Source: an uncultured Colwellia sp. (GTDB taxonomy: Bacteria; Pseudomonadota; Gammaproteobacteria; Enterobacterales; Alteromonadaceae). Taken from it: a stretch of DNA of 64,000 nt. Location: contig CAJXQI010000005.1 in NCBI GenBank assembly GCA_913058395.1, forward strand, positions 62,001 to 126,000, read 5' to 3'. The position numbers and the translations under genes are program-made. Below are positions 1 through 64,000 of this stretch, in pieces. Each line of letters opens with the position of its first letter. Positions within the stretch are counted from its first letter, which is position 1. The notes below the pieces were generated by a model that was not told the DNA's origin, searched no databases, and saw only the letters and a program-made list of their open reading frames with translations.

Positions 1-468
1 TGTACTGCCAACAAACGATAAATAAGGTAATAAAGAATTACTAAGTACATCACCTAAAATACCACCGGCAGAAAAGTAATATACATCATCAAAATTCATA
101 CTGGCTATTGACGTAATACCAATATAAAACAAAATAAAACCAATAAATTTCAAACCTAATGTTAGGTAGTCTAATTGAACCAAGCGATGATACTTTTGAA
201 ACAGCAACCAACCGGTAACCGCAATAATAAAAGGCAAGCTATAAGCAACTAAACCAAATAGGTTTAATAGTAAGTCAGAAAAATATGCGCCTATTGCACC
301 ACCTAGGTTTCTTACCGGTGTTTGATAACCAGTTTGTGACCAGCCTGGATCTGCTGGATCGAAACTAAATAGTGCCAACATAATGAACATAGCAAAAACA
401 CAGGACACTAACAGCCCTGCTTCGAGAAGGCGCTGAACGCCGTTTAACTTGGGAGATGGTGAAGACAA
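1..468 (-). CDS. ftsK: DNA translocase FtsK, N-terminal part (cut by window edge)
   Basis: FtsK is the septal DNA translocase that anchors in the divisome and clears the chromosome dimer/terminus at division. Only the first 156 codons are present. They encode hydrophobic segments around residues 15-35, 65-85 and 100-115, with the FDPADPGW loop after the first helix that is typical of the FtsK four-helix membrane anchor. The motor and gamma domains lie off the left edge. A TTG at 468 is the likely start, because no ATG/GTG fits this frame and a GAGAG stretch lies about 10 nt upstream. It follows lrp in the same direction with a 72-nt gap, the same neighbours as in E. coli. Confidence 0.88.
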   Translation of the reverse strand, partial: MSSPSPKLNGVQRLLEAGLLVSCVFAMFIMLALFSFDPADPGWSQTGYQTPVRNLGGAIGAYFSDLLLNLFGLVAYSLPFIIAVTGWLLFQKYHRLVQLDYLTLGLKFIGFILFYIGITSIASMNFDDVYYFSAGGILGDVLSNSLLPYLSFVGST

Positions 469-528
469 ATGCGCACTCTCGTGAAAAATATCATTATAGT
501 GGAGCTAAAATACCAAACATTAGCAATG

Positions 529-553
529 AATTAAACGTTATTAACGTTTAATT
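529..553 (-). terminator. inverted repeat over the lrp stop codon
   Basis: An 11-bp perfect stem (AATTAAACGTT / AACGTTTAATT) with a 3-nt loop overlaps the lrp stop codon and lies before ftsK. There is no T-run after it, so it could be an RNA 3'-end or processing structure rather than a true intrinsic terminator. Confidence 0.4.
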
Positions 554-1023
554 GGTAAGTGGTTCGCCGATTTAACTTCTTCCATAACTACATAGGTTCT
601 ACTTTCACTCACTGCTGGTAGTCTAAGAAGTGTGTCGCCTAATAGCTCTCTGTAAGCGGCCATATCAGCAACACGAGTTTTTAATAAGAAGTCAAAATCA
701 CCGGAAACTAAGTGGCACTCTTGAATAACATCTAGGTCGTGTACTGCTTTAGAGAAATCGTCAAATACATCTGGGCTGGTTTTCGTTAAGGTAATTTCTA
801 CTATAACTAATAGCGCAGCTTCGAGTTTATGTGGGTTTAATATCGCTTGATAACCTAATATATAGCCGTCACCCTCAAGTCTTTTTACTCTTTCTAAACA
901 AGGTGTTGCGCTTAAGCCAACACGTTTAGAAAGTTCTATATTTGATAACCGACCATTTTTCTGTAATTCAACTAAAATGTTTTTATCAATTCGATCAATT
1001 TTTTTAGACGCAGACGATGCCAT
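541..1023 (-). CDS. lrp: Leucine-responsive regulatory protein (Lrp/AsnC family)
   Basis: Global feast/famine transcription regulator that senses leucine or alanine and controls amino-acid metabolism. The 160 residues show the N-terminal helix-turn-helix (about residues 9-60, with the segment LSNIELSKRVGLSATPCLERV) followed by the RAM/AsnC effector and oligomerisation domain with the GDFDFLLKTRV segment. Length is close to E. coli Lrp (164 aa). It is divergent from ald with a 123-nt gap, which fits Lrp controlling alanine dehydrogenase in many bacteria. ftsK follows downstream. Confidence 0.93.
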   Translation of the reverse strand: MASSASKKIDRIDKNILVELQKNGRLSNIELSKRVGLSATPCLERVKRLEGDGYILGYQAILNPHKLEAALLVIVEITLTKTSPDVFDDFSKAVHDLDVIQECHLVSGDFDFLLKTRVADMAAYRELLGDTLLRLPAVSESRTYVVMEEVKSANHLPIKR

Positions 1024-1146
1024 TTATATAAATCACTATTAAATTAAGCTTTGACAGGATTATATCCTAACACTGAAAGAATAACGACAGGTTAATCCGC
1101 AAAAAACTCACTATACTAGTTTCATATTTTTGAGGAGAGATAAATT

Positions 1147-2268
1147 ATGATTATTGGTGTACCAAAAGAAATAAAAAACCACGAATACCGCATTGGCTTA
1201 ACTCCAGCAGGCGTTAAAGAACTTGTTGTTAATGGCCACAGTGTTATCGTTGAAAATAATGGCGGTGCGTCAATCGGTTTTGATAACGAACAGTACGTTA
1301 CAGCTGGTGCAAAAATTATCGACTCTGCAGCAGAGATTTTCGCCACTGCTGAGATGATTATTAAAGTTAAAGAGCCACAACCAATTGAATGTAAAATGCT
1401 TCGCCCTGGCCAAGTATTATTCACTTACCTTCATTTAGCACCAGATCCACAACAAACTGAGTTATTAGTAGCATCAGGCGCAACTTGTATTGCTTATGAA
1501 ACCGTTACTCAAAACGGTGGCGGCTTACCTCTTTTAGCGCCTATGTCTGAAGTTGCTGGCCGTATGTCTATTCAAGCGGGTGCACATGCTCTAGAAAAAG
1601 CACAAGGTGGTTTAGGTGCATTATTAGGTGGTGTTCCGGGTGTTGCTCCAGCGAAAGTATTAATCGTTGGTGGTGGTGTTGTTGGTACTCAAGCGGCGCG
1701 TATGGCTGTTGGCATGGGTGCTGATGTTACTATCTTAGATCGCTCATTACCTCGTCTTCGTCAACTTGATACAGAATTCGATGGTCGCTTGAAAACGGTT
1801 TACTCTACTGCTGACGCAATGGACCAGCTTATTGTTGAAGCCGATTTAGTTATTGGTGCGGTATTAATTCCAGGTGCAGCTGCACCAAAATTAGTCACAG
1901 CGCAGCATATTAAAATGATGAAGAAAGGTGCGGTTATCGTTGATGTTGCAATCGACCAAGGTGGTTGTTTTGAAACATCAAAAGCAACTACGCATCAAGA
2001 ACCAACTTATGTTGTTGATGATGTAGTACATTACTGTGTAGCCAACATGCCAGGTGGTGTAGCAAGAACATCAACAATGGCGTTAACAAATGCAACAATG
2101 CCGTTTACGGTAACGTTGGCAAATAAAGGTGCTAAGCAAGCAATGCTTGACGATGCTCACCTTATGGCAGGTTTGAACGTTTTAGGTGGCAAAATCACTT
2201 ATAAACCTGTTGCTGATGTATTAGGTTACGAATACGTGCCTGCAGAAGATGCAATTGCAACTCTGTAA
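1147..2268 (+). CDS. ald: Alanine dehydrogenase
   Basis: NAD-dependent L-alanine dehydrogenase, which interconverts alanine with pyruvate and ammonium in the cytoplasm. The 373-residue protein has the family start MIIGVPKEIKNHEYRIGLTP, the substrate-site motif GRMSIQAGA, the Rossmann loop VLIVGGGVVGTQAARMA near residue 170, and the late segment NMPGGVARTSTMALTNAT. The ATG at 1147 follows GAGGAGA at a proper ribosome-site distance. It is transcribed away from lrp, so Lrp control is likely, and it ends before a strong intrinsic terminator. It is a monocistronic unit. Confidence 0.95.
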   Translation: MIIGVPKEIKNHEYRIGLTPAGVKELVVNGHSVIVENNGGASIGFDNEQYVTAGAKIIDSAAEIFATAEMIIKVKEPQPIECKMLRPGQVLFTYLHLAPDPQQTELLVASGATCIAYETVTQNGGGLPLLAPMSEVAGRMSIQAGAHALEKAQGGLGALLGGVPGVAPAKVLIVGGGVVGTQAARMAVGMGADVTILDRSLPRLRQLDTEFDGRLKTVYSTADAMDQLIVEADLVIGAVLIPGAAAPKLVTAQHIKMMKKGAVIVDVAIDQGGCFETSKATTHQEPTYVVDDVVHYCVANMPGGVARTSTMALTNATMPFTVTLANKGAKQAMLDDAHLMAGLNVLGGKITYKPVADVLGYEYVPAEDAIATL

Positions 2269-2290
2269 TCGCTTAAAAAGTTAAACTTTT

Positions 2291-2324
2291 AAAACCGTTA
2301 TCCATTTGGGTAACGGTTTTTTTA
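2291..2324 (+). terminator. intrinsic terminator of ald
   Basis: Perfect 10-bp stem AAAACCGTTA / TAACGGTTTT with a 10-nt loop followed by a T-run, 22 nt after the ald stop. Confidence 0.88.
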
Positions 2325-2556
2325 TTTCTAATGTCTGCATCTCACGAGCTCCCTAACGAAGTATTACGATTGTTTAATGTCACCCGTTGACTAAAATATG
2401 GTCATACTAAAATAAATTTACCGCTAATTCGTAACTTTAAGCTTGCAGTTTCGTTAATTAAGTAATTATTTATAATTATTTCTTTGTTGCTCTCTTGAGA
2501 TAATCACTTAGAATCCCAACCATTAAAACATCAATATATTTTCTTTTTTGGAGTAG

Positions 2557-3519
<963 letters not shown>

Positions 3520-3522
3520 TAG

Positions 3523-4233
3523 ATGAATGAAGCTATCCCGTGGTTATCATTGGATAGCTCTACCTTCCCCGATTTATCAACAGCATTAACTGATCCTAAT
3601 GGCTTACTTGCCTTCGGTGATGATTTAACCCCATCAAGAATATTTCAAGCTTATCAACAAGGCATATTTCCTTGGTTTAGTGATGGCGACCCTGTTATGT
3701 GGTGGAGCCCAGACCCTCGAGCCATTATTGATATAAGCCAACTGAAAATTAATAAAACTTTAAAAAAGATCTTAAAAAAGCAAGAGTTTACTGTCACGGT
3801 AAACAAAAGCTTTAAACAGGTCATTGAATACTGTGCAGATGCACCGTTTCGCACTGAAGAAACTTGGATTGTGCAACCAATGCTGACCGCATATAACGCT
3901 CTTCATAATGAAGGTAAAGCGCATTCTATCGAGATTTGGCTTGAAGATGAATTAGTTGGCGGTTTATATGGTGTTGCAGTAAATGGTTATTTCTCAGGCG
4001 AGTCGATGTTTTATACCCAAAGTAATGCCTCTAAAGTCGCGTTAGTATATTTGGCAAACCTATTGCAATCAGCAGGTGTCAATCTTATTGATTGCCAAAT
4101 GCTAAACCCGTTCCTTGAATCAATGGGTTGTATTGAAGTTTCAAGAGCACAATTTATAGTACAGCAACGTCGCGCTAAAAATATAAATATGCCTGATAAT
4201 TTTTGGCTACCTCGACAGCTAACGTTAATCTAA
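3523..4233 (+). CDS. aat: Leucyl/phenylalanyl-tRNA--protein transferase
   Basis: Aat adds Leu or Phe to the N-terminus of proteins starting with Arg or Lys, marking them for ClpS/ClpAP. Family features include GLLAFGDDL, the YQQGIFPW segment, the WWSPDPRA motif and GGLYGV / FSGESMF in the GNAT-like core. Length 236 aa is normal. The ATG lies 3 nt after the trxB stop, suggesting translational coupling. It meets the cyclase gene tail to tail with a 6-nt gap. The partner genes bpt, clpA and clpS lie within 6 kb. Confidence 0.95.
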   Translation: MNEAIPWLSLDSSTFPDLSTALTDPNGLLAFGDDLTPSRIFQAYQQGIFPWFSDGDPVMWWSPDPRAIIDISQLKINKTLKKILKKQEFTVTVNKSFKQVIEYCADAPFRTEETWIVQPMLTAYNALHNEGKAHSIEIWLEDELVGGLYGVAVNGYFSGESMFYTQSNASKVALVYLANLLQSAGVNLIDCQMLNPFLESMGCIEVSRAQFIVQQRRAKNINMPDNFWLPRQLTLI

Positions 4234-4239
4234 TTAAAG

Positions 4240-5367
4240 CTAATCAACCTTTGATTCTGCCATGTTTTGATGACTTTCATTCGCTAAAATAACACTACAA
4301 TTTCTACCTTGAGACTTTGCCTGATACACCGCTTTATCTGCACGTGCATAAATTGAAGTTTCATCATCACCTGCTTTATATGTTGCAGCACCAATACTAA
4401 TGGTTATTTTATTATCTATTGAAGAGTCTGGATGAATAATAGCTGCATTAGCAATTGCTTGATGAATACGTTGGCAAATTTTATCTGCCGTATACCAGTC
4501 AACGTCTGGTACTAGTATTGCAAACTCTTCCCCACCTAATCGTGTGACAATATCAGTTTCTCGTTTAAAGCATTTGGTAAATATTTCAGCTATTTTAATC
4601 AAGCATTGATCACCTGCTGGATGTCCAAGGCTATCGTTATATTGTTTGAAATAATCAACATCGAGGATCAATAATGTAAAACCTAACTTGAAACGTTGTG
4701 CGCTCGCTAAAGACGACGACAATGCTAACCTAAAACCTTTCCTGTTTTGAATTTGAGTCAGGTCATCCATAATACTAATTCGCTGTAGTTGTCGTTTTAA
4801 CATTTCATTTTTAACGACGTGGTACTGGCCTTTAGTTAACATTTTTCGAATAGTTTGCATAAACAAAAACAATAAAACCGGAAATTTACTAAAAGAAATA
4901 AATAAATCTAAAGTTGTTAATTGTAATTGTAGCTGTAAAGAAACAAATGCTGTTGCAAAAGCAGTAGAAGATAGTAATAGCAAAGCAATATTAGAAAAGT
5001 TGGCAAGAATAGAACAAATAAAAGCAATAGTAAGTAAATCCGCAGCAGGTTCAGCTTGTCCCCATTGGCTGTAGATAATAAAAGCTAAACTTAGCCAAGC
5101 AACTGTTAGCATTGCTGAGGATAGGTTAAAGCTAATAAATTGATATTTGTCAGTTCGAAGATATGTCGCAGAAATAATAATACTTAACCCTATGACACCA
5201 TATGCTAGTGTAGATAAGCCATTCAGTGGTTGGCTATCTATATTTATGTATAACGTGACAATAGCATGAAAAAAGATCACTAAAATCAGCATCCATTGAA
5301 TGCTAGATTTATTGACAGTATGTTGAATTTCTTCGGAATACCCTTTCCATTCAGCAGAATTTTTCAA
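4240..5367 (-). CDS. Membrane diguanylate cyclase (GGDEF domain)
   Basis: Predicted to make cyclic di-GMP from two GTP. Residues about 25-190 form five or six hydrophobic helices without a recognisable named sensor domain. The GGDEF domain follows (about 195-365). It has an intact catalytic motif RLGGEEFAI and an RETD (RxxD) product-inhibition site five residues before it, so it should be active and feedback-limited. It sits alone between aat and bpt on the opposite strand and looks inserted into the otherwise conserved trxB-aat...infA order. The signal sensed is unknown. Confidence 0.87.
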   Translation of the reverse strand: MKNSAEWKGYSEEIQHTVNKSSIQWMLILVIFFHAIVTLYINIDSQPLNGLSTLAYGVIGLSIIISATYLRTDKYQFISFNLSSAMLTVAWLSLAFIIYSQWGQAEPAADLLTIAFICSILANFSNIALLLLSSTAFATAFVSLQLQLQLTTLDLFISFSKFPVLLFLFMQTIRKMLTKGQYHVVKNEMLKRQLQRISIMDDLTQIQNRKGFRLALSSSLASAQRFKLGFTLLILDVDYFKQYNDSLGHPAGDQCLIKIAEIFTKCFKRETDIVTRLGGEEFAILVPDVDWYTADKICQRIHQAIANAAIIHPDSSIDNKITISIGAATYKAGDDETSIYARADKAVYQAKSQGRNCSVILANESHQNMAESKVD

Positions 5368-5595
5368 AGGATATCATTCCTAATTTAAGCAAATTTAATT
5401 ATATCTCAAAATTGTTCAGGTTAATCAAACAATAGTACATTTATTGATATCCAACAAAGAATGACATTTGTAACATTTTTAAATTATCCAAATGACAAAA
5501 TTAATCCATAAAATGTTTATAATAAAAAGGTATAAATCGACTTAACCAATTCGTTAAATTTCAGTCATTTGACAATAAGTATATTAAGGTAAGCA

Positions 5596-6297
5596 ATGAA
5601 TTCCAATTACAAACTTGGTATCACACAATCATTTCAATGCAACTACCTAGCTGATCAGCAAGAACGTCTTTTAATCGCGGTAGATCCGATATTACATGAC
5701 AGTGAACACTATGGCTGGCTAATGCATCAAGGTTTTAGACGCAGTGGTAATGATATCTACCGACCACACTGTTTATCATGTCATGCCTGTCAATCTATTA
5801 GAGTGCTAATCGATAATTTCACGGCTTCAAAAAGTCAAAAACGTTTATTAAAGCGTGGGCAACACTTTTCAGTAAAAGTAAGTTATACCATTAAAAGCAG
5901 CTACTACCCTTTATATGAAAAGTATATTAACGAAATTCATTCCGATGGCAGCATGTTTCCTGCATCACCTGGGCAATTTCAAAGCTTCACTCAAAATGAC
6001 ATTACCGAACAAATTTATATTGAAATATGGCATGACGATGAATTAATCAGCGTGGCCGTGACCGATGACATTCCCAATGCCTTATCGGCCGTATACACAT
6101 TTTATCACCCTGATTATCGAAAATATGGTCTAGGGGTATTCTCTATCCTTAAACAAATTGAAATCTCTAAGCAGCTAGAAAGAGAATTTCTTTACTTGGG
6201 ATACCAGATAAATGACTGTGAAAAAATGAATTATAAAAACCGATATAAGCCACATCAAATTTTGATAGAAAATCAGTGGAAAACCGTAAATAAATAA
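5596..6297 (+). CDS. bpt: Aspartate/glutamate leucyltransferase (bacterial ATE-like)
   Basis: Bpt transfers Leu from Leu-tRNA to N-terminal Asp or Glu, creating a primary N-degron read by ClpS. The 233-residue protein shows the N-terminal ATE signature with clustered cysteines ([14 protein letters not shown], about residues 57-70) and the C-terminal GNAT-like core with [23 protein letters not shown] and [20 protein letters not shown]. It lies upstream of infA with an 84-nt gap and near aat, clpA and clpS, which supports a role in the same pathway. Confidence 0.93.
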
Positions 6298-6375
6298 CAC
6301 TATAGCTTTACATTAGGGCTGCAATTCGGCATTATCTGCGCAGCTTTTTATTTACGCATTACTTTAGAGGTTTAG

Positions 6376-6600
<225 letters not shown>

Positions 6601-6616
6601 AAATAACTCATTTTTT

Positions 6617-6643
6617 AAAAAACGCTTTAATTAGCGTTTTTTT
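6617..6643 (+). terminator. intrinsic terminator of infA
   Basis: 10-bp stem AAAAAACGCT / AGCGTTTTTT with a 6-nt loop and a T-run, 16 nt after the infA stop. Confidence 0.85.
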
Positions 6644-6697
6644 ATACCTAAAATTTAGCAAATACTGTCTTGATGCTAAATCATTAGGGTAAATAAC

Positions 6698-6725
6698 AAA
6701 AAACCGAGCTAGGCTCGGTTTTTAT
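6698..6725 (-). terminator. intrinsic terminator of clpS-clpA (works both ways)
   Basis: 10-bp perfect stem AAAACCGAGC / GCTCGGTTTT with a 3-nt loop. It has A/T tails on both sides and lies 20 nt beyond the clpA stop. Confidence 0.85.
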
Positions 6726-6744
6726 TTCTAAAATTTAAATTGAA

Positions 6745-8997
6745 TTAGTGTTCAACCAATTCTTTTTTAGATTCATAGTTAATCGCTAACTTATCTTTCT
6801 TCACGACGACTTTAGCCGCACCACCTTTGGCGAGTTCACCAAATAATAATTCATTCGCAAGTGGTTTTTTCAACTGCTCTTGAATTAAGCGTGCCATTGG
6901 CCTTGCACCCATTGCTTTATCGTAGCCATGAGTAGCCATCCACTTCTTAGCATCTTTGGTTATTTCTAATGATACGCCCTTCTCATCAAGCTGTACTTGC
7001 AACTCGACAATAAACTTATCTACTACTTGTTGCAGAACATCATCATTTAAATGATTAAACCAAACAATATTATCCAGGCGATTACGAAACTCTGGTGAGA
7101 ATACCTTATTAATTTCTTCCATTGCATCTAAGGTATTATCTTGCTGCTTAAAGCCAATAGATTGTTTTGTGGTATGAGCAACACCCGCATTGGTTGTTAG
7201 CACCAAAACAATATTTCTAAAATCAGCTTTGCGACCATTGTTATCGGTTAACGTACCGTGATCCATAACTTGCAACAAAATGTTATAGACATCTTCATGG
7301 GCTTTTTCTATTTCATCTAGTAACACAACAGCATGTGGGTTTTTAATTACTGCATCTGTTAATAAGCCACCTTGTTCATAGCCTACATAACCAGGAGGCG
7401 CGCCAATTAAACGGCTAACAGCATGTTTTTCCATATACTCAGACATGTCATAGCGTAACAATTCAACACCAAGTACTTTGGCAAGTTGTTGAGTCACCTC
7501 CGTTTTACCAACGCCTGTTGGTCCGGCAAAGATAAATGAACCAACAGGTTTACGCTCACTACCTAATCCTGCGCGTGATAAACGAATCACTGAAGACAAT
7601 TCATCAATGGCATGATCTTGACCGAACACCACCAATTTTAAGTTTCTGTCTAATGTTTTTAAACTATCAACTTCAGTAGAGGAAACTGACTTCTCTGGAA
7701 TTCGTGCAATTTTTGCAACGATGTTTTCAATATCGGTATTACTAATTATTTTCTTTCTTTTTGACGGAGCAACCAACTGCTGACGAGCGCCCGCTTCATC
7801 AATAACATCAATAGCTTTATCTGGTAAAAAGCGTTCATTAATATACTTCGCTGATAACTGAGCGGCAGCTCGTAATGCTTGATTAGAATAGCGAATACCA
7901 TGATGAGCTTCATACTTTTCTTTTAAGCCATGCAAAATTTTGGTCGTGTCATCAACACTTGGCTCTACTACATCAATTTTTTGAAATCTTCTTGCTAACG
8001 CGCGATCTTTCTCAAAAATGCTTTGGTATTCTTGATAAGTTGTCGACCCTAAGCAGCGCAATTTACCTGAAGATAATAGTGGTTTTAGTAAATTCGAGGC
8101 ATCCATCATGCCACCAGATGCCGCTCCAGCACCTATTATGGTGTGAATTTCATCAATAAATAAAATCGCATTACCATCTTCTTCTAACTCTTTTAACAGA
8201 CCTTTAAAGCGTTTTTCAAAGTCGCCTCGATATTTAGTACCTGCAAGTAATGCGCCCATATCAAGCGAATATATAGTCGCGTTACTTAAAAATTCAGGTG
8301 CATCTTCAGAGATAGCCAAATTTGCTAAACCTTCAGCGATTGCTGTTTTACCAACACCAGCTTCACCAACATATAACGGATTATTCTTACGACGACGGCT
8401 CAATACTTGTAAAGTACGCTCAAGCTCACTATCTCGCCCAATAAGCGGGTCAATATTGCCTTTCAGCGCTTCTTCATTAAGGTTAGTAGCGAAGTTTTCT
8501 ATCGTACGAGGCTCTTCTTCACCAGTTTGTACCTGTTCTTCATTATTGGTATTACCTTGCTCTATTTTCGCAATACCATGAGAAATAAAGTTAACAATGT
8601 CTAATCGACTAATATCTGACTTTTTCAAAAAATAAGCCGCTTGTGACTCTTGTTCACTAAAAATTGCGACTAAAACATTAGAGCCATTTACTTCACTTTT
8701 TCCTGATGATTGCACATGAAAAACTGCTCGTTGCAATACTCGCTGAAACCCTAATGTTGGCTGTGTTTCTCTTTCTTCTTCACCCGTAGGAATAACTGGT
8801 GTTGTATCAGCAATAAAGGCAAGCAACTCTTTTCGTAGTTTAGTCATATCTGCGCCACAAGCGTGTAGAGCATCTATAGATGAAGGGTTGTCCAAAAGCG
8901 CCAACAATAAATGTTCAACCGTCATAAATTCATGGCGAGACTCTTTAGCCTGACGAAAAGCCATATTTAACGATACTTCTAAATCTTTATTTAGCAT
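6745..8997 (-). CDS. clpA: ATP-dependent Clp protease ATP-binding subunit ClpA
   Basis: AAA+ unfoldase that feeds substrates into ClpP. The 750 residues contain the double Clp N-domain (1-145), the first nucleotide-binding domain with Walker A GEAGVGKTAIAEG near residue 215 and Walker B ILFIDEIHTIIGAG, and the second with Walker A GPTGVGKTE and ALIGAPPGYVGYEQGG. The C-terminal D2-small domain and the IGL-like ClpP loop region are present. Length matches E. coli ClpA (758 aa). clpS lies 28 nt upstream in the same direction, so they form an operon. Confidence 0.97.
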   Translation of the reverse strand: MLNKDLEVSLNMAFRQAKESRHEFMTVEHLLLALLDNPSSIDALHACGADMTKLRKELLAFIADTTPVIPTGEEERETQPTLGFQRVLQRAVFHVQSSGKSEVNGSNVLVAIFSEQESQAAYFLKKSDISRLDIVNFISHGIAKIEQGNTNNEEQVQTGEEEPRTIENFATNLNEEALKGNIDPLIGRDSELERTLQVLSRRRKNNPLYVGEAGVGKTAIAEGLANLAISEDAPEFLSNATIYSLDMGALLAGTKYRGDFEKRFKGLLKELEEDGNAILFIDEIHTIIGAGAASGGMMDASNLLKPLLSSGKLRCLGSTTYQEYQSIFEKDRALARRFQKIDVVEPSVDDTTKILHGLKEKYEAHHGIRYSNQALRAAAQLSAKYINERFLPDKAIDVIDEAGARQQLVAPSKRKKIISNTDIENIVAKIARIPEKSVSSTEVDSLKTLDRNLKLVVFGQDHAIDELSSVIRLSRAGLGSERKPVGSFIFAGPTGVGKTEVTQQLAKVLGVELLRYDMSEYMEKHAVSRLIGAPPGYVGYEQGGLLTDAVIKNPHAVVLLDEIEKAHEDVYNILLQVMDHGTLTDNNGRKADFRNIVLVLTTNAGVAHTTKQSIGFKQQDNTLDAMEEINKVFSPEFRNRLDNIVWFNHLNDDVLQQVVDKFIVELQVQLDEKGVSLEITKDAKKWMATHGYDKAMGARPMARLIQEQLKKPLANELLFGELAKGGAAKVVVKKDKLAINYESKKELVEH

Positions 8998-9025
8998 AGG
9001 TTACTCCAATTTAAATCTCGCGTAA

Positions 9026-9346
9026 TTACGCTTTTTCCATTGTACATTTAAGCGGATGCTCGTTACTTAACGCGTAATTTAACACTTGATCAACTTTAGT
9101 TTCTGCTACCTCAGCAGTATAGGTTCCACATCGTCCCTTTCCTTTATAATGCACAGCTAACATTACGTCAGTTGCTTGTTCTGAGTTCATATTAAAAAAC
9201 TTACATAGCACATCGATAACAAAATCCATTGGCGTATAGTCATCATTTAGCAGTACTACATTATACATGGGTGGTTTCTGATATTTTTCAATAACCTCAT
9301 CATCAAGAACCGCTTGGTCATCTATTAACTCTTTCCATTTACTCAT
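9026..9346 (-). CDS. clpS: ClpA adaptor protein ClpS
   Basis: ClpS recognises N-terminal Leu, Phe, Tyr and Trp and delivers such proteins to ClpAP. The 106-residue protein has a flexible N-terminus and then the core motif [17 protein letters not shown], whose NDD and M residues line the N-degron pocket, and the family segment [20 protein letters not shown]. Its stop is 28 nt before clpA. It is divergent from cspD with a 208-nt spacer, as in E. coli. Confidence 0.97.
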
Positions 9347-9554
9347 AATTCTATATTAGTCTGTCAGTCAAATTTTGCTTAAAGATTTTAAAAATAATAA
9401 GGCGAACAATCATTTTATCGCATTTAGCACTTGACTATTCTAATTTATTATCTACGATTTACTTTAGTGGGCGTTTTTTGTCCACTTCTATGAAAAACTC
9501 ATGCTTTAGGGAAAGCATACCTAATTACCGATGATTTTAGAAGGAAGTTGAAGT

Positions 9555-9776
9555 ATGGCTCACGGTACAGTGAAGTGGTTTAATAATGCAAAAGGGTTCG
9601 GTTTTATTCGTCCAGAGGAAGGTGGTGAAGATATATTTGCTCATTACTCTACAATTCAAATGGAAGGATACCGTACCTTAAAAGCTGGTCAAGACGTAAA
9701 CTATGAACTAAATGCAGGACCAAAAGGTCACCACGCGGCAAGCATTACTCCATCAGAATTAGAATCAGAAAATTAA
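9555..9776 (+). CDS. cspD: Cold-shock-like protein CspD
   Basis: Small single-strand nucleic-acid-binding protein of the cold-shock family. In E. coli, CspD is induced in stationary phase and inhibits replication. The 73 residues contain both RNA-binding motifs, KGFGFI and DIFAHYS, and end with the acidic tail seen in CspD rather than CspA. The ATG follows AGAAGGAAG. Its position divergent from clpS is the classical cspD location, which supports this name over other csp genes. Confidence 0.92.
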   Translation: MAHGTVKWFNNAKGFGFIRPEEGGEDIFAHYSTIQMEGYRTLKAGQDVNYELNAGPKGHHAASITPSELESEN

Positions 9777-9800
9777 TTTAAAAAATTTTTGATGGATAAT

Positions 9801-9832
9801 AAAAAACACAGCTTTATTGCTGTGTTTTTTTG
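9801..9832 (+). terminator. intrinsic terminator of cspD, probably shared with icd
   Basis: 12-bp perfect stem AAAAAACACAGC / GCTGTGTTTTTT with a 6-nt loop and T tails on either strand. It lies 24 nt after cspD and 58 nt beyond the end of the convergent icd gene. Confidence 0.88.
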
Positions 9833-9889
9833 TGGCCATGAAACGATAAATAATAAGATTTCATTTCACTATCCATATAAAATCAGTAT

Positions 9890-11140
9890 TTACATATGCT
9901 CAATAATACAATCACCAAACTCAGAACATGTGACTAACGTCGCATCATCCATTAAACGTTCAAAGTCATAGGTCACCGTTTTAGCGTTAATCGCACCTGA
10001 CATACCTTTTAATAATAAATTAGCCGCCTCCGTCCAGCCCATATGGCGTAACATCATTTCTGCTGACAAAATAACTGAACCAGGGTTAACTTTATTAAGT
10101 CCAGCGTATTTAGGAGCTGTGCCATGTGTTGCTTCAAAAATTGCCACTTCATCATTTAAATTCGCGCCTGGTGCAATACCAATGCCGCCCACTTGTGCAG
10201 CTAAAGCATCTGATAAATAATCACCATTTAAGTTTAGTGTCGCAATAACACTATACTCTGCCGGGCGTAATAATATTTGCTGCAGCATAGCGTCAGCAAT
10301 TACATCTTTAATGATAATTTCTTTACCCGTTTTAGGATTTTTTAAGCTACACCAAGGACCACCATTTAATAAATCAGCGCCAAACTCTTCTCGAGCAAGC
10401 TCATAACCCCAATCTTTAAATGCTCCTTCGGTAAACTTCATGATATTACCTTTGTGTACTAAGGTTACCGATTCTCTATCATTATCAATAGCATATTGAA
10501 TAGCTTGTCGCACTAATCTTTGTGTGCCCTCTTTTGAAACAGGTTTAATACCAATGCCACAATTCTCTTCAAAGCGGATTTTGGTTACGCCCATTTCTTG
10601 CGTTAAAAAATTGATCATTTTTTTCGCTTGGTCAGTGCCCGCTTGATACTCAATACCCGCGTAAATATCTTCTGAGTTTTCACGAAAAATAACCATATCA
10701 ACTTCACTAGGCTTTTTAACTGGGCTTGGTACCCCTGTAAACCATTGCACTGGCCGTTGGCAAACATACAAATCTAAAATTTGTCTCAAGGCAACATTCA
10801 GTGAACGCATACCACCACCTACTGGCGTAGTTAACGGCCCTTTAATGCCTACCTTATATTCTTTAAACATTGCTAAGGTTTCATCAGGCAGCCAAGTTTC
10901 AGAGTCATACATTTGTGTTGCTTTTTCACCGGCATAAACTTCCATCCAATGAATTTGTTTATCGCCACCGTATGCTTTAGCAACGGCCGCGTCGACAACT
11001 TTCATCATTGGCGGTGTAACATCGACACCAATACCATCACCTTCAATAAAAGGAATGATTGGGTTGCTTGGTACATTTAAAATCCCATCAACTGAGGTGA
11101 TTTTATCGCCTGCACTAGGAATGTTTACATGATTCGCCAT
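9890..11140 (-). CDS. icd: Isocitrate dehydrogenase (NADP), homodimeric type
   Basis: TCA-cycle enzyme converting isocitrate to 2-oxoglutarate with NADP. The 416-residue protein shows [14 protein letters not shown], the substrate-site loop with the regulatory serine in [13 protein letters not shown] (the serine phosphorylated by AceK in E. coli), [12 protein letters not shown], and the NADP-binding end [25 protein letters not shown]. It lies directly downstream of the monomeric enzyme on the same strand with a 271-nt spacer. The two-isozyme tandem is known from Colwellia maris (IDH-I here). Confidence 0.96.
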
Positions 11141-11260
11141 ATGAAGTCTCCAAATTTACTAATGAAAATAGCCATTTGCTAATTTCTTTAACATTTAAAT
11201 TAAATGAAAAAGAGCAAAGACACTAATACTGAAATGGTGATAGTGAACATCACTACTATG

Positions 11261-11288
11261 AATAATTAAAACGGGTGTTTTAATTATT
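11261..11288 (-). promoter_or_regulatory. inverted repeat in the icd leader/promoter region
   Basis: Perfect 12-bp stem AATAATTAAAAC / GTTTTAATTATT with a GGGT loop, between the icd2 terminator and icd, 121 nt upstream of the icd start. No T-run follows on either strand. It could be an operator or mRNA leader structure for the dimeric isocitrate dehydrogenase. Confidence 0.45.
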
Positions 11289-11366
11289 TGCAAATTTTTC
11301 CGACACTATTTTTTAATTAATTTACAAATGAAGAGGCTTTTCCAGTTAAAACCTCAAATTTTAGGC

Positions 11367-11393
11367 AAAAAAAAGCTAGGCATAAGCCTAGCT
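11367..11393 (-). terminator. intrinsic terminator of the monomeric isocitrate dehydrogenase gene
   Basis: 8-bp stem AGCTAGGC / GCCTAGCT with a 4-nt loop followed on the minus strand by eight Ts, 19 nt past the stop codon. It separates transcription of the two isocitrate dehydrogenase genes. Confidence 0.88.
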
Positions 11394-11411
11394 CTTAATG
11401 CTTAGTCTAGT

Positions 11412-13643
<2,232 letters not shown>

Positions 13644-13670
13644 TTAAAATCCTTTGCTGATTTGCTATTA

Positions 13671-13721
13671 ATCGATAAAATGAATAACTACGCAATTCGA
13701 ATAACTATTCATTTTATCGAT
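13671..13721 (-). promoter_or_regulatory. 16-bp perfect inverted repeat in the icd2 leader
   Basis: ATCGATAAAATGAATA and its exact complement are separated by 19 nt, ending 27 nt before the icd2 start codon. There is no T-run in the transcribed direction. It could fold as a stable leader hairpin or be a regulator site. Confidence 0.55.
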
Positions 13722-13815
13722 AAAAAAATATTTTTGCGCGCGCATAGTATCGGAATTCAAAGCGCATTAAAATAGATGAATTATCGACGAGTAAAAATCA
13801 ACAAGGCAGAAAATT

Positions 13816-14433
13816 GTGACAATTAAGCAAAATCAGGCGTTTGCGCGCAATAATAAGCGAAAGCCTATAAAGGTACGACCAGTTAACTTTAAAGCCGAAG
13901 TTGTGCTTTTTAACAAGCCTTTTGATGTTTTAAGCCAATTTACTGATGATCAAAACCGAAAAACCTTAAAAGATTACATCAACGTAAAAGATGTTTACGC
14001 TGCTGGCCGCCTTGACCGTGATAGCGAAGGGTTATTACTGTTAACTAACGACGGTAAACTTCAACATAAATTAGCTAACCCAAGTCAAAAAACAGATAAA
14101 ACCTACTGGGCGCAAGTTGAAGGAGTACCTACTGATTTAGATATAAATGCACTTTGTCAAGGTGTCGAGTTAAAAGACGGCATGACCAAACCCGCTAAAG
14201 TCGCCATAATAACTGAGCCAAAAGTTTGGCTACGTACACCACCTATTCGTGAACGCGCAGCAATACCCACTACTTGGTTAGAAATCACCATTCAAGAAGG
14301 TAGAAATAGACAAGTGAGGCGTATGACTGCCCATATTGGCTTCCCTACCCTTAGATTAATTCGTTATCGCATAGGACAATGGACGATAGATGGCATTGAA
14401 AATGGCAGTTATAAAAGGTTAAGCAATGTCTAA
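13816..14433 (+). CDS. rluE: 23S rRNA pseudouridine(2457) synthase
   Basis: Pseudouridine synthase of the RsuA/RluB/E/F group, predicted to modify U2457 of 23S rRNA. It lacks the S4 domain of its paralogues, as RluE does. The 205 residues show [13 protein letters not shown], the catalytic aspartate motif [26 protein letters not shown] and the late [23 protein letters not shown]. Start is GTG at 13816, with AAGG about 9 nt upstream. Its end overlaps the nudJ start by 8 nt, the same rluE-nudJ-mnmA-hflD-purB order as in E. coli. Confidence 0.94.
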
Positions 14434-14950
14434 ATCAACATTAAGTAACGATATAGAAATCGACAAAACACCTGATAAGCTCGATATAAATTCACATGGC
14501 AGTGACCAGTTCAAGCCTAATACAACTGTCGCCGTTGTGGTGGTTTATCAAAATAAATTTCTCCTAGTAGAAGAATTAGAGCATGGCAAAACGGTATACA
14601 ACCAACCTGCTGGGCATTTAGAGAGCAATGAAAGCTTAATTAGCGCCATAGAGCGCGAGTTAAAAGAAGAAACTGGGCTTACATTATCACCAGAATACCT
14701 TTGTGGTATCTACTATTATTACCGTGCCGCTATCAATCTCTACTACTTGAGATTTTGCTTTGTTATTGAATTAGACGCTATCTTATCAACACAACCGGAA
14801 GATGATGACATTATCGCTTGTCACTGGTTTACCTTGGCTGAAATTAAGGAAAAATCAACGCAATTGCGTAGTCCTTTAGTATTAGAATGTATCGAAGATT
14901 ACCTTGATGGGAAAAAAATACCATTAAGTCACTTAAAATCTAATCTTTAA
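14426..14950 (+). CDS. nudJ: Nudix phosphatase NudJ
   Basis: Nudix hydrolase acting on HMP-PP and nucleoside tri- and diphosphates in E. coli. The Nudix box is complete: GHLESNE followed by [16 protein letters not shown], fitting GX5EX7REUXEEXGU. At 174 aa it is about 20 longer than E. coli NudJ because of an N-terminal extension of about 30 polar residues. The start used has a good AAAAGG ribosome site inside rluE, so the extension looks real. It is part of the rluE-nudJ-mnmA-hflD-purB run. Confidence 0.92.
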
Positions 14951-15014
14951 TCTATCATCGTGATAATTGACCGTGCTATAATTTCGCGCCATTTTCCATT
15001 GTAATGTAGTTGTG

Positions 15015-16160
15015 ATGACCTCTAACAAACATGTAAATATTAACTCAACTGAGCCTAACGAAAAATTGCCACAAAATACGAAAGTTATTGTTGGTATGTC
15101 GGGAGGTGTTGATTCATCCGTTTCTGCTTATTTATTATTAGAACAAGGCTATCAGGTTGAAGGCTTGTTCATGAAAAACTGGGAAGAAGATGACAACGAT
15201 GAGTATTGTGCAGCGGCGGAAGATTTAGCCGATGCCCAAAGTGTTTGTGAAAAATTAGGCATAAAACTACATACCATCAATTTTGCTACTGAATATTGGG
15301 ATAATGTATTTGAGTATTTTCTTGCTGAATACAAAGCAGGTAGAACGCCTAATCCTGATATTATGTGTAACAAAGAAATTAAGTTTAAAGCTTTCTTAGA
15401 ATTTGCTTGTGAAGACTTAGAGGCTGATTACATTGCAACAGGTCATTATGTACAACGCAGATTCAGTGATGATAAGTGGCAAATGATCCGCGGTTTAGAT
15501 AGCAATAAAGATCAAAGCTACTTTCTATATACTTTAAGCCATGAGCAAGTTGGCAGAACCTTATTCCCAGTTGGTCACATTGAAAAGCCAGAAGTTCGTG
15601 CTATCGCTGAAAAAGCTGACCTCATTACGCATAATAAAAAAGACAGCACAGGCATCTGTTTTATTGGTGAACGTAAGTTTAAAGACTTCCTTGGTAAGTA
15701 TTTACCGGCGCAACCTGGCGTTATCGAAACAGCTGAAGGTGAGGCGATTGGCGAACACGATGGCTTGATGTACCACACATTAGGACAACGTAAAGGCCTT
15801 CGCATTGGCGGCTTAGCTAATGCTGGTGAAGAACCTTGGTACGTCGTTGAAAAAGATTTAATTCGTAATGTGTTAATTGTTGGTCAAGGTCATAACCACC
15901 CTCGCCTATTTTCTAACGGCTTAATTGCGAATCAATTGCACTTAGTTGACCGAGTAGACGTTACCACACCAATTACTTGTACGGTGAAAACTCGCTATCG
16001 CCAAGAAGATGTTGCTTGTAATTTATCACCGATGGCTAATGGCGAATACTTAGTAATGTTTACTGAGCCGCAAAGTTCAGTAACACCGGGTCAATCAGTA
16101 GTTTTTTATCAAGATGAGGTTTGCCTTGGTGGCGGCATCATCAACTCTCTTATTCGGTAG
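15015..16160 (+). CDS. mnmA: tRNA-specific 2-thiouridylase MnmA
   Basis: Installs 2-thiouridine at U34 of tRNA Lys, Glu and Gln. The PP-loop SGGVDSS (about residue 29) activates the tRNA by adenylation. The catalytic cysteines appear as IMCNKEIKF and [10 protein letters not shown], and TGHYVQ and [10 protein letters not shown] are family segments. A GTG one codon upstream (15012) is an alternative start. There is no strong ribosome site for either, and a TATAAT box lies at 14977-14982. hflD follows 12 nt later. Confidence 0.95.
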
Positions 16161-16172
16161 CTTAAGAAATTC

Positions 16173-16796
16173 ATGAATAGTATTGAAAAACAAACAATAA
16201 CGATGGCAGCAATTTGCCAAGTTGCTGCATTAGTACAAAAAATTGCTCGTAGCGGTAACAGTGTCGATAACGAACTGCAAGTCATGCTAGAAAGCATTGT
16301 TGTCACATCGCCAGATAATACCTTAGAAGTTTATGGTAACGACATTGCCAACCTTAAAATGGGTTTAAACGCACTCATTGAACAACTAGGTAACCAAACA
16401 AAACAAAAAGATCCAGAGCTAACTCGCTATGTTGTCAGCTTACTGGGTTTAGAGCGACGCCTTGCTAACAAGCGAAACCAGCTTTCTTTACTTGGTGAAC
16501 GCATTGAGCAATGTCAGCGTCAACTCGCTCATTACGATATTACCAGCGATACACTTATTGCTAGTTTAGCAAGTATTTATAGCGATTTACTTAGCCCTAT
16601 TGGCACACCGATACAAGTTGCAGGTGAACCAGAACGACTTAAACAAACGAGTAACCAACATAAAATTAGAGCCTTATTACTCGCCGGTATTCGCTCAAGC
16701 GTGTTGTGGCGTCAAGTCGGTGGTAAACGAAGAAATATTTTATTTGGTCGCGGCAAAATGGTTGCATGCGCCCAAAAATTACTTAAACAAATTTAA
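16173..16796 (+). CDS. hflD: High frequency lysogenization protein HflD homologue
   Basis: HflD is a peripheral inner-membrane protein which, in E. coli, binds phage lambda CII. Its housekeeping role is unclear. The 207-residue helical protein has family segments AAICQVAALVQKIARSG, LKMGLNALIEQLG, SLLGLERRLANK and the C-terminal KIRALLLAGIRSSVLWRQVGGKRRNILFGR. It lies between mnmA (12 nt) and purB (21 nt), the conserved location. Confidence 0.94.
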   Translation: MNSIEKQTITMAAICQVAALVQKIARSGNSVDNELQVMLESIVVTSPDNTLEVYGNDIANLKMGLNALIEQLGNQTKQKDPELTRYVVSLLGLERRLANKRNQLSLLGERIEQCQRQLAHYDITSDTLIASLASIYSDLLSPIGTPIQVAGEPERLKQTSNQHKIRALLLAGIRSSVLWRQVGGKRRNILFGRGKMVACAQKLLKQI

Positions 16797-16802
16797 TAAT
16801 AA

Positions 16803-18188
<1,386 letters not shown>

Positions 18189-18208
18189 CAACACACCACC
18201 TGCGTAAC

Positions 18209-18240
18209 AAAAAGGGATCCGTAATGGCTCCCTTTTTTAT
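18209..18240 (+). terminator. intrinsic terminator of purB
   Basis: Stem AAAAAGGGA / TCCCTTTTT with a short partly paired loop and T-run, 20 nt after the purB stop. Confidence 0.8.
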
Positions 18241-18293
18241 TTAGCATTATCATAACAATCAATTTTAAACGCTTTACCTTGCAAGGCCAAAAT

Positions 18294-19448
18294 ATGAACA
18301 TTGAATCATTACATTGGGGTGAATTAAGCCCGGAAACTTTTCTCGCAGAATATTGGCAAAAAAAGCCATTACTCATCAAGCAAGCCTTCAAAAATTTTCA
18401 AGACACTATTCCTGCAGACGAGTTAGCCGGCTTAGCGATGGAAGGCGAAATAGAATCGAGAATTGTCAGTAATGACGGTAATAATAATTGGCAAGTAGAT
18501 CACGGGCCTTTTGAAGATTTTTCTCAGTATGGCGAATCAAACTGGACTTTATTAGTACAAGCGGTAAATAACTGGTCACGTCCAACTAACGCCTTATTAG
18601 CGCCATTTTCTTTTATTCCACGCTGGCGTATTGACGATGTCATGGTGAGCTTTTCAACACCTAATGGCGGTGTTGGTGCGCATTTAGATCAATACGATGT
18701 ATTTATTATTCAAGGCAGTGGTAAAAGAAGATGGCAAGTCGGTGCGCCTAATAACGAATTAGCAACTCTGCTACCACACCCAGATCTTAAGCAAGTATCC
18801 GCATTCGAGCCGTTAATTGATGAAGTAACAGAAACTGGGGATTTACTCTATATTCCGCCAAATCACCCCCATAATGGCGTATCAATAGAGAATTCAGTCA
18901 ACTTTTCTATTGGCTTTCAAGCACCATCAAGTCAAGAGTTATGGTCAAGCTTTGCCGATAAACTAATCGACAATAACCTAGGTGAACAACGATTTAGTGA
19001 TTCAACACGAAAAACGACCGAATCGAGCACCTTAATCAGCAAAGAAGATCAACAACAGCTAAAAACTTTTATGTTAGAGCAGCTTGAAAATACAGAGATG
19101 TTTGAGCAGTTTATTGGTCAATATCTAACACAAAGCCATCATGCTCTAGAATTACTGATGCCAGTGAATGATATCGATGAAGAAAAGCTTGCTGATATTT
19201 TATCTGAGCCTGAAATTCACTTTATGCCAGTATCAGGATTAAAAGCGGCTATTATTGCTGATTCACAAGCGACACTTTTTCTAAATGGCGATAGTTTTCC
19301 TATAGATGCGCAAACGTTGCCTTTGGCGAAATTATTAGCACAACAAACGCCTTTGACCACAGAGCAAGTGAAAAGTTTCAATACAAGTTTGAAAAACACC
19401 CTATTGTTAACTAGTGTTTTAAATAAGGGTTATTGGTATATAGAATAG
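18294..19448 (+). CDS. roxA: Ribosomal protein L16 arginine hydroxylase (RoxA, cupin)
   Basis: Fe(II)/2-oxoglutarate oxygenase that hydroxylates an arginine of ribosomal protein L16 (E. coli YcfD). The JmjC-like cupin has the metal motif in GGVGAHLDQYDVF (HxD) and the distal histidine in PPNHPHNGVSIENSVNFSIGF. The C-terminal winged-helix part makes up the remainder (385 aa). The ATG at 18294 is chosen because AAGG lies 7 nt before it; an upstream TTG lacks such a site. A GNAT gene follows after 6 nt. Confidence 0.92.
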   Translation: MNIESLHWGELSPETFLAEYWQKKPLLIKQAFKNFQDTIPADELAGLAMEGEIESRIVSNDGNNNWQVDHGPFEDFSQYGESNWTLLVQAVNNWSRPTNALLAPFSFIPRWRIDDVMVSFSTPNGGVGAHLDQYDVFIIQGSGKRRWQVGAPNNELATLLPHPDLKQVSAFEPLIDEVTETGDLLYIPPNHPHNGVSIENSVNFSIGFQAPSSQELWSSFADKLIDNNLGEQRFSDSTRKTTESSTLISKEDQQQLKTFMLEQLENTEMFEQFIGQYLTQSHHALELLMPVNDIDEEKLADILSEPEIHFMPVSGLKAAIIADSQATLFLNGDSFPIDAQTLPLAKLLAQQTPLTTEQVKSFNTSLKNTLLLTSVLNKGYWYIE

Positions 19449-19454
19449 AGAGCA

Positions 19455-19916
19455 ATGTCATACACAGTAAGTAGAGTTCAATGGGAGCAAGCCGCTCCCC
19501 TTCTAAAAAATGTAAGAGAACAAGTTTTTGTCTGTGAATGGCGTATTCCAAAAAACATCGAATTTGATCAAAAAGACCGTTACGCTTTTCATGTCCTCGC
19601 TTGTAAAGATATTAGCCAAGAGCCTATCGGTACTGGACGAATTCTATCAACCGGTGAAATTAGCCGTATTGCAGTATTAAAATCGTGTCGTAAAGACGAA
19701 GTTGATAAAGTGATTTTACAAGCGCTTTTTGATATCGCGCGCGAGATGAATCTAAAAGAAATATTTATTTATAGCCCTTTAGACTCGATAGATTACTTCA
19801 GAAAGTTTAACTTTAATACCGCCGGAGCGGTATTTATGGAAGCTGGCTTACCAAAACAAAAAATGACTTGTCCACTCGACAATGCCAGTTTCGCTAAGTA
19901 CTATTTAAGTCACTAA
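19455..19916 (+). CDS. GNAT-family N-acetyltransferase
   Basis: Acetyl-CoA-dependent acetyltransferase of unknown substrate. The 153 residues resemble the YjcF/ElaA branch: an early VREQVFVCEWRIP segment, then GTGRILSTGEISRIAVLKSCRKDEV (beta-4 and the CoA-binding loop region) and a C-terminal IYSPLDSIDYFRKFNF. The classical Q/RxxGxG/A loop is degenerate. It starts 6 nt after roxA, so it is almost surely co-transcribed with it. Confidence 0.8.
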   Translation: MSYTVSRVQWEQAAPLLKNVREQVFVCEWRIPKNIEFDQKDRYAFHVLACKDISQEPIGTGRILSTGEISRIAVLKSCRKDEVDKVILQALFDIAREMNLKEIFIYSPLDSIDYFRKFNFNTAGAVFMEAGLPKQKMTCPLDNASFAKYYLSH

Positions 19917-19942
19917 ATTAGTGAAATAAGTCACAAGCCTGA

Positions 19943-20353
19943 CTAGCTTTGTCCCTGCCACAGTTCTTCATTTTCATGAAGCTTATATAGACCATCAGCA
20001 CGACCAATTAATAGTTGTGCAAACTTGTGTTGTTCTTTATCGTCTGAATTCAATAAATTTTCAGCTTGTAGTTGCCACTTCAAAGAAAAATGTCGAATAA
20101 CTTCCCGCGCAGTCTCACTGCCATTAAGTGCAACGTGATCTGTCGGTAAATCCCCTGAAATTACCCAAACAACGGATTTATCTAAAAGGTTAATTTTCCA
20201 AACTGCTAAAATTGGCACTAAATATCGGCTTTCAGTATCTGCAATGCTTTGAGTCACTAAACCTTTATCTGCAAGGTATTTAGTTGCTTTTAAATATTGT
20301 TCGCGTGTCCATTCTTGTTGTTTTTCTGGAGTCATTGCTTGTTGCTGAGTCAT
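19943..20353 (-). CDS. Conserved protein of unknown function, DUF4826-like
   Basis: A 136-residue cytoplasmic protein without signal or membrane segments. The central stretch (SRYLVPILAVWKIN, then VVWVISGDLPTDHV and REVIRHFSLKWQLQAENL) matches my memory of the DUF4826 family of marine gammaproteobacteria. No catalytic residues are evident. It is convergent with the GNAT gene (27-nt gap) and is probably monocistronic. The family assignment is from recall, not a search. Confidence 0.72.
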   Translation of the reverse strand: MTQQQAMTPEKQQEWTREQYLKATKYLADKGLVTQSIADTESRYLVPILAVWKINLLDKSVVWVISGDLPTDHVALNGSETAREVIRHFSLKWQLQAENLLNSDDKEQHKFAQLLIGRADGLYKLHENEELWQGQS

Positions 20354-20503
20354 ATTAATTTTCTTTTTTGTTAATTATATTAATGAGATGTTAACTTTGG
20401 AAACGTGTATGAATTAATTCACAGTATATTTCAAATTTATTTATGGCTGCACTGGCGAACCACCTGCCTAGATGGTATTGTGCCGAGCAAATTATTACAA
20501 CCT

Positions 20504-20532
20504 CTGTTCAATAAAAATTTAACATTGAACAG
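20504..20532 (+). promoter_or_regulatory. inverted repeat upstream of the Leu/Glu dehydrogenase gene
   Basis: CTGTTCAAT and ATTGAACAG (9-bp perfect arms, 11 nt apart) end 27 nt before the start codon. It looks like an operator or leader hairpin. Confidence 0.45.
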
Positions 20533-20559
20533 TTTCTATAATCATTGGAGATTACGATA

Positions 20560-21612
20560 GTGGCCGTTTTTGATTTAGTTGATTTTGACAACCATGAGCA
20601 AGTCGTTTATTGCAGCGACAAAGCGTCAGGGTTAAAAGCTATCATTGCAGTGCACAGCACCGCTTTAGGACCAGCTGCAGGCGGTTGTCGCTTTTGGGAC
20701 TACGCAAGCGACGAAGCAGCATTGAAAGACGTTTTACGTTTATCTAAAGGCATGACCTACAAAAATGCGATGGCAGGTTTGAAACTAGGTGGTGGTAAAG
20801 GGGTCATTATTGGTGACCCTAAAAGTTTAAAATCAGACGATTTATTCAATGCTTTTGGGACCGCCGTAAATAACTTGAACGGTCGTTACTATACTGCTGA
20901 AGACGTCAATATCACTACAGGTGATATGGCAATAGTAAATCAAAGTACTGAGTTTGTTTCAGGCCTTGAAGGAAAAAGTGGCAACCCTGGTCCATTTACC
21001 GCTTTAGGTACGTTTTTAGGTATTAAAGCTGCGGTTAAGTTTAAGTTAGGTAAAGACGACTTAACTGGTATTAAAGTGGCAGTACAAGGTCTTGGTAGCG
21101 TTGGTTATTCTCTTTGTGAAAAGTTACATAACGCTGGTGCTGAACTTATCGTTACTGATATTAATCAAGTAGCACTGGATAAAGCGACAACGGAATTAAA
21201 CGCTACCGTTGTTGGTTTAGATGAAATATATAGTCAAGACGTAGATGTATTTTCACCATGTGCACTTGGTGCATCTATTGATGACAACAGCATTGCACAG
21301 CTAAAAGCTGTTATTATTGCCGGTTGTGCAAACAATCAGTTAGCAGAAGCACGTCATGATCAAATCTTGCTAGAAAAAGGTATTTTGTACGCACCTGATT
21401 ACGTTATTAATGCTGGTGGCATTATTAATGTAGCATTAGAAATTTACCCTGAACCATACTGTGCAGACAGCGCAACAAAATTGGTTGAGAATATTTATCA
21501 TACTTTGATGAACGTTTTTGAAACTGCAGCAGCTCAAAATATGCCGACAGGTTTAATTGCTGATCAAATGGCGCGTGACATAATTGCTAAAGGTCACAAT
21601 AATAGCAACTAA
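20560..21612 (+). CDS. Glu/Leu/Phe/Val dehydrogenase (leucine-dehydrogenase type)
   Basis: NAD-dependent oxidative deamination of branched-chain or aromatic amino acids to 2-oxo acids. The 350-residue protein has LGPAAGGCRFW, the catalytic lysine region SKGMTYKNAMAGLKLGGGKGVIIGDP and the Rossmann loop VAVQGLGSVGYSLCEKL. Length fits leucine dehydrogenase rather than the longer glutamate dehydrogenase. GTG at 20560 is preferred because GGAG lies 9 nt upstream; the TTG at 20545 would overlap that site. Single gene with its own terminator. Confidence 0.88.
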   Translation: MAVFDLVDFDNHEQVVYCSDKASGLKAIIAVHSTALGPAAGGCRFWDYASDEAALKDVLRLSKGMTYKNAMAGLKLGGGKGVIIGDPKSLKSDDLFNAFGTAVNNLNGRYYTAEDVNITTGDMAIVNQSTEFVSGLEGKSGNPGPFTALGTFLGIKAAVKFKLGKDDLTGIKVAVQGLGSVGYSLCEKLHNAGAELIVTDINQVALDKATTELNATVVGLDEIYSQDVDVFSPCALGASIDDNSIAQLKAVIIAGCANNQLAEARHDQILLEKGILYAPDYVINAGGIINVALEIYPEPYCADSATKLVENIYHTLMNVFETAAAQNMPTGLIADQMARDIIAKGHNNSN

Positions 21613-21657
21613 GTAAAACTTGCTATCGTAAGTACTAAATACTGCACAGCGTTAACG

Positions 21658-21686
21658 AAAAAGCACCTAAATAGGTGCTTTTTTAT
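21658..21686 (+). terminator. intrinsic terminator after the Leu/Glu dehydrogenase gene
   Basis: 11-bp stem AAAAGCACCTA / TAGGTGCTTTT with a 2-nt apparent loop and a T-run. Also usable by the convergent ydiJ-like gene. Confidence 0.87.
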
Positions 21687-21730
21687 TACTTATTGAATGT
21701 TTATCATTGCTCTAGTATTGATTAGTAAAA

Positions 21731-24700
21731 CTAATTTAGTGTATTCAACAAAGCCTGAACTGGATGTAAAGTGACTTTATTATCTAAGCGTTTTATTTGG
21801 CTACGACAAGAATATCCAGTCACTAATATTTGCTCTGTAGCTAATTCACTTACTTTATTCTTCCAGCTCATGTCGTAAAGTGCTTTAGAGTTATCTAAGT
21901 TTACTTTTTCATGACCGTAGGTTCCCGCCATTCCGCAGCACCCTACTGAAACATTGGTTAATGACAAACCAAAGTGTGCAAAAATCCCTTTCCATTGCCC
22001 TTCACTACCAGCCAATGCCGTTTTCTCAGTACAATGCGCAAAAAGTTTATAAGATATTGATTTCGCTATTTCAGTTTCATTCTCCACCTTATTTTGATGA
22101 TCGAGAATAGTAATTAGCCATTCATGGGCAAGCTCTACGCTAAATTTACCTCTGTTATCACCTAATATTTGGCAATACTCATCGCGGTAACATAAAGCTA
22201 ATGACGCATCTAAGCCAATCATAGGAATGTTTAATTCATGCACTTTGTTAAGAAAATCTGCTGTCGATTTAGCCGTTTTCGCAAATTTTGCTAAGAAACC
22301 TTTTACATGCTGTGGCTTACCATTGGGTTTAAACGGCAACAATATTGGCTGAAACCCTAGTTTTTTAACAAGCAACATAAAATCTTCAACGACTTTTGCA
22401 TCATAAAAGGACGTAAAAGGATCTTGAACGACTAATACACTTTTAGCACGCTCTTGCGTTGTCATTTGATGTAGCTGCGTTAAATCGAAAGTAGCAAATT
22501 GATGCTGCAGAGCTCTTTCAGCTAAGGTTGGAATAGATAACAAAGGTGTATCAACATAGCCAATGGTGGCACGAGATAATTTATTATAAATATTCGAGTT
22601 TAGAACACTATTCACAAACTTAGGTGCTTTTGCCATTATCGGCGTCATCACTTCAACATTCGCGACTAAATGATCTTTAGCAGGTCTGAAATACCTTGAA
22701 TGGTAAAGGTTAATAAACCTCGCTCTAAAATCAGGAACATCCACTTTAATTGGACACTGACTGGCACACGCTTTACAAGCTAAACACCCTTGCATGGATT
22801 CCATCACTTCATGAGAAAAATCATCGTTTTCCTGTGTTGAATTTGAGCTATTAAAACGGTTTTTTACTTTGTCTAACAAGCGTTTTACTGACCAATGTTG
22901 TATATTCTGCTCTAAAGCGAGAATATCTACACCTTTAGCCTCGACAAGCCTTAACCACTCTCTCATCAAGCCTGCTCTACCTTTCGGAGAATGGCGGCGG
23001 TCACGCGTAACCTTACTTGAAGGACACATTGGGCTATTTACGTCATAATTAAAACATAAACCATTACCGTTGCAGTCGAGTGCCGATTTAAAAGAGTCTT
23101 TAACGGTTACTGGGATTTGTCGGTCGTAAAAACCACGTTTTTTATCATCAACGGAAACTAAATTTTCTGTCGATTGATATGGCGTACAGATTTTTCCCGG
23201 GTTCATTTTATTTAGTGGGTCAAACGCCGCTTTGATTTTTCTCAATTCGGTAAATAGCGCATCACCAAAAAATTCAGGTCCGTATTCACTACGATAACCT
23301 TTGCCATGTTCACCCCACATCAAGCCACCATATTTAGCGGTTAACGCGACAACTTTATCCGAAATTTCACGCAGTAAAACTTCTTGCTCTGGGTCACACA
23401 TATCTAACGCTGGCCTAACATGTAGAACACCGGCATCAACATGACCAAACATACCGTAATGCAAACCATAACCGTCAAGTAGCTCTCTAAATTCAGCAAT
23501 AAAATCAGCTAAGTTTTCTGGCGGCACTGCCGTATCTTCTGCAAATGCTAAAGGTTTTTGGCTGCCTTTAGTGTTCCCCAGCAAACCCACGGCTTTTTTA
23601 CGCATGGTATAAAGTTTTGCAATGCTACCTAGATCAGAAGTAACTTGATAACCAATAACACCCGTGCCATTAGCAATATCTTTATCAAGCACAGCACAAA
23701 GCTCGTTTACCTGCTCAGCAACGGCTTCTATACTTTCGCCGTTATACTCAACCATATTGATGCCATCCATCACGGCACCTTCAACATCTTGCAACATATC
23801 GCTAACTAATTGCCAAACAATATCCTGTTTAGCTAAGTTCAACACTTTACTGTCAATAGTTTCAACAGAAGTGGCTTTTGCTTTAACTAACGATGGAGAA
23901 TGACGTAGTGCAGAATCAAAACTGTCATATTTAATATTGATCAGTGTTTTAGCATTGGCGATAGGCGTTAAATTTAGTTTTGCTTCACAGACAAAGGCTA
24001 AAGAGCCTTCAGAGCCAGTAATGATGCGGCTTAAATCGACCTGAGTTAAATCAGCGTTAAAAACGTTTTCTAAATCATAACCGGTTAAAAAGCGATTTAA
24101 ACGTGGGAATTTTTCAAGAATAAGTTCGCGATTATCGCGGCAAGAGCTCAGCACTTGCTGCATTAATTTTGCCACTGTGCTTTCTTGCGTTGCTAATATC
24201 TCTGCTTCTGCCATCGACATAGGCGCAGTAGTTAACAATTCTCCATTAGCTAACACGCTTTCTAGGCCTAAAACATGGTCTGAAGTTTTACCGTAAACTA
24301 ATGAACCCTGTCCAGAAGCGTCAGTATTGATCATGCCGCCTACTGTCGCTCTATTACTGGTTGACAAATCTGGAGAAAAGAAGAAGCCATGAGGCTTAAG
24401 ATAATCATTAAGTTGGTCTTTAATAACACCCGCTTCAACACGCACCCAGTTTTCTTCTACGTTTATCTCCAATATGCGATTCATATACTTAGATAAATCA
24501 ACCACAATACCCGGTGTTAAACTTTGGCCATTGGTACCTGTTCCACCACCTCGGGCGCTAAATTTAATATCATTAAAGCGTTGTTCAGCGCCAAGTTCAG
24601 TGATCAATTGAATATCTTGCTTACTACGCGGGTGCAGCACTAATTGCGGCAACTGCTGATAAATGCTGTTATCTGTCGCGTGTGCTAGTCGCGCGCTATA

Positions 24701-24802
24701 TTGAAAATTAACATCACCACTAAAACGTTTTGCTGCCAAAACTTTAGCGTACTCTTGATACAACGGGGAAACGAGCTCTTGCGGGGCTAACCTAGGTAAC
24801 AT
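21731..24802 (-). CDS. ydiJ: FAD-linked oxidase / Fe-S dehydrogenase fusion, YdiJ type (D-2-hydroxyacid dehydrogenase)
   Basis: Large flavin/iron-sulfur enzyme. E. coli YdiJ (1018 aa) is reported to oxidise D-2-hydroxyglutarate, and the sequences match over the full length. Residues about 35-560 are the FAD-binding PCMH and FAD-oxidase domains (FSARGGGTGTNGQSLTPGIVVD; MFGHVDAGVLHVRPALDMCD). Then come two cluster motifs, CNGNGLCFNYDVNSPMCPSS and CLACKACASQCPIKVDVP, and a C-terminal CCG domain with SVGCCGMAGTYGHE. It is downstream of ppsA on the same strand, with a strong terminator between them. Confidence 0.92.
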   Translation of the reverse strand: MLPRLAPQELVSPLYQEYAKVLAAKRFSGDVNFQYSARLAHATDNSIYQQLPQLVLHPRSKQDIQLITELGAEQRFNDIKFSARGGGTGTNGQSLTPGIVVDLSKYMNRILEINVEENWVRVEAGVIKDQLNDYLKPHGFFFSPDLSTSNRATVGGMINTDASGQGSLVYGKTSDHVLGLESVLANGELLTTAPMSMAEAEILATQESTVAKLMQQVLSSCRDNRELILEKFPRLNRFLTGYDLENVFNADLTQVDLSRIITGSEGSLAFVCEAKLNLTPIANAKTLINIKYDSFDSALRHSPSLVKAKATSVETIDSKVLNLAKQDIVWQLVSDMLQDVEGAVMDGINMVEYNGESIEAVAEQVNELCAVLDKDIANGTGVIGYQVTSDLGSIAKLYTMRKKAVGLLGNTKGSQKPLAFAEDTAVPPENLADFIAEFRELLDGYGLHYGMFGHVDAGVLHVRPALDMCDPEQEVLLREISDKVVALTAKYGGLMWGEHGKGYRSEYGPEFFGDALFTELRKIKAAFDPLNKMNPGKICTPYQSTENLVSVDDKKRGFYDRQIPVTVKDSFKSALDCNGNGLCFNYDVNSPMCPSSKVTRDRRHSPKGRAGLMREWLRLVEAKGVDILALEQNIQHWSVKRLLDKVKNRFNSSNSTQENDDFSHEVMESMQGCLACKACASQCPIKVDVPDFRARFINLYHSRYFRPAKDHLVANVEVMTPIMAKAPKFVNSVLNSNIYNKLSRATIGYVDTPLLSIPTLAERALQHQFATFDLTQLHQMTTQERAKSVLVVQDPFTSFYDAKVVEDFMLLVKKLGFQPILLPFKPNGKPQHVKGFLAKFAKTAKSTADFLNKVHELNIPMIGLDASLALCYRDEYCQILGDNRGKFSVELAHEWLITILDHQNKVENETEIAKSISYKLFAHCTEKTALAGSEGQWKGIFAHFGLSLTNVSVGCCGMAGTYGHEKVNLDNSKALYDMSWKNKVSELATEQILVTGYSCRSQIKRLDNKVTLHPVQALLNTLN

Positions 24803-24874
24803 GAATGAAATTTTCTATTAACAAATATGGTGCAAACATTATATCACGGCAATGTAACATTTTGCTCTGTTAAC

Positions 24875-24928
24875 AAAAAAAGCCTAAGAACTTTTTCATC
24901 ATGATAATGATAAAAAGCACCTAGGCTT
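24875..24928 (-). terminator. long hairpin terminator of ppsA
   Basis: On the minus strand AAGCCTA pairs with TAGGCTT and an inner CTTTTTATCAT pairs with ATGATGAAAAAG. The outer stem is followed by seven Ts. It lies 30 nt past the ppsA stop. Confidence 0.82.
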
Positions 24929-24958
24929 GTTTACGACAAAAATTAGCGATTCGGCTAA

Positions 24959-27337
24959 CTATTTTTTGTTATGTTGCTCTGCTAAATATAACCAAGTTGG
25001 TAATACGGTATCAGGGTTAAGTGAAAGGCTTTCAATACCTTGTTCAACTAACCATGCCGCGAAATCTTCATGATCTGATGGACCTTGACCACAAATACCA
25101 ACATATTTACCACGCGCCTTACAGGCTTTAATGGCCATCTCTAATAACAATTTAATTGCTGGATCACGTTCGTCAAATAAATGAGCAACTAAACCAGAGT
25201 CACGATCTAACCCTAAGGTTAATTGTGTTAAATCGTTTGAGCCAATAGAGAAGCCATCGAAGTAATCTAAGAATTGATCAGCAAGTAACGCATTAGACGG
25301 TAATTCACACATCATAATAATGCGTAAGCCATTTTCACCACGTTTTAAACCATGCTCGGCAAGAATATCAATGACGGCAGATGCTTCTTCTAACGTACGA
25401 ACGAATGGGATCATGATTTCGACATGCGTCAAGTCCATATCGTTGCGAACACGTTTTATCGCTTCACACTCAAGTGCAAAACAATCTCTAAAGTCTTTAG
25501 AAATATAACGTGATGCTCCACGGTAGCCAATCATTGGATTTTCTTCTTCCGGCTCAAATGCTTCACCACCAACTAAATTAGCATACTCGTTAGATTTAAA
25601 ATCTGACATACGCACAATAACTTTCTCTGGTGCATAAGCCGCTGCTAACGTTGAAATACCTTCAGTTAATTTAGCAATGTAAAATTCGATTGGGCTTTCA
25701 TAACCGGCGATAATATCTCGAATTTCATCTTGTAAATCAGCAGGCTGATCGTCGAAATTTAATAATGCTTTAGGATGCACACCGATCATTTTATTAATAA
25801 TAAATTCAAGTCGTGCTAAACCAATACCGGCATGTGGTAAACGAGCAAAAGCAAATGCTCGGTCTGGGTTACCAACATTCATCATTATTTTTAATGGTAA
25901 ATCAGGCATTGAATCGACTTCAGACGTTGTTACTGTATAGTCCAACTTACCTTGATAAATAAAACCAGTATCACCTTCTGCACATGACACGGTAATTTCA
26001 TCACCGTTGGCAATTTTGCTGGTGGCATCACCACAACCAACAACGGCTGGAATACCCATTTCACGAGCAATAATAGCTGCGTGACAAGTACGGCCGCCAC
26101 GATTAGTCACAATCGCTGAAGCACGCTTCATGATAGGCTCCCAATCAGGGTCCGTCATGTCAGTAACTAATACGTCACCCGGTAGAATTTTGTCCATTTC
26201 ATCTAGTGAAGATAAAACTTTCGCTTCACCACTACCAATTTTGTGACCAATTGAGCGACCTTCACAAACAATATCGGCTGTTGCTTGTAATTGAAATTGT
26301 TCCATTACATTAGCATTTTCACGACTTTTTACTGTTTCTGGACGTGCTTGTACAATATAAAGCTTACCGTCTAAGCCGTCTTTAGCCCATTCGATATCCA
26401 TTGCACGGCCGTAATGCTTTTCAATCACTACCGCTTGTTTGGCTAATTCTTCAACTTCATTATCGGTTAAAGAGAAAGTATCTGATTGTGCTTGTTCAAT
26501 ATCAACAATCTCAACCTGTTTGCCGTGTTCTTGAGTGTCAGCGTAAATCATTTTAATTGCTTTACTACCGATATTTCGGCGAACAACCGCTGGCTTACCT
26601 TTAGCTAATGTAGGTTTATGAACATAGAATTCATCAGGGTTAACTGCGCCCTGCACTACCATTTCACCTAAACCATAGCTTGAAGTAATAAACACTACAT
26701 CTTCAAAACCTGATTCTGTATCAATCGAGAACATTACGCCACTAGATGAAATATCGCTACGCACCATACGCTGGATACCAGCAGATAAAGCGACACCGCG
26801 ATGGTCATAGCCTTGGTGAACACGATAAGAAATAGCGCGATCATTAAATAGAGAAGCAAAAACGTGCTTAATCGCAATCATTACTGCGTCTAAACCACGA
26901 ACGTTAAGAAAGGTTTCTTGTTGGCCAGCGAATGAGGCGTCTGGCATATCTTCAGCGGTTGCTGATGAACGAACAGCAAAAGAAGCATCGTCAGCAAAAT
27001 TACCTGCTAAGGTTGCATAGGCTTCTTCTATAGCTTGCTGCATTTCAGGTAAAAATGGTGTATCAATAACCCATTGGCGAATTTTATTACCACAATCTGC
27101 CAAGGCGTTAACGTCATCAACGTTTAAATCATCTAATAAAAGATAAATTTTGTCGTTTAGACCACTTTGCTCAAGAAATTCATTGAAGGCAAACGAGGTA
27201 GTAGCAAATCCCCCCGGTACCTGTACGCCCATATTTGAAAGATTCGAAATCATTTCGCCCAATGATGCATTTTTACCACCTACGCGGTCTACATCATTCA
27301 TTCCTAAATCTTCATACCAAAGTACATTTTCTTGCAC
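24959..27337 (-). CDS. ppsA: Phosphoenolpyruvate synthase (pyruvate, water dikinase)
   Basis: Gluconeogenic enzyme making PEP from pyruvate and ATP. The 792 residues contain the ATP-grasp domain ([35 protein letters not shown]), the phosphohistidine domain [23 protein letters not shown], and the PEP/pyruvate barrel with [21 protein letters not shown] and the catalytic cysteine in [11 protein letters not shown]. Length equals E. coli PpsA. It is divergent from ppsR, whose product switches it on and off by phosphorylating a threonine near the catalytic histidine. Confidence 0.97.
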
Positions 27338-27559
27338 GACAACATCTCCATTCGCAATAAAAAGAATTTAAGAAAGCTATTTTTTAAGTTCTATATCAAT
27401 AGAATAACTTAAAATAACTTTCTTAAACCTTTTCTCGAAGATAAGTAGTATTTAACGCTATATTTCACGTCGCAGACATTTTACACTGCTAACCTTGAAA
27501 CTAAAGCACTATTTGAAAGTTTTCACCTTTCACAACAGAAAATTATTATAGGACTAATT

Positions 27560-28369
27560 ATGCGGGCAGCGTTTTATATATCTGACGGCACAGCCATCAC
27601 TTCTGAAGTTTTTGGTCATGCATTGCTATCACTTTTCCCTACTGAATTTGAACACGATACCATTTCATTTGTTGAAACCGAAGAAAAAGCACTTGAGGCT
27701 TGCGCACGAATCAACAAAGCGGCGAAACGCACTGGCATACCACCATTAGTGTTTCATACCTTTGTTAATCCAGATATACGCGAAATAATAGACGGTTGTG
27801 ACGGTATAATTTATAACTTTCTAGAACATTTTATTGCCCCGCTTGAACAAGAATTAGCACTAAAAGCTAAACCTAAAGCTCATAGAACCCATAGTATTCA
27901 TGAAAACAGTTATGACTACCGAATTGACGCTGTAAACTATTCATTAGCCAATGATGATGGTTCAAACGTCACTAACTATGAACATGCTGACGTTATTCTT
28001 GTTGGCGTTTCACGCTCAGGTAAAACACCTACATCCTTGTACCTTGCGCTGCAATACGGTATTAAAGCGGCAAACTACCCATTTACTGACGATGATATGG
28101 ACGAGTTAAAATTACCTGCTTTTTTAAAAATGCATAAAAAGAAAATATTTGGCTTAACCATTGATGCTGAGCGCTTAGTAGATATTCGAGATGGCCGAAT
28201 GGCCAATACCAAGTATTCATCTGCACGACAGTGTCGTATGGAAGTACGAGAAGTAGAGAAACTTTACAAGAAAGAAAAAATACCTTTTTTAAACACCACT
28301 AAGCTTTCGGTAGAGGAAATCACTGCAAAAATATTGTCTAAAACTGGCCTTCAGCGCTATAAATATTAA
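27560..28369 (+). CDS. ppsR: PEP synthase regulatory kinase/phosphorylase (PpsR, DUF299)
   Basis: Bifunctional ADP-dependent kinase and Pi-dependent pyrophosphorylase that inactivates and reactivates PpsA. The 269 residues begin with YISDGTAITSEVFGHALLSLF and have the P-loop-like GVSRSGKTPTSLYLALQYGIKAANYP around residue 152 and the C-terminal STKYSSARQCRMEVREVE-like segment. It is divergent from ppsA with a 222-nt shared spacer, the standard arrangement, so both are likely expressed under gluconeogenic growth. Confidence 0.95.
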   Translation: MRAAFYISDGTAITSEVFGHALLSLFPTEFEHDTISFVETEEKALEACARINKAAKRTGIPPLVFHTFVNPDIREIIDGCDGIIYNFLEHFIAPLEQELALKAKPKAHRTHSIHENSYDYRIDAVNYSLANDDGSNVTNYEHADVILVGVSRSGKTPTSLYLALQYGIKAANYPFTDDDMDELKLPAFLKMHKKKIFGLTIDAERLVDIRDGRMANTKYSSARQCRMEVREVEKLYKKEKIPFLNTTKLSVEEITAKILSKTGLQRYKY

Positions 28370-28431
28370 CTTATGACAAATTAGTTGGATAAAAAATCAG
28401 AAAGCAGTTCACTTAACTACTGATATTCGTT

Positions 28432-28484
28432 ATGTTAGCGCGATATTATTATTGCGCTGCATATCGATAAATATGCAAGCTAAC
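28432..28484 (+). promoter_or_regulatory. possible Tyr-rich leader peptide and RNA hairpins before the DAHP synthase gene
   Basis: A 12-codon ORF at 28432-28470 reads MLARYYYCAAYR, with four TAT codons (three consecutive at 28444-28452). Its Tyr codons lie inside hairpin 1 (AGCGCGAT / ATTGCGCT, 28437-28458, one G-T pair). Hairpin 2 is GCATAT / ATATGC (28459-28476). GTTAGC (28434) could instead pair with GCTAAC (28479-28484). This resembles an attenuation leader. However, no good ribosome site precedes the ORF and no T-run terminator follows. Confidence 0.35.
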
Positions 28485-28500
28485 AAGCATTTGATAGCAC

Positions 28501-29550
28501 ATGACCATAAAAACAGATGAATTTAGAACTACTTTAATAGAAAATTTAGTTTCTCCAGCAGAACTTGCCCAGCAAATACCTCTTGATGATGAAACCGCTA
28601 GCTTTATTATAAATAGCCGTAAAGACATTGAAGCGGTGATCAATGGTGAAGACAAACGTTTACTCGTTATCATTGGCCCTTGTTCAATACACGACACTGA
28701 AGCCGCCATTGATTACGCGGAAAAATTAAAAGTTTTACACGACAAATACTCTGATGAGTTATTGATTGTTATGCGTGTTTACTTCGAAAAACCACGTACG
28801 ACAGTTGGCTGGAAAGGTTTGATTAGTGATCCTGATTTAGATAAATCATTCCATGTTGCAAAAGGTCTAGACCTTGCTAGAAATCTATTAGTGAAAATTA
28901 ATAAATTAGGCTTACCGGCAGGTACTGAATTTTTAGATATGGTCACGGGTCAGTACATTTCAGACTTGATCAGTTGGGGGGCTATTGGCGCACGTACAAC
29001 CGAAAGCCAAGTACACAGAGAGCTAGCATCTGCCCTTTCATGTCCTGTAGGTTTTAAAAACGGTACCGATGGCAATATACAAATTGCTGTTGACGCTATA
29101 AAAGCTTCAAGCGTTCCACATGTACTTTACTCTCCAGATAAAAGTGGTCAAATGTGTATTTACCAAACTCATGGTAATCCATACGCCCATGTTATTTTAC
29201 GCGGTGGTAAATTACCTAATTATCATTCAGATGATATCAAAGGCACTTGCGCTACGCTTAATAAAGCCGGTTTAGCAGAAAAAGTGATGATTGACTGTAG
29301 CCACGGTAATAGCTTCAAAGATCATAACAAGCAAATTGATGTTGCTCGCTCACTCGCTACGCAAATTGAAAATGGTGATGAATCTATTTTCGGTGTAATG
29401 ATTGAAAGTTTCCTTACAGAAGGGAATCAAAAAGTTATTGCTGGGCAACCATTAGTCTATGGTCAAAGTATTACTGACGCTTGCATCAATTTAGACACCA
29501 GTGAAGAAGTATTGAGTGTGCTAGCGAGCGCGATTAAAACAAGAATGTAA
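28501..29550 (+). CDS. aroH: 3-deoxy-7-phosphoheptulonate synthase, class I (AroH-like)
   Basis: First enzyme of the shikimate pathway, condensing PEP and erythrose 4-phosphate. The 349 residues include INGEDKRLLVIIGPCSIHD, FEKPRTTVGWKGLISDPDL, ISWGAIGARTTESQVHRELAS and CPVGFKNGTDGN. Residue by residue it recalls E. coli AroH (tryptophan-sensitive) more than AroF or AroG, notably TEFLDMVTGQYISDLISWGAIG. The effector amino acid cannot be read with certainty. The ATG at 28501 has no clear Shine-Dalgarno and an in-frame stop just upstream. A strong terminator follows. Confidence 0.88.
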   Translation: MTIKTDEFRTTLIENLVSPAELAQQIPLDDETASFIINSRKDIEAVINGEDKRLLVIIGPCSIHDTEAAIDYAEKLKVLHDKYSDELLIVMRVYFEKPRTTVGWKGLISDPDLDKSFHVAKGLDLARNLLVKINKLGLPAGTEFLDMVTGQYISDLISWGAIGARTTESQVHRELASALSCPVGFKNGTDGNIQIAVDAIKASSVPHVLYSPDKSGQMCIYQTHGNPYAHVILRGGKLPNYHSDDIKGTCATLNKAGLAEKVMIDCSHGNSFKDHNKQIDVARSLATQIENGDESIFGVMIESFLTEGNQKVIAGQPLVYGQSITDACINLDTSEEVLSVLASAIKTRM

Positions 29551-29617
29551 TATCTATATTTAAAATTCACAATAGATGTAATTAAATATCTACCGTGTTG
29601 ATAAATTAAGAACAAAT

Positions 29618-29655
29618 AAAAAGCAGGTTATCAATTTGATAACCTGCTTTTTTAT
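29618..29655 (+). terminator. intrinsic terminator of the DAHP synthase gene
   Basis: 15-bp perfect stem AAAAGCAGGTTATCA / TGATAACCTGCTTTT with a 3-nt loop and T-run. Confidence 0.92.
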
Positions 29656-29712
29656 GTTCAGGAAGAACGGTATGCCACGATCACATGGATGTGAAATAGT
29701 GGCAATGTTCAG
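29654..29712. repeat. hairpin block bounded by ATGTTCAG direct repeats
   Basis: Two copies of ATGTTCAG (29654-29661 and 29705-29712) flank a nested hairpin: outer GCCAC / GTGGC (29674-29703), inner CACAT / ATGTG with a GG loop. It occupies the space between two convergent transcription units and has higher GC than its surroundings. I think it belongs to a dispersed intergenic repeat family, but only one copy is in the window. Confidence 0.45.
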
Positions 29713-29735
29713 AGGGACTTCTATTAAATTAGGCT

Positions 29736-32015
29736 TTAAAAGAAGTTAGCTTTAAACTCTACACCCCAAAAGCGAGGTTCATTAACATAACCTGTTAGGT
29801 TGTTAAAATCGATTGCACCTGTAAGTTGTTCTTCATCGGTAATGTTACGACCAAATAAAGCTACTTCATATTCAGCGTCATCACCGAACCATTCATAACC
29901 GACACGTACACCACCTTCCAATAATGCATCACCTTTAAATTCGGTAGATTCATACAAGAAGAAGTTAACTTCACTGCGGTAAGACCAATCTGTATAGAAA
30001 TATAGTTCACCGTCGGCAATTTCTTTAGTCCAACGCGCACTAATATTACTGATCCACTCAGGAGATTGTGGTAATGAATTACCATCAATAATCGCTAAGC
30101 CATCTGCATTTAACGGATCAGTTACAGTACAACCGCCGCCACAACCAGGTACAGCAACTGTGCTATCTTTTAATTCAGTGTGGTTATAACTAACACTACC
30201 AGCAATAACTAAATCAGGCGTTACAAAATACTCTGAATCTAATTCAAAACCATAACCTACCGATTTGTCGGCATTTAATAAGCTAGCAACGTTTCCGGTA
30301 CCACCAACAGCAGTTAACTGCTGATCTTTAACAACATAGTAGTACACTGAACCATCTACACGCGCTGTATTTTCTAAGAAAACTGATTTGAAACCAGTTT
30401 CAATTGAATCTACAGTTTCTGAATCAGCTGTTGTTGAGTTTGCTGAAAATAGTAAGCTACGACCTTGAATACTTGGTGCACGGTAACCACGAGCAATACG
30501 AGCATAGATGTTAGTTTCATCGTTAAGTACGTATGACGCACTAAAATCACCACTCACTTGTGAATCTTCAACATCATTACTTTCAGTAAAACCTGGTGCG
30601 CCAAATGGTGATTGAACTAATTCACCGTCCCATTTACGTTCGTCATCTGAGTAACGTAAACCACCGTTGATGCTTAATTTATCTGATATTTGGTAGTCAA
30701 GTGAAGCAAATACTGCCCAAGCAGTTGTCTCCATATTTTGAATAGCTAGACCATTTGGTGCGCCATTAGCCAAAGTATCAAAGCTCAGGTTGTTTATGGT
30801 TAGGTCTTCATCGAATAAAAAGAAACCAAATTGGTAATCAAAATCACCTAGGTCATTACTAGCAATGCGTATTTCTTGAGTTGATTGCTTGTGATCTGGC
30901 ATTTTTGCGCCAGTCTCTGAAGTAAATGGAATAAAATCAGGCCCCATATTTGCAGGATCACAACCAGGAATAGCCGTAATACCACAACCATAACCACCAT
31001 CGATATCACCTACTGAAAACATTTCAGCAGATTCATGACCAGTGATTGACGTTAATGTATGGCTACCAAAATCATATTCGATTTTTAAGCTTGCGCCTTT
31101 CATATCAACCGTTTGATTGTTACGAACAGCAGCATCATGAAAAACGGTTTCACGATCAAAGTCATCAACTAAATCATTAGTACCTGGCTTGATAATGTTT
31201 GCTCTAAAAATACGAGCGTCAGCTTCTGCGTCTCTGAAGTGATAGTTAAATAACGCTGAAAAATCGTCATTTGGTTCCCACAATAATTGTACGCGACCTG
31301 CTAATTCGCCATAGCCACCTAATTGATCTTTTTGTTCAAAGCCCGGGGCTTTGTTATCAATCCAGTCATCACGGTGTTGTTTCAATAATGAAAAACGACC
31401 AGATAAGGTATCAGTTAAACCTCCACCAACCGCTAAACGAAAATCTGTTGAGCCAAAGCTGCCGTATGAGCCAGAAACTGTTGCATCAAAATCTTGTGTT
31501 GGCTTTTTAGATTGAACTTTAACAATACCTGCCGGTGTATTACGACCAAACAAAGTACCCTGTGGACCACGTAAAACTTCTACGCGTTCAATATCAAACA
31601 TTGGCATACCTTTAGTTAAGGCATTTTCCAATACAACATCATCATAGATAAGAGAAACAGGCTGTGATGCTAACAAATCGAAATCAGTGTTACCTAAACC
31701 ACGAATATAAAAACGCGGGAATGTACGACCGAAAGAAGATTCAATTAGTAAGCTTGGTACTTTAGCAGACAAAGATCTTACATCCATGCCTGAAGAACCT
31801 AGTACTTCTAATTTTTTAGGGGTTAGTGCTGAAACTGAAATAGGTACATCTTTTACGTTTTCTGTACGTTTACGTGCAGTAACTTCGATAACCTCAATGC
31901 CAACAACTTCATCAGCATTCTCTTGCGCAATTGCCGAGCCAGAAACGCTAGCAACAGACGCAAAAATAGCCGCGTTTACACAAAGTGCAAGCGACGTTTT
32001 TTTAAAAACATTCAT
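29736..32015 (-). CDS. TonB-dependent receptor (beside nucleoside genes)
   Basis: Outer-membrane 22-strand barrel with plug, powered by TonB. The ATG at 32015 is chosen because GGGAGAG lies 6 nt upstream, giving 759 aa with a signal peptide (residues 1-31, ending near SAIAQ). The plug has EVIEVTARKRTENVKDVPISVSAL and VLRGPQGTLFGRNTPAG. The barrel ends in an aromatic residue (KANFF). deoB lies 99 nt upstream on the same strand with no obvious terminator, so the receptor may be read through from the deoB promoter. A nucleoside or nucleotide substrate is inferred only from context. Confidence 0.88.
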   Translation of the reverse strand: MNVFKKTSLALCVNAAIFASVASVSGSAIAQENADEVVGIEVIEVTARKRTENVKDVPISVSALTPKKLEVLGSSGMDVRSLSAKVPSLLIESSFGRTFPRFYIRGLGNTDFDLLASQPVSLIYDDVVLENALTKGMPMFDIERVEVLRGPQGTLFGRNTPAGIVKVQSKKPTQDFDATVSGSYGSFGSTDFRLAVGGGLTDTLSGRFSLLKQHRDDWIDNKAPGFEQKDQLGGYGELAGRVQLLWEPNDDFSALFNYHFRDAEADARIFRANIIKPGTNDLVDDFDRETVFHDAAVRNNQTVDMKGASLKIEYDFGSHTLTSITGHESAEMFSVGDIDGGYGCGITAIPGCDPANMGPDFIPFTSETGAKMPDHKQSTQEIRIASNDLGDFDYQFGFFLFDEDLTINNLSFDTLANGAPNGLAIQNMETTAWAVFASLDYQISDKLSINGGLRYSDDERKWDGELVQSPFGAPGFTESNDVEDSQVSGDFSASYVLNDETNIYARIARGYRAPSIQGRSLLFSANSTTADSETVDSIETGFKSVFLENTARVDGSVYYYVVKDQQLTAVGGTGNVASLLNADKSVGYGFELDSEYFVTPDLVIAGSVSYNHTELKDSTVAVPGCGGGCTVTDPLNADGLAIIDGNSLPQSPEWISNISARWTKEIADGELYFYTDWSYRSEVNFFLYESTEFKGDALLEGGVRVGYEWFGDDAEYEVALFGRNITDEEQLTGAIDFNNLTGYVNEPRFWGVEFKANFF

Positions 32016-32114
32016 TAAGTACTCTCCCAAGAACTGTTTATGTTTTGTTGAATTGTTTTATATTTAAGTTTCGCACTATGCTGTGCATAAAACTTTGTTA
32101 AATATGTTTAACTT

Positions 32115-33326
32115 TTATAGGTCAAGATCCTTTAAAAAACTTGTACCGTAAGGCATTTCTTCCAATTTAAATAAATCGGCTATTGTCTGACCTATATCTG
32201 CAAAAGTATTTCTTTCGCCAATATTAACAGATCGTACCTGTTTATGAAATGCCACAACAGGCACATATTCACGCGTATGATCATTTCCGTGCCAAGTTGG
32301 GTCACAACCATGATCAGCAGTCAAAAACAATACATCGTCATCATTCATCGCAGCGGTAACTTCAATCAAACGTTTATCAAAGTTCTCTAGTGCTAAAGCA
32401 AAACCAACAGGGTCACGACGATGGCCAAAGTCTTGATCAAAATTTACTAAGTTGGTAAATATCAAGCTATTATCTTGTGCAGTTTTTATATGTGAAATCG
32501 TAGCATCTAATAAAGCATCAATGCCGGTCGCTTTTGTTTTTACGCTAATTCCTTGATGAGCATATATATCGGCTATTTTACCAATACTAATTACATGTCC
32601 ACCAGCTTGGGTTAATACATCTAATACCGTCGGCGCTGGAGGTAAAATAGAGTAGTCACGACGATTTCCCGTACGCTCAAAGTCTTCAGGGCTTTCACCG
32701 ACAAAAGGCCTAGCAATAACACGGCCTATATTCATATCACTAAGTAATTCACGTACGGTTTCACAATACTTATACAGGTTATCTAAACCAAAATGTTCTT
32801 CATGTGCTGCTATTTGAAATACGCTATCCGCAGAAGTGTAACAAATAGGTAAGCCGGTTTTAATGTGCTCTTGGCCTAAACTATTGATAATGTCAGTGCC
32901 CGATGCATGACAATCACCCAAAATCCCGTCAAAACCTGTTTTTTGATTAATTTTTTCGATCAGCTCAACTGGAAATGCCTTCCCACCTTTAGGAAAATAG
33001 CCCCAATCGAATAATACTGGCACACCCATCATTTCCCAATGACCGCTTGGAGTATCTTTACCAGTGCTAATTTCAGCAGCATAACCATAAGCACCTTGTT
33101 CTGGATTTTGGTCTACAACAGGGAAATTACCTTTGCCTGCCTCGAAAGCCGCTTGAACCAAACCCATTTTTGCAAGGTTAGGCAAGTTAATTGCGCGTTT
33201 TTCTTGCTGGTAGAATGCTTTAGACAAGTTGGCAAAAGTATTGGCTGTAACATCACCAAAATCTGCAGCATCAGGCGCATGCCCAATACCAAAACCGTCG
33301 ATTACTAAAACTATTGCTCTTGCCAT
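32115..33326 (-). CDS. deoB: Phosphopentomutase
   Basis: Interconverts (deoxy)ribose 1-phosphate and 5-phosphate, linking nucleoside phosphorylases to DeoC and the pentose pathway. The 403 residues have the metal-binding alkaline-phosphatase-fold motifs VIDGFGIGHAPDAADFGD, STGKDTPSGHWEMMG, and the late TADHGCDPTWHGNDHTREYVPV. Length is close to E. coli DeoB (407 aa). It is divergent from udk across a 291-nt spacer that holds a RutR-type palindrome 76 nt upstream of the deoB start. Confidence 0.96.
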   Translation of the reverse strand: MARAIVLVIDGFGIGHAPDAADFGDVTANTFANLSKAFYQQEKRAINLPNLAKMGLVQAAFEAGKGNFPVVDQNPEQGAYGYAAEISTGKDTPSGHWEMMGVPVLFDWGYFPKGGKAFPVELIEKINQKTGFDGILGDCHASGTDIINSLGQEHIKTGLPICYTSADSVFQIAAHEEHFGLDNLYKYCETVRELLSDMNIGRVIARPFVGESPEDFERTGNRRDYSILPPAPTVLDVLTQAGGHVISIGKIADIYAHQGISVKTKATGIDALLDATISHIKTAQDNSLIFTNLVNFDQDFGHRRDPVGFALALENFDKRLIEVTAAMNDDDVLFLTADHGCDPTWHGNDHTREYVPVVAFHKQVRSVNIGERNTFADIGQTIADLFKLEEMPYGTSFLKDLDL

Positions 33327-33401
33327 GATACTTTCCCAAATTTTTATAAATGTATTTTAACAAACTTTTTTGAATTTTCCTCGATATACTCGATAAAATT
33401 C

Positions 33402-33417
33402 ATGACCAATTGGTCAA
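33402..33417. promoter_or_regulatory. RutR-type operator between deoB and udk
   Basis: ATGACCAATTGGTCAA matches the E. coli RutR consensus TTGACCAnnTGGTCAA at 13 of 14 defined positions, and its central 14 bp are a perfect palindrome. It can act on both divergent transcripts. A right half-site (TTGGTCC, 33522-33528) follows a TATAAT box at 33517 nearer to udk. Confidence 0.72.
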
Positions 33418-33617
33418 CATGTGATACTTTACCAAGCAATAAATTATAGACAACTGATATTTTGTAAATATTTAACATTTCCCTAAAGTGGTTAAGGTGA
33501 AAGTTATTAAATTCAGTATAATTGGTCCATAATATGAACGCGATAATTTACCGAACAAATATATCGTGTTGAATAATTTTAACCCTATTGTTAACCACAC
33601 ATTTAAGGCTCTTTGTT

Positions 33618-34256
33618 TTGCAAACCAATAAACCGACAATTATTGCGGTAACTGGTGCGTCAGCATCAGGTAAATCCCTTTTTGCGCAAACTATTTACGA
33701 TGAACTTCTTCCCGAACTTGGGCCAAGCGGCATCTCTATCATTAAAGAAGATTCGTATTATAAAAGCCAATCTCACCTTTCAATGGAAGAGCGTGTTAAA
33801 ACTAATTACGATCACCCTAGTGCATTTGAACATAGTTTATTAAGCGAACACTTAACGGCGCTAAGTAATGGCGATAGTGCTGACATTCCGACTTATTGTT
33901 ATAAAACACATACACGATTAGAAGAAACATTACATTTGTCATCAACATCAATAATTTTAGTTGAAGGCATTTTACTTTTTTCTAATGAAGAATTACGCAA
34001 TAAATTCGATATTAAAATTTACATCGATACACCATTAGATATTTGTTTAGTTCGCCGTATAAGTCGAGATACCATCGAACGTTCACGTAGTATTGAATCA
34101 ATTACGCAGCAATATTTAACCACCGTTCGCCCTATGTATCATCAATACATTGAACCGAATAAGCCATTTGCTGACGTTGTAGTAACACGTGGTGGTAAAA
34201 ATAGAATGGCAATTGAAATGTTAAAAGCAAAAATTCGTCAAATAATGCAAAAATAA
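33618..34256 (+). CDS. udk: Uridine/cytidine kinase
   Basis: Phosphorylates uridine and cytidine to UMP and CMP with GTP or ATP. The P-loop GASASGKS is near the start, followed by EDSYYKSQSHLSMEERVKTNYDHPSA, LVEGILLF and PLDICLVRRISRDTIERSRS. The TTG at 33618 is preferred: AAGG lies 9 nt upstream and the protein then matches E. coli Udk from its N-terminus (212 aa). A TTG at 33588 would add 10 poorly conserved residues. nupC follows after 69 nt on the same strand. Confidence 0.94.
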   Translation: MQTNKPTIIAVTGASASGKSLFAQTIYDELLPELGPSGISIIKEDSYYKSQSHLSMEERVKTNYDHPSAFEHSLLSEHLTALSNGDSADIPTYCYKTHTRLEETLHLSSTSIILVEGILLFSNEELRNKFDIKIYIDTPLDICLVRRISRDTIERSRSIESITQQYLTTVRPMYHQYIEPNKPFADVVVTRGGKNRMAIEMLKAKIRQIMQK

Positions 34257-34325
34257 TATTACGGTTAAGTGATAAATAAAATTTAAAAATATAATAACGA
34301 TAACAAAGTAAATTATGAGGTAAGT

Positions 34326-35570
34326 ATGGATTTAAGTGCACTTAGAGGCGTAATGGGCATCATTGCTCTATTAGTTATTGCCTTCTTATTGTCAAAAGAT
34401 CGTAAAGCAATTAATTGGCGTACCGTCGGATTTGCATTCTCTTTGCAAATTTTGCTTGGAGCCTTTGTACTCTACGTACCATTTGGTAAAGATGTTTTAG
34501 GCTCAATAACTAACGGCGTACAGCAAGTAATCGACAGCGCCAAAGCAGGCATAAACTTTTTGTTTGGTGGCTTAGGAACTGACGCCATGTTTGGCAACGG
34601 AGTTGGTTTTGTTTTCGCTGTTCGCGTACTACCTGTAATTATCTTCTTTTCTTCACTTATTGCCGTACTTTACTACTTAGGCGTTATGCAATGGGTAGTT
34701 AAAATTATTGGTGGCGGTTTACAAAAGCTATTAAAAACGTCAAAACCAGAGTCTTTATCAGCAACCGCCAATATTTTTGTTGGGCAGACAGAAGCACCAC
34801 TCGTCATTCGTCCTTATATCGCTAAGATGAGCCAGTCTGAATTGTTTGCCATTATGGTCGGCGGGTTAGCTTCTGTTGCAGGTTCAATTCTTGCCGGTTA
34901 CGCAGGTTTAGGTGTAAAACTAGAATACCTAATCGCTGCTTCATTTATGGCTGCACCTGGTGGCTTATTAATGGCCAAGTTATTAATGCCAGAAACTGAA
35001 GAAATTAATAATGATTACAGTGACGTAGAAGTTGACAAAGAAGGCGAAAAGCCAGCAAATGTTATAGATGCTGCAGCTTCTGGTGCTGCTTCTGGACTGA
35101 AGCTAGCGGTTAATGTTGGCGCAATGCTATTGGCCTTTATTGCAATTATTGCCCTACTAAACTCTATGGTATCTGGTTTTGGGAATTTATTAGGCTTTGA
35201 AGGCATTACTATTGAATGGATGCTTGGCTATATTTTCGCACCATTTGCTTTTCTTATCGGCGTTCCTTTTGAGGAAATGCTACAAGCGGGCAGCTTTATT
35301 GGTCAAAAAGTTGTGGTAAATGAGTTTTTTGCTTACGTAAACTTTGTTGAAATTAAAGATACTTTATCACCTGTAACACAGGCGATTATCACGTTCGCAT
35401 TATGTGGTTTTGCTAACTTATCTTCTATTGCCATTTTATTAGGCGGAATCGGTTCTATGGCACCAAATCGTCGTCCCGACATTGCTCGCTTAGGCATGAA
35501 AGCTATGTTAGCAGCAACAATGGCAAACTTAATGAGTGCCGCGATTGCCGGTGTATTTGTTAGCTTGTAA
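34326..35570 (+). CDS. nupC: Concentrative nucleoside transporter (NupC/CNT family)
   Basis: Inner-membrane cation-coupled nucleoside importer. The 414 residues are mostly hydrophobic helices. They contain CNT signatures: [20 protein letters not shown], the substrate-site loop [47 protein letters not shown], and the second repeat ending [21 protein letters not shown]. The gene follows udk and precedes deoC, with a terminator hairpin behind it. With the flanking TonB receptors it gives a full two-membrane import route. Confidence 0.94.
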
Positions 35571-35596
35571 ACCAGCTAACAGCCATTAAAACAACG

Positions 35597-35629
35597 ATAG
35601 CCCACTCAAATTGACTGGGCTATTTTTTA
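35597..35629 (+). terminator. intrinsic terminator of nupC
   Basis: ATAGCCCA / TGGGCTAT outer stem, a C-C mismatch, inner TCAA / TTGA, then TTTTTT. It separates udk-nupC from deoC-tdk. Confidence 0.85.
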
Positions 35630-35659
35630 AAATCTACTTTTATTAATACGAGGCTTATC

Positions 35660-36433
35660 ATGAGTACAATCGAAACCTATGCGCAACGCGCGCTTGAAAT
35701 GATGGACTTAACCAGTTTAACCGATAGTGAAAGTGCAGCAGATATTATTGCGCTTTGCCAAAATGCAAAGTCACCTAAAGGTAACACCGCTGCTATTTGT
35801 ATCTTCCCTCGTTTTATTCCTTTAGCCAAAAAAACATTAGCTGGCCAAGGTACACCTGAAGTAAAAATTGCCACGGTAACAAACTTCCCTCACGGTAACG
35901 ATGATATAGAAATTGCGGTAGCAGAAACAAAGGCCGCCGTTGCTTACGGCGCTGATGAAGTTGACGTAGTATTTCCATATCAAGCATTAATCAATGGTAA
36001 TGAGAGTATCGGTTTTGAATTGGTTAAAGCGTGTAAACTTGCCTGCCCAAAGCACGTACAACTGAAAGTTATTATTGAAAGTGGTGAATTAAAAACTGAT
36101 GCATTAATTATACAAGCCAGCGAAATTTCAATTGCTGCTGGTGCAGATTTCATTAAAACGTCAACGGGTAAAGTCCCTGTGAATGCGACACCAGACACAG
36201 CTAAGTTAATGTTAACTGTTATCAAAAACAATAATACTAATGTTGGTTTTAAACCAGCAGGTGGCGTTAAAAATGCTGAAGATGCTGCAGTATATTTAGA
36301 CCTGGCAAGTGACATTTTAGGTGCTGATTGGGCAAATAAAAATAACTTTAGATTTGGCGCAAGTAGCTTGTTAACTAATTTGCTTAACACCTTAGGTGCT
36401 AGCAATAAAACAGCAGATCCAGCAAGTTACTAA
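35660..36433 (+). CDS. deoC: Deoxyribose-phosphate aldolase
   Basis: Cleaves deoxyribose 5-phosphate to acetaldehyde and glyceraldehyde 3-phosphate, the last step of deoxynucleoside catabolism. The 257 residues show the class I aldolase barrel with [39 protein letters not shown] and the Schiff-base lysine in [15 protein letters not shown], then [15 protein letters not shown]. Length matches E. coli DeoC. It lies after the nupC terminator, so it probably has its own promoter. tdk follows after 53 nt. Confidence 0.96.
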
Positions 36434-36486
36434 GCAATATATTCAGAAAGATATATCCATAAAATAATAATAAGGTTTTACAAGCG

Positions 36487-37062
36487 ATGGCACAGTTATA
36501 CTTTTACTATTCAACAATGAATGCAGGTAAATCTACCCATTTATTACAGTCTTCTTATAACTATCGTGAACGAGACTTAAACACCTTATTATTTACCGCA
36601 CAAATCGATGACAGGTTTGCTAAAGGCAAAGTATCTTCAAGATTGGGCATTCATGCCGATGCACAATTGTTTAATGAAACTACTAATGTCTTTAGCCAAG
36701 TTAAAACATTCATTGAGACCAATAAGCTAGCTTGTGTATTAATTGATGAAGCACAGTTTTTAACTAAACAGCAGGTCAAAGAACTTACAGATATTGTTGA
36801 TGAACTCAATATTCCCGTTTTAGCATACGGCATACGTACTGACTTCCTAGGTGAAACATTTGGTGGCAGCGCTGCCCTGCTTGCTTGGGCTGATAAATTA
36901 GTTGAATTAAAAACTATTTGTCACTGTGGTAAAAAAGCCAATTTTGTCATTCGTTGTGATGAGCATGGCAATGCAGTCAAAGGCGGGGAACAAATTGAAG
37001 TCGGTGGTAACGAACGCTATGAGTCGCTATGCAGAAGGCATTTTAAAGCACTCGTTTGGTAA
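36487..37062 (+). CDS. tdk: Thymidine kinase (type II)
   Basis: Phosphorylates thymidine and deoxyuridine for salvage. The 191 residues have the P-loop [15 protein letters not shown], the DEAQFL Walker B motif, the lasso-domain [15 protein letters not shown] and zinc cysteines ([10 protein letters not shown] and the distal C of SLCRRHF). It is interesting that the salvage kinase tdk sits next to deoA, which degrades the same substrate. It follows deoC in the same direction. Confidence 0.96.
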
Positions 37063-37101
37063 ATTAGCGTCGCTTTAGCAAAGTTCAACTAAAATATTGC
37101 T

Positions 37102-37134
37102 AAAAAGGGATGACATCAGTCATCCCTTTTTATT
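37102..37134 (+). terminator. bidirectional intrinsic terminator between tdk and deoA
   Basis: 13-bp perfect stem AAAAAGGGATGAC / GTCATCCCTTTTT with a 4-nt loop and T-tracts on both strands. Confidence 0.9.
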
Positions 37135-37235
37135 TATCTTCTTTATTCGCTTGTTTGTTATACAACTCTACCAAGAAACTTAGGTGCTACAGCTAACACC
37201 TAATATTGCTAACTCACTAAACGAATTAAGAGGAA

Positions 37236-38552
37236 TTAGGCTGTTATCGTTTGATAGATAACAGGTTGTTCATCTACTGCTTGGCTATTAATAGTTAAAG
37301 CAGCAAGATATTGCTCACTCGCTAATTTTGCTGAATCGTCATCTCTAGCATGTAATCTTGCAACTACATCACCACGATTCACTAATGTACCAATTGGCAA
37401 AATTCTGTCAAAACCAACACTGTGATCAATTTGCTGACCGTTAGCGGTACGACCTCCTTTCAGTCCGACTACCGACATACCAATATCGCGAGTTTGCATG
37501 CCAACAATATAGCCATGATCTGGTGCAATTACGTCAACAATTACGTTAGCTCGTTGCATAGATGCCCAAGGATCTTCCATAAAGTTACTTGGTCCGCCCA
37601 ACGCATGTATCATCTTACCAAAAATTTCTGCTGCTTCACCTGAAGCTAATACCGCATCAATTTTTTTCAACGCTACATCTTCATTTTCTGCAACCTTAGC
37701 ACTTACCAACATCGCCTTTGCAAGTGAAACAACAACAGCATGTAAACGCGGTTCACGTAATGTACCATTTAAATATTTTACGGTTTCAGCCATCTCTAAG
37801 GCATTACCCGCAGTCGCCCCTAACACTTGGTTCATGTCAGTGATAATAGCTTGTGTCGGAACACCAGAGCCATTGGCAACATTAACAATACTTTGAGCCA
37901 ATGCCCTTGCATCATCAATGTTTGACATCATAGCGCCATTACCAACTTTTACGTCCATAACCAGCGAATCTAGCCCTGCTGCCAACTTTTTCGACAAAAT
38001 TGACGCTGTGATCAAAGGGATAGACTCAACCGTTGCCGTAATGTCACGTATACCATATAAGCGTTTATCTGCTGGAGCTAAATTATCCGTTTGTGAAATA
38101 ATCGCAACACCAAGATCTTTAACAATACGCTTAAAATCGCCAATACTTGGTTGAACATTAAAACCAGCAATACTTTCTAATTTATCAGACGTACCACCAG
38201 TATGACCTAATCCACGACCTGAAATCATCGGCACATACGCGCCACAGGCAGCAACAATAGCAGCAAGCATAAAACTTACCTTATCGCCGACACCGCCTGT
38301 TGAATGTTTATCTACAATTGGACCATCTAATTCAGGCCAACTTAATACATCGCCAGAATTTTTCATTGCTGAAGTGAAATCAATTATTTCAGAAGTTTGC
38401 ATACCCTTTTGAAATATCGCCATCGCCATTGAACCAACTTGAGCGTCATTAAAATTCTTTGTTACTAAACCATCGACAAAATATTGTATTTGTTCTTGGG
38501 AGAGTGAACCACCGTTACGTTTGGTGCGAATAATTTCTTGTGGTAGTAACAT
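37236..38552 (-). CDS. deoA: Thymidine phosphorylase
   Basis: Splits thymidine or deoxyuridine with phosphate into the base and deoxyribose 1-phosphate. The 438 residues begin LPQEIIRTKRNGGSLSQEQI and include DKHSTGGVGDKVSFMLAAIVAACGAYVPMISGRGLGHTGGT-type phosphate-site segments, LAPADKRLYGIRDITATVES and SILSKKLAAGLDSLVMDVKVGNGAMM. Length is that of E. coli DeoA (440 aa). It is the second gene of a cdd-deoA operon (12-nt gap). Confidence 0.96.
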   Translation of the reverse strand: MLLPQEIIRTKRNGGSLSQEQIQYFVDGLVTKNFNDAQVGSMAMAIFQKGMQTSEIIDFTSAMKNSGDVLSWPELDGPIVDKHSTGGVGDKVSFMLAAIVAACGAYVPMISGRGLGHTGGTSDKLESIAGFNVQPSIGDFKRIVKDLGVAIISQTDNLAPADKRLYGIRDITATVESIPLITASILSKKLAAGLDSLVMDVKVGNGAMMSNIDDARALAQSIVNVANGSGVPTQAIITDMNQVLGATAGNALEMAETVKYLNGTLREPRLHAVVVSLAKAMLVSAKVAENEDVALKKIDAVLASGEAAEIFGKMIHALGGPSNFMEDPWASMQRANVIVDVIAPDHGYIVGMQTRDIGMSVVGLKGGRTANGQQIDHSVGFDRILPIGTLVNRGDVVARLHARDDDSAKLASEQYLAALTINSQAVDEQPVIYQTITA

Positions 38553-38564
38553 TAATTTTAATCC

Positions 38565-38984
38565 TTATCGTTCAAGTAAGTCTTTTGGCGTAAAGGCGTC
38601 AGGCAATAATTCGCTAACAGTCCATTCCTTTGTATCGTTGATATGATTAACAGCTTTAACCAGCGCGTTTGGCGCTAAAAATTCTGCAATCACTTGTCGA
38701 CATGCGCCACACGGCGGGGTTAACTTTTCTTGATTGGTATAAATAACAATTGCAGAAAATTCTTGCTCACCAGCAATAACACCTTGCGCTAAACAATTAC
38801 GCTCTGCACAAACGGTTAAACCATAAGAAGCGTTTTCAACGTTACAGCCTTTTACGACGTTACCGTCAGCTGTTAACGCAGCAGCGCCCACGTGAAAATT
38901 GCTGTAAGGTGCGTAAGCTTTTGCAAAGCCATCTTTCGCGGCTTCAACAAGTTCTGCTATTTTATTATCTTCAATCTTTGACAT
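38565..38984 (-). CDS. cdd: Cytidine deaminase
   Basis: Deaminates cytidine and deoxycytidine to uridine and deoxyuridine. The 139-residue form is the short zinc-dependent tetrameric type: AYAPYSNFHVGAAAL, the catalytic NASYGLTVCAERNCL (Cys ligand and Glu) and PPCGACRQVIAEF. ATG at 38984 is chosen, with AAAGGG 7 nt before it; a TTG two codons upstream lacks correct spacing. First gene of cdd-deoA, with a promoter and operator just upstream. Confidence 0.95.
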   Translation of the reverse strand: MSKIEDNKIAELVEAAKDGFAKAYAPYSNFHVGAAALTADGNVVKGCNVENASYGLTVCAERNCLAQGVIAGEQEFSAIVIYTNQEKLTPPCGACRQVIAEFLAPNALVKAVNHINDTKEWTVSELLPDAFTPKDLLER

Positions 38985-38999
38985 TATCAAACCCTTTAA

Positions 39000-39015
39000 C
39001 TGACCAAATGGTCAA
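39000..39015 (-). promoter_or_regulatory. RutR-type operator of cdd-deoA
   Basis: Read on the minus strand TTGACCATTTGGTCAG matches the RutR consensus at 13 of 14 defined positions. It lies 16 nt before the cdd start and right after the predicted -10 box, where a bound repressor would block initiation. Confidence 0.72.
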
Positions 39016-39019
39016 CTTA

Positions 39020-39047
39020 TGTATATCCTAATGAATTAGTGTTACAA
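39020..39047 (-). promoter_or_regulatory. sigma-70-type promoter of cdd-deoA
   Basis: Minus-strand TTGTAA (39042-39047) and TATACA (39020-39025) are separated by 16 nt. The predicted start of transcription falls at the edge of the RutR-type palindrome. Confidence 0.55.
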
Positions 39048-39129
39048 ATGCAACCTAAGAATTATAAAACACGCTAGTTTATAGTGCGTTGAAACTAAGT
39101 CTTATAAAATTATTACATTCCAAACGTCC

Positions 39130-39160
39130 AAAAAAAAGCCAACATAAGATGTTGGCTTTT
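39130..39160 (-). terminator. intrinsic terminator of the Oar-like receptor gene
   Basis: 12-bp perfect stem AAAAGCCAACAT / ATGTTGGCTTTT with a 3-nt loop and an eight-base T-run on the minus strand. Confidence 0.9.
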
Positions 39161-39187
39161 GATTAGATTATATTGCAGCTATCAATA

Positions 39188-42100
39188 TTAGAAACGGTAT
39201 CTTACACCCATTTTAACACTCCATGCTGACTTTTCAGCGTCGAACGTATCCCAGTTATTACCATCAAATCCACCGTATGGTCTAGAATATACATAGCGAC
39301 CGGCATCGTCGATATCGTAATCAACTAAAGCGGTAGTACTGTATTGGCTTCTTAACGCCTGACCTTTAGAGCTATCAATAAGGTTTAATAAGTTACGAAT
39401 ATTAAAGAACAACTCTCCCTTATGACCTTCCATAAAGCCAGGTAATTCTTGTGTAATTGTTAAGTCTAAACGTGTCACCCACGGGGCACGATCAGCACCT
39501 TTAGGAGCATTACCACCAGCGTATTTTGATAAGCCTGTCGCATCTAAATATCCAGAAAACTCTGCATAATTAAAGCTACCGTTATATACAACATTTGGAT
39601 CGTCTGCTCCAGTAGGAATATATGGTAAATAAGCTTCTGAATCATCAAATGAACCCTGGTCACCAAAATCACTATCGCGGAATGCACCTAGCACCCAGCT
39701 AATTGGTCGACCTGAATGACGCTCAAAGAACAAGTGGAAAGATGTTGCATAGTTTTCAACAAACTCAGTACGGTAGTTCATACTTAACTTAAAGCTATGT
39801 TCAATTTCATATGCACCTGTACCAACATTCACACTACCGCGATCAGTTGTAACTGGGTATTGAAAGTTTGAAGTTGCTGTAGAGCTTGTACCCGGTGTAC
39901 CTTCAGTAATATCTTGGTTTGTATATGAAGCATTAAAACCAAATCCATTATCAAATTGCTTAGATAAGCTTGTAGTAAATATTTTACTACGGCCATCATC
40001 ATCAGCATTTGTTAACATTAAGTCATAACGTTGAGTTTTCTCACCTGTTAACTTATCTATTGCTTCATAAATTGGCACACCAGTTGTTGTTTCACCAACT
40101 TGCTGTCTTGTTAAGTCAGTCCAAAAAACACTATCTTTTTTCTTCGTGTAGATATATTCCGATGACCATAACCAATCTTCACCAAAACTTGGTACTGCAA
40201 AAGTATAATCAAAACCAATACTTGAACGCCAATCAGAAGGAAGTTTAAAGTTTGGATCTGTAACGTTTACGTTACCATCGCCAGGAGCCATACTATCTAA
40301 AACAGACTGCGGTATTTTAGTAATATCAGCATTGATTAAATCATCATCATTTACTGAACCAGTAACATACGTTACACCATCGTTACTATATGAGTTTGAT
40401 AACCAAACATTTGGGCTACCACCACTAAAGCGACCAACACCACCACGTACAACTAAATTATCTGTAGCTTCCCACTCAAATGCAATTCTTGGTAAGAAAA
40501 TGCTTTCGCCATCTAAATTAGTTGAATTTGAAAAAGCATATCTGTCAAAAAAGTTAGCATTAAAGCTCGGTTGATCATCACTACTAATTTGTTCATATCT
40601 CAAACCAGCAGTTAATATGAACGTATCAGTTAGCTGAATGCTATCTTCAACAAAAAGCGTTGTGTTTTCGAATGTGAATTCTGCGGCAACATCATCAGAA
40701 TTGTTAGTATATGCATTAGCATAATCTAAACCTGATGCTGTTTGATTAGCAAAATCAGCAATGCTATCAAATTCCCAAGTTCCTAAAGAGTCTTGTGCAA
40801 AAAGGTTTCTAACGTCAATTGATTCGTATTCTAAACCGAATGCGATTTCATGATCTTCATACAAGTACTCACCTAAGAAACGGAATGACAATGTTTGATT
40901 ATCAAGCTCGTTACCATGACGATATTTATCAGCACCAAAAGCGATGTCACCACTTGCAGTAGCAACAGTTACATCACCAAATGCTTTTGTTGATGGTGCT
41001 TGAGCCGTATCAACCTCTTTATAAGCTAGTTTAATTTCTGTAGAAAAATCGTCTGACCAGTATGAGTATAAGTGTGCCGCAAGTGATTCTAAATTCTCAT
41101 TTTTATCATACCAGTGAGTCGATAGTTTCAATTCATAATCTGAGCTTGTTGTGTTGCGAGTTACATTACCTTCAGTTTTTTGATAAGTAAGTGAAGCACG
41201 ATGATCATCGTTAATATTCCAATCAAGCTTAACTAAAACTTTTTCATCTTTTTCTTCAGGTTGTTTATCCCAGGTCCCAATATCTACGCCGTAAACTGAC
41301 TGTGCAACGCTTCTCAACTCTTCGTAATCTGCAAGGCTTGCATCCGTTGCATTTGGAGCAGATGTTCCATCCGGTCCGAATTCAATTTGCGCTGGTGCAT
41401 CAAACTTTTCATATGAAGCGAAGAAAAATAATTTATCTTCAATAATTGGACCACCTAGTGTAGCGGCATAAGTAGTTGATTCAAAATCCAAATCAATGTC
41501 TGGTGAATCATTTGGATCATTTAAATCGTCTTCCCATGCTGGATCTTTAGGTGTTCCAGCCCAGCTATCTGAGTCTTTTTCCCAAGACAATGAACCGTGA
41601 AATTCATTAGTACCTGATTTTGTTACTGCGTTAATTTGTCCACCAGAAAAACCACCATTTCTCGCTGAGAACGGCGTTGTTTCTACACTAACTTGTTCAA
41701 TTGCATCAATCGAAATCGGTGAACGTTGTGTTGGGTAACCATTGCCGTTTAAACCAAAATCATCATTTTGACGAACCCCATCAACAGTAAAGCTATTAAA
41801 ACGAGGGTTTGAACCCGCAATAGACATTGTTCCATCGTCATCTGTTGATAAGTTAACAAGTGGGTTAGTTCTTAAAACATCTTTTAAATCACGGTTGCCG
41901 CCAGCAGCATTCATGATATCGTCTGATCCCCAAGAGCCTGCAGAGCCTTTGTTAGTAAATCCAACTACACGACTACCTGTAACAGCAATTCTCTCTACAT
42001 CGTCAACATCTAGATCAGTTGAAATACGTAATGGTTTACCTACTTCTAAATAAACATTGTTTTGCTGTTGATCTTTGAATTCATCAGAATCAATAACAAT

Positions 42101-42349
42101 AGTATATGGACCACCGACACGTAATCCTCTTGCACTATAGCTACCAGATTCATTAGTTTCTACAACTTTAACTGTACCTGAAGGTATGTGAGTTATCGTT
42201 ACCTTAGTATTAGCTGCTGGTTGCCCTGCTGGCGTGTTAACCTTGCCCAAAATACTAGACGATGTTTCATTTGCCATAACAGAAGTTGAAAGCCCTAAAG
42301 CAATAACAACCGCGCCGGCGATATTAGAGAGACGATGATTTTTCATCAT
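39188..42349 (-). CDS. Oar-like TonB-dependent receptor with N-terminal carboxypeptidase-regulatory domain
   Basis: Large outer-membrane receptor of 1053 aa. A signal peptide (about 1-27, ending SVMA) is followed by a carboxypeptidase-regulatory-like beta domain (residues 32-110, ILGKVNTPAGQPAANTKVTI), a plug with VERIAVTGSRV and SGGQINAVTKSGTNEFHGSLSW, and a long barrel ending GVRYRF. This architecture is that of Oar/TonB receptors that take up large or complex substrates. It stands between cdd-deoA and the RutR-like regulator. A RutR-type site is 320 nt upstream, so a nucleoside or nucleic-acid-derived substrate is plausible but inferred. Confidence 0.88.
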   Translation of the reverse strand: MMKNHRLSNIAGAVVIALGLSTSVMANETSSSILGKVNTPAGQPAANTKVTITHIPSGTVKVVETNESGSYSARGLRVGGPYTIVIDSDEFKDQQQNNVYLEVGKPLRISTDLDVDDVERIAVTGSRVVGFTNKGSAGSWGSDDIMNAAGGNRDLKDVLRTNPLVNLSTDDDGTMSIAGSNPRFNSFTVDGVRQNDDFGLNGNGYPTQRSPISIDAIEQVSVETTPFSARNGGFSGGQINAVTKSGTNEFHGSLSWEKDSDSWAGTPKDPAWEDDLNDPNDSPDIDLDFESTTYAATLGGPIIEDKLFFFASYEKFDAPAQIEFGPDGTSAPNATDASLADYEELRSVAQSVYGVDIGTWDKQPEEKDEKVLVKLDWNINDDHRASLTYQKTEGNVTRNTTSSDYELKLSTHWYDKNENLESLAAHLYSYWSDDFSTEIKLAYKEVDTAQAPSTKAFGDVTVATASGDIAFGADKYRHGNELDNQTLSFRFLGEYLYEDHEIAFGLEYESIDVRNLFAQDSLGTWEFDSIADFANQTASGLDYANAYTNNSDDVAAEFTFENTTLFVEDSIQLTDTFILTAGLRYEQISSDDQPSFNANFFDRYAFSNSTNLDGESIFLPRIAFEWEATDNLVVRGGVGRFSGGSPNVWLSNSYSNDGVTYVTGSVNDDDLINADITKIPQSVLDSMAPGDGNVNVTDPNFKLPSDWRSSIGFDYTFAVPSFGEDWLWSSEYIYTKKKDSVFWTDLTRQQVGETTTGVPIYEAIDKLTGEKTQRYDLMLTNADDDGRSKIFTTSLSKQFDNGFGFNASYTNQDITEGTPGTSSTATSNFQYPVTTDRGSVNVGTGAYEIEHSFKLSMNYRTEFVENYATSFHLFFERHSGRPISWVLGAFRDSDFGDQGSFDDSEAYLPYIPTGADDPNVVYNGSFNYAEFSGYLDATGLSKYAGGNAPKGADRAPWVTRLDLTITQELPGFMEGHKGELFFNIRNLLNLIDSSKGQALRSQYSTTALVDYDIDDAGRYVYSRPYGGFDGNNWDTFDAEKSAWSVKMGVRYRF

Positions 42350-43035
42350 TTTATTCCTTGGTAGAAGTTTATTATGTTTTATAAATTGTTTAATTTTAGC
42401 TTCACTTAGTTTAATTTTTAATCTAATTATTATTTTTTAAGTGTATTTCAGCAGAAATTAGACCAGAGTTTCGTTACATTTTCATTACAAACTTTTACAA
42501 CCTTTATTTTGCTAAGTTAGATTATTTTTCAAAATAAAATAATAAAACAAACACAACAACAACAAACCCATAAAATACAATGGAATAAGCAACTATTTAA
42601 AACAAAGGCAAAAAAACCTTATAACAATAACTGTATTAAAATTAATTTTTCATAACAAAAAATCATTAAAACACACCATATGGTCAGGATAAAAACATCT
42701 ATGCTTCAATTGGCTTTTCTAAAGGTCTATAGTAAATTGAATTTATTAACCATCCGAACACATACGACAGAAAAACTGTATATTGAGATATAACAGTATA
42801 CAAAATGTATTAAAACAGTGTCTTAAGCAGATAATTCACTTAAACTATTCGCTTTACTAAGAACAAGAAATGATTTTTTGATTAAAAATAGTATTTTATT
42901 CGAAAAATTGAGTGAAATTTGAACTTAAAATGTTATGACTAATTTAAAGCATAGAACAAGATCAATAAAATGTAACATTGGCGTAATAATATAAGACTAA
43001 CTAAATATAAAAATAAAAATTGAAAGGTTATTAGT
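42350..43035. other. long AT-rich regulatory spacer between the Oar-like receptor and rutR-like genes
   Basis: No ORF of credible quality. It holds the RutR-type site at 42672, and three TTACA(A) repeats at 42474, 42485 and 42495 spaced 10-11 bp (TTGTAA on the receptor's strand). The two genes are divergent. The spacer is far longer than usual for this window. Confidence 0.6.
42672..42687. promoter_or_regulatory. RutR-type operator between the Oar-like receptor and the regulator
   Basis: CACACCATATGGTCAG matches the RutR consensus in the core ACCA and TGGTCA; ACCATATGGT is a perfect 10-bp palindrome. The left outer arm is degenerate, so it would be a weaker site. It could serve the receptor gene, autoregulation of the regulator, or both. 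Confidence 0.55.
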
Positions 43036-43668
43036 GTGAGTAATAATACAACAAATGATAAGCAAGGAAGCATCAGGTCGCGCAGTGAAGCCGTCATTTT
43101 ATCTGCCGCGCAAAAAGAGTTTATTCTGCAAGGTTATAAAGGTGCTACTGTGCAATCCATTGCAGATTCAGCAGGTTTGCCAAAAGCAAACGTGCTGTAT
43201 TATTTTAAAAACAAAGAAAATATCTATCATGCTGTACTGCAATTAACCTTAGATACATGGGATCAAGGCATTGGAGATATTGATAGTAGTGACGGACCAG
43301 TTGTTGCCATTGAAAAATTTATTGCTGCTAAAGTAAAAATGTCTTTTGAACACCCACAAGCTTCAAAAATTTACGCGTTGGAAATAATTCAAGGGGCACT
43401 GCACTTAAAAGAATTTGCTCGTACTTATTTACGACAATGGGTTCGAGAAAAAGCAAAGTTATTTCAAGTGTGGATTGATAACGGTGAAATGGTTAATGTC
43501 GACCCCGTTAAACTCATATTTCTTATTTGGTCTTCCACGCAGCACTATGCTGATTTTGAACAACAAATATTAACCATAATGAACCGTGCCGATTATGAAG
43601 AAGACGATGTTACGCAAGTAACCGAGTTCTTAACTGATTTCATTTTACGTGGCTGCGGCTTAAAATAA
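43036..43668 (+). CDS. rutR: TetR-family regulator, RutR homologue
   Basis: Transcription regulator similar to E. coli RutR, which binds uracil or thymine and releases its DNA. The 210 residues match RutR in length. The N-terminal helix-turn-helix is AAQKEFILQGYKGATVQSIA followed by KANVLYYFKNKENIY. The C-terminal ligand domain shares long stretches with RutR: HPQASKIYALEIIQGA and KLIFLIWSSTQHYADF. The start is GTG with GAAAGG 8 nt upstream. It is followed 9 nt later by the phosphatase-fold lipoprotein gene. The typical rut pyrimidine-degradation operon is not in the window. Confidence 0.87.
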   Translation: MSNNTTNDKQGSIRSRSEAVILSAAQKEFILQGYKGATVQSIADSAGLPKANVLYYFKNKENIYHAVLQLTLDTWDQGIGDIDSSDGPVVAIEKFIAAKVKMSFEHPQASKIYALEIIQGALHLKEFARTYLRQWVREKAKLFQVWIDNGEMVNVDPVKLIFLIWSSTQHYADFEQQILTIMNRADYEEDDVTQVTEFLTDFILRGCGLK

Positions 43669-43677
43669 GGAAAGCAT

Positions 43678-44880
43678 GTGCGATTGTTAACCACCATTTT
43701 AGCAACAACTTTATTGCTAACATCTGGATGTAATATGGCTAGTTCAAAAATTACAGCACCTTCTAAACTCCGTATTGCTACATTTAATGTCAGTATGGAA
43801 GCACTTAACTATCTACCTACTGATCAAAGCCAGAATGCAAAGGTTTCTGGTAATGAATTAACGCTAGCATTAAAAAATAATCGTCAACAAATCAAGAATA
43901 TTGCCGAAATTATTCAACGAGTAAATCCTGATATAATCTTGCTAAATGAATTTGACCGCTTCGATGACTCACATCAATCATTAAAGCACTTTATTGAGAA
44001 TTACCTCAATAAATCTCAAAATGGTAATAAAGCCATTGACTATCCTTACTTTTATCAAGGCCCGGTAAATACGGGTGTTCCAACAAAGTATGACTTAAAC
44101 AACGATGAGAAAGCCGGTACTTTACCGAGTGATGCTTACGGCTTTGGTCATTTTCCTGGTCACTTTGCCATGGCATTGTTATCTAAGTACCCAATCGATG
44201 AAGATAAGATCAGAACCTTCCAATTGTTTAAATGGCAAGACATGCCAAATGCTTTAGTGCCTGTTGATCCTAAAACTGGCAAGCCTTGGTATAGTGACCA
44301 AGCGTGGAGTAATTTCCGCTTATCTTCTAAATCACATTGGGACATACCTGTTAACATTAACGGCAACAAACTACATGTTTTAGCTAGTCACCCTACACCA
44401 CCAGTGTTTGATGGTCCTGAAGATAGAAATGGTAAACGCAACTTTGACGAACTACGTTTCTGGATAGATTACTTAACGCCAAGTGCTGCTAGTTACATTT
44501 ATGATGATAACAAGCAATATGGTGGTTTAGCACAAGACCAAGCCTTTGTTATTCTTGGAGATTTGAATGCCGATGCCATAGATGGCAATGCAATTAAAGC
44601 AGGTATACACCGCCTAACGAATCACCCACGGGTTATTGACCCGCAGCCAGAAAGTGAAGGTGGAAAATATCATCGAATCGATAATCCCCACGCTAAAAAT
44701 CATACTGCATTCTGGGGCATGCGAGCTGATTATGTTTTACCGGCAAGAGCACAAATGTCTGTTCTTGATTCGGGCATATTTTGGCCTAAAACTGATGAAG
44801 ACGAATTTCGCCTAATCAAAGACCGTGCAGCGTCATCAGATCACCGCCTAGTGTGGGTAGATGTTGAGTTGAAAAATTAA
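43678..44880 (+). CDS. Endonuclease/exonuclease/phosphatase-family lipoprotein
   Basis: Predicted surface or periplasmic phosphodiesterase or phosphatase. The GTG start gives a lipoprotein signal with lipobox LTSGC (Cys18), then the EEP fold: IATFNVSMEA, NPDIILLNEFDRFDD (catalytic Glu), VLASHPTPP, FVILGDLNADAIDG (Asp-Asn), YVLP and the final SDHRLVWVDVEL (catalytic His). Length 400 aa. It is 9 nt after the RutR-like gene and 83 nt before an alkaline phosphatase. The neighbours suggest nucleotides or nucleic acid as substrate, but the sequence alone does not settle this. Confidence 0.85.
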   Translation: MRLLTTILATTLLLTSGCNMASSKITAPSKLRIATFNVSMEALNYLPTDQSQNAKVSGNELTLALKNNRQQIKNIAEIIQRVNPDIILLNEFDRFDDSHQSLKHFIENYLNKSQNGNKAIDYPYFYQGPVNTGVPTKYDLNNDEKAGTLPSDAYGFGHFPGHFAMALLSKYPIDEDKIRTFQLFKWQDMPNALVPVDPKTGKPWYSDQAWSNFRLSSKSHWDIPVNINGNKLHVLASHPTPPVFDGPEDRNGKRNFDELRFWIDYLTPSAASYIYDDNKQYGGLAQDQAFVILGDLNADAIDGNAIKAGIHRLTNHPRVIDPQPESEGGKYHRIDNPHAKNHTAFWGMRADYVLPARAQMSVLDSGIFWPKTDEDEFRLIKDRAASSDHRLVWVDVELKN

Positions 44881-44901
44881 TTACAGCCATTTTCTCAATT
44901 G

Positions 44902-44936
44902 GTAGCGCTTACTATTAACTAAACAGTAAGCGCTAC
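44902..44936 (+). promoter_or_regulatory. 12-bp inverted repeat between the EEP lipoprotein and alkaline phosphatase genes
   Basis: GTAGCGCTTACT and AGTAAGCGCTAC are perfectly complementary with an 11-nt loop, without a T-run. It could be an mRNA processing or stability hairpin within the operon, or an operator of the phosphatase gene. Confidence 0.5.
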
Positions 44937-44963
44937 TAAATAATAAATTTACCGGACAAAAAG

Positions 44964-46346
44964 ATGAAAAAATTCGTTCCCAGTATATTAGCCAGCATGA
45001 TGGTCATGTCATGTAGTCAACTATCGACTAACGATTCCAATGAATTAATCGTAAAAGATAATGCACCTAAAAACATTATTATGATCGTCGGCGATGGTAT
45101 GGGCCCTGCTTATACGACTGCTTATCGTTATTTTCACGATAACCCAGCAACGGCTCAAATAGAGCAAACCGTTTTTGACCGCCATCTAGTAGGCAGTGCC
45201 AGTACTTACCCAGCGAGAGTTTCCGGTTACGTGACCGACTCAGCAGCAGGTGCAACAGCTCTGGCAACCGCAACGAAATCTTATAATGGCGCTATTGGTG
45301 TTGATGTTGATAAAAAGCCAGTTGAATCCGTACTTGTGTGGGCAAAAAAGCAAGGCAAAAAAACTGGTATGGTTGTGACATCACAAATTAACCATGCAAC
45401 GCCTGCTTCATACTTAGCTCACAATGAAAGCCGTCATAATTACAATGAAATTGCTGACAATTTTTTAGCCGCCCATGACAATATCGATATTATGCTAGGT
45501 GGCGGTTGGCAGTATTTTATTCGCGAAGATAAAAACCTAGTCGAAGAATTTCAAACGAAAGGTTTTAACTATATAAATAACTACAATCAACTTACACAGC
45601 TACCAAGTGATGAGAAGGTATTAGGTTTATTCGCTGATAAAGGCCTTCCATGGGCATTAGACGATAGTAATAAACATCGACTATCCACAATGACTAAAGC
45701 AGCAGTTAATCAGTTAGAGAACAAAAACGGCTTTTTTATGTTGGTTGAAGCGAGCCAAGTCGATTGGGCTGGCCACGGCAATGATATTGCTGCAGCAATG
45801 GCTGAAATGGATGATTTAGCTAAAACTTTAGAATACCTAGAAAACTATGTGAAAGAAAACCCTGATACCTTAGTGGTATTAACGGCTGATCATAGCACTG
45901 GTGGCTTCACGCTTGGCAGAGACGGTGATTATTTATGGCAACCCGACGTGCTTAGAACGATGACAATGTCGCCTTCAGCGATCGCCAAAAACTTAGCTAA
46001 AAATAGTATTACACTTTCCTATGTAAATGAAATGCTTAATTTTAATGTTACTAGTGATGAGATAAAAGAATTACAAGCAACTAAAGCTGAAGCACAACGT
46101 TCACTAGCAGAGTTTAACCAATCTACTAAAATTGCAGGAAAAATGACTCCTTCAATTGAAAAAGCATTGCACAAGAACATCAATCACATCATAGACCAAC
46201 GTACTGTGACCGGTTGGACAACATTTGGTCATACCGCTGTTGACGTACCTGTTTTTGCTATGGGTACTCAGAAAGAACTTTTTGAAGGCTTAAGTGATAA
46301 CACTGAAATTGCTAACAACATATTTTATTTATTAGGCAAAAAATAA
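44964..46346 (+). CDS. Alkaline phosphatase, lipoprotein
   Basis: Metal-dependent phosphomonoesterase on the cell surface or in the periplasm. Signal with lipobox VMSC (Cys17) and then the PhoA-type active site: MIVGDGMGPAYTTA (Asp ligand), GYVTDSAAGATALATA (nucleophile Ser in DSA), HATPASYLAHN, EASQVDWAGHGND, LTADHSTGGFTLGR and the distal FGHTAVDVPVFA (zinc His). 460 aa. It could remove phosphate from nucleotides to give importable nucleosides. No Pho box was recognised upstream. Confidence 0.9.
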   Translation: MKKFVPSILASMMVMSCSQLSTNDSNELIVKDNAPKNIIMIVGDGMGPAYTTAYRYFHDNPATAQIEQTVFDRHLVGSASTYPARVSGYVTDSAAGATALATATKSYNGAIGVDVDKKPVESVLVWAKKQGKKTGMVVTSQINHATPASYLAHNESRHNYNEIADNFLAAHDNIDIMLGGGWQYFIREDKNLVEEFQTKGFNYINNYNQLTQLPSDEKVLGLFADKGLPWALDDSNKHRLSTMTKAAVNQLENKNGFFMLVEASQVDWAGHGNDIAAAMAEMDDLAKTLEYLENYVKENPDTLVVLTADHSTGGFTLGRDGDYLWQPDVLRTMTMSPSAIAKNLAKNSITLSYVNEMLNFNVTSDEIKELQATKAEAQRSLAEFNQSTKIAGKMTPSIEKALHKNINHIIDQRTVTGWTTFGHTAVDVPVFAMGTQKELFEGLSDNTEIANNIFYLLGKK

Positions 46347-46409
46347 TAATTAAAGAGTAAGTTACGACAAAGTTATTAACCTGACGACTGTTAGAATTAC
46401 GCCAAACAT

Positions 46410-46445
46410 AAACGCCGAGTAATAGTGTATTACTCGGCGTTTTTC
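46410..46445 (+). terminator. intrinsic terminator between alkaline phosphatase and metC (convergent)
   Basis: 15-bp perfect stem AAACGCCGAGTAATA / TATTACTCGGCGTTT with a 3-nt loop and short T-tracts. Confidence 0.85.
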
Positions 46446-46494
46446 ATCATGTAAATTCTGAACGTATATATTTAATTTTAATACACTTAAACTA

Positions 46495-47670
46495 CTAGCT
46501 TAACGCGTCATTCATACGTTTAAAGCCTTGTTCAAGGTCATTAATTAAATCATCAACATTCTCTAAACCTATATGCAAGCGAATAAGCGGAAATTGATAC
46601 GGCCATTGTGTTGCAGTACGCATGTTATTCACCTTCGCAATACCAAGAATTAAGCTTTCAAAGCCGCCCCAAGAATACCCCATTTTAAAATGTTCCATAC
46701 CGTCTAAAAATGCGGTTAACGCCGTTTGAGACCCTTTATTCAAGACAAAAGAAAACAAGCCATTTGAACCAGTAAAGTCACGTTCAAATACTTCATGGCC
46801 TGGGCATGACGGTAACGCAGGATGAAGAATCGTTTCTACTTCTTCCCTTGTTGACAGCCATTGTGCAACCTTCAAGGCACTCGCTTGGTGTTGCTGTAAT
46901 CGCACACTTAAGGTTCTAATACCACGCATGGCCAAATATAAATCATCTGGTGAAGTGCACTGCCCCATGGTGTAACTACTTTCTCGCAACTGCGGCCAGA
47001 ACTTCTCTGTTGCCGTTGCAGTACCTAACATAACGTCTGAATGGCCAACAATATATTTAGTCGCTGCTTGAATAGAAACATCAACACCATACTCAAAAGG
47101 CTGAAAGTTGACTCCTGCTGACCAAGTGTTATCCAACATAACAACACAGTCATGACGATGCGCAACTTCAGCAATCGCCGGTACATCTTGCACTTCCATA
47201 GTAATTGAACCGGGCGATTCAAGAAAAATTACTCGCGTATTTGGTTTTATTAACGCTTCAATGCCACTGCCAACTAGCGGGTCATAATAGGTTGTTTCAA
47301 CACCTAACTTTGCTAATATTTTGTCGCAATAATCTCGTGTCGGTTCGTAGGCTGTATCAACCATTAAGATATGATCGCCCGTTTTCACAAAGGCTAAAAT
47401 AGCGTTGGTGATTGCGGCGGTGCCGGATGGATACACTGCACAACCTGCTCCCCCTTCGAGTTCAGTCATAGCGTCACTAAAGGCAAAAGAGGTCGAAGTA
47501 CCACGACGACCATAGAACAATACTTGATTGGCTTTATTAGCTGTTGCATGTTTCATTTCTTTAACAGAATTAAACACTACCGTTGAAGCGCGCTCTACCG
47601 GAGGGTTTACCACACCACGTGTCCATTGGCTTTTACGGCCAGCATTGATGATTTTGGTTTCTTTTTTCAT
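46495..47670 (-). CDS. metC: Cystathionine beta-lyase
   Basis: PLP enzyme splitting cystathionine to homocysteine, pyruvate and ammonia in methionine synthesis. The 391 residues show the MetC type: VVNPPVERASTVVF, YGRRGTSTSFAFSDAMTELEGGAGCAVYPSGTAAIT, the aspartate in MLDNTWSAG, the PLP lysine in SIQAATKYIVGHSDVMLG and MGYSWGGFESLI near the C-terminus. Cystathionine gamma-synthase is less likely because of the HSDVMLG and SWGGFESL segments. Monocistronic, convergent with the phosphatase gene. Confidence 0.92.
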   Translation of the reverse strand: MKKETKIINAGRKSQWTRGVVNPPVERASTVVFNSVKEMKHATANKANQVLFYGRRGTSTSFAFSDAMTELEGGAGCAVYPSGTAAITNAILAFVKTGDHILMVDTAYEPTRDYCDKILAKLGVETTYYDPLVGSGIEALIKPNTRVIFLESPGSITMEVQDVPAIAEVAHRHDCVVMLDNTWSAGVNFQPFEYGVDVSIQAATKYIVGHSDVMLGTATATEKFWPQLRESSYTMGQCTSPDDLYLAMRGIRTLSVRLQQHQASALKVAQWLSTREEVETILHPALPSCPGHEVFERDFTGSNGLFSFVLNKGSQTALTAFLDGMEHFKMGYSWGGFESLILGIAKVNNMRTATQWPYQFPLIRLHIGLENVDDLINDLEQGFKRMNDALS

Positions 47671-48247
47671 TTAACGCTATTCCCAATGTTAAAATCTATT
47701 AAGCTGTTTGTTAGCTGCAACATTCATTTAAAAACAAATTACAGCTATCTAGCCATCCATAGCTCCTTTATATCGTGAATTCTATGAATAAGCACGTATT
47801 ATTTTGTCATGCCATAGTCATATTTGATATTAACGACAATATGCAAAGATGATTTGGAGAAAGCGACAATACGGGCATGACAAATCGCGGGAATGATAAA
47901 TATCAATTGATGATGAAAATTAGTATCAACCTAAAGGCTACTGAAATTGTAAAGTCAGATAGTTTCCATTTCGATATATCAAACTGTGGGGAATTTTTGA
48001 GATAACCAATAACTTTAATTTAGTGATTAAAATGCACACAAGTTATTATGATTGATCTGATAAGCACACAAGCTCCTGATAAGTTATGTTTTGTCGAAAG
48101 TTCTAATCACTAGGTAGGGTAATTCTGAATCCAGTTTGCAGATTAGCGAGTGTAAAACATTAAAAACTACTTCTAAAGCTATTGAAATTAAAGGTAATCA
48201 ACCCAATATCAAAATGATATTAATAACGTGTTAACAGGGAGTATAAA
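47671..48247. other. 577-nt spacer with an inverted-repeat element
   Basis: No convincing gene. It holds an 11-bp inverted repeat (47803-47884) and a REP-like CGCGGGAATGA stretch (47887-47897). The rest is AT-rich and presumably holds the promoters of metC and of the gene at 48248. Confidence 0.6.
47803..47884. repeat. 82-bp element with 11-bp terminal inverted repeats
   Basis: TTTGTCATGCC (47803-47813) and GGCATGACAAA (47874-47884) are exact complements 60 nt apart, directly followed by TCGCGGGAATGATAA. Similar GTCATnCC / GCGGGAATGAC words occur in many proteobacterial REP or MITE families. This may be a decayed copy. Confidence 0.45.
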
Positions 48248-48664
48248 TTGCAGCATATTATTTTAAAATTCATTTTGCTGATCAGCTCTTTTTTATCCGT
48301 TAATGCTACTTTATCAATACCTTTATCATCGATTATTAATAATGATACTCAGCAAATTGAGTATGTAGAATATAAGCAAGCAACTCACTTTCTTAACCTA
48401 GAGAAAATACTCGATGGAAAGTTACTTCATAAAAAAAGTACTTATAAAGTATGTAAGTCGTATATATGTAAAAACTTCCCTTTAGATTCATTTAATTTAT
48501 ATAGAGATTCATTGTCACTCATTGTGGCGCTCAGCACTCAACAACAATATCTAAAACAAAAAATAATACTTCTCAACGTTGCTAGTAGACAATTACACCA
48601 ACCACGCCACCTAACCTTCTACCAAGCTGAAAGTAAAAGCTCTGCGTATAAAAACTTCTGCTAG
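48248..48664 (+). CDS. Hypothetical secreted protein
   Basis: I do not recognise this 138-residue protein. TTG start with GGGAG 8 nt upstream. The N-terminus has a hydrophobic stretch (residues 4-20, IILKFILLISSFLSVNA) that looks like a signal peptide. The rest is polar and carries three cysteines at CKSYIC and the C-terminus. No domain is evident. It stands alone between metC and another small unknown gene. It might be a fast-evolving lineage-specific gene. Confidence 0.5.
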   Translation: MQHIILKFILLISSFLSVNATLSIPLSSIINNDTQQIEYVEYKQATHFLNLEKILDGKLLHKKSTYKVCKSYICKNFPLDSFNLYRDSLSLIVALSTQQQYLKQKIILLNVASRQLHQPRHLTFYQAESKSSAYKNFC

Positions 48665-48762
48665 TAAGGATATAACTTAGCGCTTGTTGAACACTAAACA
48701 GTAACAAGCCCTAGTCATCTTCATGGTCAAGTTAGTTTTATAACGTAACGTTAGGTGTTTGT

Positions 48763-49053
48763 ATGAATGATTTTTTAACTTATAATTTTTATTTGGCGTT
48801 AGCGCCATGGTTTGTTTTTGTCGGTTTATCTTTTGTTGCTGTCATATTGATGATGTTCGCTAAGAAACGTCGTGGCATTGCCATTGCTTTTGCTGTTCTC
48901 GTACAAATGTTTTCCCCTGACCCACTTGTTGAAAAAACAATTGCTATGGTGGTATCCGAAAAGCGAAACATTAAGAAACAACAAGGAAAAGAAGACGGCA
49001 AGAACAAAAATAAAACTCTGATAATAAAACCTGATAATCCTGATATTCAATGA
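48763..49053 (+). CDS. Hypothetical small membrane protein
   Basis: A 96-residue protein, not recognised. One or two hydrophobic helices (residues 8-33 and 39-50), then a lysine-rich cytoplasmic tail (KKQQGKEDGKNKNK). The positive-inside pattern suggests membrane attachment with the basic tail in the cytoplasm. ATG at 48763, with only a weak ribosome site. It is convergent with polB, 150 nt away. Confidence 0.55.
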   Translation: MNDFLTYNFYLALAPWFVFVGLSFVAVILMMFAKKRRGIAIAFAVLVQMFSPDPLVEKTIAMVVSEKRNIKKQQGKEDGKNKNKTLIIKPDNPDIQ

Positions 49054-49203
49054 CGTAAAATAAAATGCCAGCATATGAAAATCAGGTGCATTTGCTGTAT
49101 TTAGCTGTAAATGTCGAGTTTTGTGGCAATTGCGATGATTTAATAATGATGCATTATGAAATCGAGTATTAATCACTAATTTGCCAATAGCCGCCCTTTT
49201 ACA

Positions 49204-51708
49204 CTAAAACAAGCCCATTTGTTTACTGGTAATTGAGTCAAAGTCTTTACCAATAAACGGTAATATATCGTTCGCTATCGGTTTGAGTTGTTTTTCAACA
49301 TAAAAGTCATAATCTAGCGTGCTTTCGTTAAATTCCAGCGGTTGAACGCCATCAAGTGTGATGACATAACGAATGGTTCTTCTATGCTCGTATTTTGGCG
49401 CTAACCCGCTTTCTTTCAGTTTATTGTTAGCAATTAAGGCGGCTTTAATATGCGGAGGTGTATTTACGTAGTCGGCAAGTTTACGTCTAATTTTTTTCTG
49501 ATAAATTAACTTACTATCGTATAACCCTGCTTTTAACTCATTAACAACTTTAACAATGTATTCATCAATCGGCTGATCATTAAAAATCAGTCGGTATAGC
49601 TCTTGTTGAAAATCTTTACTGATCTCTGTCCAATCACTTCGCACCGTTTCTAAGCCTTTAAATGTCAGCCTATCACCAACAAGTCCCGCGTATCGCTTCT
49701 TAGTACCAATACTTTTTATTCCTTTACTAATTTCTTGACCACGTACGGTTGGCATTAAAAATTTACTAAAGTGCGTTTCAAATTCGATTTCAAGTTCGCT
49801 AACAATATCAAACTGCTCTTTTAACGTACTTTGCCATTTATTATTAATAAAATCCTGCAAGGTTTTGCCCAAGGCTTTACTCGACGCTATTGTTTGATCA
49901 TCGCCAATATGGACAAATATTGAATCGGTATCGCCATAAATGACTTGATAGCCTTTTGCTTCAATCCACATTGAAGTGGTTTTTAAAATGCTATGGCTAC
50001 GCTTAGTAATTGAACCTGACAAACGAGGATCAAAAAACCGGCAGCCTGTTGAGCCCAAAATACCGTAGAAGGAATTCATTATAATTTTAATCGCTTGCGA
50101 CAAAGCAGCATTCTTATCTTCTTTCGCTTTGTCGCGCTCTTTCCACAGCTCAGTGATGATATTAGGTAAAAAATGTTGCTCTCTTGAAAAATAAGCGCCA
50201 TCAAAGCCTTCTATCGCGGTTTCTGGAGACTTTAAGCCTTCAATCAACCCCATAGGGTCAATATTGAAACAACGAATAATACTGGGGTATAGGCTTTTAA
50301 AGTCTAATACCAAAACATTATTGTAAAGGCCTGGCGTCGAATCCATCACAAAGCCACCAGGAGATTCAAAACCTTGGTCGCCATCACCCATATTCGGCGC
50401 CACATAACCACTGCGATGTAACTTAGGCAAATATAAATTAGTAAAAGCTGCCACTGAGCCGCCTACTCTATCAATGGCTAAACCAGTAAGTTGTGCCCTT
50501 AACATCGCAAATTCGAGTAATTGTGTATGTTCAAAAATCAATGAAACTAAACGGCAATCTTCAAGGTTATATATGGCGAGTGCGGTTTTATTGTGATGAA
50601 AGTTGTCAGTTATTTCCTGCACTCTATTTTCAACGTCAGAGACTTTTTTGCCTAAGCCTAATAAGGTATTCGCGACATTATCGAGCGAAAAGCTCGGAAA
50701 ACTATAAGTGGCAGATTTTAACAAATCGATACCATCAAGTACCACACGACCGTTTATTTCAATGAAAAGCTGCTCACTGGCCTTATTTTCCCGCCAATGC
50801 GGCGCTTTACCATCTCGGCCGATCGAAAATTCAATCCCGTGTAAGTCATAACGCTTTTGCAACAAGTTAAAATCAAAGTTGATAACATTCCAACCAATAA
50901 CAATATCAGGGTCGTGTTGTCTAAACCAATTTAACAAGCTCAGCAGTAATCGCTGCTCGTTAGCTTGCCAAATTATTTCTATCTCAGCATCTGCGGCCTT
51001 TTGGGTGTCTTGTTCACATATGTTTTGTTCACGTATGATTTCTTCAGCACTGGCAATCATCAACACTTGTTGGCAAGTATCGCTATATAAGCCAATAGAA
51101 TACAAATCGCCAGCCATCGAACATTCTATATCTAGCGAAACGACGTTGAGTTTTATATCACTTTGCTGTGCTTTATCAATACGCTTACATTTAACTTGTT
51201 CAAAACGTTGATAGCCTACTTCAGCTTGTTGGTGTTTCGTTTCAATTGATGAATGCTTTGCTGCAACACTGTTGCCGGTGAACATCAGATCAGCAGTAAT
51301 AAAACGTTCCATTAAAAATCGGTCATCGGGACGAAAGTCATCTTCGTAGCACTTTATACCATTACTTTTCAGCGCCTCCCTTGCTTGATAAAACTCGCGC
51401 AAAGTTGAAAAATAAACGGCAGTAACCGCTACTTGGTTGAACGCCTTAAGCGAAACCGGTTTTATCTCCGCTGCTTTTAATTTTTGATTGGAAAGAATAG
51501 CTTCAATTTTATCAACTACCGGATTCTCTACAAAAAGCACCACACGTTCATGATTAACAATGAGTTCAACAGGGCCATTTGGTGTTTTTAGCCACAAAGT
51601 TATTTCCAATTTATTACCGCGATCGCGAACGGAACGCGTAAGAATAAATCCACGAAAGGAATTAGCGACACTTGTTTTTTCGGCGACAACTGGTGAAGAA
51701 ATTTGCAT
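49204..51708 (-). CDS. polB: DNA polymerase II (family B)
   Basis: SOS-induced repair and translesion DNA polymerase. Exonuclease motifs are VVSLDIECSM (ExoI), IIGWNVINFDFNLLQ-like (VIGWNVINFDFN, ExoII) and YNLEDC (ExoIII). Polymerase motifs are DFKSLYPSIIR (A), KIIMNSFYGILG (B) and YGDTDSIFV (C). It ends GLF like E. coli PolB. I place the start at ATG 51708 (834 aa), because the longer frame to 51807 would put the LexA box and promoter inside the gene and lacks similarity. It is divergent from dinG. Confidence 0.93.
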   Translation of the reverse strand: MQISSPVVAEKTSVANSFRGFILTRSVRDRGNKLEITLWLKTPNGPVELIVNHERVVLFVENPVVDKIEAILSNQKLKAAEIKPVSLKAFNQVAVTAVYFSTLREFYQAREALKSNGIKCYEDDFRPDDRFLMERFITADLMFTGNSVAAKHSSIETKHQQAEVGYQRFEQVKCKRIDKAQQSDIKLNVVSLDIECSMAGDLYSIGLYSDTCQQVLMIASAEEIIREQNICEQDTQKAADAEIEIIWQANEQRLLLSLLNWFRQHDPDIVIGWNVINFDFNLLQKRYDLHGIEFSIGRDGKAPHWRENKASEQLFIEINGRVVLDGIDLLKSATYSFPSFSLDNVANTLLGLGKKVSDVENRVQEITDNFHHNKTALAIYNLEDCRLVSLIFEHTQLLEFAMLRAQLTGLAIDRVGGSVAAFTNLYLPKLHRSGYVAPNMGDGDQGFESPGGFVMDSTPGLYNNVLVLDFKSLYPSIIRCFNIDPMGLIEGLKSPETAIEGFDGAYFSREQHFLPNIITELWKERDKAKEDKNAALSQAIKIIMNSFYGILGSTGCRFFDPRLSGSITKRSHSILKTTSMWIEAKGYQVIYGDTDSIFVHIGDDQTIASSKALGKTLQDFINNKWQSTLKEQFDIVSELEIEFETHFSKFLMPTVRGQEISKGIKSIGTKKRYAGLVGDRLTFKGLETVRSDWTEISKDFQQELYRLIFNDQPIDEYIVKVVNELKAGLYDSKLIYQKKIRRKLADYVNTPPHIKAALIANNKLKESGLAPKYEHRRTIRYVITLDGVQPLEFNESTLDYDFYVEKQLKPIANDILPFIGKDFDSITSKQMGLF

Positions 51709-51736
51709 TAAACGACTAATACCCGATGGATTAATT

Positions 51737-51764
51737 AGTATAATTAAACCTAACAAACTGTTAA
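51737..51764 (-). promoter_or_regulatory. predicted polB promoter
   Basis: Minus-strand TTAACA (51759-51764, inside the LexA box) and TATACT (51737-51742) are 16 nt apart, about 30 nt before the chosen polB start. Confidence 0.55.
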
Positions 51765-51773
51765 TATATACAG
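51758..51773. promoter_or_regulatory. lexA box: LexA (SOS) box shared by polB and dinG
   Basis: CTGTTAATATATACAG fits the CTGT-N8-ACAG SOS consensus with an AT-rich centre. It lies in the divergent spacer, 50 nt from the polB start and 42 nt from the dinG start. Both genes are LexA-controlled in E. coli. Confidence 0.87.
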
Positions 51774-51814
51774 CAGTGTAAATCATCTGTTCCCGATAGG
51801 AAACCAAAGCCGCG

Positions 51815-53917
51815 ATGTTAAGCGATAAAATTAAGCAAGTGATCCGTACTTCCTACAAAAGCATAGGTGAAAATCTAACCAACTTTAATCCACGTAAGCA
51901 ACAAACATTCTTAATTGCTGAGATTGCCAAAACCCTTGCTGGAGAATACGATAAGCAACGGAAAATTATTACTATTGAGGCCGGTACCGGTACCGGAAAG
52001 TCTTTAGCTTATGCCTTAGGCTCAATTCCATTAGCGATAAGTCGCGACAAAAAAGTTTGTATTGCAACAGCAACCGTTGCACTGCAAGAACAGTTGGTCG
52101 ATAAAGATCTACCCTTCTTAAAAAAGCACAGCGGACTCGATTTTAATTTCACCTTAGCAAAAGGTCGACAACGCTATGTTTGTCGTCAAAAATTAACCCA
52201 AGCTGTCGCCAATGATGATAGCCCACAAGTGGGCTTTACTTTCGCTGAAAAACCACAAGCGCATGACATTAGAATGCTAAATAGCATGCATAAAGCGCTA
52301 ACCGATAACACTTGGTCTGGTGATATTGACTCTTGGCCTGACCCGGTTAATCACAGTATTTGGCAACAAATACAAGCTGACAAACATAGCTGTTTAAAAC
52401 ATTTATCCGATCACGCTCATTGCCCATTTCACAAAGCTAGAGAGACCATGGAAGCAGCCGATGTGCTCGTGGTTAACCATAGTTTACTACTTGCAGATTT
52501 AGAGCTTGGCGGCGGCAGAATATTACCCAGTCCAGAAGACACTTTTTACATAATTGACGAAGCACATCATCTACCAAAGGTTACGCGTGACCATTCCAGC
52601 GCTAACCTTACCATCAAGGGAGCCATTGACTGGCTTGGAAAGCTACAAGAAACAGGCGACAAAATCGCCAAGTTGGTAAAATCGAACAGTGCAATTTCTC
52701 CTTCAATAAAATTAGCCGATGATTGCCAAGATATTCTTGTTGATATGCAAAAAGTACTGGGGTTTATTGACAACAATCGCAGTATTTATTTTAACGAATC
52801 AGCAGTAAATAATGCTAAAAACCAAACGCCATTATACCGTTATGAAAATGGTATTATTCCTGCAACATTAAAGAATTGGGCTGAAGATTTAAGTGAAAGT
52901 TCAAAGAAATCCTTAGCCCATCTGAATAAACTTTATAATTTATTAATGGAATCGGTTAAAGATGGTGATACCCAAATGTATTTGGCTGAACCATTGCTAG
53001 CAGAAGCTGGATTTATGATCCAACGGTTAGAAAATTTTAATGCCTTGTGGCAATTATACGCAAAAACTGACAGTGAAAAAGGTGCCCCAATGGCACGTTG
53101 GATGGAACAGTTAGAAGGCAAACGTAGCGACTTTTTACTGTGTGCTTCGCCGATTGAAGTCGGTTTTGCTTTAGAAGATATGCTGTGGTCAAAATGTGAA
53201 GGCGCAGTGTTATGTTCAGCAACTATTTTAGCACTGAATTCATTTGACCATTTTCGCCGACAAGCTGGCTTGCAAACTAATGATGGTACTCAGTACCAAA
53301 AAGTTGAATCGCCTTTTGACTACCAGAATAATGCTCAACTTATTATTCCAAAAATGCAATTTGAGCCTAGCTCAGACAATTTTACCGACGAGCTTATCGA
53401 AAAATTGCCTGCCATGCTTAAACGCGGTAAAGCCAGCTTAGTACTGTTTTCTTCTTATTGGCAGATGGATAAAGTTGTCACTGCCCTTCGAGAAAAAACT
53501 AAGCTAAGCGTTTTAGTGCAAGGTGAACAGTCGCGACAAAAAATTATAGAAACACACAAAGCACTATGTGATAAAGAGCAGGAAAGTATTATCTTTGGTA
53601 CGCAAAGTTTCTCAGAAGGATTAGATTTACCCGGCGAGTACCTAACCAACGTTATTATTACCAAACTTCCATTTTCGGTTCCTTCTTCTCCCGTTGAAGA
53701 AGCACAAGCTGAATATATAACGGCTAAAGGGGGCAATCCGTTTATGTCGATATCAGTACCCGAAACCTCAAAGAAGTTAATCCAGGCAACGGGTCGCTTA
53801 CTCAGAAATGAGAAAGACTATGGCTTCGTGACGTTAATGGACAAACGCGTTGTTAGTAAACGTTACGGTAAAGACTTATTAAACTCTCTTCCGCCATTTA
53901 AACGAGTGATAGAGTAA
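51815..53917 (+). CDS. dinG: ATP-dependent DNA helicase DinG
   Basis: XPD-like 5'-3' helicase that removes R-loops and protects replication. The 700 residues have Walker A EAGTGTGKSLAYALG, a 4Fe-4S site with cysteines in GRQRYVC and CLKHLSDHAHCPFHKARE, the DEAH-type box FYIIDEAHH, the late FGTQSFSEGLDLPGEYL and the motif VI region KKLIQATGRLLRNEKD. Length is near E. coli DinG (716 aa). It is damage-inducible through the upstream LexA box. Confidence 0.95.
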   Translation: MLSDKIKQVIRTSYKSIGENLTNFNPRKQQTFLIAEIAKTLAGEYDKQRKIITIEAGTGTGKSLAYALGSIPLAISRDKKVCIATATVALQEQLVDKDLPFLKKHSGLDFNFTLAKGRQRYVCRQKLTQAVANDDSPQVGFTFAEKPQAHDIRMLNSMHKALTDNTWSGDIDSWPDPVNHSIWQQIQADKHSCLKHLSDHAHCPFHKARETMEAADVLVVNHSLLLADLELGGGRILPSPEDTFYIIDEAHHLPKVTRDHSSANLTIKGAIDWLGKLQETGDKIAKLVKSNSAISPSIKLADDCQDILVDMQKVLGFIDNNRSIYFNESAVNNAKNQTPLYRYENGIIPATLKNWAEDLSESSKKSLAHLNKLYNLLMESVKDGDTQMYLAEPLLAEAGFMIQRLENFNALWQLYAKTDSEKGAPMARWMEQLEGKRSDFLLCASPIEVGFALEDMLWSKCEGAVLCSATILALNSFDHFRRQAGLQTNDGTQYQKVESPFDYQNNAQLIIPKMQFEPSSDNFTDELIEKLPAMLKRGKASLVLFSSYWQMDKVVTALREKTKLSVLVQGEQSRQKIIETHKALCDKEQESIIFGTQSFSEGLDLPGEYLTNVIITKLPFSVPSSPVEEAQAEYITAKGGNPFMSISVPETSKKLIQATGRLLRNEKDYGFVTLMDKRVVSKRYGKDLLNSLPPFKRVIE

Positions 53918-54047
53918 TTTTTATATCTTCAGTTTTCTCATAAGCTTATGGATGTTTTTTAGTTACATTTTACCAATAAAAAAGTTTATTCAAGCTACTG
54001 TTAGTGCTCTATGATAACGAAAGTTCTATCAGCTGTTTAGGTAAAAA

Positions 54048-54917
54048 ATGGAAAACTGGGATGATTACCGTCTTATTTTAGCGCTGCACCGTGGAAAAAC
54101 CTTAAGAAATGCAGCGCAACAACTAACGTTAAACCACAGTACCGTTTCACGTCGTCTCGCTAGCTTAAATCAAAAGTATGGTTCAGATATATTTGATTTA
54201 AGCCCTAAAGGATATGTAGTGACTGCTTTAGGGCAGAGTTTACTGCTATCAGCAGAAAAAATTGAACAATTTGTTTTTGATGATAATCGACTTAAGCGAG
54301 TGCATCAACCGGACTTAACTGGGGAAATTAACCTCTCAATTCCTCCCGCGATTGGACAGTACTTATTGCTTGATGAGTTACATAGCTTTCAGCAGCAATA
54401 TCCGCAAATAACTCTTAACGTGCAAACTTCGTATCAAATAGTCAATTTGGATAGATGCGAGGCAGACGTAGTGATTAGAGTATCCAACCAACCGAGCGAG
54501 CACTTAGTAGGGCATAGATTATTTCCGATTATGTTAAGTTACTATGCCAGTAAGCAGTATTTAATGGATAACTCTGTTGGTGATTATCAATGGATAACAA
54601 GTACGGCAAATTTAACACCAAGTTGGATCGAACAATCGCCTTATCCTACGGCAAATATTGCCATAAGAATTGAAGACCTTGTTCTGCGCCACCATGCTGC
54701 AGCACAAGGCCAGGGCATGATATTAGGCGCATGTTATATTGCTGATTCCATGGTAAATCTTCAACGTATCGATAATAAAAAAACCTTTCCACATCAAGAT
54801 ATTTGGGTATTAACTCATCCTGATTTAAAACAAGTTCCTCGTATTAAGTTATTAATGACCTTTTTAACAAAAGCTTTGAGAGCAAAAGAAAAGCTAATTA
54901 ATGGAACATTAACCTAA
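54048..54917 (+). CDS. LysR-family transcriptional regulator
   Basis: The 289 residues have the LysR winged helix-turn-helix at the N-terminus (LILALHRGKTLRNAAQQLTLNHSTVSRRLASLNQKYG) followed by a periplasmic-binding-like effector domain. The recognition-helix segment HSTVSRRL and the NWDDYRLILAL start are like the group of LysR proteins that act on neighbouring genes, but the targets cannot be named. It is convergent with the SnoaL-like gene (35-nt gap), so it has no obvious divergent partner. Confidence 0.88.
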   Translation: MENWDDYRLILALHRGKTLRNAAQQLTLNHSTVSRRLASLNQKYGSDIFDLSPKGYVVTALGQSLLLSAEKIEQFVFDDNRLKRVHQPDLTGEINLSIPPAIGQYLLLDELHSFQQQYPQITLNVQTSYQIVNLDRCEADVVIRVSNQPSEHLVGHRLFPIMLSYYASKQYLMDNSVGDYQWITSTANLTPSWIEQSPYPTANIAIRIEDLVLRHHAAAQGQGMILGACYIADSMVNLQRIDNKKTFPHQDIWVLTHPDLKQVPRIKLLMTFLTKALRAKEKLINGTLT

Positions 54918-54952
54918 AACGCTATTTATCTAACAATATAAAGAAAAATTGA

Positions 54953-55465
54953 CTAACTCTTGGGTAAAAAACTAACGGCACTTTCTGGCTTATGTAAGGC
55001 AAATGCGGTTATCTCCCAGCCTTTTGGATTTTTATTAAGAAAATACGTTGCGCCAGCACGATCATACACCTCGCCATTAGCTAAATACCGAACGGCAACA
55101 TTGCTTGCTAACGCGATGTTTTCAGCTAAAAGTTTAATTTCTACTTTTTCCCAAGCGACTTTGTTAACACCTTTTTCTTTAAGGCCGTTTAAAAAGCCAG
55201 TAACACCTTTATTCATGCTTTCAGGTGTCAATATCACAGGTTTACCACCAGTCATTAGCATAATTTGATCTGCATAAAGTACAGGAGACTGCTTTAATTC
55301 CTGATTTGTTATGAAGTGGTTATACTTAGTCATGTAGCTGTTGAATACTTGCTGAACTTTAGATTTTTCATCAACAACACTATCGTTTGTCGATTCATTT
55401 GCAGCTGTGTTATAGCTAGCAATCAGCATGCTTAAAGGTAGTAAAAATAATAATGATGATTTCAA
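54953..55465 (-). CDS. Secreted SnoaL/NTF2-like protein
   Basis: A 170-residue protein with a signal peptide (residues 1-22). The mature part resembles the NTF2-like/SnoaL cone fold, with helix VQQVFNSYMTKYNHF, strands VLYADQIMLMTGG and IALASNVAVRYLANGEVYDRAGATYFLNKNPKGWEITAFALH. Members bind small ligands, and few have known reactions. TTG start with AAGGAT 6 nt upstream. No operon partner is evident. Confidence 0.65.
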   Translation of the reverse strand: MKSSLLFLLPLSMLIASYNTAANESTNDSVVDEKSKVQQVFNSYMTKYNHFITNQELKQSPVLYADQIMLMTGGKPVILTPESMNKGVTGFLNGLKEKGVNKVAWEKVEIKLLAENIALASNVAVRYLANGEVYDRAGATYFLNKNPKGWEITAFALHKPESAVSFLPKS

Positions 55466-55540
55466 AATTTATCCTTAATTGATATCAAGTTACTTGGTGT
55501 CAATTACATTATCATCGACAAATTTTGCTGTCGTGGATTA

Positions 55541-55581
55541 AAAACTTTACTCGGTGTTGCAATAATGCAACACCGAGTAAA
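55541..55581 (-). terminator. strong hairpin terminator downstream of the glyoxalase-like gene
   Basis: 16-bp perfect stem TTTACTCGGTGTTGCA / TGCAACACCGAGTAAA with a 4-nt loop and a short T-tract (GTTTTTAA) on the minus strand. Confidence 0.8.
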
Positions 55582-55644
55582 CTAATGGGATATGTTGAAA
55601 TATTTCAAAAAGATTTAATACTTTATCAATGCTTAATATTAACG

Positions 55645-56019
55645 TTATCGATGTTGATCGATAAGAATGGCATTGCCATCAGGGTCTACAAATGAAAAGC
55701 TGGCAGGTCCTTGCTCTCCTTCTATTGTTTTATGAGTTACTTCAATGCCTTGTTGTTCTACTTGTGCCAATAGTTCTCTAACGTCAGTAAAGTTATCTAG
55801 GTTGCCTGCACTTTGATCCCAGCCTGGATTAAAGGTCAAGATATTGCCCTCAAACATGTCCTGAAAGAGACCAATGTTGGTTGCTCCATTTTTCATAATC
55901 AAATAGTTATGCGCCATTTCTCCGGCAAAAACACTAAAGCCTAATTTTTCATAGAATTCTCGTGATTTTTGCAAGTTTTTAACTGCTAAGCTCACTGAAA
56001 AGCAATCTAGTTTCATCAT
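55645..56019 (-). CDS. Glyoxalase/bleomycin-resistance-fold (VOC) protein
   Basis: Small metalloenzyme-fold protein of unknown substrate. The 125-residue protein has the VOC pattern: FSVSLAVKNLQKSREFYEKLGF at the start, the paired beta-alpha-beta repeat, and the C-terminal SFSFVDPDGNAILIDQH with a metal-ligand glutamate position replaced by isoleucine/aspartate context. The start is taken at 56019 (GAGGG 5 nt upstream); 56016 is equally possible. An upstream in-frame start adds a non-conserved 14 residues. Confidence 0.82.
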   Translation of the reverse strand: MMKLDCFSVSLAVKNLQKSREFYEKLGFSVFAGEMAHNYLIMKNGATNIGLFQDMFEGNILTFNPGWDQSAGNLDNFTDVRELLAQVEQQGIEVTHKTIEGEQGPASFSFVDPDGNAILIDQHR

Positions 56020-56194
56020 CTTACCCTCAAAATTAGCCACTATTGATAGACAAAATTGCAATAGCGGTATTTAAAAATGAAAATCCCATTGCAATAGTTG
56101 GTATTACAATGGGATCAAATTTGCGATATTCACTACTCAATATCAATTGTTGAGCGCTTTACGCTATATTTTACGTATCAAAATTATCTTGTTT

Positions 56195-56353
56195 TTACTT
56201 AGTGATTAACCATATCGCATGCAACACGCCCGGTATAAAGAATAAGAAACACAAAATAATATTGATCAATAAATCTTTTCCAACACCAGACTTTAAAAAC
56301 ACTGCTACTGGCGGTAATAAAATTGCGAGAATGATATGTACTAACTTATTCAT
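56195..56353 (-). CDS. YqaE/Pmp3-family small membrane protein
   Basis: Encodes 52 residues: MNKLVHIILAILLPPVAVFL, then KSGVGKDLLINIILCFLFFI, ending PGVLHAIWLITK. This is the Pmp3/YqaE pattern: two hydrophobic helices with a PP(V) motif in the first, a short polar loop and a PGxxHAxW motif in the second. Family members stabilise membrane potential under salt or cold stress in yeast and plants. The ATG at 56353 is preceded by AGGAAG (minus strand) at good distance. It is a single gene between the glyoxalase-like gene and DUF924. Confidence 0.85.
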   Translation of the reverse strand: MNKLVHIILAILLPPVAVFLKSGVGKDLLINIILCFLFFIPGVLHAIWLITK

Positions 56354-56446
56354 ATAGACTTCCTATTTTAATTGTTTTTGGGATATATATGAAAAACGAA
56401 TCGTATTTCATCCTCTTAATTATTAGCACAAAATATGGAATATTGC

Positions 56447-56986
56447 TTAAAAAGAGGAATTAGGTTGTTGTAAAAAAGCTAACTCTTCTGCACTAGATTC
56501 TCGCATTAAAATACTATTTCGGTGTGGATAGCGACCAAATTTTTCAATAATATCTCGATGCTTTAATTCAAATTCTAAATTCGACGCATTGCCCAACGTG
56601 GTATATAACTTAACCGCTTGTTGATGAATAACCATTGATTCGCTGTGCATGTAGGGTAAATACATAAAACTACGCCTATTTTCAGCAATATTTTGATCTT
56701 CTTGTCGTGATACGGCTTCTTGTGCCAATATCAAAGCAAGCGCATCAGAAGCGAATGACTGTGCCTGATCACGAAAAATATTGCGAGAAAATTGGTCTAA
56801 TACTATTATTTCTGCCAATCGCCCTTCTGCAGTTGTACGCCACAGGTATAACTCACCACAATTGGCACGCTGATGAATATCTAAGAACCGTTTTCGTATT
56901 TCTTGGTCAAACGCTTCATCTTTAACCCACCATTGCGCAGGTGATATTTCATTAAACCAAAAATCAATAACCACTTTATAATCCAT
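56447..56986 (-). CDS. DUF924 family protein
   Basis: Cytoplasmic helical protein of about 180 residues with the DUF924 features VIDFWFNEISPAQWWVKDEAFD, GRLAEIIVLDQFSRNIFRD and the late YLPYMHSESMVIHQQAV and KHRDIIEKFGRYPHRNSIL. The fold is TPR-like and its function is unknown. The start is at 56986 or two codons earlier; ribosome-site spacing favours 56986. It has no operon partner. Confidence 0.88.
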   Translation of the reverse strand: MDYKVVIDFWFNEISPAQWWVKDEAFDQEIRKRFLDIHQRANCGELYLWRTTAEGRLAEIIVLDQFSRNIFRDQAQSFASDALALILAQEAVSRQEDQNIAENRRSFMYLPYMHSESMVIHQQAVKLYTTLGNASNLEFELKHRDIIEKFGRYPHRNSILMRESSAEELAFLQQPNSSF

Positions 56987-57074
56987 ACACATTCTCTATT
57001 GTTAAACTGACCTTTCTTAGCTTAGTTTAACTCATTCATTAAAGTCTAATGTGATTAAAGCGTATAAAATAAGC

Positions 57075-57104
57075 AAAAAAAACCAAGGTGGGAGACCTTG
57101 GCTT
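57075..57104 (-). terminator. intrinsic terminator of pdsO
   Basis: 7-bp stem CCAAGGT / ACCTTGG with a 5-nt loop and an eight-base T-run on the minus strand, about 110 nt past the pdsO stop. Confidence 0.8.
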
Positions 57105-57211
57105 TATCTTCAATGTAAATTCAATATTACTGGTAATACTTAATTTTTTTAATGGCGATACACCTCCTTTATTCTAATTACAACAATCAACGAGTTAAAT
57201 TTAAAAAATAC

Positions 57212-58111
57212 CTAGAAGTTGTTTGCCATCTGCGCACTATCATCATTGAGAGGTGTGCTTACTACAGCTTCATTTTTAAGCTTTATTACGACACGACGGT
57301 CATAAAAGCTGACTTCTTTTTCATTTGACGCAACAACTGGTTGCTGTTCGCCAAAGGCATATAAGCTAATTCTTTCCGCAGCAACACCTTGGTCAATCAA
57401 TGCATTTTTTACTGCATTAATACGTGCTAGTGAAAGCGCTTGGTTGAGTTCATCGCTACCTTGTTTATCGGTATAACCAGAAAGATCTATCGTTAGTTCT
57501 GGCGACTGCTGAACAATACTAACCAAGGCGGTAAGCTGTTCTTGGTAGTGATCTTTTATTTCGCTAGAGCCAGTTGAAAACTGTAAGCTCATCAATAAGT
57601 TTTGTGCTTGTAATAAGCTTGTCGTTTGATAGTTTTTTTCTAAGGCAAGTAACTGGCGTTGATATGCTTGTTCCGTATGTGCAATTTTATCCTGATAAGC
57701 AATTAACGCTGCTTCATTACTTTGTTTCTCTTCTTGATAAGCGACTGAAAGCGTTTCAATTTCATCTTCGGCATTGATATTTTTTGCAATGAAATTGCCT
57801 GCTAAACCGGTAATGAATGCGCCTGCTGGACCGCCAAAAATAGCACCAATTACCATACCTGTGCCAAAACCAATTTCTTCATTAAGTTGCGCATCTTTTT
57901 CTTGAATCGTTTTCTCTTGTTGAGAACTTTCTTGCCAATCATTATTTTGCGCATTAGCAAATACAGGTGTTATTGATAAAACAGAAATTAACGCGGCGCT
58001 GATCACCGAATGCGCTAAAGGCTTTTTATTTGCAGCTTTCATCACTTTGCCTGAATGAGATAGTGTGTTTGAGCGAGTTAGTTTGTTGTGAGTGAATGAT
58101 TGAGTAGTCAT
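57212..58111 (-). CDS. pdsO: Sortase-system-associated OmpA-like protein PdsO
   Basis: Cell-envelope protein with a C-terminal OmpA peptidoglycan-binding domain (about 190-285, LSGYTDKQGSDELNQALSLARINAVKNALIDQGV). Before it are a glycine-rich membrane-like segment GFGTGMVIGAIFGGPAGAFITG and a coiled coil. It resembles PdsO of the proteobacterial dedicated sortase system and is divergent from pdsR-pdsS. The first ATG has a good AAAGGAA site but leaves 23 residues before MKAANKKPLAHSVISAAL, which looks like a signal peptide start (58042). Either start is possible. Confidence 0.85.
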   Translation of the reverse strand: MTTQSFTHNKLTRSNTLSHSGKVMKAANKKPLAHSVISAALISVLSITPVFANAQNNDWQESSQQEKTIQEKDAQLNEEIGFGTGMVIGAIFGGPAGAFITGLAGNFIAKNINAEDEIETLSVAYQEEKQSNEAALIAYQDKIAHTEQAYQRQLLALEKNYQTTSLLQAQNLLMSLQFSTGSSEIKDHYQEQLTALVSIVQQSPELTIDLSGYTDKQGSDELNQALSLARINAVKNALIDQGVAAERISLYAFGEQQPVVASNEKEVSFYDRRVVIKLKNEAVVSTPLNDDSAQMANNF

Positions 58112-58420
58112 AGTATTTCCTTTAATTTAAAATTTGTTTAAGAGTCATTACAAAGCAAAAACCGTTAAAAATGTTTTCCATTCTTAACCCATCTTTCGAT
58201 TGAGCTTCTGGTTCGGTCTTTCTTGTTGTTTTTCTTTCGCCTTTCTTTTTGATGAAGCTATTAAACCTCAGGAAAACGACCACTTACCGACGTAAATATG
58301 GCAATGCACTGAACAAATGTGGCAACATTATGGCAATTACAACAATTAGCAGCATCGCTATGATTTATTCGATATGATGCAAGCGAAAGATCGGAATTAA
58401 ACACAAGGTAACTAACAAAA
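58112..58420. other. divergent promoter region of pdsO and pdsR
   Basis: A 309-nt spacer without a gene. Near the pdsR side it carries phased TGGCAA direct repeats described separately. No clear sigma-70 boxes stood out. Confidence 0.5.
58299..58336 (+). promoter_or_regulatory. phased TGGCAA direct repeats upstream of pdsR
   Basis: TGGCAA occurs at 58299, 58320 and 58331 (spacings 21 and 11 bp), with a degenerate TGAACAA at 58310 filling the gap. One-turn spacing of direct repeats is typical for OmpR-family response regulators, so this may be the PdsR binding site. Confidence 0.5.
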
Positions 58421-59137
58421 ATGTCAAAACGGATCGCAATTGTTGAAGATGATGCCGCTATTAGAGAAAACTATGCCGATGCTTTACGATTACAAGGCTA
58501 TCAGGTTCAAACCTATCCTAATAAAGCCACAGCAATGCAGGCATTTACCTTACGTTTACCTAATTTAGCGATATTAGATATAGGTTTAGAACATGAGTAC
58601 GATGCCGGCTTTGAAATCTGCCAATGGTTAAGAACCATGTCGAATACCTTGCCGATTATATTTTTGACTGCGCGTGATAGTGATGTCGATACTGTGTCGG
58701 GTTTAAGAATTGGTGCTGACGACTATTTAACTAAAGACATTAGCTTGCCACATTTAGCAGCGCGTATAGCCGCGTTATTTCGTCGTCAAGATGCCTTAGG
58801 TAAACCTCAACAAACCGATCATTTATTAAAACTTGGCGCGTTAACGATAGACAGCCAGCGTATGACAGTTGAGTGGAATGGACAGACGGTTGATTTAACG
58901 ATAACTGAATTTTGGATGCTTTATGCCTTGGCAAAACACCCTGGTCATGTAAAAAACAGAAGTCAGCTAATGCAAGACTCAAAAATCTATGTTGATGACT
59001 CCACCATTACTTCACATATTAAACGTATACGTAAAAAATTCACTCGTTTAGACAACAACTTCAATTGTATTGACACGGTATACGGCATGGGCTATCGCTG
59101 GAACCAAAGCCCGGTACAAAGTGAACTAGGCAAATAA
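58421..59137 (+). CDS. pdsR: Response regulator PdsR (dedicated sortase system)
   Basis: OmpR/PhoB-type regulator of 238 aa. The receiver domain (1-120) has the acidic pair VEDDAA, the phosphoacceptor in NLAILDIGLEHEYDAGFE and the lysine in LTKDISLPH. The DNA-binding winged helix is at 145-232 (TITEFWMLYALAKHPGHVKNRSQL, SHIKRIRKKF, VYGMGYRW). The sequence RIAIVEDDAAIRENYADALR closely follows the family of sortase-associated response regulators in marine gammaproteobacteria. The kinase gene follows after 6 nt. Confidence 0.9.
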   Translation: MSKRIAIVEDDAAIRENYADALRLQGYQVQTYPNKATAMQAFTLRLPNLAILDIGLEHEYDAGFEICQWLRTMSNTLPIIFLTARDSDVDTVSGLRIGADDYLTKDISLPHLAARIAALFRRQDALGKPQQTDHLLKLGALTIDSQRMTVEWNGQTVDLTITEFWMLYALAKHPGHVKNRSQLMQDSKIYVDDSTITSHIKRIRKKFTRLDNNFNCIDTVYGMGYRWNQSPVQSELGK

Positions 59138-59143
59138 CCAGTA

Positions 59144-61369
59144 ATGATGAAATGGCGCTTTGGCTTAAGAAGTAAACTACTTCTATTATCAGGTTTTCTA
59201 TTTACCATCCCTTGGTTTGGCTATCAATATGTTTGGGAAATGGAAAAATATCTGCGCTATGGTCAAGAGCAAACCATTATTGGCACCGCAAGAGCACTTG
59301 CTACCGCAATGCATGAACGGGCGAATTTATTTAATAATCAAGCAAGTTTTCTACCCAGCGTCGAAAAAGGCAAAGATTTATACAGCTATGGCCTTTCCGC
59401 GCCAATACAGCTAGACGGTTTAAATAATGACTGGCCGGATTTTATTAATAAAGCTCATTTTTATCAGCAAAATAACCAACTATATACACAGTTACCGCCT
59501 GAGCAATTATCGCTAAATTTCACTGCAGCAGTAGGTACCTACGGGAAATACCTCTATTTGTATTTCGCAGTGATAGATGACGAAACCATTTACCGTAACA
59601 GTAATGCACGTAGCATCACTAATAATGATCATTTAGAACTCGCTTTTATTAATCCCGACGGAGTTTTCAGTCGTTTTATTGTTAGTAATAAAACCACAGG
59701 TTGGATAGATGCCTACCGTATTACTGATGTGCAAAACGACATTCCCGTACCAGCAAAACAAATACAAGGTCATTGGCGAGATACCAGTCAAGGCTACAAT
59801 GTCGAAATACGTATCCCACTTACCGAATTTAACGACCATATCGCTTTTGCCGTGCATGATGTTGACCGCCCGTTAGGTAATGTTATCGCGTCATTAGGCT
59901 CAGCAGATCCCAGCTCAGCAGAAACCCTAGGGACAATTTTGGTTCCCTCACCCGAGATAGAACGTATTGTTAAAGGTATGAGCTATACCAATTCTAGTAT
60001 TTGGGTTGTTGATCAGCACCATCGAGTGTTGGCAAAATCCGGTGATATAAAACAAGCCAGTGGCGTATGGAATAAACGTGTAAACAGCAACGACAGTGGT
60101 TCTTCATCAGATAATTTTATCTTAAATGCCCTGATGAATGCTTGGTATAGCGTTGAAAAAAATTGGTTGAAACCGTTATACGAAATCATACTAACTCAAC
60201 CTCCTCGTAACTTTATTGACCAATTATACGATTCAGAAAACTTAACCGGTGAACATATTGAAAGCGCCTTAAGTGGTGAACCAATGTCTCAGTGGCGGTT
60301 ATCAACCGACCAGCAAGCAGTTGTGTTATCTGCAGCCTACCCTATTTTTATTGACGACAGCGTTAAAGGGGTGGTGATTGTTGAAGAAACCACAAACGGC
60401 ATTCGTACCCTAAGAAACCAAGCGCTTGAGAAGCTATTTAGTTCAATACTTACCATTATGCTATTAGGTGCATTAGCATTTTTTCTTTTTGCTTCACGTA
60501 TATCTAACCGTATTAGAACCTTGAGTAATCAAGCTGAAATGGCCATTGATGAACATGGCCGAATTAACGGTAATGTTGATACATCAACAACTAACGATGA
60601 AATTGGTGATTTATCACGCAGCTTTGCCACTGCCGTCAATCGTCTCGGACAATATAATCATTATCTAGAAAATATGTCTTCAAGACTTTCCCATGAGTTA
60701 CGTACGCCTATTGCAGTGGTGCGTACCTCGTTAGAAACGTTAGCAATGCAACATCAAAGTCTCAGTAATAATGAAAACGTTGATACAACGGCTTTATCTG
60801 AAGAAAATCCTTATTTAACGCGAGCACAGCGCGGGGTTGAGCGACTTAGTCTTATTTTAACAAATATGAATGAAGCCACCAGAATTGAGCAAATTCTGCA
60901 AAACACTGACAAAAGCCAGTTTGATATCGGCGAAGTTATCAATGGTTGTATGCAAGGCTATCAGCTAATTTATAAAGACATTGAATTTACCTGCACTCAT
61001 ATCCCACAAGGAAAATATCAGCTAATAGGCTCACCTGAGCATATCGCTCAATTACTCGATAAAGTCATCGCTAATGCGGTTGAGTTTTGTGATGATAAAA
61101 AAGTTACGGTGGAATTTGGCCATAACGCCTTAGAATGCAGTATTACCATTAATAATAATGGTGAATTTTTACCTGAACAAATGAGCGAACAGCTTTTTGA
61201 TTCTATGGTCTCTATTAGGCAAAAACATAATAATGAGCAACCCCATTTAGGCTTAGGGTTATATATTGCCCGCCTAATTTGTCAGTTTCATCACGGTTCG
61301 ATAAAAGCATTAAATAACAAATTAAAACAAGGAGTTGACGTAGTAATTAAACTGCCCTTAATAAAGTAA
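59144..61369 (+). CDS. pdsS: Sensor histidine kinase PdsS (dedicated sortase system) with carbohydrate-binding-like sensor
   Basis: Membrane kinase partner of PdsR, 741 aa. TM1 is near residues 12-30 and TM2 near 428-450. The large periplasmic part contains a CBM9-like beta domain (about 80-260: IQLDGLNNDWP, AAVGTYGKYLYLYFAVID, GYNVEIRIPLTEF). HAMP follows TM2, then HisKA with SHELRTPIAVVRTSLE (phosphorylated His) and an ATPase domain with DKVIANAVEF and GLGLYIARLICQ. A sugar or polymer ligand is plausible. Sortase and target genes are absent nearby. Confidence 0.9.
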   Translation: MMKWRFGLRSKLLLLSGFLFTIPWFGYQYVWEMEKYLRYGQEQTIIGTARALATAMHERANLFNNQASFLPSVEKGKDLYSYGLSAPIQLDGLNNDWPDFINKAHFYQQNNQLYTQLPPEQLSLNFTAAVGTYGKYLYLYFAVIDDETIYRNSNARSITNNDHLELAFINPDGVFSRFIVSNKTTGWIDAYRITDVQNDIPVPAKQIQGHWRDTSQGYNVEIRIPLTEFNDHIAFAVHDVDRPLGNVIASLGSADPSSAETLGTILVPSPEIERIVKGMSYTNSSIWVVDQHHRVLAKSGDIKQASGVWNKRVNSNDSGSSSDNFILNALMNAWYSVEKNWLKPLYEIILTQPPRNFIDQLYDSENLTGEHIESALSGEPMSQWRLSTDQQAVVLSAAYPIFIDDSVKGVVIVEETTNGIRTLRNQALEKLFSSILTIMLLGALAFFLFASRISNRIRTLSNQAEMAIDEHGRINGNVDTSTTNDEIGDLSRSFATAVNRLGQYNHYLENMSSRLSHELRTPIAVVRTSLETLAMQHQSLSNNENVDTTALSEENPYLTRAQRGVERLSLILTNMNEATRIEQILQNTDKSQFDIGEVINGCMQGYQLIYKDIEFTCTHIPQGKYQLIGSPEHIAQLLDKVIANAVEFCDDKKVTVEFGHNALECSITINNNGEFLPEQMSEQLFDSMVSIRQKHNNEQPHLGLGLYIARLICQFHHGSIKALNNKLKQGVDVVIKLPLIK

Positions 61370-61427
61370 AGAAATGAAATAAAGTATGAAAATGATTTAG
61401 TATCAGCAAATGAACGCAGTACTATTT

Positions 61428-61892
61428 TCAATGATTAGCTGAGCCATATTCAATCGACAAGGCTAGTTTTTCAATGCCATGTGATGGTATCCAGCGCTTA
61501 TATTCAACAAAGCCATATTTCATGTACAGATTGATTGCTGGTGTATTTACAACAGCGGTTTCTACTATCGCTCTTGAACAATCATACTTTTCGAGCACAA
61601 AAGCTATTAACTTTCCTGCTATGCCTTTTTTAAAATACCTAGGTTCGACGGTTAAGCTATGAATATTTAGCTGGTTATCTTTAAAAACGATTTCAATAAC
61701 CCCTGCTAGTTTGTCACTTTCCCTAAAACCATAAAATACTGATTTTGAGATCTGTACATCTTTTACAGTTCGTGAAAGTGGCGGAAAATGAAGCGTACCA
61801 ATTAACTTAGCTTCTACTTTATAGGCGTTCTGAAAAATATAATATATCTGCTTAGAGATATCTTCATTGGAATTATCAAGTTTTTTGATCAT
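61428..61892 (-). CDS. GNAT-family N-acetyltransferase
   Basis: Acetyltransferase of 154 aa with unknown substrate. It has the GNAT core: LAGVIEIVFKDNQLNIHSLTVEPRYFKKGIAGKLIAFVLEKY (the GIAG acetyl-CoA loop) and VVNTPAINLYMKYGFVEYKRW, the tyrosine-bearing end of the fold. It is convergent with pdsS with a 58-nt gap and no terminator recognised. Probably a free-standing gene. Confidence 0.85.
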   Translation of the reverse strand: MIKKLDNSNEDISKQIYYIFQNAYKVEAKLIGTLHFPPLSRTVKDVQISKSVFYGFRESDKLAGVIEIVFKDNQLNIHSLTVEPRYFKKGIAGKLIAFVLEKYDCSRAIVETAVVNTPAINLYMKYGFVEYKRWIPSHGIEKLALSIEYGSANH

Positions 61893-61996
61893 ACGTTTGC
61901 ATTATCCTATCGTTTTAAATGTTATATTGATGATGTACTGATAGTAGGTATTTTAATATATTAGGCGCATGAACGTATCTTGTTTAAGGAAATCCC

Positions 61997-62314
61997 GTGG
62001 CATTAAAAGTAAATTTAAAACTCTTTCTTGATGAAGAAGGTAACTCACTTGATCTCACGGAACAAGCAAAACAAGTTTTCAAATTTATAACCAAAATTGT
62101 ACTGTCAGTTTCTGCGCATATCGATCAGCCATTAATAAACGTCGATTTGAAGTGCAACACACGTGCAAGTGGTTTGGACTGTGATGGGGAAATTGCAGCA
62201 ACCTGCATAGCAACTGAAGTAATTGAATGGCATTGCGATACTTGCCAAGCTGCTGGAACCATTTCAAATTGGCGTGAAAGGCTATGGGACAAGCAAAAGC
62301 GCATCATCCATTAG
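61997..62314 (+). CDS. Small cysteine-rich protein of unknown function
   Basis: GTG start with AAGGAA 8 nt upstream. The 105-residue protein, not recognised, has five cysteines arranged C-x9-C-x7-C-x9-C-x2-C (residues about 53-83), ending in CDTCQAAGTISNWRERLWD, which suggests a small zinc or metal site. The CDTC pair could be a zinc knuckle. There are no membrane segments. It is alone between GNAT and the RND operon. Confidence 0.6.
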   Translation: MALKVNLKLFLDEEGNSLDLTEQAKQVFKFITKIVLSVSAHIDQPLINVDLKCNTRASGLDCDGEIAATCIATEVIEWHCDTCQAAGTISNWRERLWDKQKRIIH

Positions 62315-62706
62315 CACTCTAAATTCTATTTATAATATTCCTATCACACAAATTAGCTAACCATTACATAACTTTCTCAATTTAAGCATTTAGATCTAAA
62401 TTTTTATAAACCTAATTAGCGTAAATTTAACTCTCGAATCTTTATAATATCTCTACTTTATGCCTTTCACGCTCTATTAAAAACAAGATAGTTTACCTGC
62501 CATATATTCAGTCTAAACATAAAATTAAGCACGTATTGTGATAAATCGTACGATTGTATTCTTTGTTCTATAATTTACGGTTAATCATTAATAAATTTTA
62601 TTTCAAAGTCAAAATTAACCTTGCGTTAACCCAAGTTATCGTAAACTTTACTTAATTCATGCTAAACCTAGCACTAAAAATTTTAATCGATATCGGAGAG
62701 TTAATT
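62315..62706. other. promoter region of the RND operon
   Basis: 392 nt without a gene. It contains a perfect 12-bp palindrome AATCGTACGATT (62544-62555) followed 14 nt later by a TATAAT box (62569-62574). The rest is very AT-rich. Confidence 0.55.
62544..62555. promoter_or_regulatory. AATCGTACGATT palindrome upstream of the RND operon
   Basis: A perfect 12-bp palindrome 152 nt before the start, next to a TATAAT box, at a position where a repressor would block the promoter. The regulator is unknown. Confidence 0.45.
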
Positions 62707-63810
62707 ATGCGTAAGGTCTTAATCGCTATTACAGCAAGCTTAATCACACTAGGTTGTAGTGAGCCAAAAGCTAAATTCGAAGAAGCTGTTCGTCCAATTG
62801 CATGGCAAACCGTAACGCAATCATCTTTAGACCAAATTCGCCGACTTTCAGGCACGGTTTATCCGATTGAAGCAACCGATTTGAGTTTTGAAGTTAGTGG
62901 AAAAGTTGAATGGGTTAAAGTGAAATTAGGTGATTCAGTGCGCCGTGGTGACGAACTAGCACGTCTAGACCAACGAAACTTTAATCTAAGTGTACAATCC
63001 TCACAAGCCAACTTACAACAAGCAAAAGCTTCACAAGTTGAAGCTGAAAATGAATTCAAACGATACTCGGAATTACTAGAACAAGGGCTAGTGTCTCGTT
63101 CTGGCTATGACAATGCCAAAGCCACCTTTGAATCAACGTCTAGTGCGGTAAACATTGCAAAAACCCAACTTGATATTTCTCAAAAGAATTTAGACGATAC
63201 TTTATTGATTGCTCCGTACAATGGCATGATCACTAAACGTATGACTGAGCCATCAATGCAGATGACATCTGGTCAATCAGCGTTTGAAATTGCAGGAGAA
63301 GACGGTTTAGAAATACAAGTGATGGTGCCAGAAAACCTAATTAAAGATCTTAGTAAAGGCAAAGACATCGGGATTGAATTTCCAGCGATTAAAGGAGTAA
63401 AAGCCCTTGGCAGTGTTACAGAAATAGGCTCCCGTGCAGAAGCCGCAAATGCTTTTCCGGTAACAGTAGTGATTAACAGTGAAGTGGCAGGACTTCGCGC
63501 AGGCATGACAGCAGAAGTTGATTTTACTTTTGAAGGTATAGGTCGTACCGGTTACACAGGGAAAATATTTAAACTACCAGTATCTGCCCTTTCCGCAGAT
63601 AAACAACAAAAAGCGGCTGTATTTGTTTATAACCCGAACTCAAAATTATTAGAAAAACGCATAGTGCAAACCGAGAGTATCATCAATAACCAAATTCTAA
63701 TTTCCTCAGGTTTAGCCGAGGGTGAAATTATTGCTATAGCTGGAGTTTCATTCTTAAGGGATGGTCAAAGTGTACGATTATTAGATAAAAACGTTCGTCG
63801 CTTTAACTAA
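62707..63810 (+). CDS. RND efflux periplasmic adaptor (membrane fusion protein)
   Basis: Links an inner-membrane RND pump with an outer-membrane channel. ATG at 62707 is chosen for the GGAG 8 nt upstream; it gives a lipoprotein signal with lipobox TLGC (Cys16). Then come the biotinyl-lipoyl-like half-motifs (LSFEVSGKVEWVKVKLGDSVRRGDELARLD), a helical hairpin (about 90-150), the second half (LDDTLLIAPYNGMITKR) and the beta-barrel and membrane-proximal domains. 367 aa. The permease gene starts 21 nt after it. The substrate is unknown. Confidence 0.9.
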   Translation: MRKVLIAITASLITLGCSEPKAKFEEAVRPIAWQTVTQSSLDQIRRLSGTVYPIEATDLSFEVSGKVEWVKVKLGDSVRRGDELARLDQRNFNLSVQSSQANLQQAKASQVEAENEFKRYSELLEQGLVSRSGYDNAKATFESTSSAVNIAKTQLDISQKNLDDTLLIAPYNGMITKRMTEPSMQMTSGQSAFEIAGEDGLEIQVMVPENLIKDLSKGKDIGIEFPAIKGVKALGSVTEIGSRAEAANAFPVTVVINSEVAGLRAGMTAEVDFTFEGIGRTGYTGKIFKLPVSALSADKQQKAAVFVYNPNSKLLEKRIVQTESIINNQILISSGLAEGEIIAIAGVSFLRDGQSVRLLDKNVRRFN

Positions 63811-63830
63811 CTGATAGGAAAGATATCATT

Positions 63831-64000
63831 ATGAATTTTACTGAAATTGCTTTTAAGTATCGTAAATCAGTGCTTATGGTATTAGCACTGCTTTTAATTA
63901 ATGGCGCATTTGCCTACTTCACATTGCCCGCGCAAGAAGACCCTACCATTACTATTCGAGATGCAATTGTCACCACACAATTTCCGGGCATGGCACCTGA
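63831..64000 (+). CDS. RND efflux permease, N-terminal part (cut by window edge)
   Basis: Inner-membrane proton-driven pump of the AcrB/MexB-like RND family. Only the first 56 residues are present: MNFTEIAFKYRKSVLMVLAL, a first hydrophobic helix, then the family motif TLPAQEDPTITIRDAIVTTQFPGMAP at the porter-domain entry. The AQEDP form is common in uncharacterised RND pumps of gammaproteobacteria. ATG at 63831, with AGGAAAG 8-13 nt upstream. It is in an operon with the adaptor. Confidence 0.9.
   Translation, partial: MNFTEIAFKYRKSVLMVLALLLINGAFAYFTLPAQEDPTITIRDAIVTTQFPGMAP

Follow-up and report, generated by a model that had tools for sequence, protein, structure and literature searches.

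In enteric bacteria and Vibrio, deo, cdd, nupC, and udk genes are controlled by CytR and DeoR, regulators of the LacI and DeoR families, respectively. To our knowledge, little is known about how a bacterium decides to use extracellular DNA. Such DNA is a source of carbon, nitrogen, and phosphorus for marine microbes (PMC8289736). RutR of E. coli (b1013) is uracil-responsive and acts on rutA-G and carAB; uracil is held by Trp77, Tyr97 (via water), Trp167, Gln171, and the partner chain's Gln179, and Lys52 has been modelled touching a guanine (PMC10891134, part of the text). Comparative genomics has also been used to reconstruct RutR regulons across 68 genomes of proteobacteria, with ~11 target genes per genome and taxon-specific changes of the motif; the accessible part of that report names pyrimidine catabolism as the role and has Colwellia psychrerythraea among the genomes discussed, for HutC (PMC5343134). 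Here we describe a RutR-like palindrome in the window, i.e., the whole 64,000-nucleotide stretch of DNA analyzed, which is quite probably an operator at which a RutR paralogue represses a DNA- and nucleoside-scavenging regulon until a pyrimidine-like ligand releases it.

Palindromes and genes in the window

A previous, sequence-only reading of this DNA had proposed a perfect RutR-like palindrome at 33402-33417, between deoB and udk. The 16-mer ATGACCAATTGGTCAA does lie there, and its inner 14-mer, TGACCAATTGGTCA (33403-33416), is a perfect palindrome; the outer A/A is unpaired, i.e., perfection extends over 14 bp, not 16. The distances given in that reading were also correct, the palindrome being 76 nt from the deoB start (33326) and either 171 nt (first possible start, TTG 33588) or 201 nt (TTG 33618) from udk. 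For comparison we used the 16-bp RutR consensus. The RutR-like character of the site was borne out, since it is conserved in position, tracks a RutR-family protein, and is of a type (TGACCANNTGGTCA) from which the E. coli carAB site differs by one base. A second perfect site, a weak one, and the gene of the candidate regulator, all of which had been missed, are found in the same window:

29736-32030, minus strand: TonB-dependent receptor behind deoB, presumably co-transcribed with it
32115-33326, minus strand: deoB, phosphopentomutase
33403-33416: putative operator 1, TGACCAATTGGTCA, common to deoB and udk-nupC-deoC-tdk, conserved at deoB
33588-34256, plus strand: udk, uridine kinase (start uncertain)
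34326-35570, plus strand: nupC-type nucleoside transporter
35660-36433, plus strand: deoC, deoxyribose-phosphate aldolase (named by resemblance)
36487-37062, plus strand: tdk, thymidine kinase
37236-38552, minus strand: deoA-type pyrimidine nucleoside phosphorylase
38565-38990, minus strand: cdd, cytidine deaminase
39001-39014: putative operator 2, TGACCAAATGGTCA, perfect copy upstream of cdd-deoA, conserved at cdd
39188-42349, minus strand: large TonB-dependent receptor, divergent from the regulator
42673-42686: putative weak operator, ACACCATATGGTCA, 2 mismatches, in the spacer between receptor and regulator genes
43036-43668, plus strand: RutR-type TetR regulator (TetR_N + TetR_C_3), likely reader of the sites
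43678-44880, plus strand: endonuclease/exonuclease/phosphatase-family protein (EEP) behind the regulator, without an operator of its own
44964-46346, plus strand: alkaline phosphatase-family protein (phoA), without an operator of its own

Palindromes of the TGACCANNTGGTCA type begin, with 0 mismatches, at 33403 and 39001. When up to three mismatches to the exact 14-mer were allowed, the window held 9 matches vs 2.79 expected, a number reached in 0 of 100 shuffles; with up to two mismatches to TGACCANNTGGTCA, it held 6 vs 1.62 expected (1 of 100 shuffles had as many). Across the 4.39-Mb genome, TGACCANNTGGTCA has 3 perfect copies vs 0 for the reversed control; all 3 are intergenic and 2 are inside the window. 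Allowing one mismatch genome-wide gave 14 copies (the 3 perfect ones included) vs 10 for the control; therefore, single-mismatch sites are not significant alone, and weaker sites need conservation as support.

The sequence-only reading had also made a half-site at 33522, beside the TATAAT box of udk, part of the switch. The half-site TTGGTC is present at 33522-33527, but it is kept in 0 of 9 aligned relatives (which have, e.g., TTGTTC, TTAGTC, or TTAGTT), and we rejected it. The palindrome itself is a real observation and better founded than that reading could know. Promoter scans were unconvincing in both spacers, with 1 hit vs 2.3 expected in one and 0 vs 1.6 in the other. On its udk side, operator 1 adjoins a block (33417-33470) that is strongly conserved in most of the 10 aligned genomes and holds a minus-strand TATAAT and, by eye, a TGTGA resembling half a CRP site; the deoB promoter may lie within it. 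The large receptor (39188-42349) is a fast-changing surface protein within a stable cluster: it shares only 46% identity with the equivalent protein of the nearest genome (G091, L112), compared with 89-99% for the neighboring genes, and some genomes have it in duplicate.

The candidate regulator and conservation of the sites

Of the 16 TetR_N proteins encoded in the genome, a single one also carries TetR_C_3, the C-terminal domain of the RutR type. This protein of 210 aa is encoded at 43036-43668, 10 kb from operator 1. It scored 45.9 bits for TetR_N (cut-off 24) and 150.8 bits for TetR_C_3 (cut-off 25), and E. coli RutR, at 35% identity, was its best match among solved structures. Since it reached 163.9 bits for the RutR equivalog TIGR03613, far below the cut-off of 368, it is a RutR homologue and not RutR in the strict sense. 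The genome as searched has no RutA match and no dihydropyrimidinase above cut-off and, therefore, no usual target in degradation of the pyrimidine ring was found in it. Orthologues of the regulator, hereafter clade A, were matched at 61-100% identity in 39 of the 118 family genomes searched (own genome included; list read by hand), and other RutR-type paralogues, at 34-46% identity, are common among these 118. In trees, E. coli RutR sits on a very long branch and support for clade A is moderate (87/77); consequently, the branching order is unsure.

A search for the same site in related genomes, as the sequence-only reading had suggested, covered 80 regions. These were the surroundings of the regulator and of deoB in 38 other clade-A genomes, plus 22 deoB places from genomes in which no clade-A gene was detected. 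Sites were scored within 400 nt upstream of a gene, with at most one mismatch unless stated otherwise. Results showed sites at clade-A loci upstream of deoB in 30 of 37 orthologue-bearing loci, cdd in 25 of 31, the regulator in 14 of 38, and the large receptor in 17 of 45. At loci without clade A (L172-L191), the corresponding counts were 0/20 for deoB, 0/3 for cdd, and 0/6 for the receptor, and one of six deoA upstreams had a site (L182, genome G048). A deoB site occurred in both of two further loci without a detected clade-A gene (L170 of G092 and L171 of G048), each in a genome that is 85% complete. Nine control genes of the clade-A regions together had sites in 2 of 241 upstreams (EEP 0/32, phoA 0/30, TBDR1 0/31, nupC 0/31, tdk 0/32, deoA 0/31, aroG 0/16, deoC 1/32, and metC 1/6), and letter-shuffled deoB upstreams came to at most one mismatch in 0.05% of 1900. 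In a named set of loci that overlaps the first, sites were found at deoB in 13/13, cdd in 42/45, the regulator in 10/62, and the receptor in 10/58 upstreams, and at none of the controls (EEP 0/54, phoA 0/50, nupC 0/31, deoC 0/33, tdk 0/34, deoA 0/49, metC 0/20). With two mismatches allowed, regulator upstreams had a site in 29 of 38 (first set) and 47 of 62 (named set), which fits weak autoregulation.

The seven of 37 orthologue-bearing loci without a site within 400 nt of deoB include two (L150, L163) in which it stands beside udk, behind an inserted receptor gene, and three (L151, L153, L154) in which udk was not found beside deoB. A de novo search of 4096 half-sites with five spacers, in which the known consensus was not used, ranked TGACCA with a 2-nt spacer first at both deoB (29/37) and cdd (25/31). 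For the control gene EEP, the same search showed enrichment of a different palindrome (CAGCAT, 1-nt spacer; 17 of 32 upstreams), which is probably coding sequence of the regulator. Since EEP and phoA lack operators in the clade-A regions, only transcription running on from the regulator gene would make them part of the regulon.

Sites elsewhere in the genome, which the sequence-only reading did not include, involve an extracellular DNase and a sugar-phosphate isomerase. A single-mismatch site, TGACCATAAGGTCA, precedes by 145 nt a gene for a 1354-aa ExeM/NucH-family extracellular DNase (exeM); among the 30 best matches with a locus, such sites (at most one mismatch) preceded exeM in 8 of 10 clade-A vs 1 of 20 other genomes, some starts being extrapolated. 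The third perfect site (C20:26118-26131, L309) lies between a LysR-type gene and a paralogue of pgi (glucose-6-phosphate isomerase, three matches in the genome), 142 nt upstream of the latter. This site is perfect in 4 of 4 sampled genomes of the genus, whereas none of 22 further clade-A genomes and none of 4 genomes without clade A has it even with one mismatch; it therefore appears to be a recent addition. The 11 single-mismatch sites of the genome were not accepted wholesale as further targets: nine are inside reading frames, and of the two intergenic ones that of exeM was followed to conservation. The other, TGACTACATGGTCA (C3:261126-261139, L335), lies upstream of a gene that by eye is pckA-like.

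We also inspected 20 further places with perfect sites in clade-A genomes, chosen among the matches listed. Beside them were 3 pgi genes, 3 ExeM-type DNase genes, 2 adenosine deaminase genes (one below cut-off), 1 deoC, 1 deoA-deoB pair, 1 cdd-deoA pair, and 1 deoD (more than 400 nt away). Three more places had a dihydropyrimidinase gene divergent from one for a dihydropyrimidine-dehydrogenase-like subunit (one pair was scanned, the other two were recognized from their first residues); dihydropyrimidinase-type genes have sites in three relatives. Of the remaining five sites, 4 fall within reading frames and 1 has no identified neighbor. Taken together, these neighbors suggest a program running from a secreted DNase through a receptor to import of nucleosides, their salvage, and use of the pentose.

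Predicted mechanism and alternatives

We propose that a dimer of the regulator would bind TGACCANNTGGTCA in front of deoB and udk-nupC-deoC-tdk and in front of cdd-deoA, weakly in the spacer between its own gene and the receptor gene, and elsewhere before the exeM-type DNase gene and the pgi paralogue. It would thereby hold down genes whose products are predicted to convert extracellular DNA and nucleotides to nucleosides, import these, and channel base and pentose into metabolism. The repressor would be released by a base or nucleoside arising from the use of DNA or nucleosides, and the single site between deoB and udk would then open both directions together. The ligand should be pyrimidine-like; thymine or uracil, set free by the DeoA-type phosphorylase, or a close relative of such a base would be the most likely candidate. 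Lys52, Trp77, Gln171, and Gln179 are kept in 76 of 76 distinct clade-A sequences and Trp167 in 74, while the Tyr97 position holds Phe in 70 and Ile in 6. Four of the five uracil-binding residues (Trp77, Tyr97, Trp167, Gln171, Gln179) are kept in the protein of the window. The regulator should still hold a flat pyrimidine-like ring, with the pocket changed in detail.

The same regulator could act at the same site partly as an activator or anti-repressor rather than as a plain repressor released by ligand. In E. coli, RutR displaces PepA and thereby increases expression of carAB (PMC10891134), and across relatives the distance between the site and the deoB start varies between 28 and 330 nt, which does not fix the position of a repressor. 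At cdd, however, 15 of the 25 loci with an operator have it 8-13 nt ahead of the extrapolated start, which fits blocking and suits repression. We regard such partial activation as unlikely, although it is the alternative that should be taken most seriously.

Could another TetR-type protein read the palindrome? The number of TetR_N proteins encoded in the genome speaks for this; however, the RutR-type C-terminal domain occurs in one of them only, and the sites follow the orthologues of that protein, which makes a different reader improbable. Since such sites also stand next to paralogues from other clades, the motif alone cannot name the reader in genomes carrying both.

Shared descent bears on the repressor reading as well. 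In three genomes without clade A (G003, G052, G087), the deoB/udk-nupC arrangement is unchanged and the site is absent. In G066, G079, and G021, the deoB/udk cluster and the regulator share a contig but are widely separated on it, and single-mismatch sites are present in both places, which points to a diffusible regulator. Genus g36 was not counted as a clean contrast (G108 without orthologue and deoB site, G036 and G077 with both), because the one deoB detected in G108 belongs to the type (59% identity) that G036 and G077 have as a second copy. A formal test yielded no more than 2-3 supported contrasts that are independent by phylogeny, which does not suffice for significance; hence, shared descent explains part of the agreement between site and regulator. 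That a functionless site was kept solely by descent of a slowly changing spacer, as so few contrasts might allow, is nevertheless highly improbable, since variation affects the two central bases but not the halves, and flanks, spacer length, and the distance to deoB all change among relatives. Equally improbable is a role of the palindrome at the RNA level, as a hairpin or terminator of a 5' leader, which we rejected: a terminator scan does flag both perfect sites (1 vs 0.1 expected in each stretch), but the stem has only 5 pairs, single-base departures that would break a pair (e.g., TGACCAAATAGTCA and TGACTAAATGGTCA) are common among relatives, and the identical sequence lies upstream of many unlinked genes.

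An operator of a ligand-released repressor thus remains our preferred reading. Far more tentatively, this RutR-paralogue clade of the Colwelliaceae and Psychrosphaera might be a regulator dedicated to feeding on extracellular DNA, with DNase, outer-membrane receptor, phosphatase, importer, salvage, and pentose use under one operator and with a pocket in which Phe or Ile in place of Tyr97 has moved recognition away from uracil and toward a DNA-specific signal (such as thymine or a deoxynucleoside); we consider this possible, though somewhat less probable than its negation. If the preferred reading is true, one short sequence would mark the DNA-foraging genes of this lineage and could serve as a marker for marine genomes, and a pyrimidine-sensing repressor would have been re-aimed from breakdown of the base to harvest of DNA, its operator being kept.

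Comparison with known systems

Twenty neighborhoods of paralogues (L276-L295) were compared, and the paralogue was called in 19. Clades of 8 and 3 adjoin purine-degradation genes (guanine deaminase, uraD, and in several cases xanthine dehydrogenase), a clade of 6 adjoins allantoate-amidohydrolase-type genes, and 2 loci from G041 stand apart by gene content and tree. The only site of the 8-locus clade belongs to a cdd-deoA pair (L280), and this clade lacks adjoining TGACCA-type sites; among the clades of 3 and 6, seven of nine loci have TGACCANNTGGTCA-like sites. These proteins share the domain family with clade A at the 34-46% identity given above and, unlike it, keep Tyr97 in 19 of 19. Arg replaces Lys at position 52 in 10 of the 19, a number that matches, as a count only, the tree clade of the first 8 plus the G041 pair; a change of operator in the Arg52 paralogues is possible.

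Among the papers listed in a search of titles and abstracts of the open-licence literature, none describes this regulon. The kinds of target genes resemble those of CytR and DeoR, whereas the regulator here is of the TetR family and the operators differ. With the reconstructed RutR regulons (PMC5343134), the locus shares the regulator family, the role named in the accessible part of that report being pyrimidine catabolism. E. coli RutR is alike in several respects: both proteins combine TetR_N with TetR_C_3, Lys52, Trp77, Trp167, Gln171, and Gln179 are nearly always kept in clade A, and the operator type is shared with carAB, although the best match to TGACCANNTGGTCA in the E. coli rutA/rutR spacer has 3 mismatches, which counts against the proposed operator reading. 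Unlike E. coli RutR, the regulator falls below the equivalog cut-off, has Tyr97 replaced, and occurs in a genome in which RutA was searched for without a match; its candidate targets are nucleoside, DNase, and pgi genes. Therefore, the type of switch is one known from E. coli and the targets here are different, the set of them appearing unusual as far as searched and the ligand pocket apparently changed.
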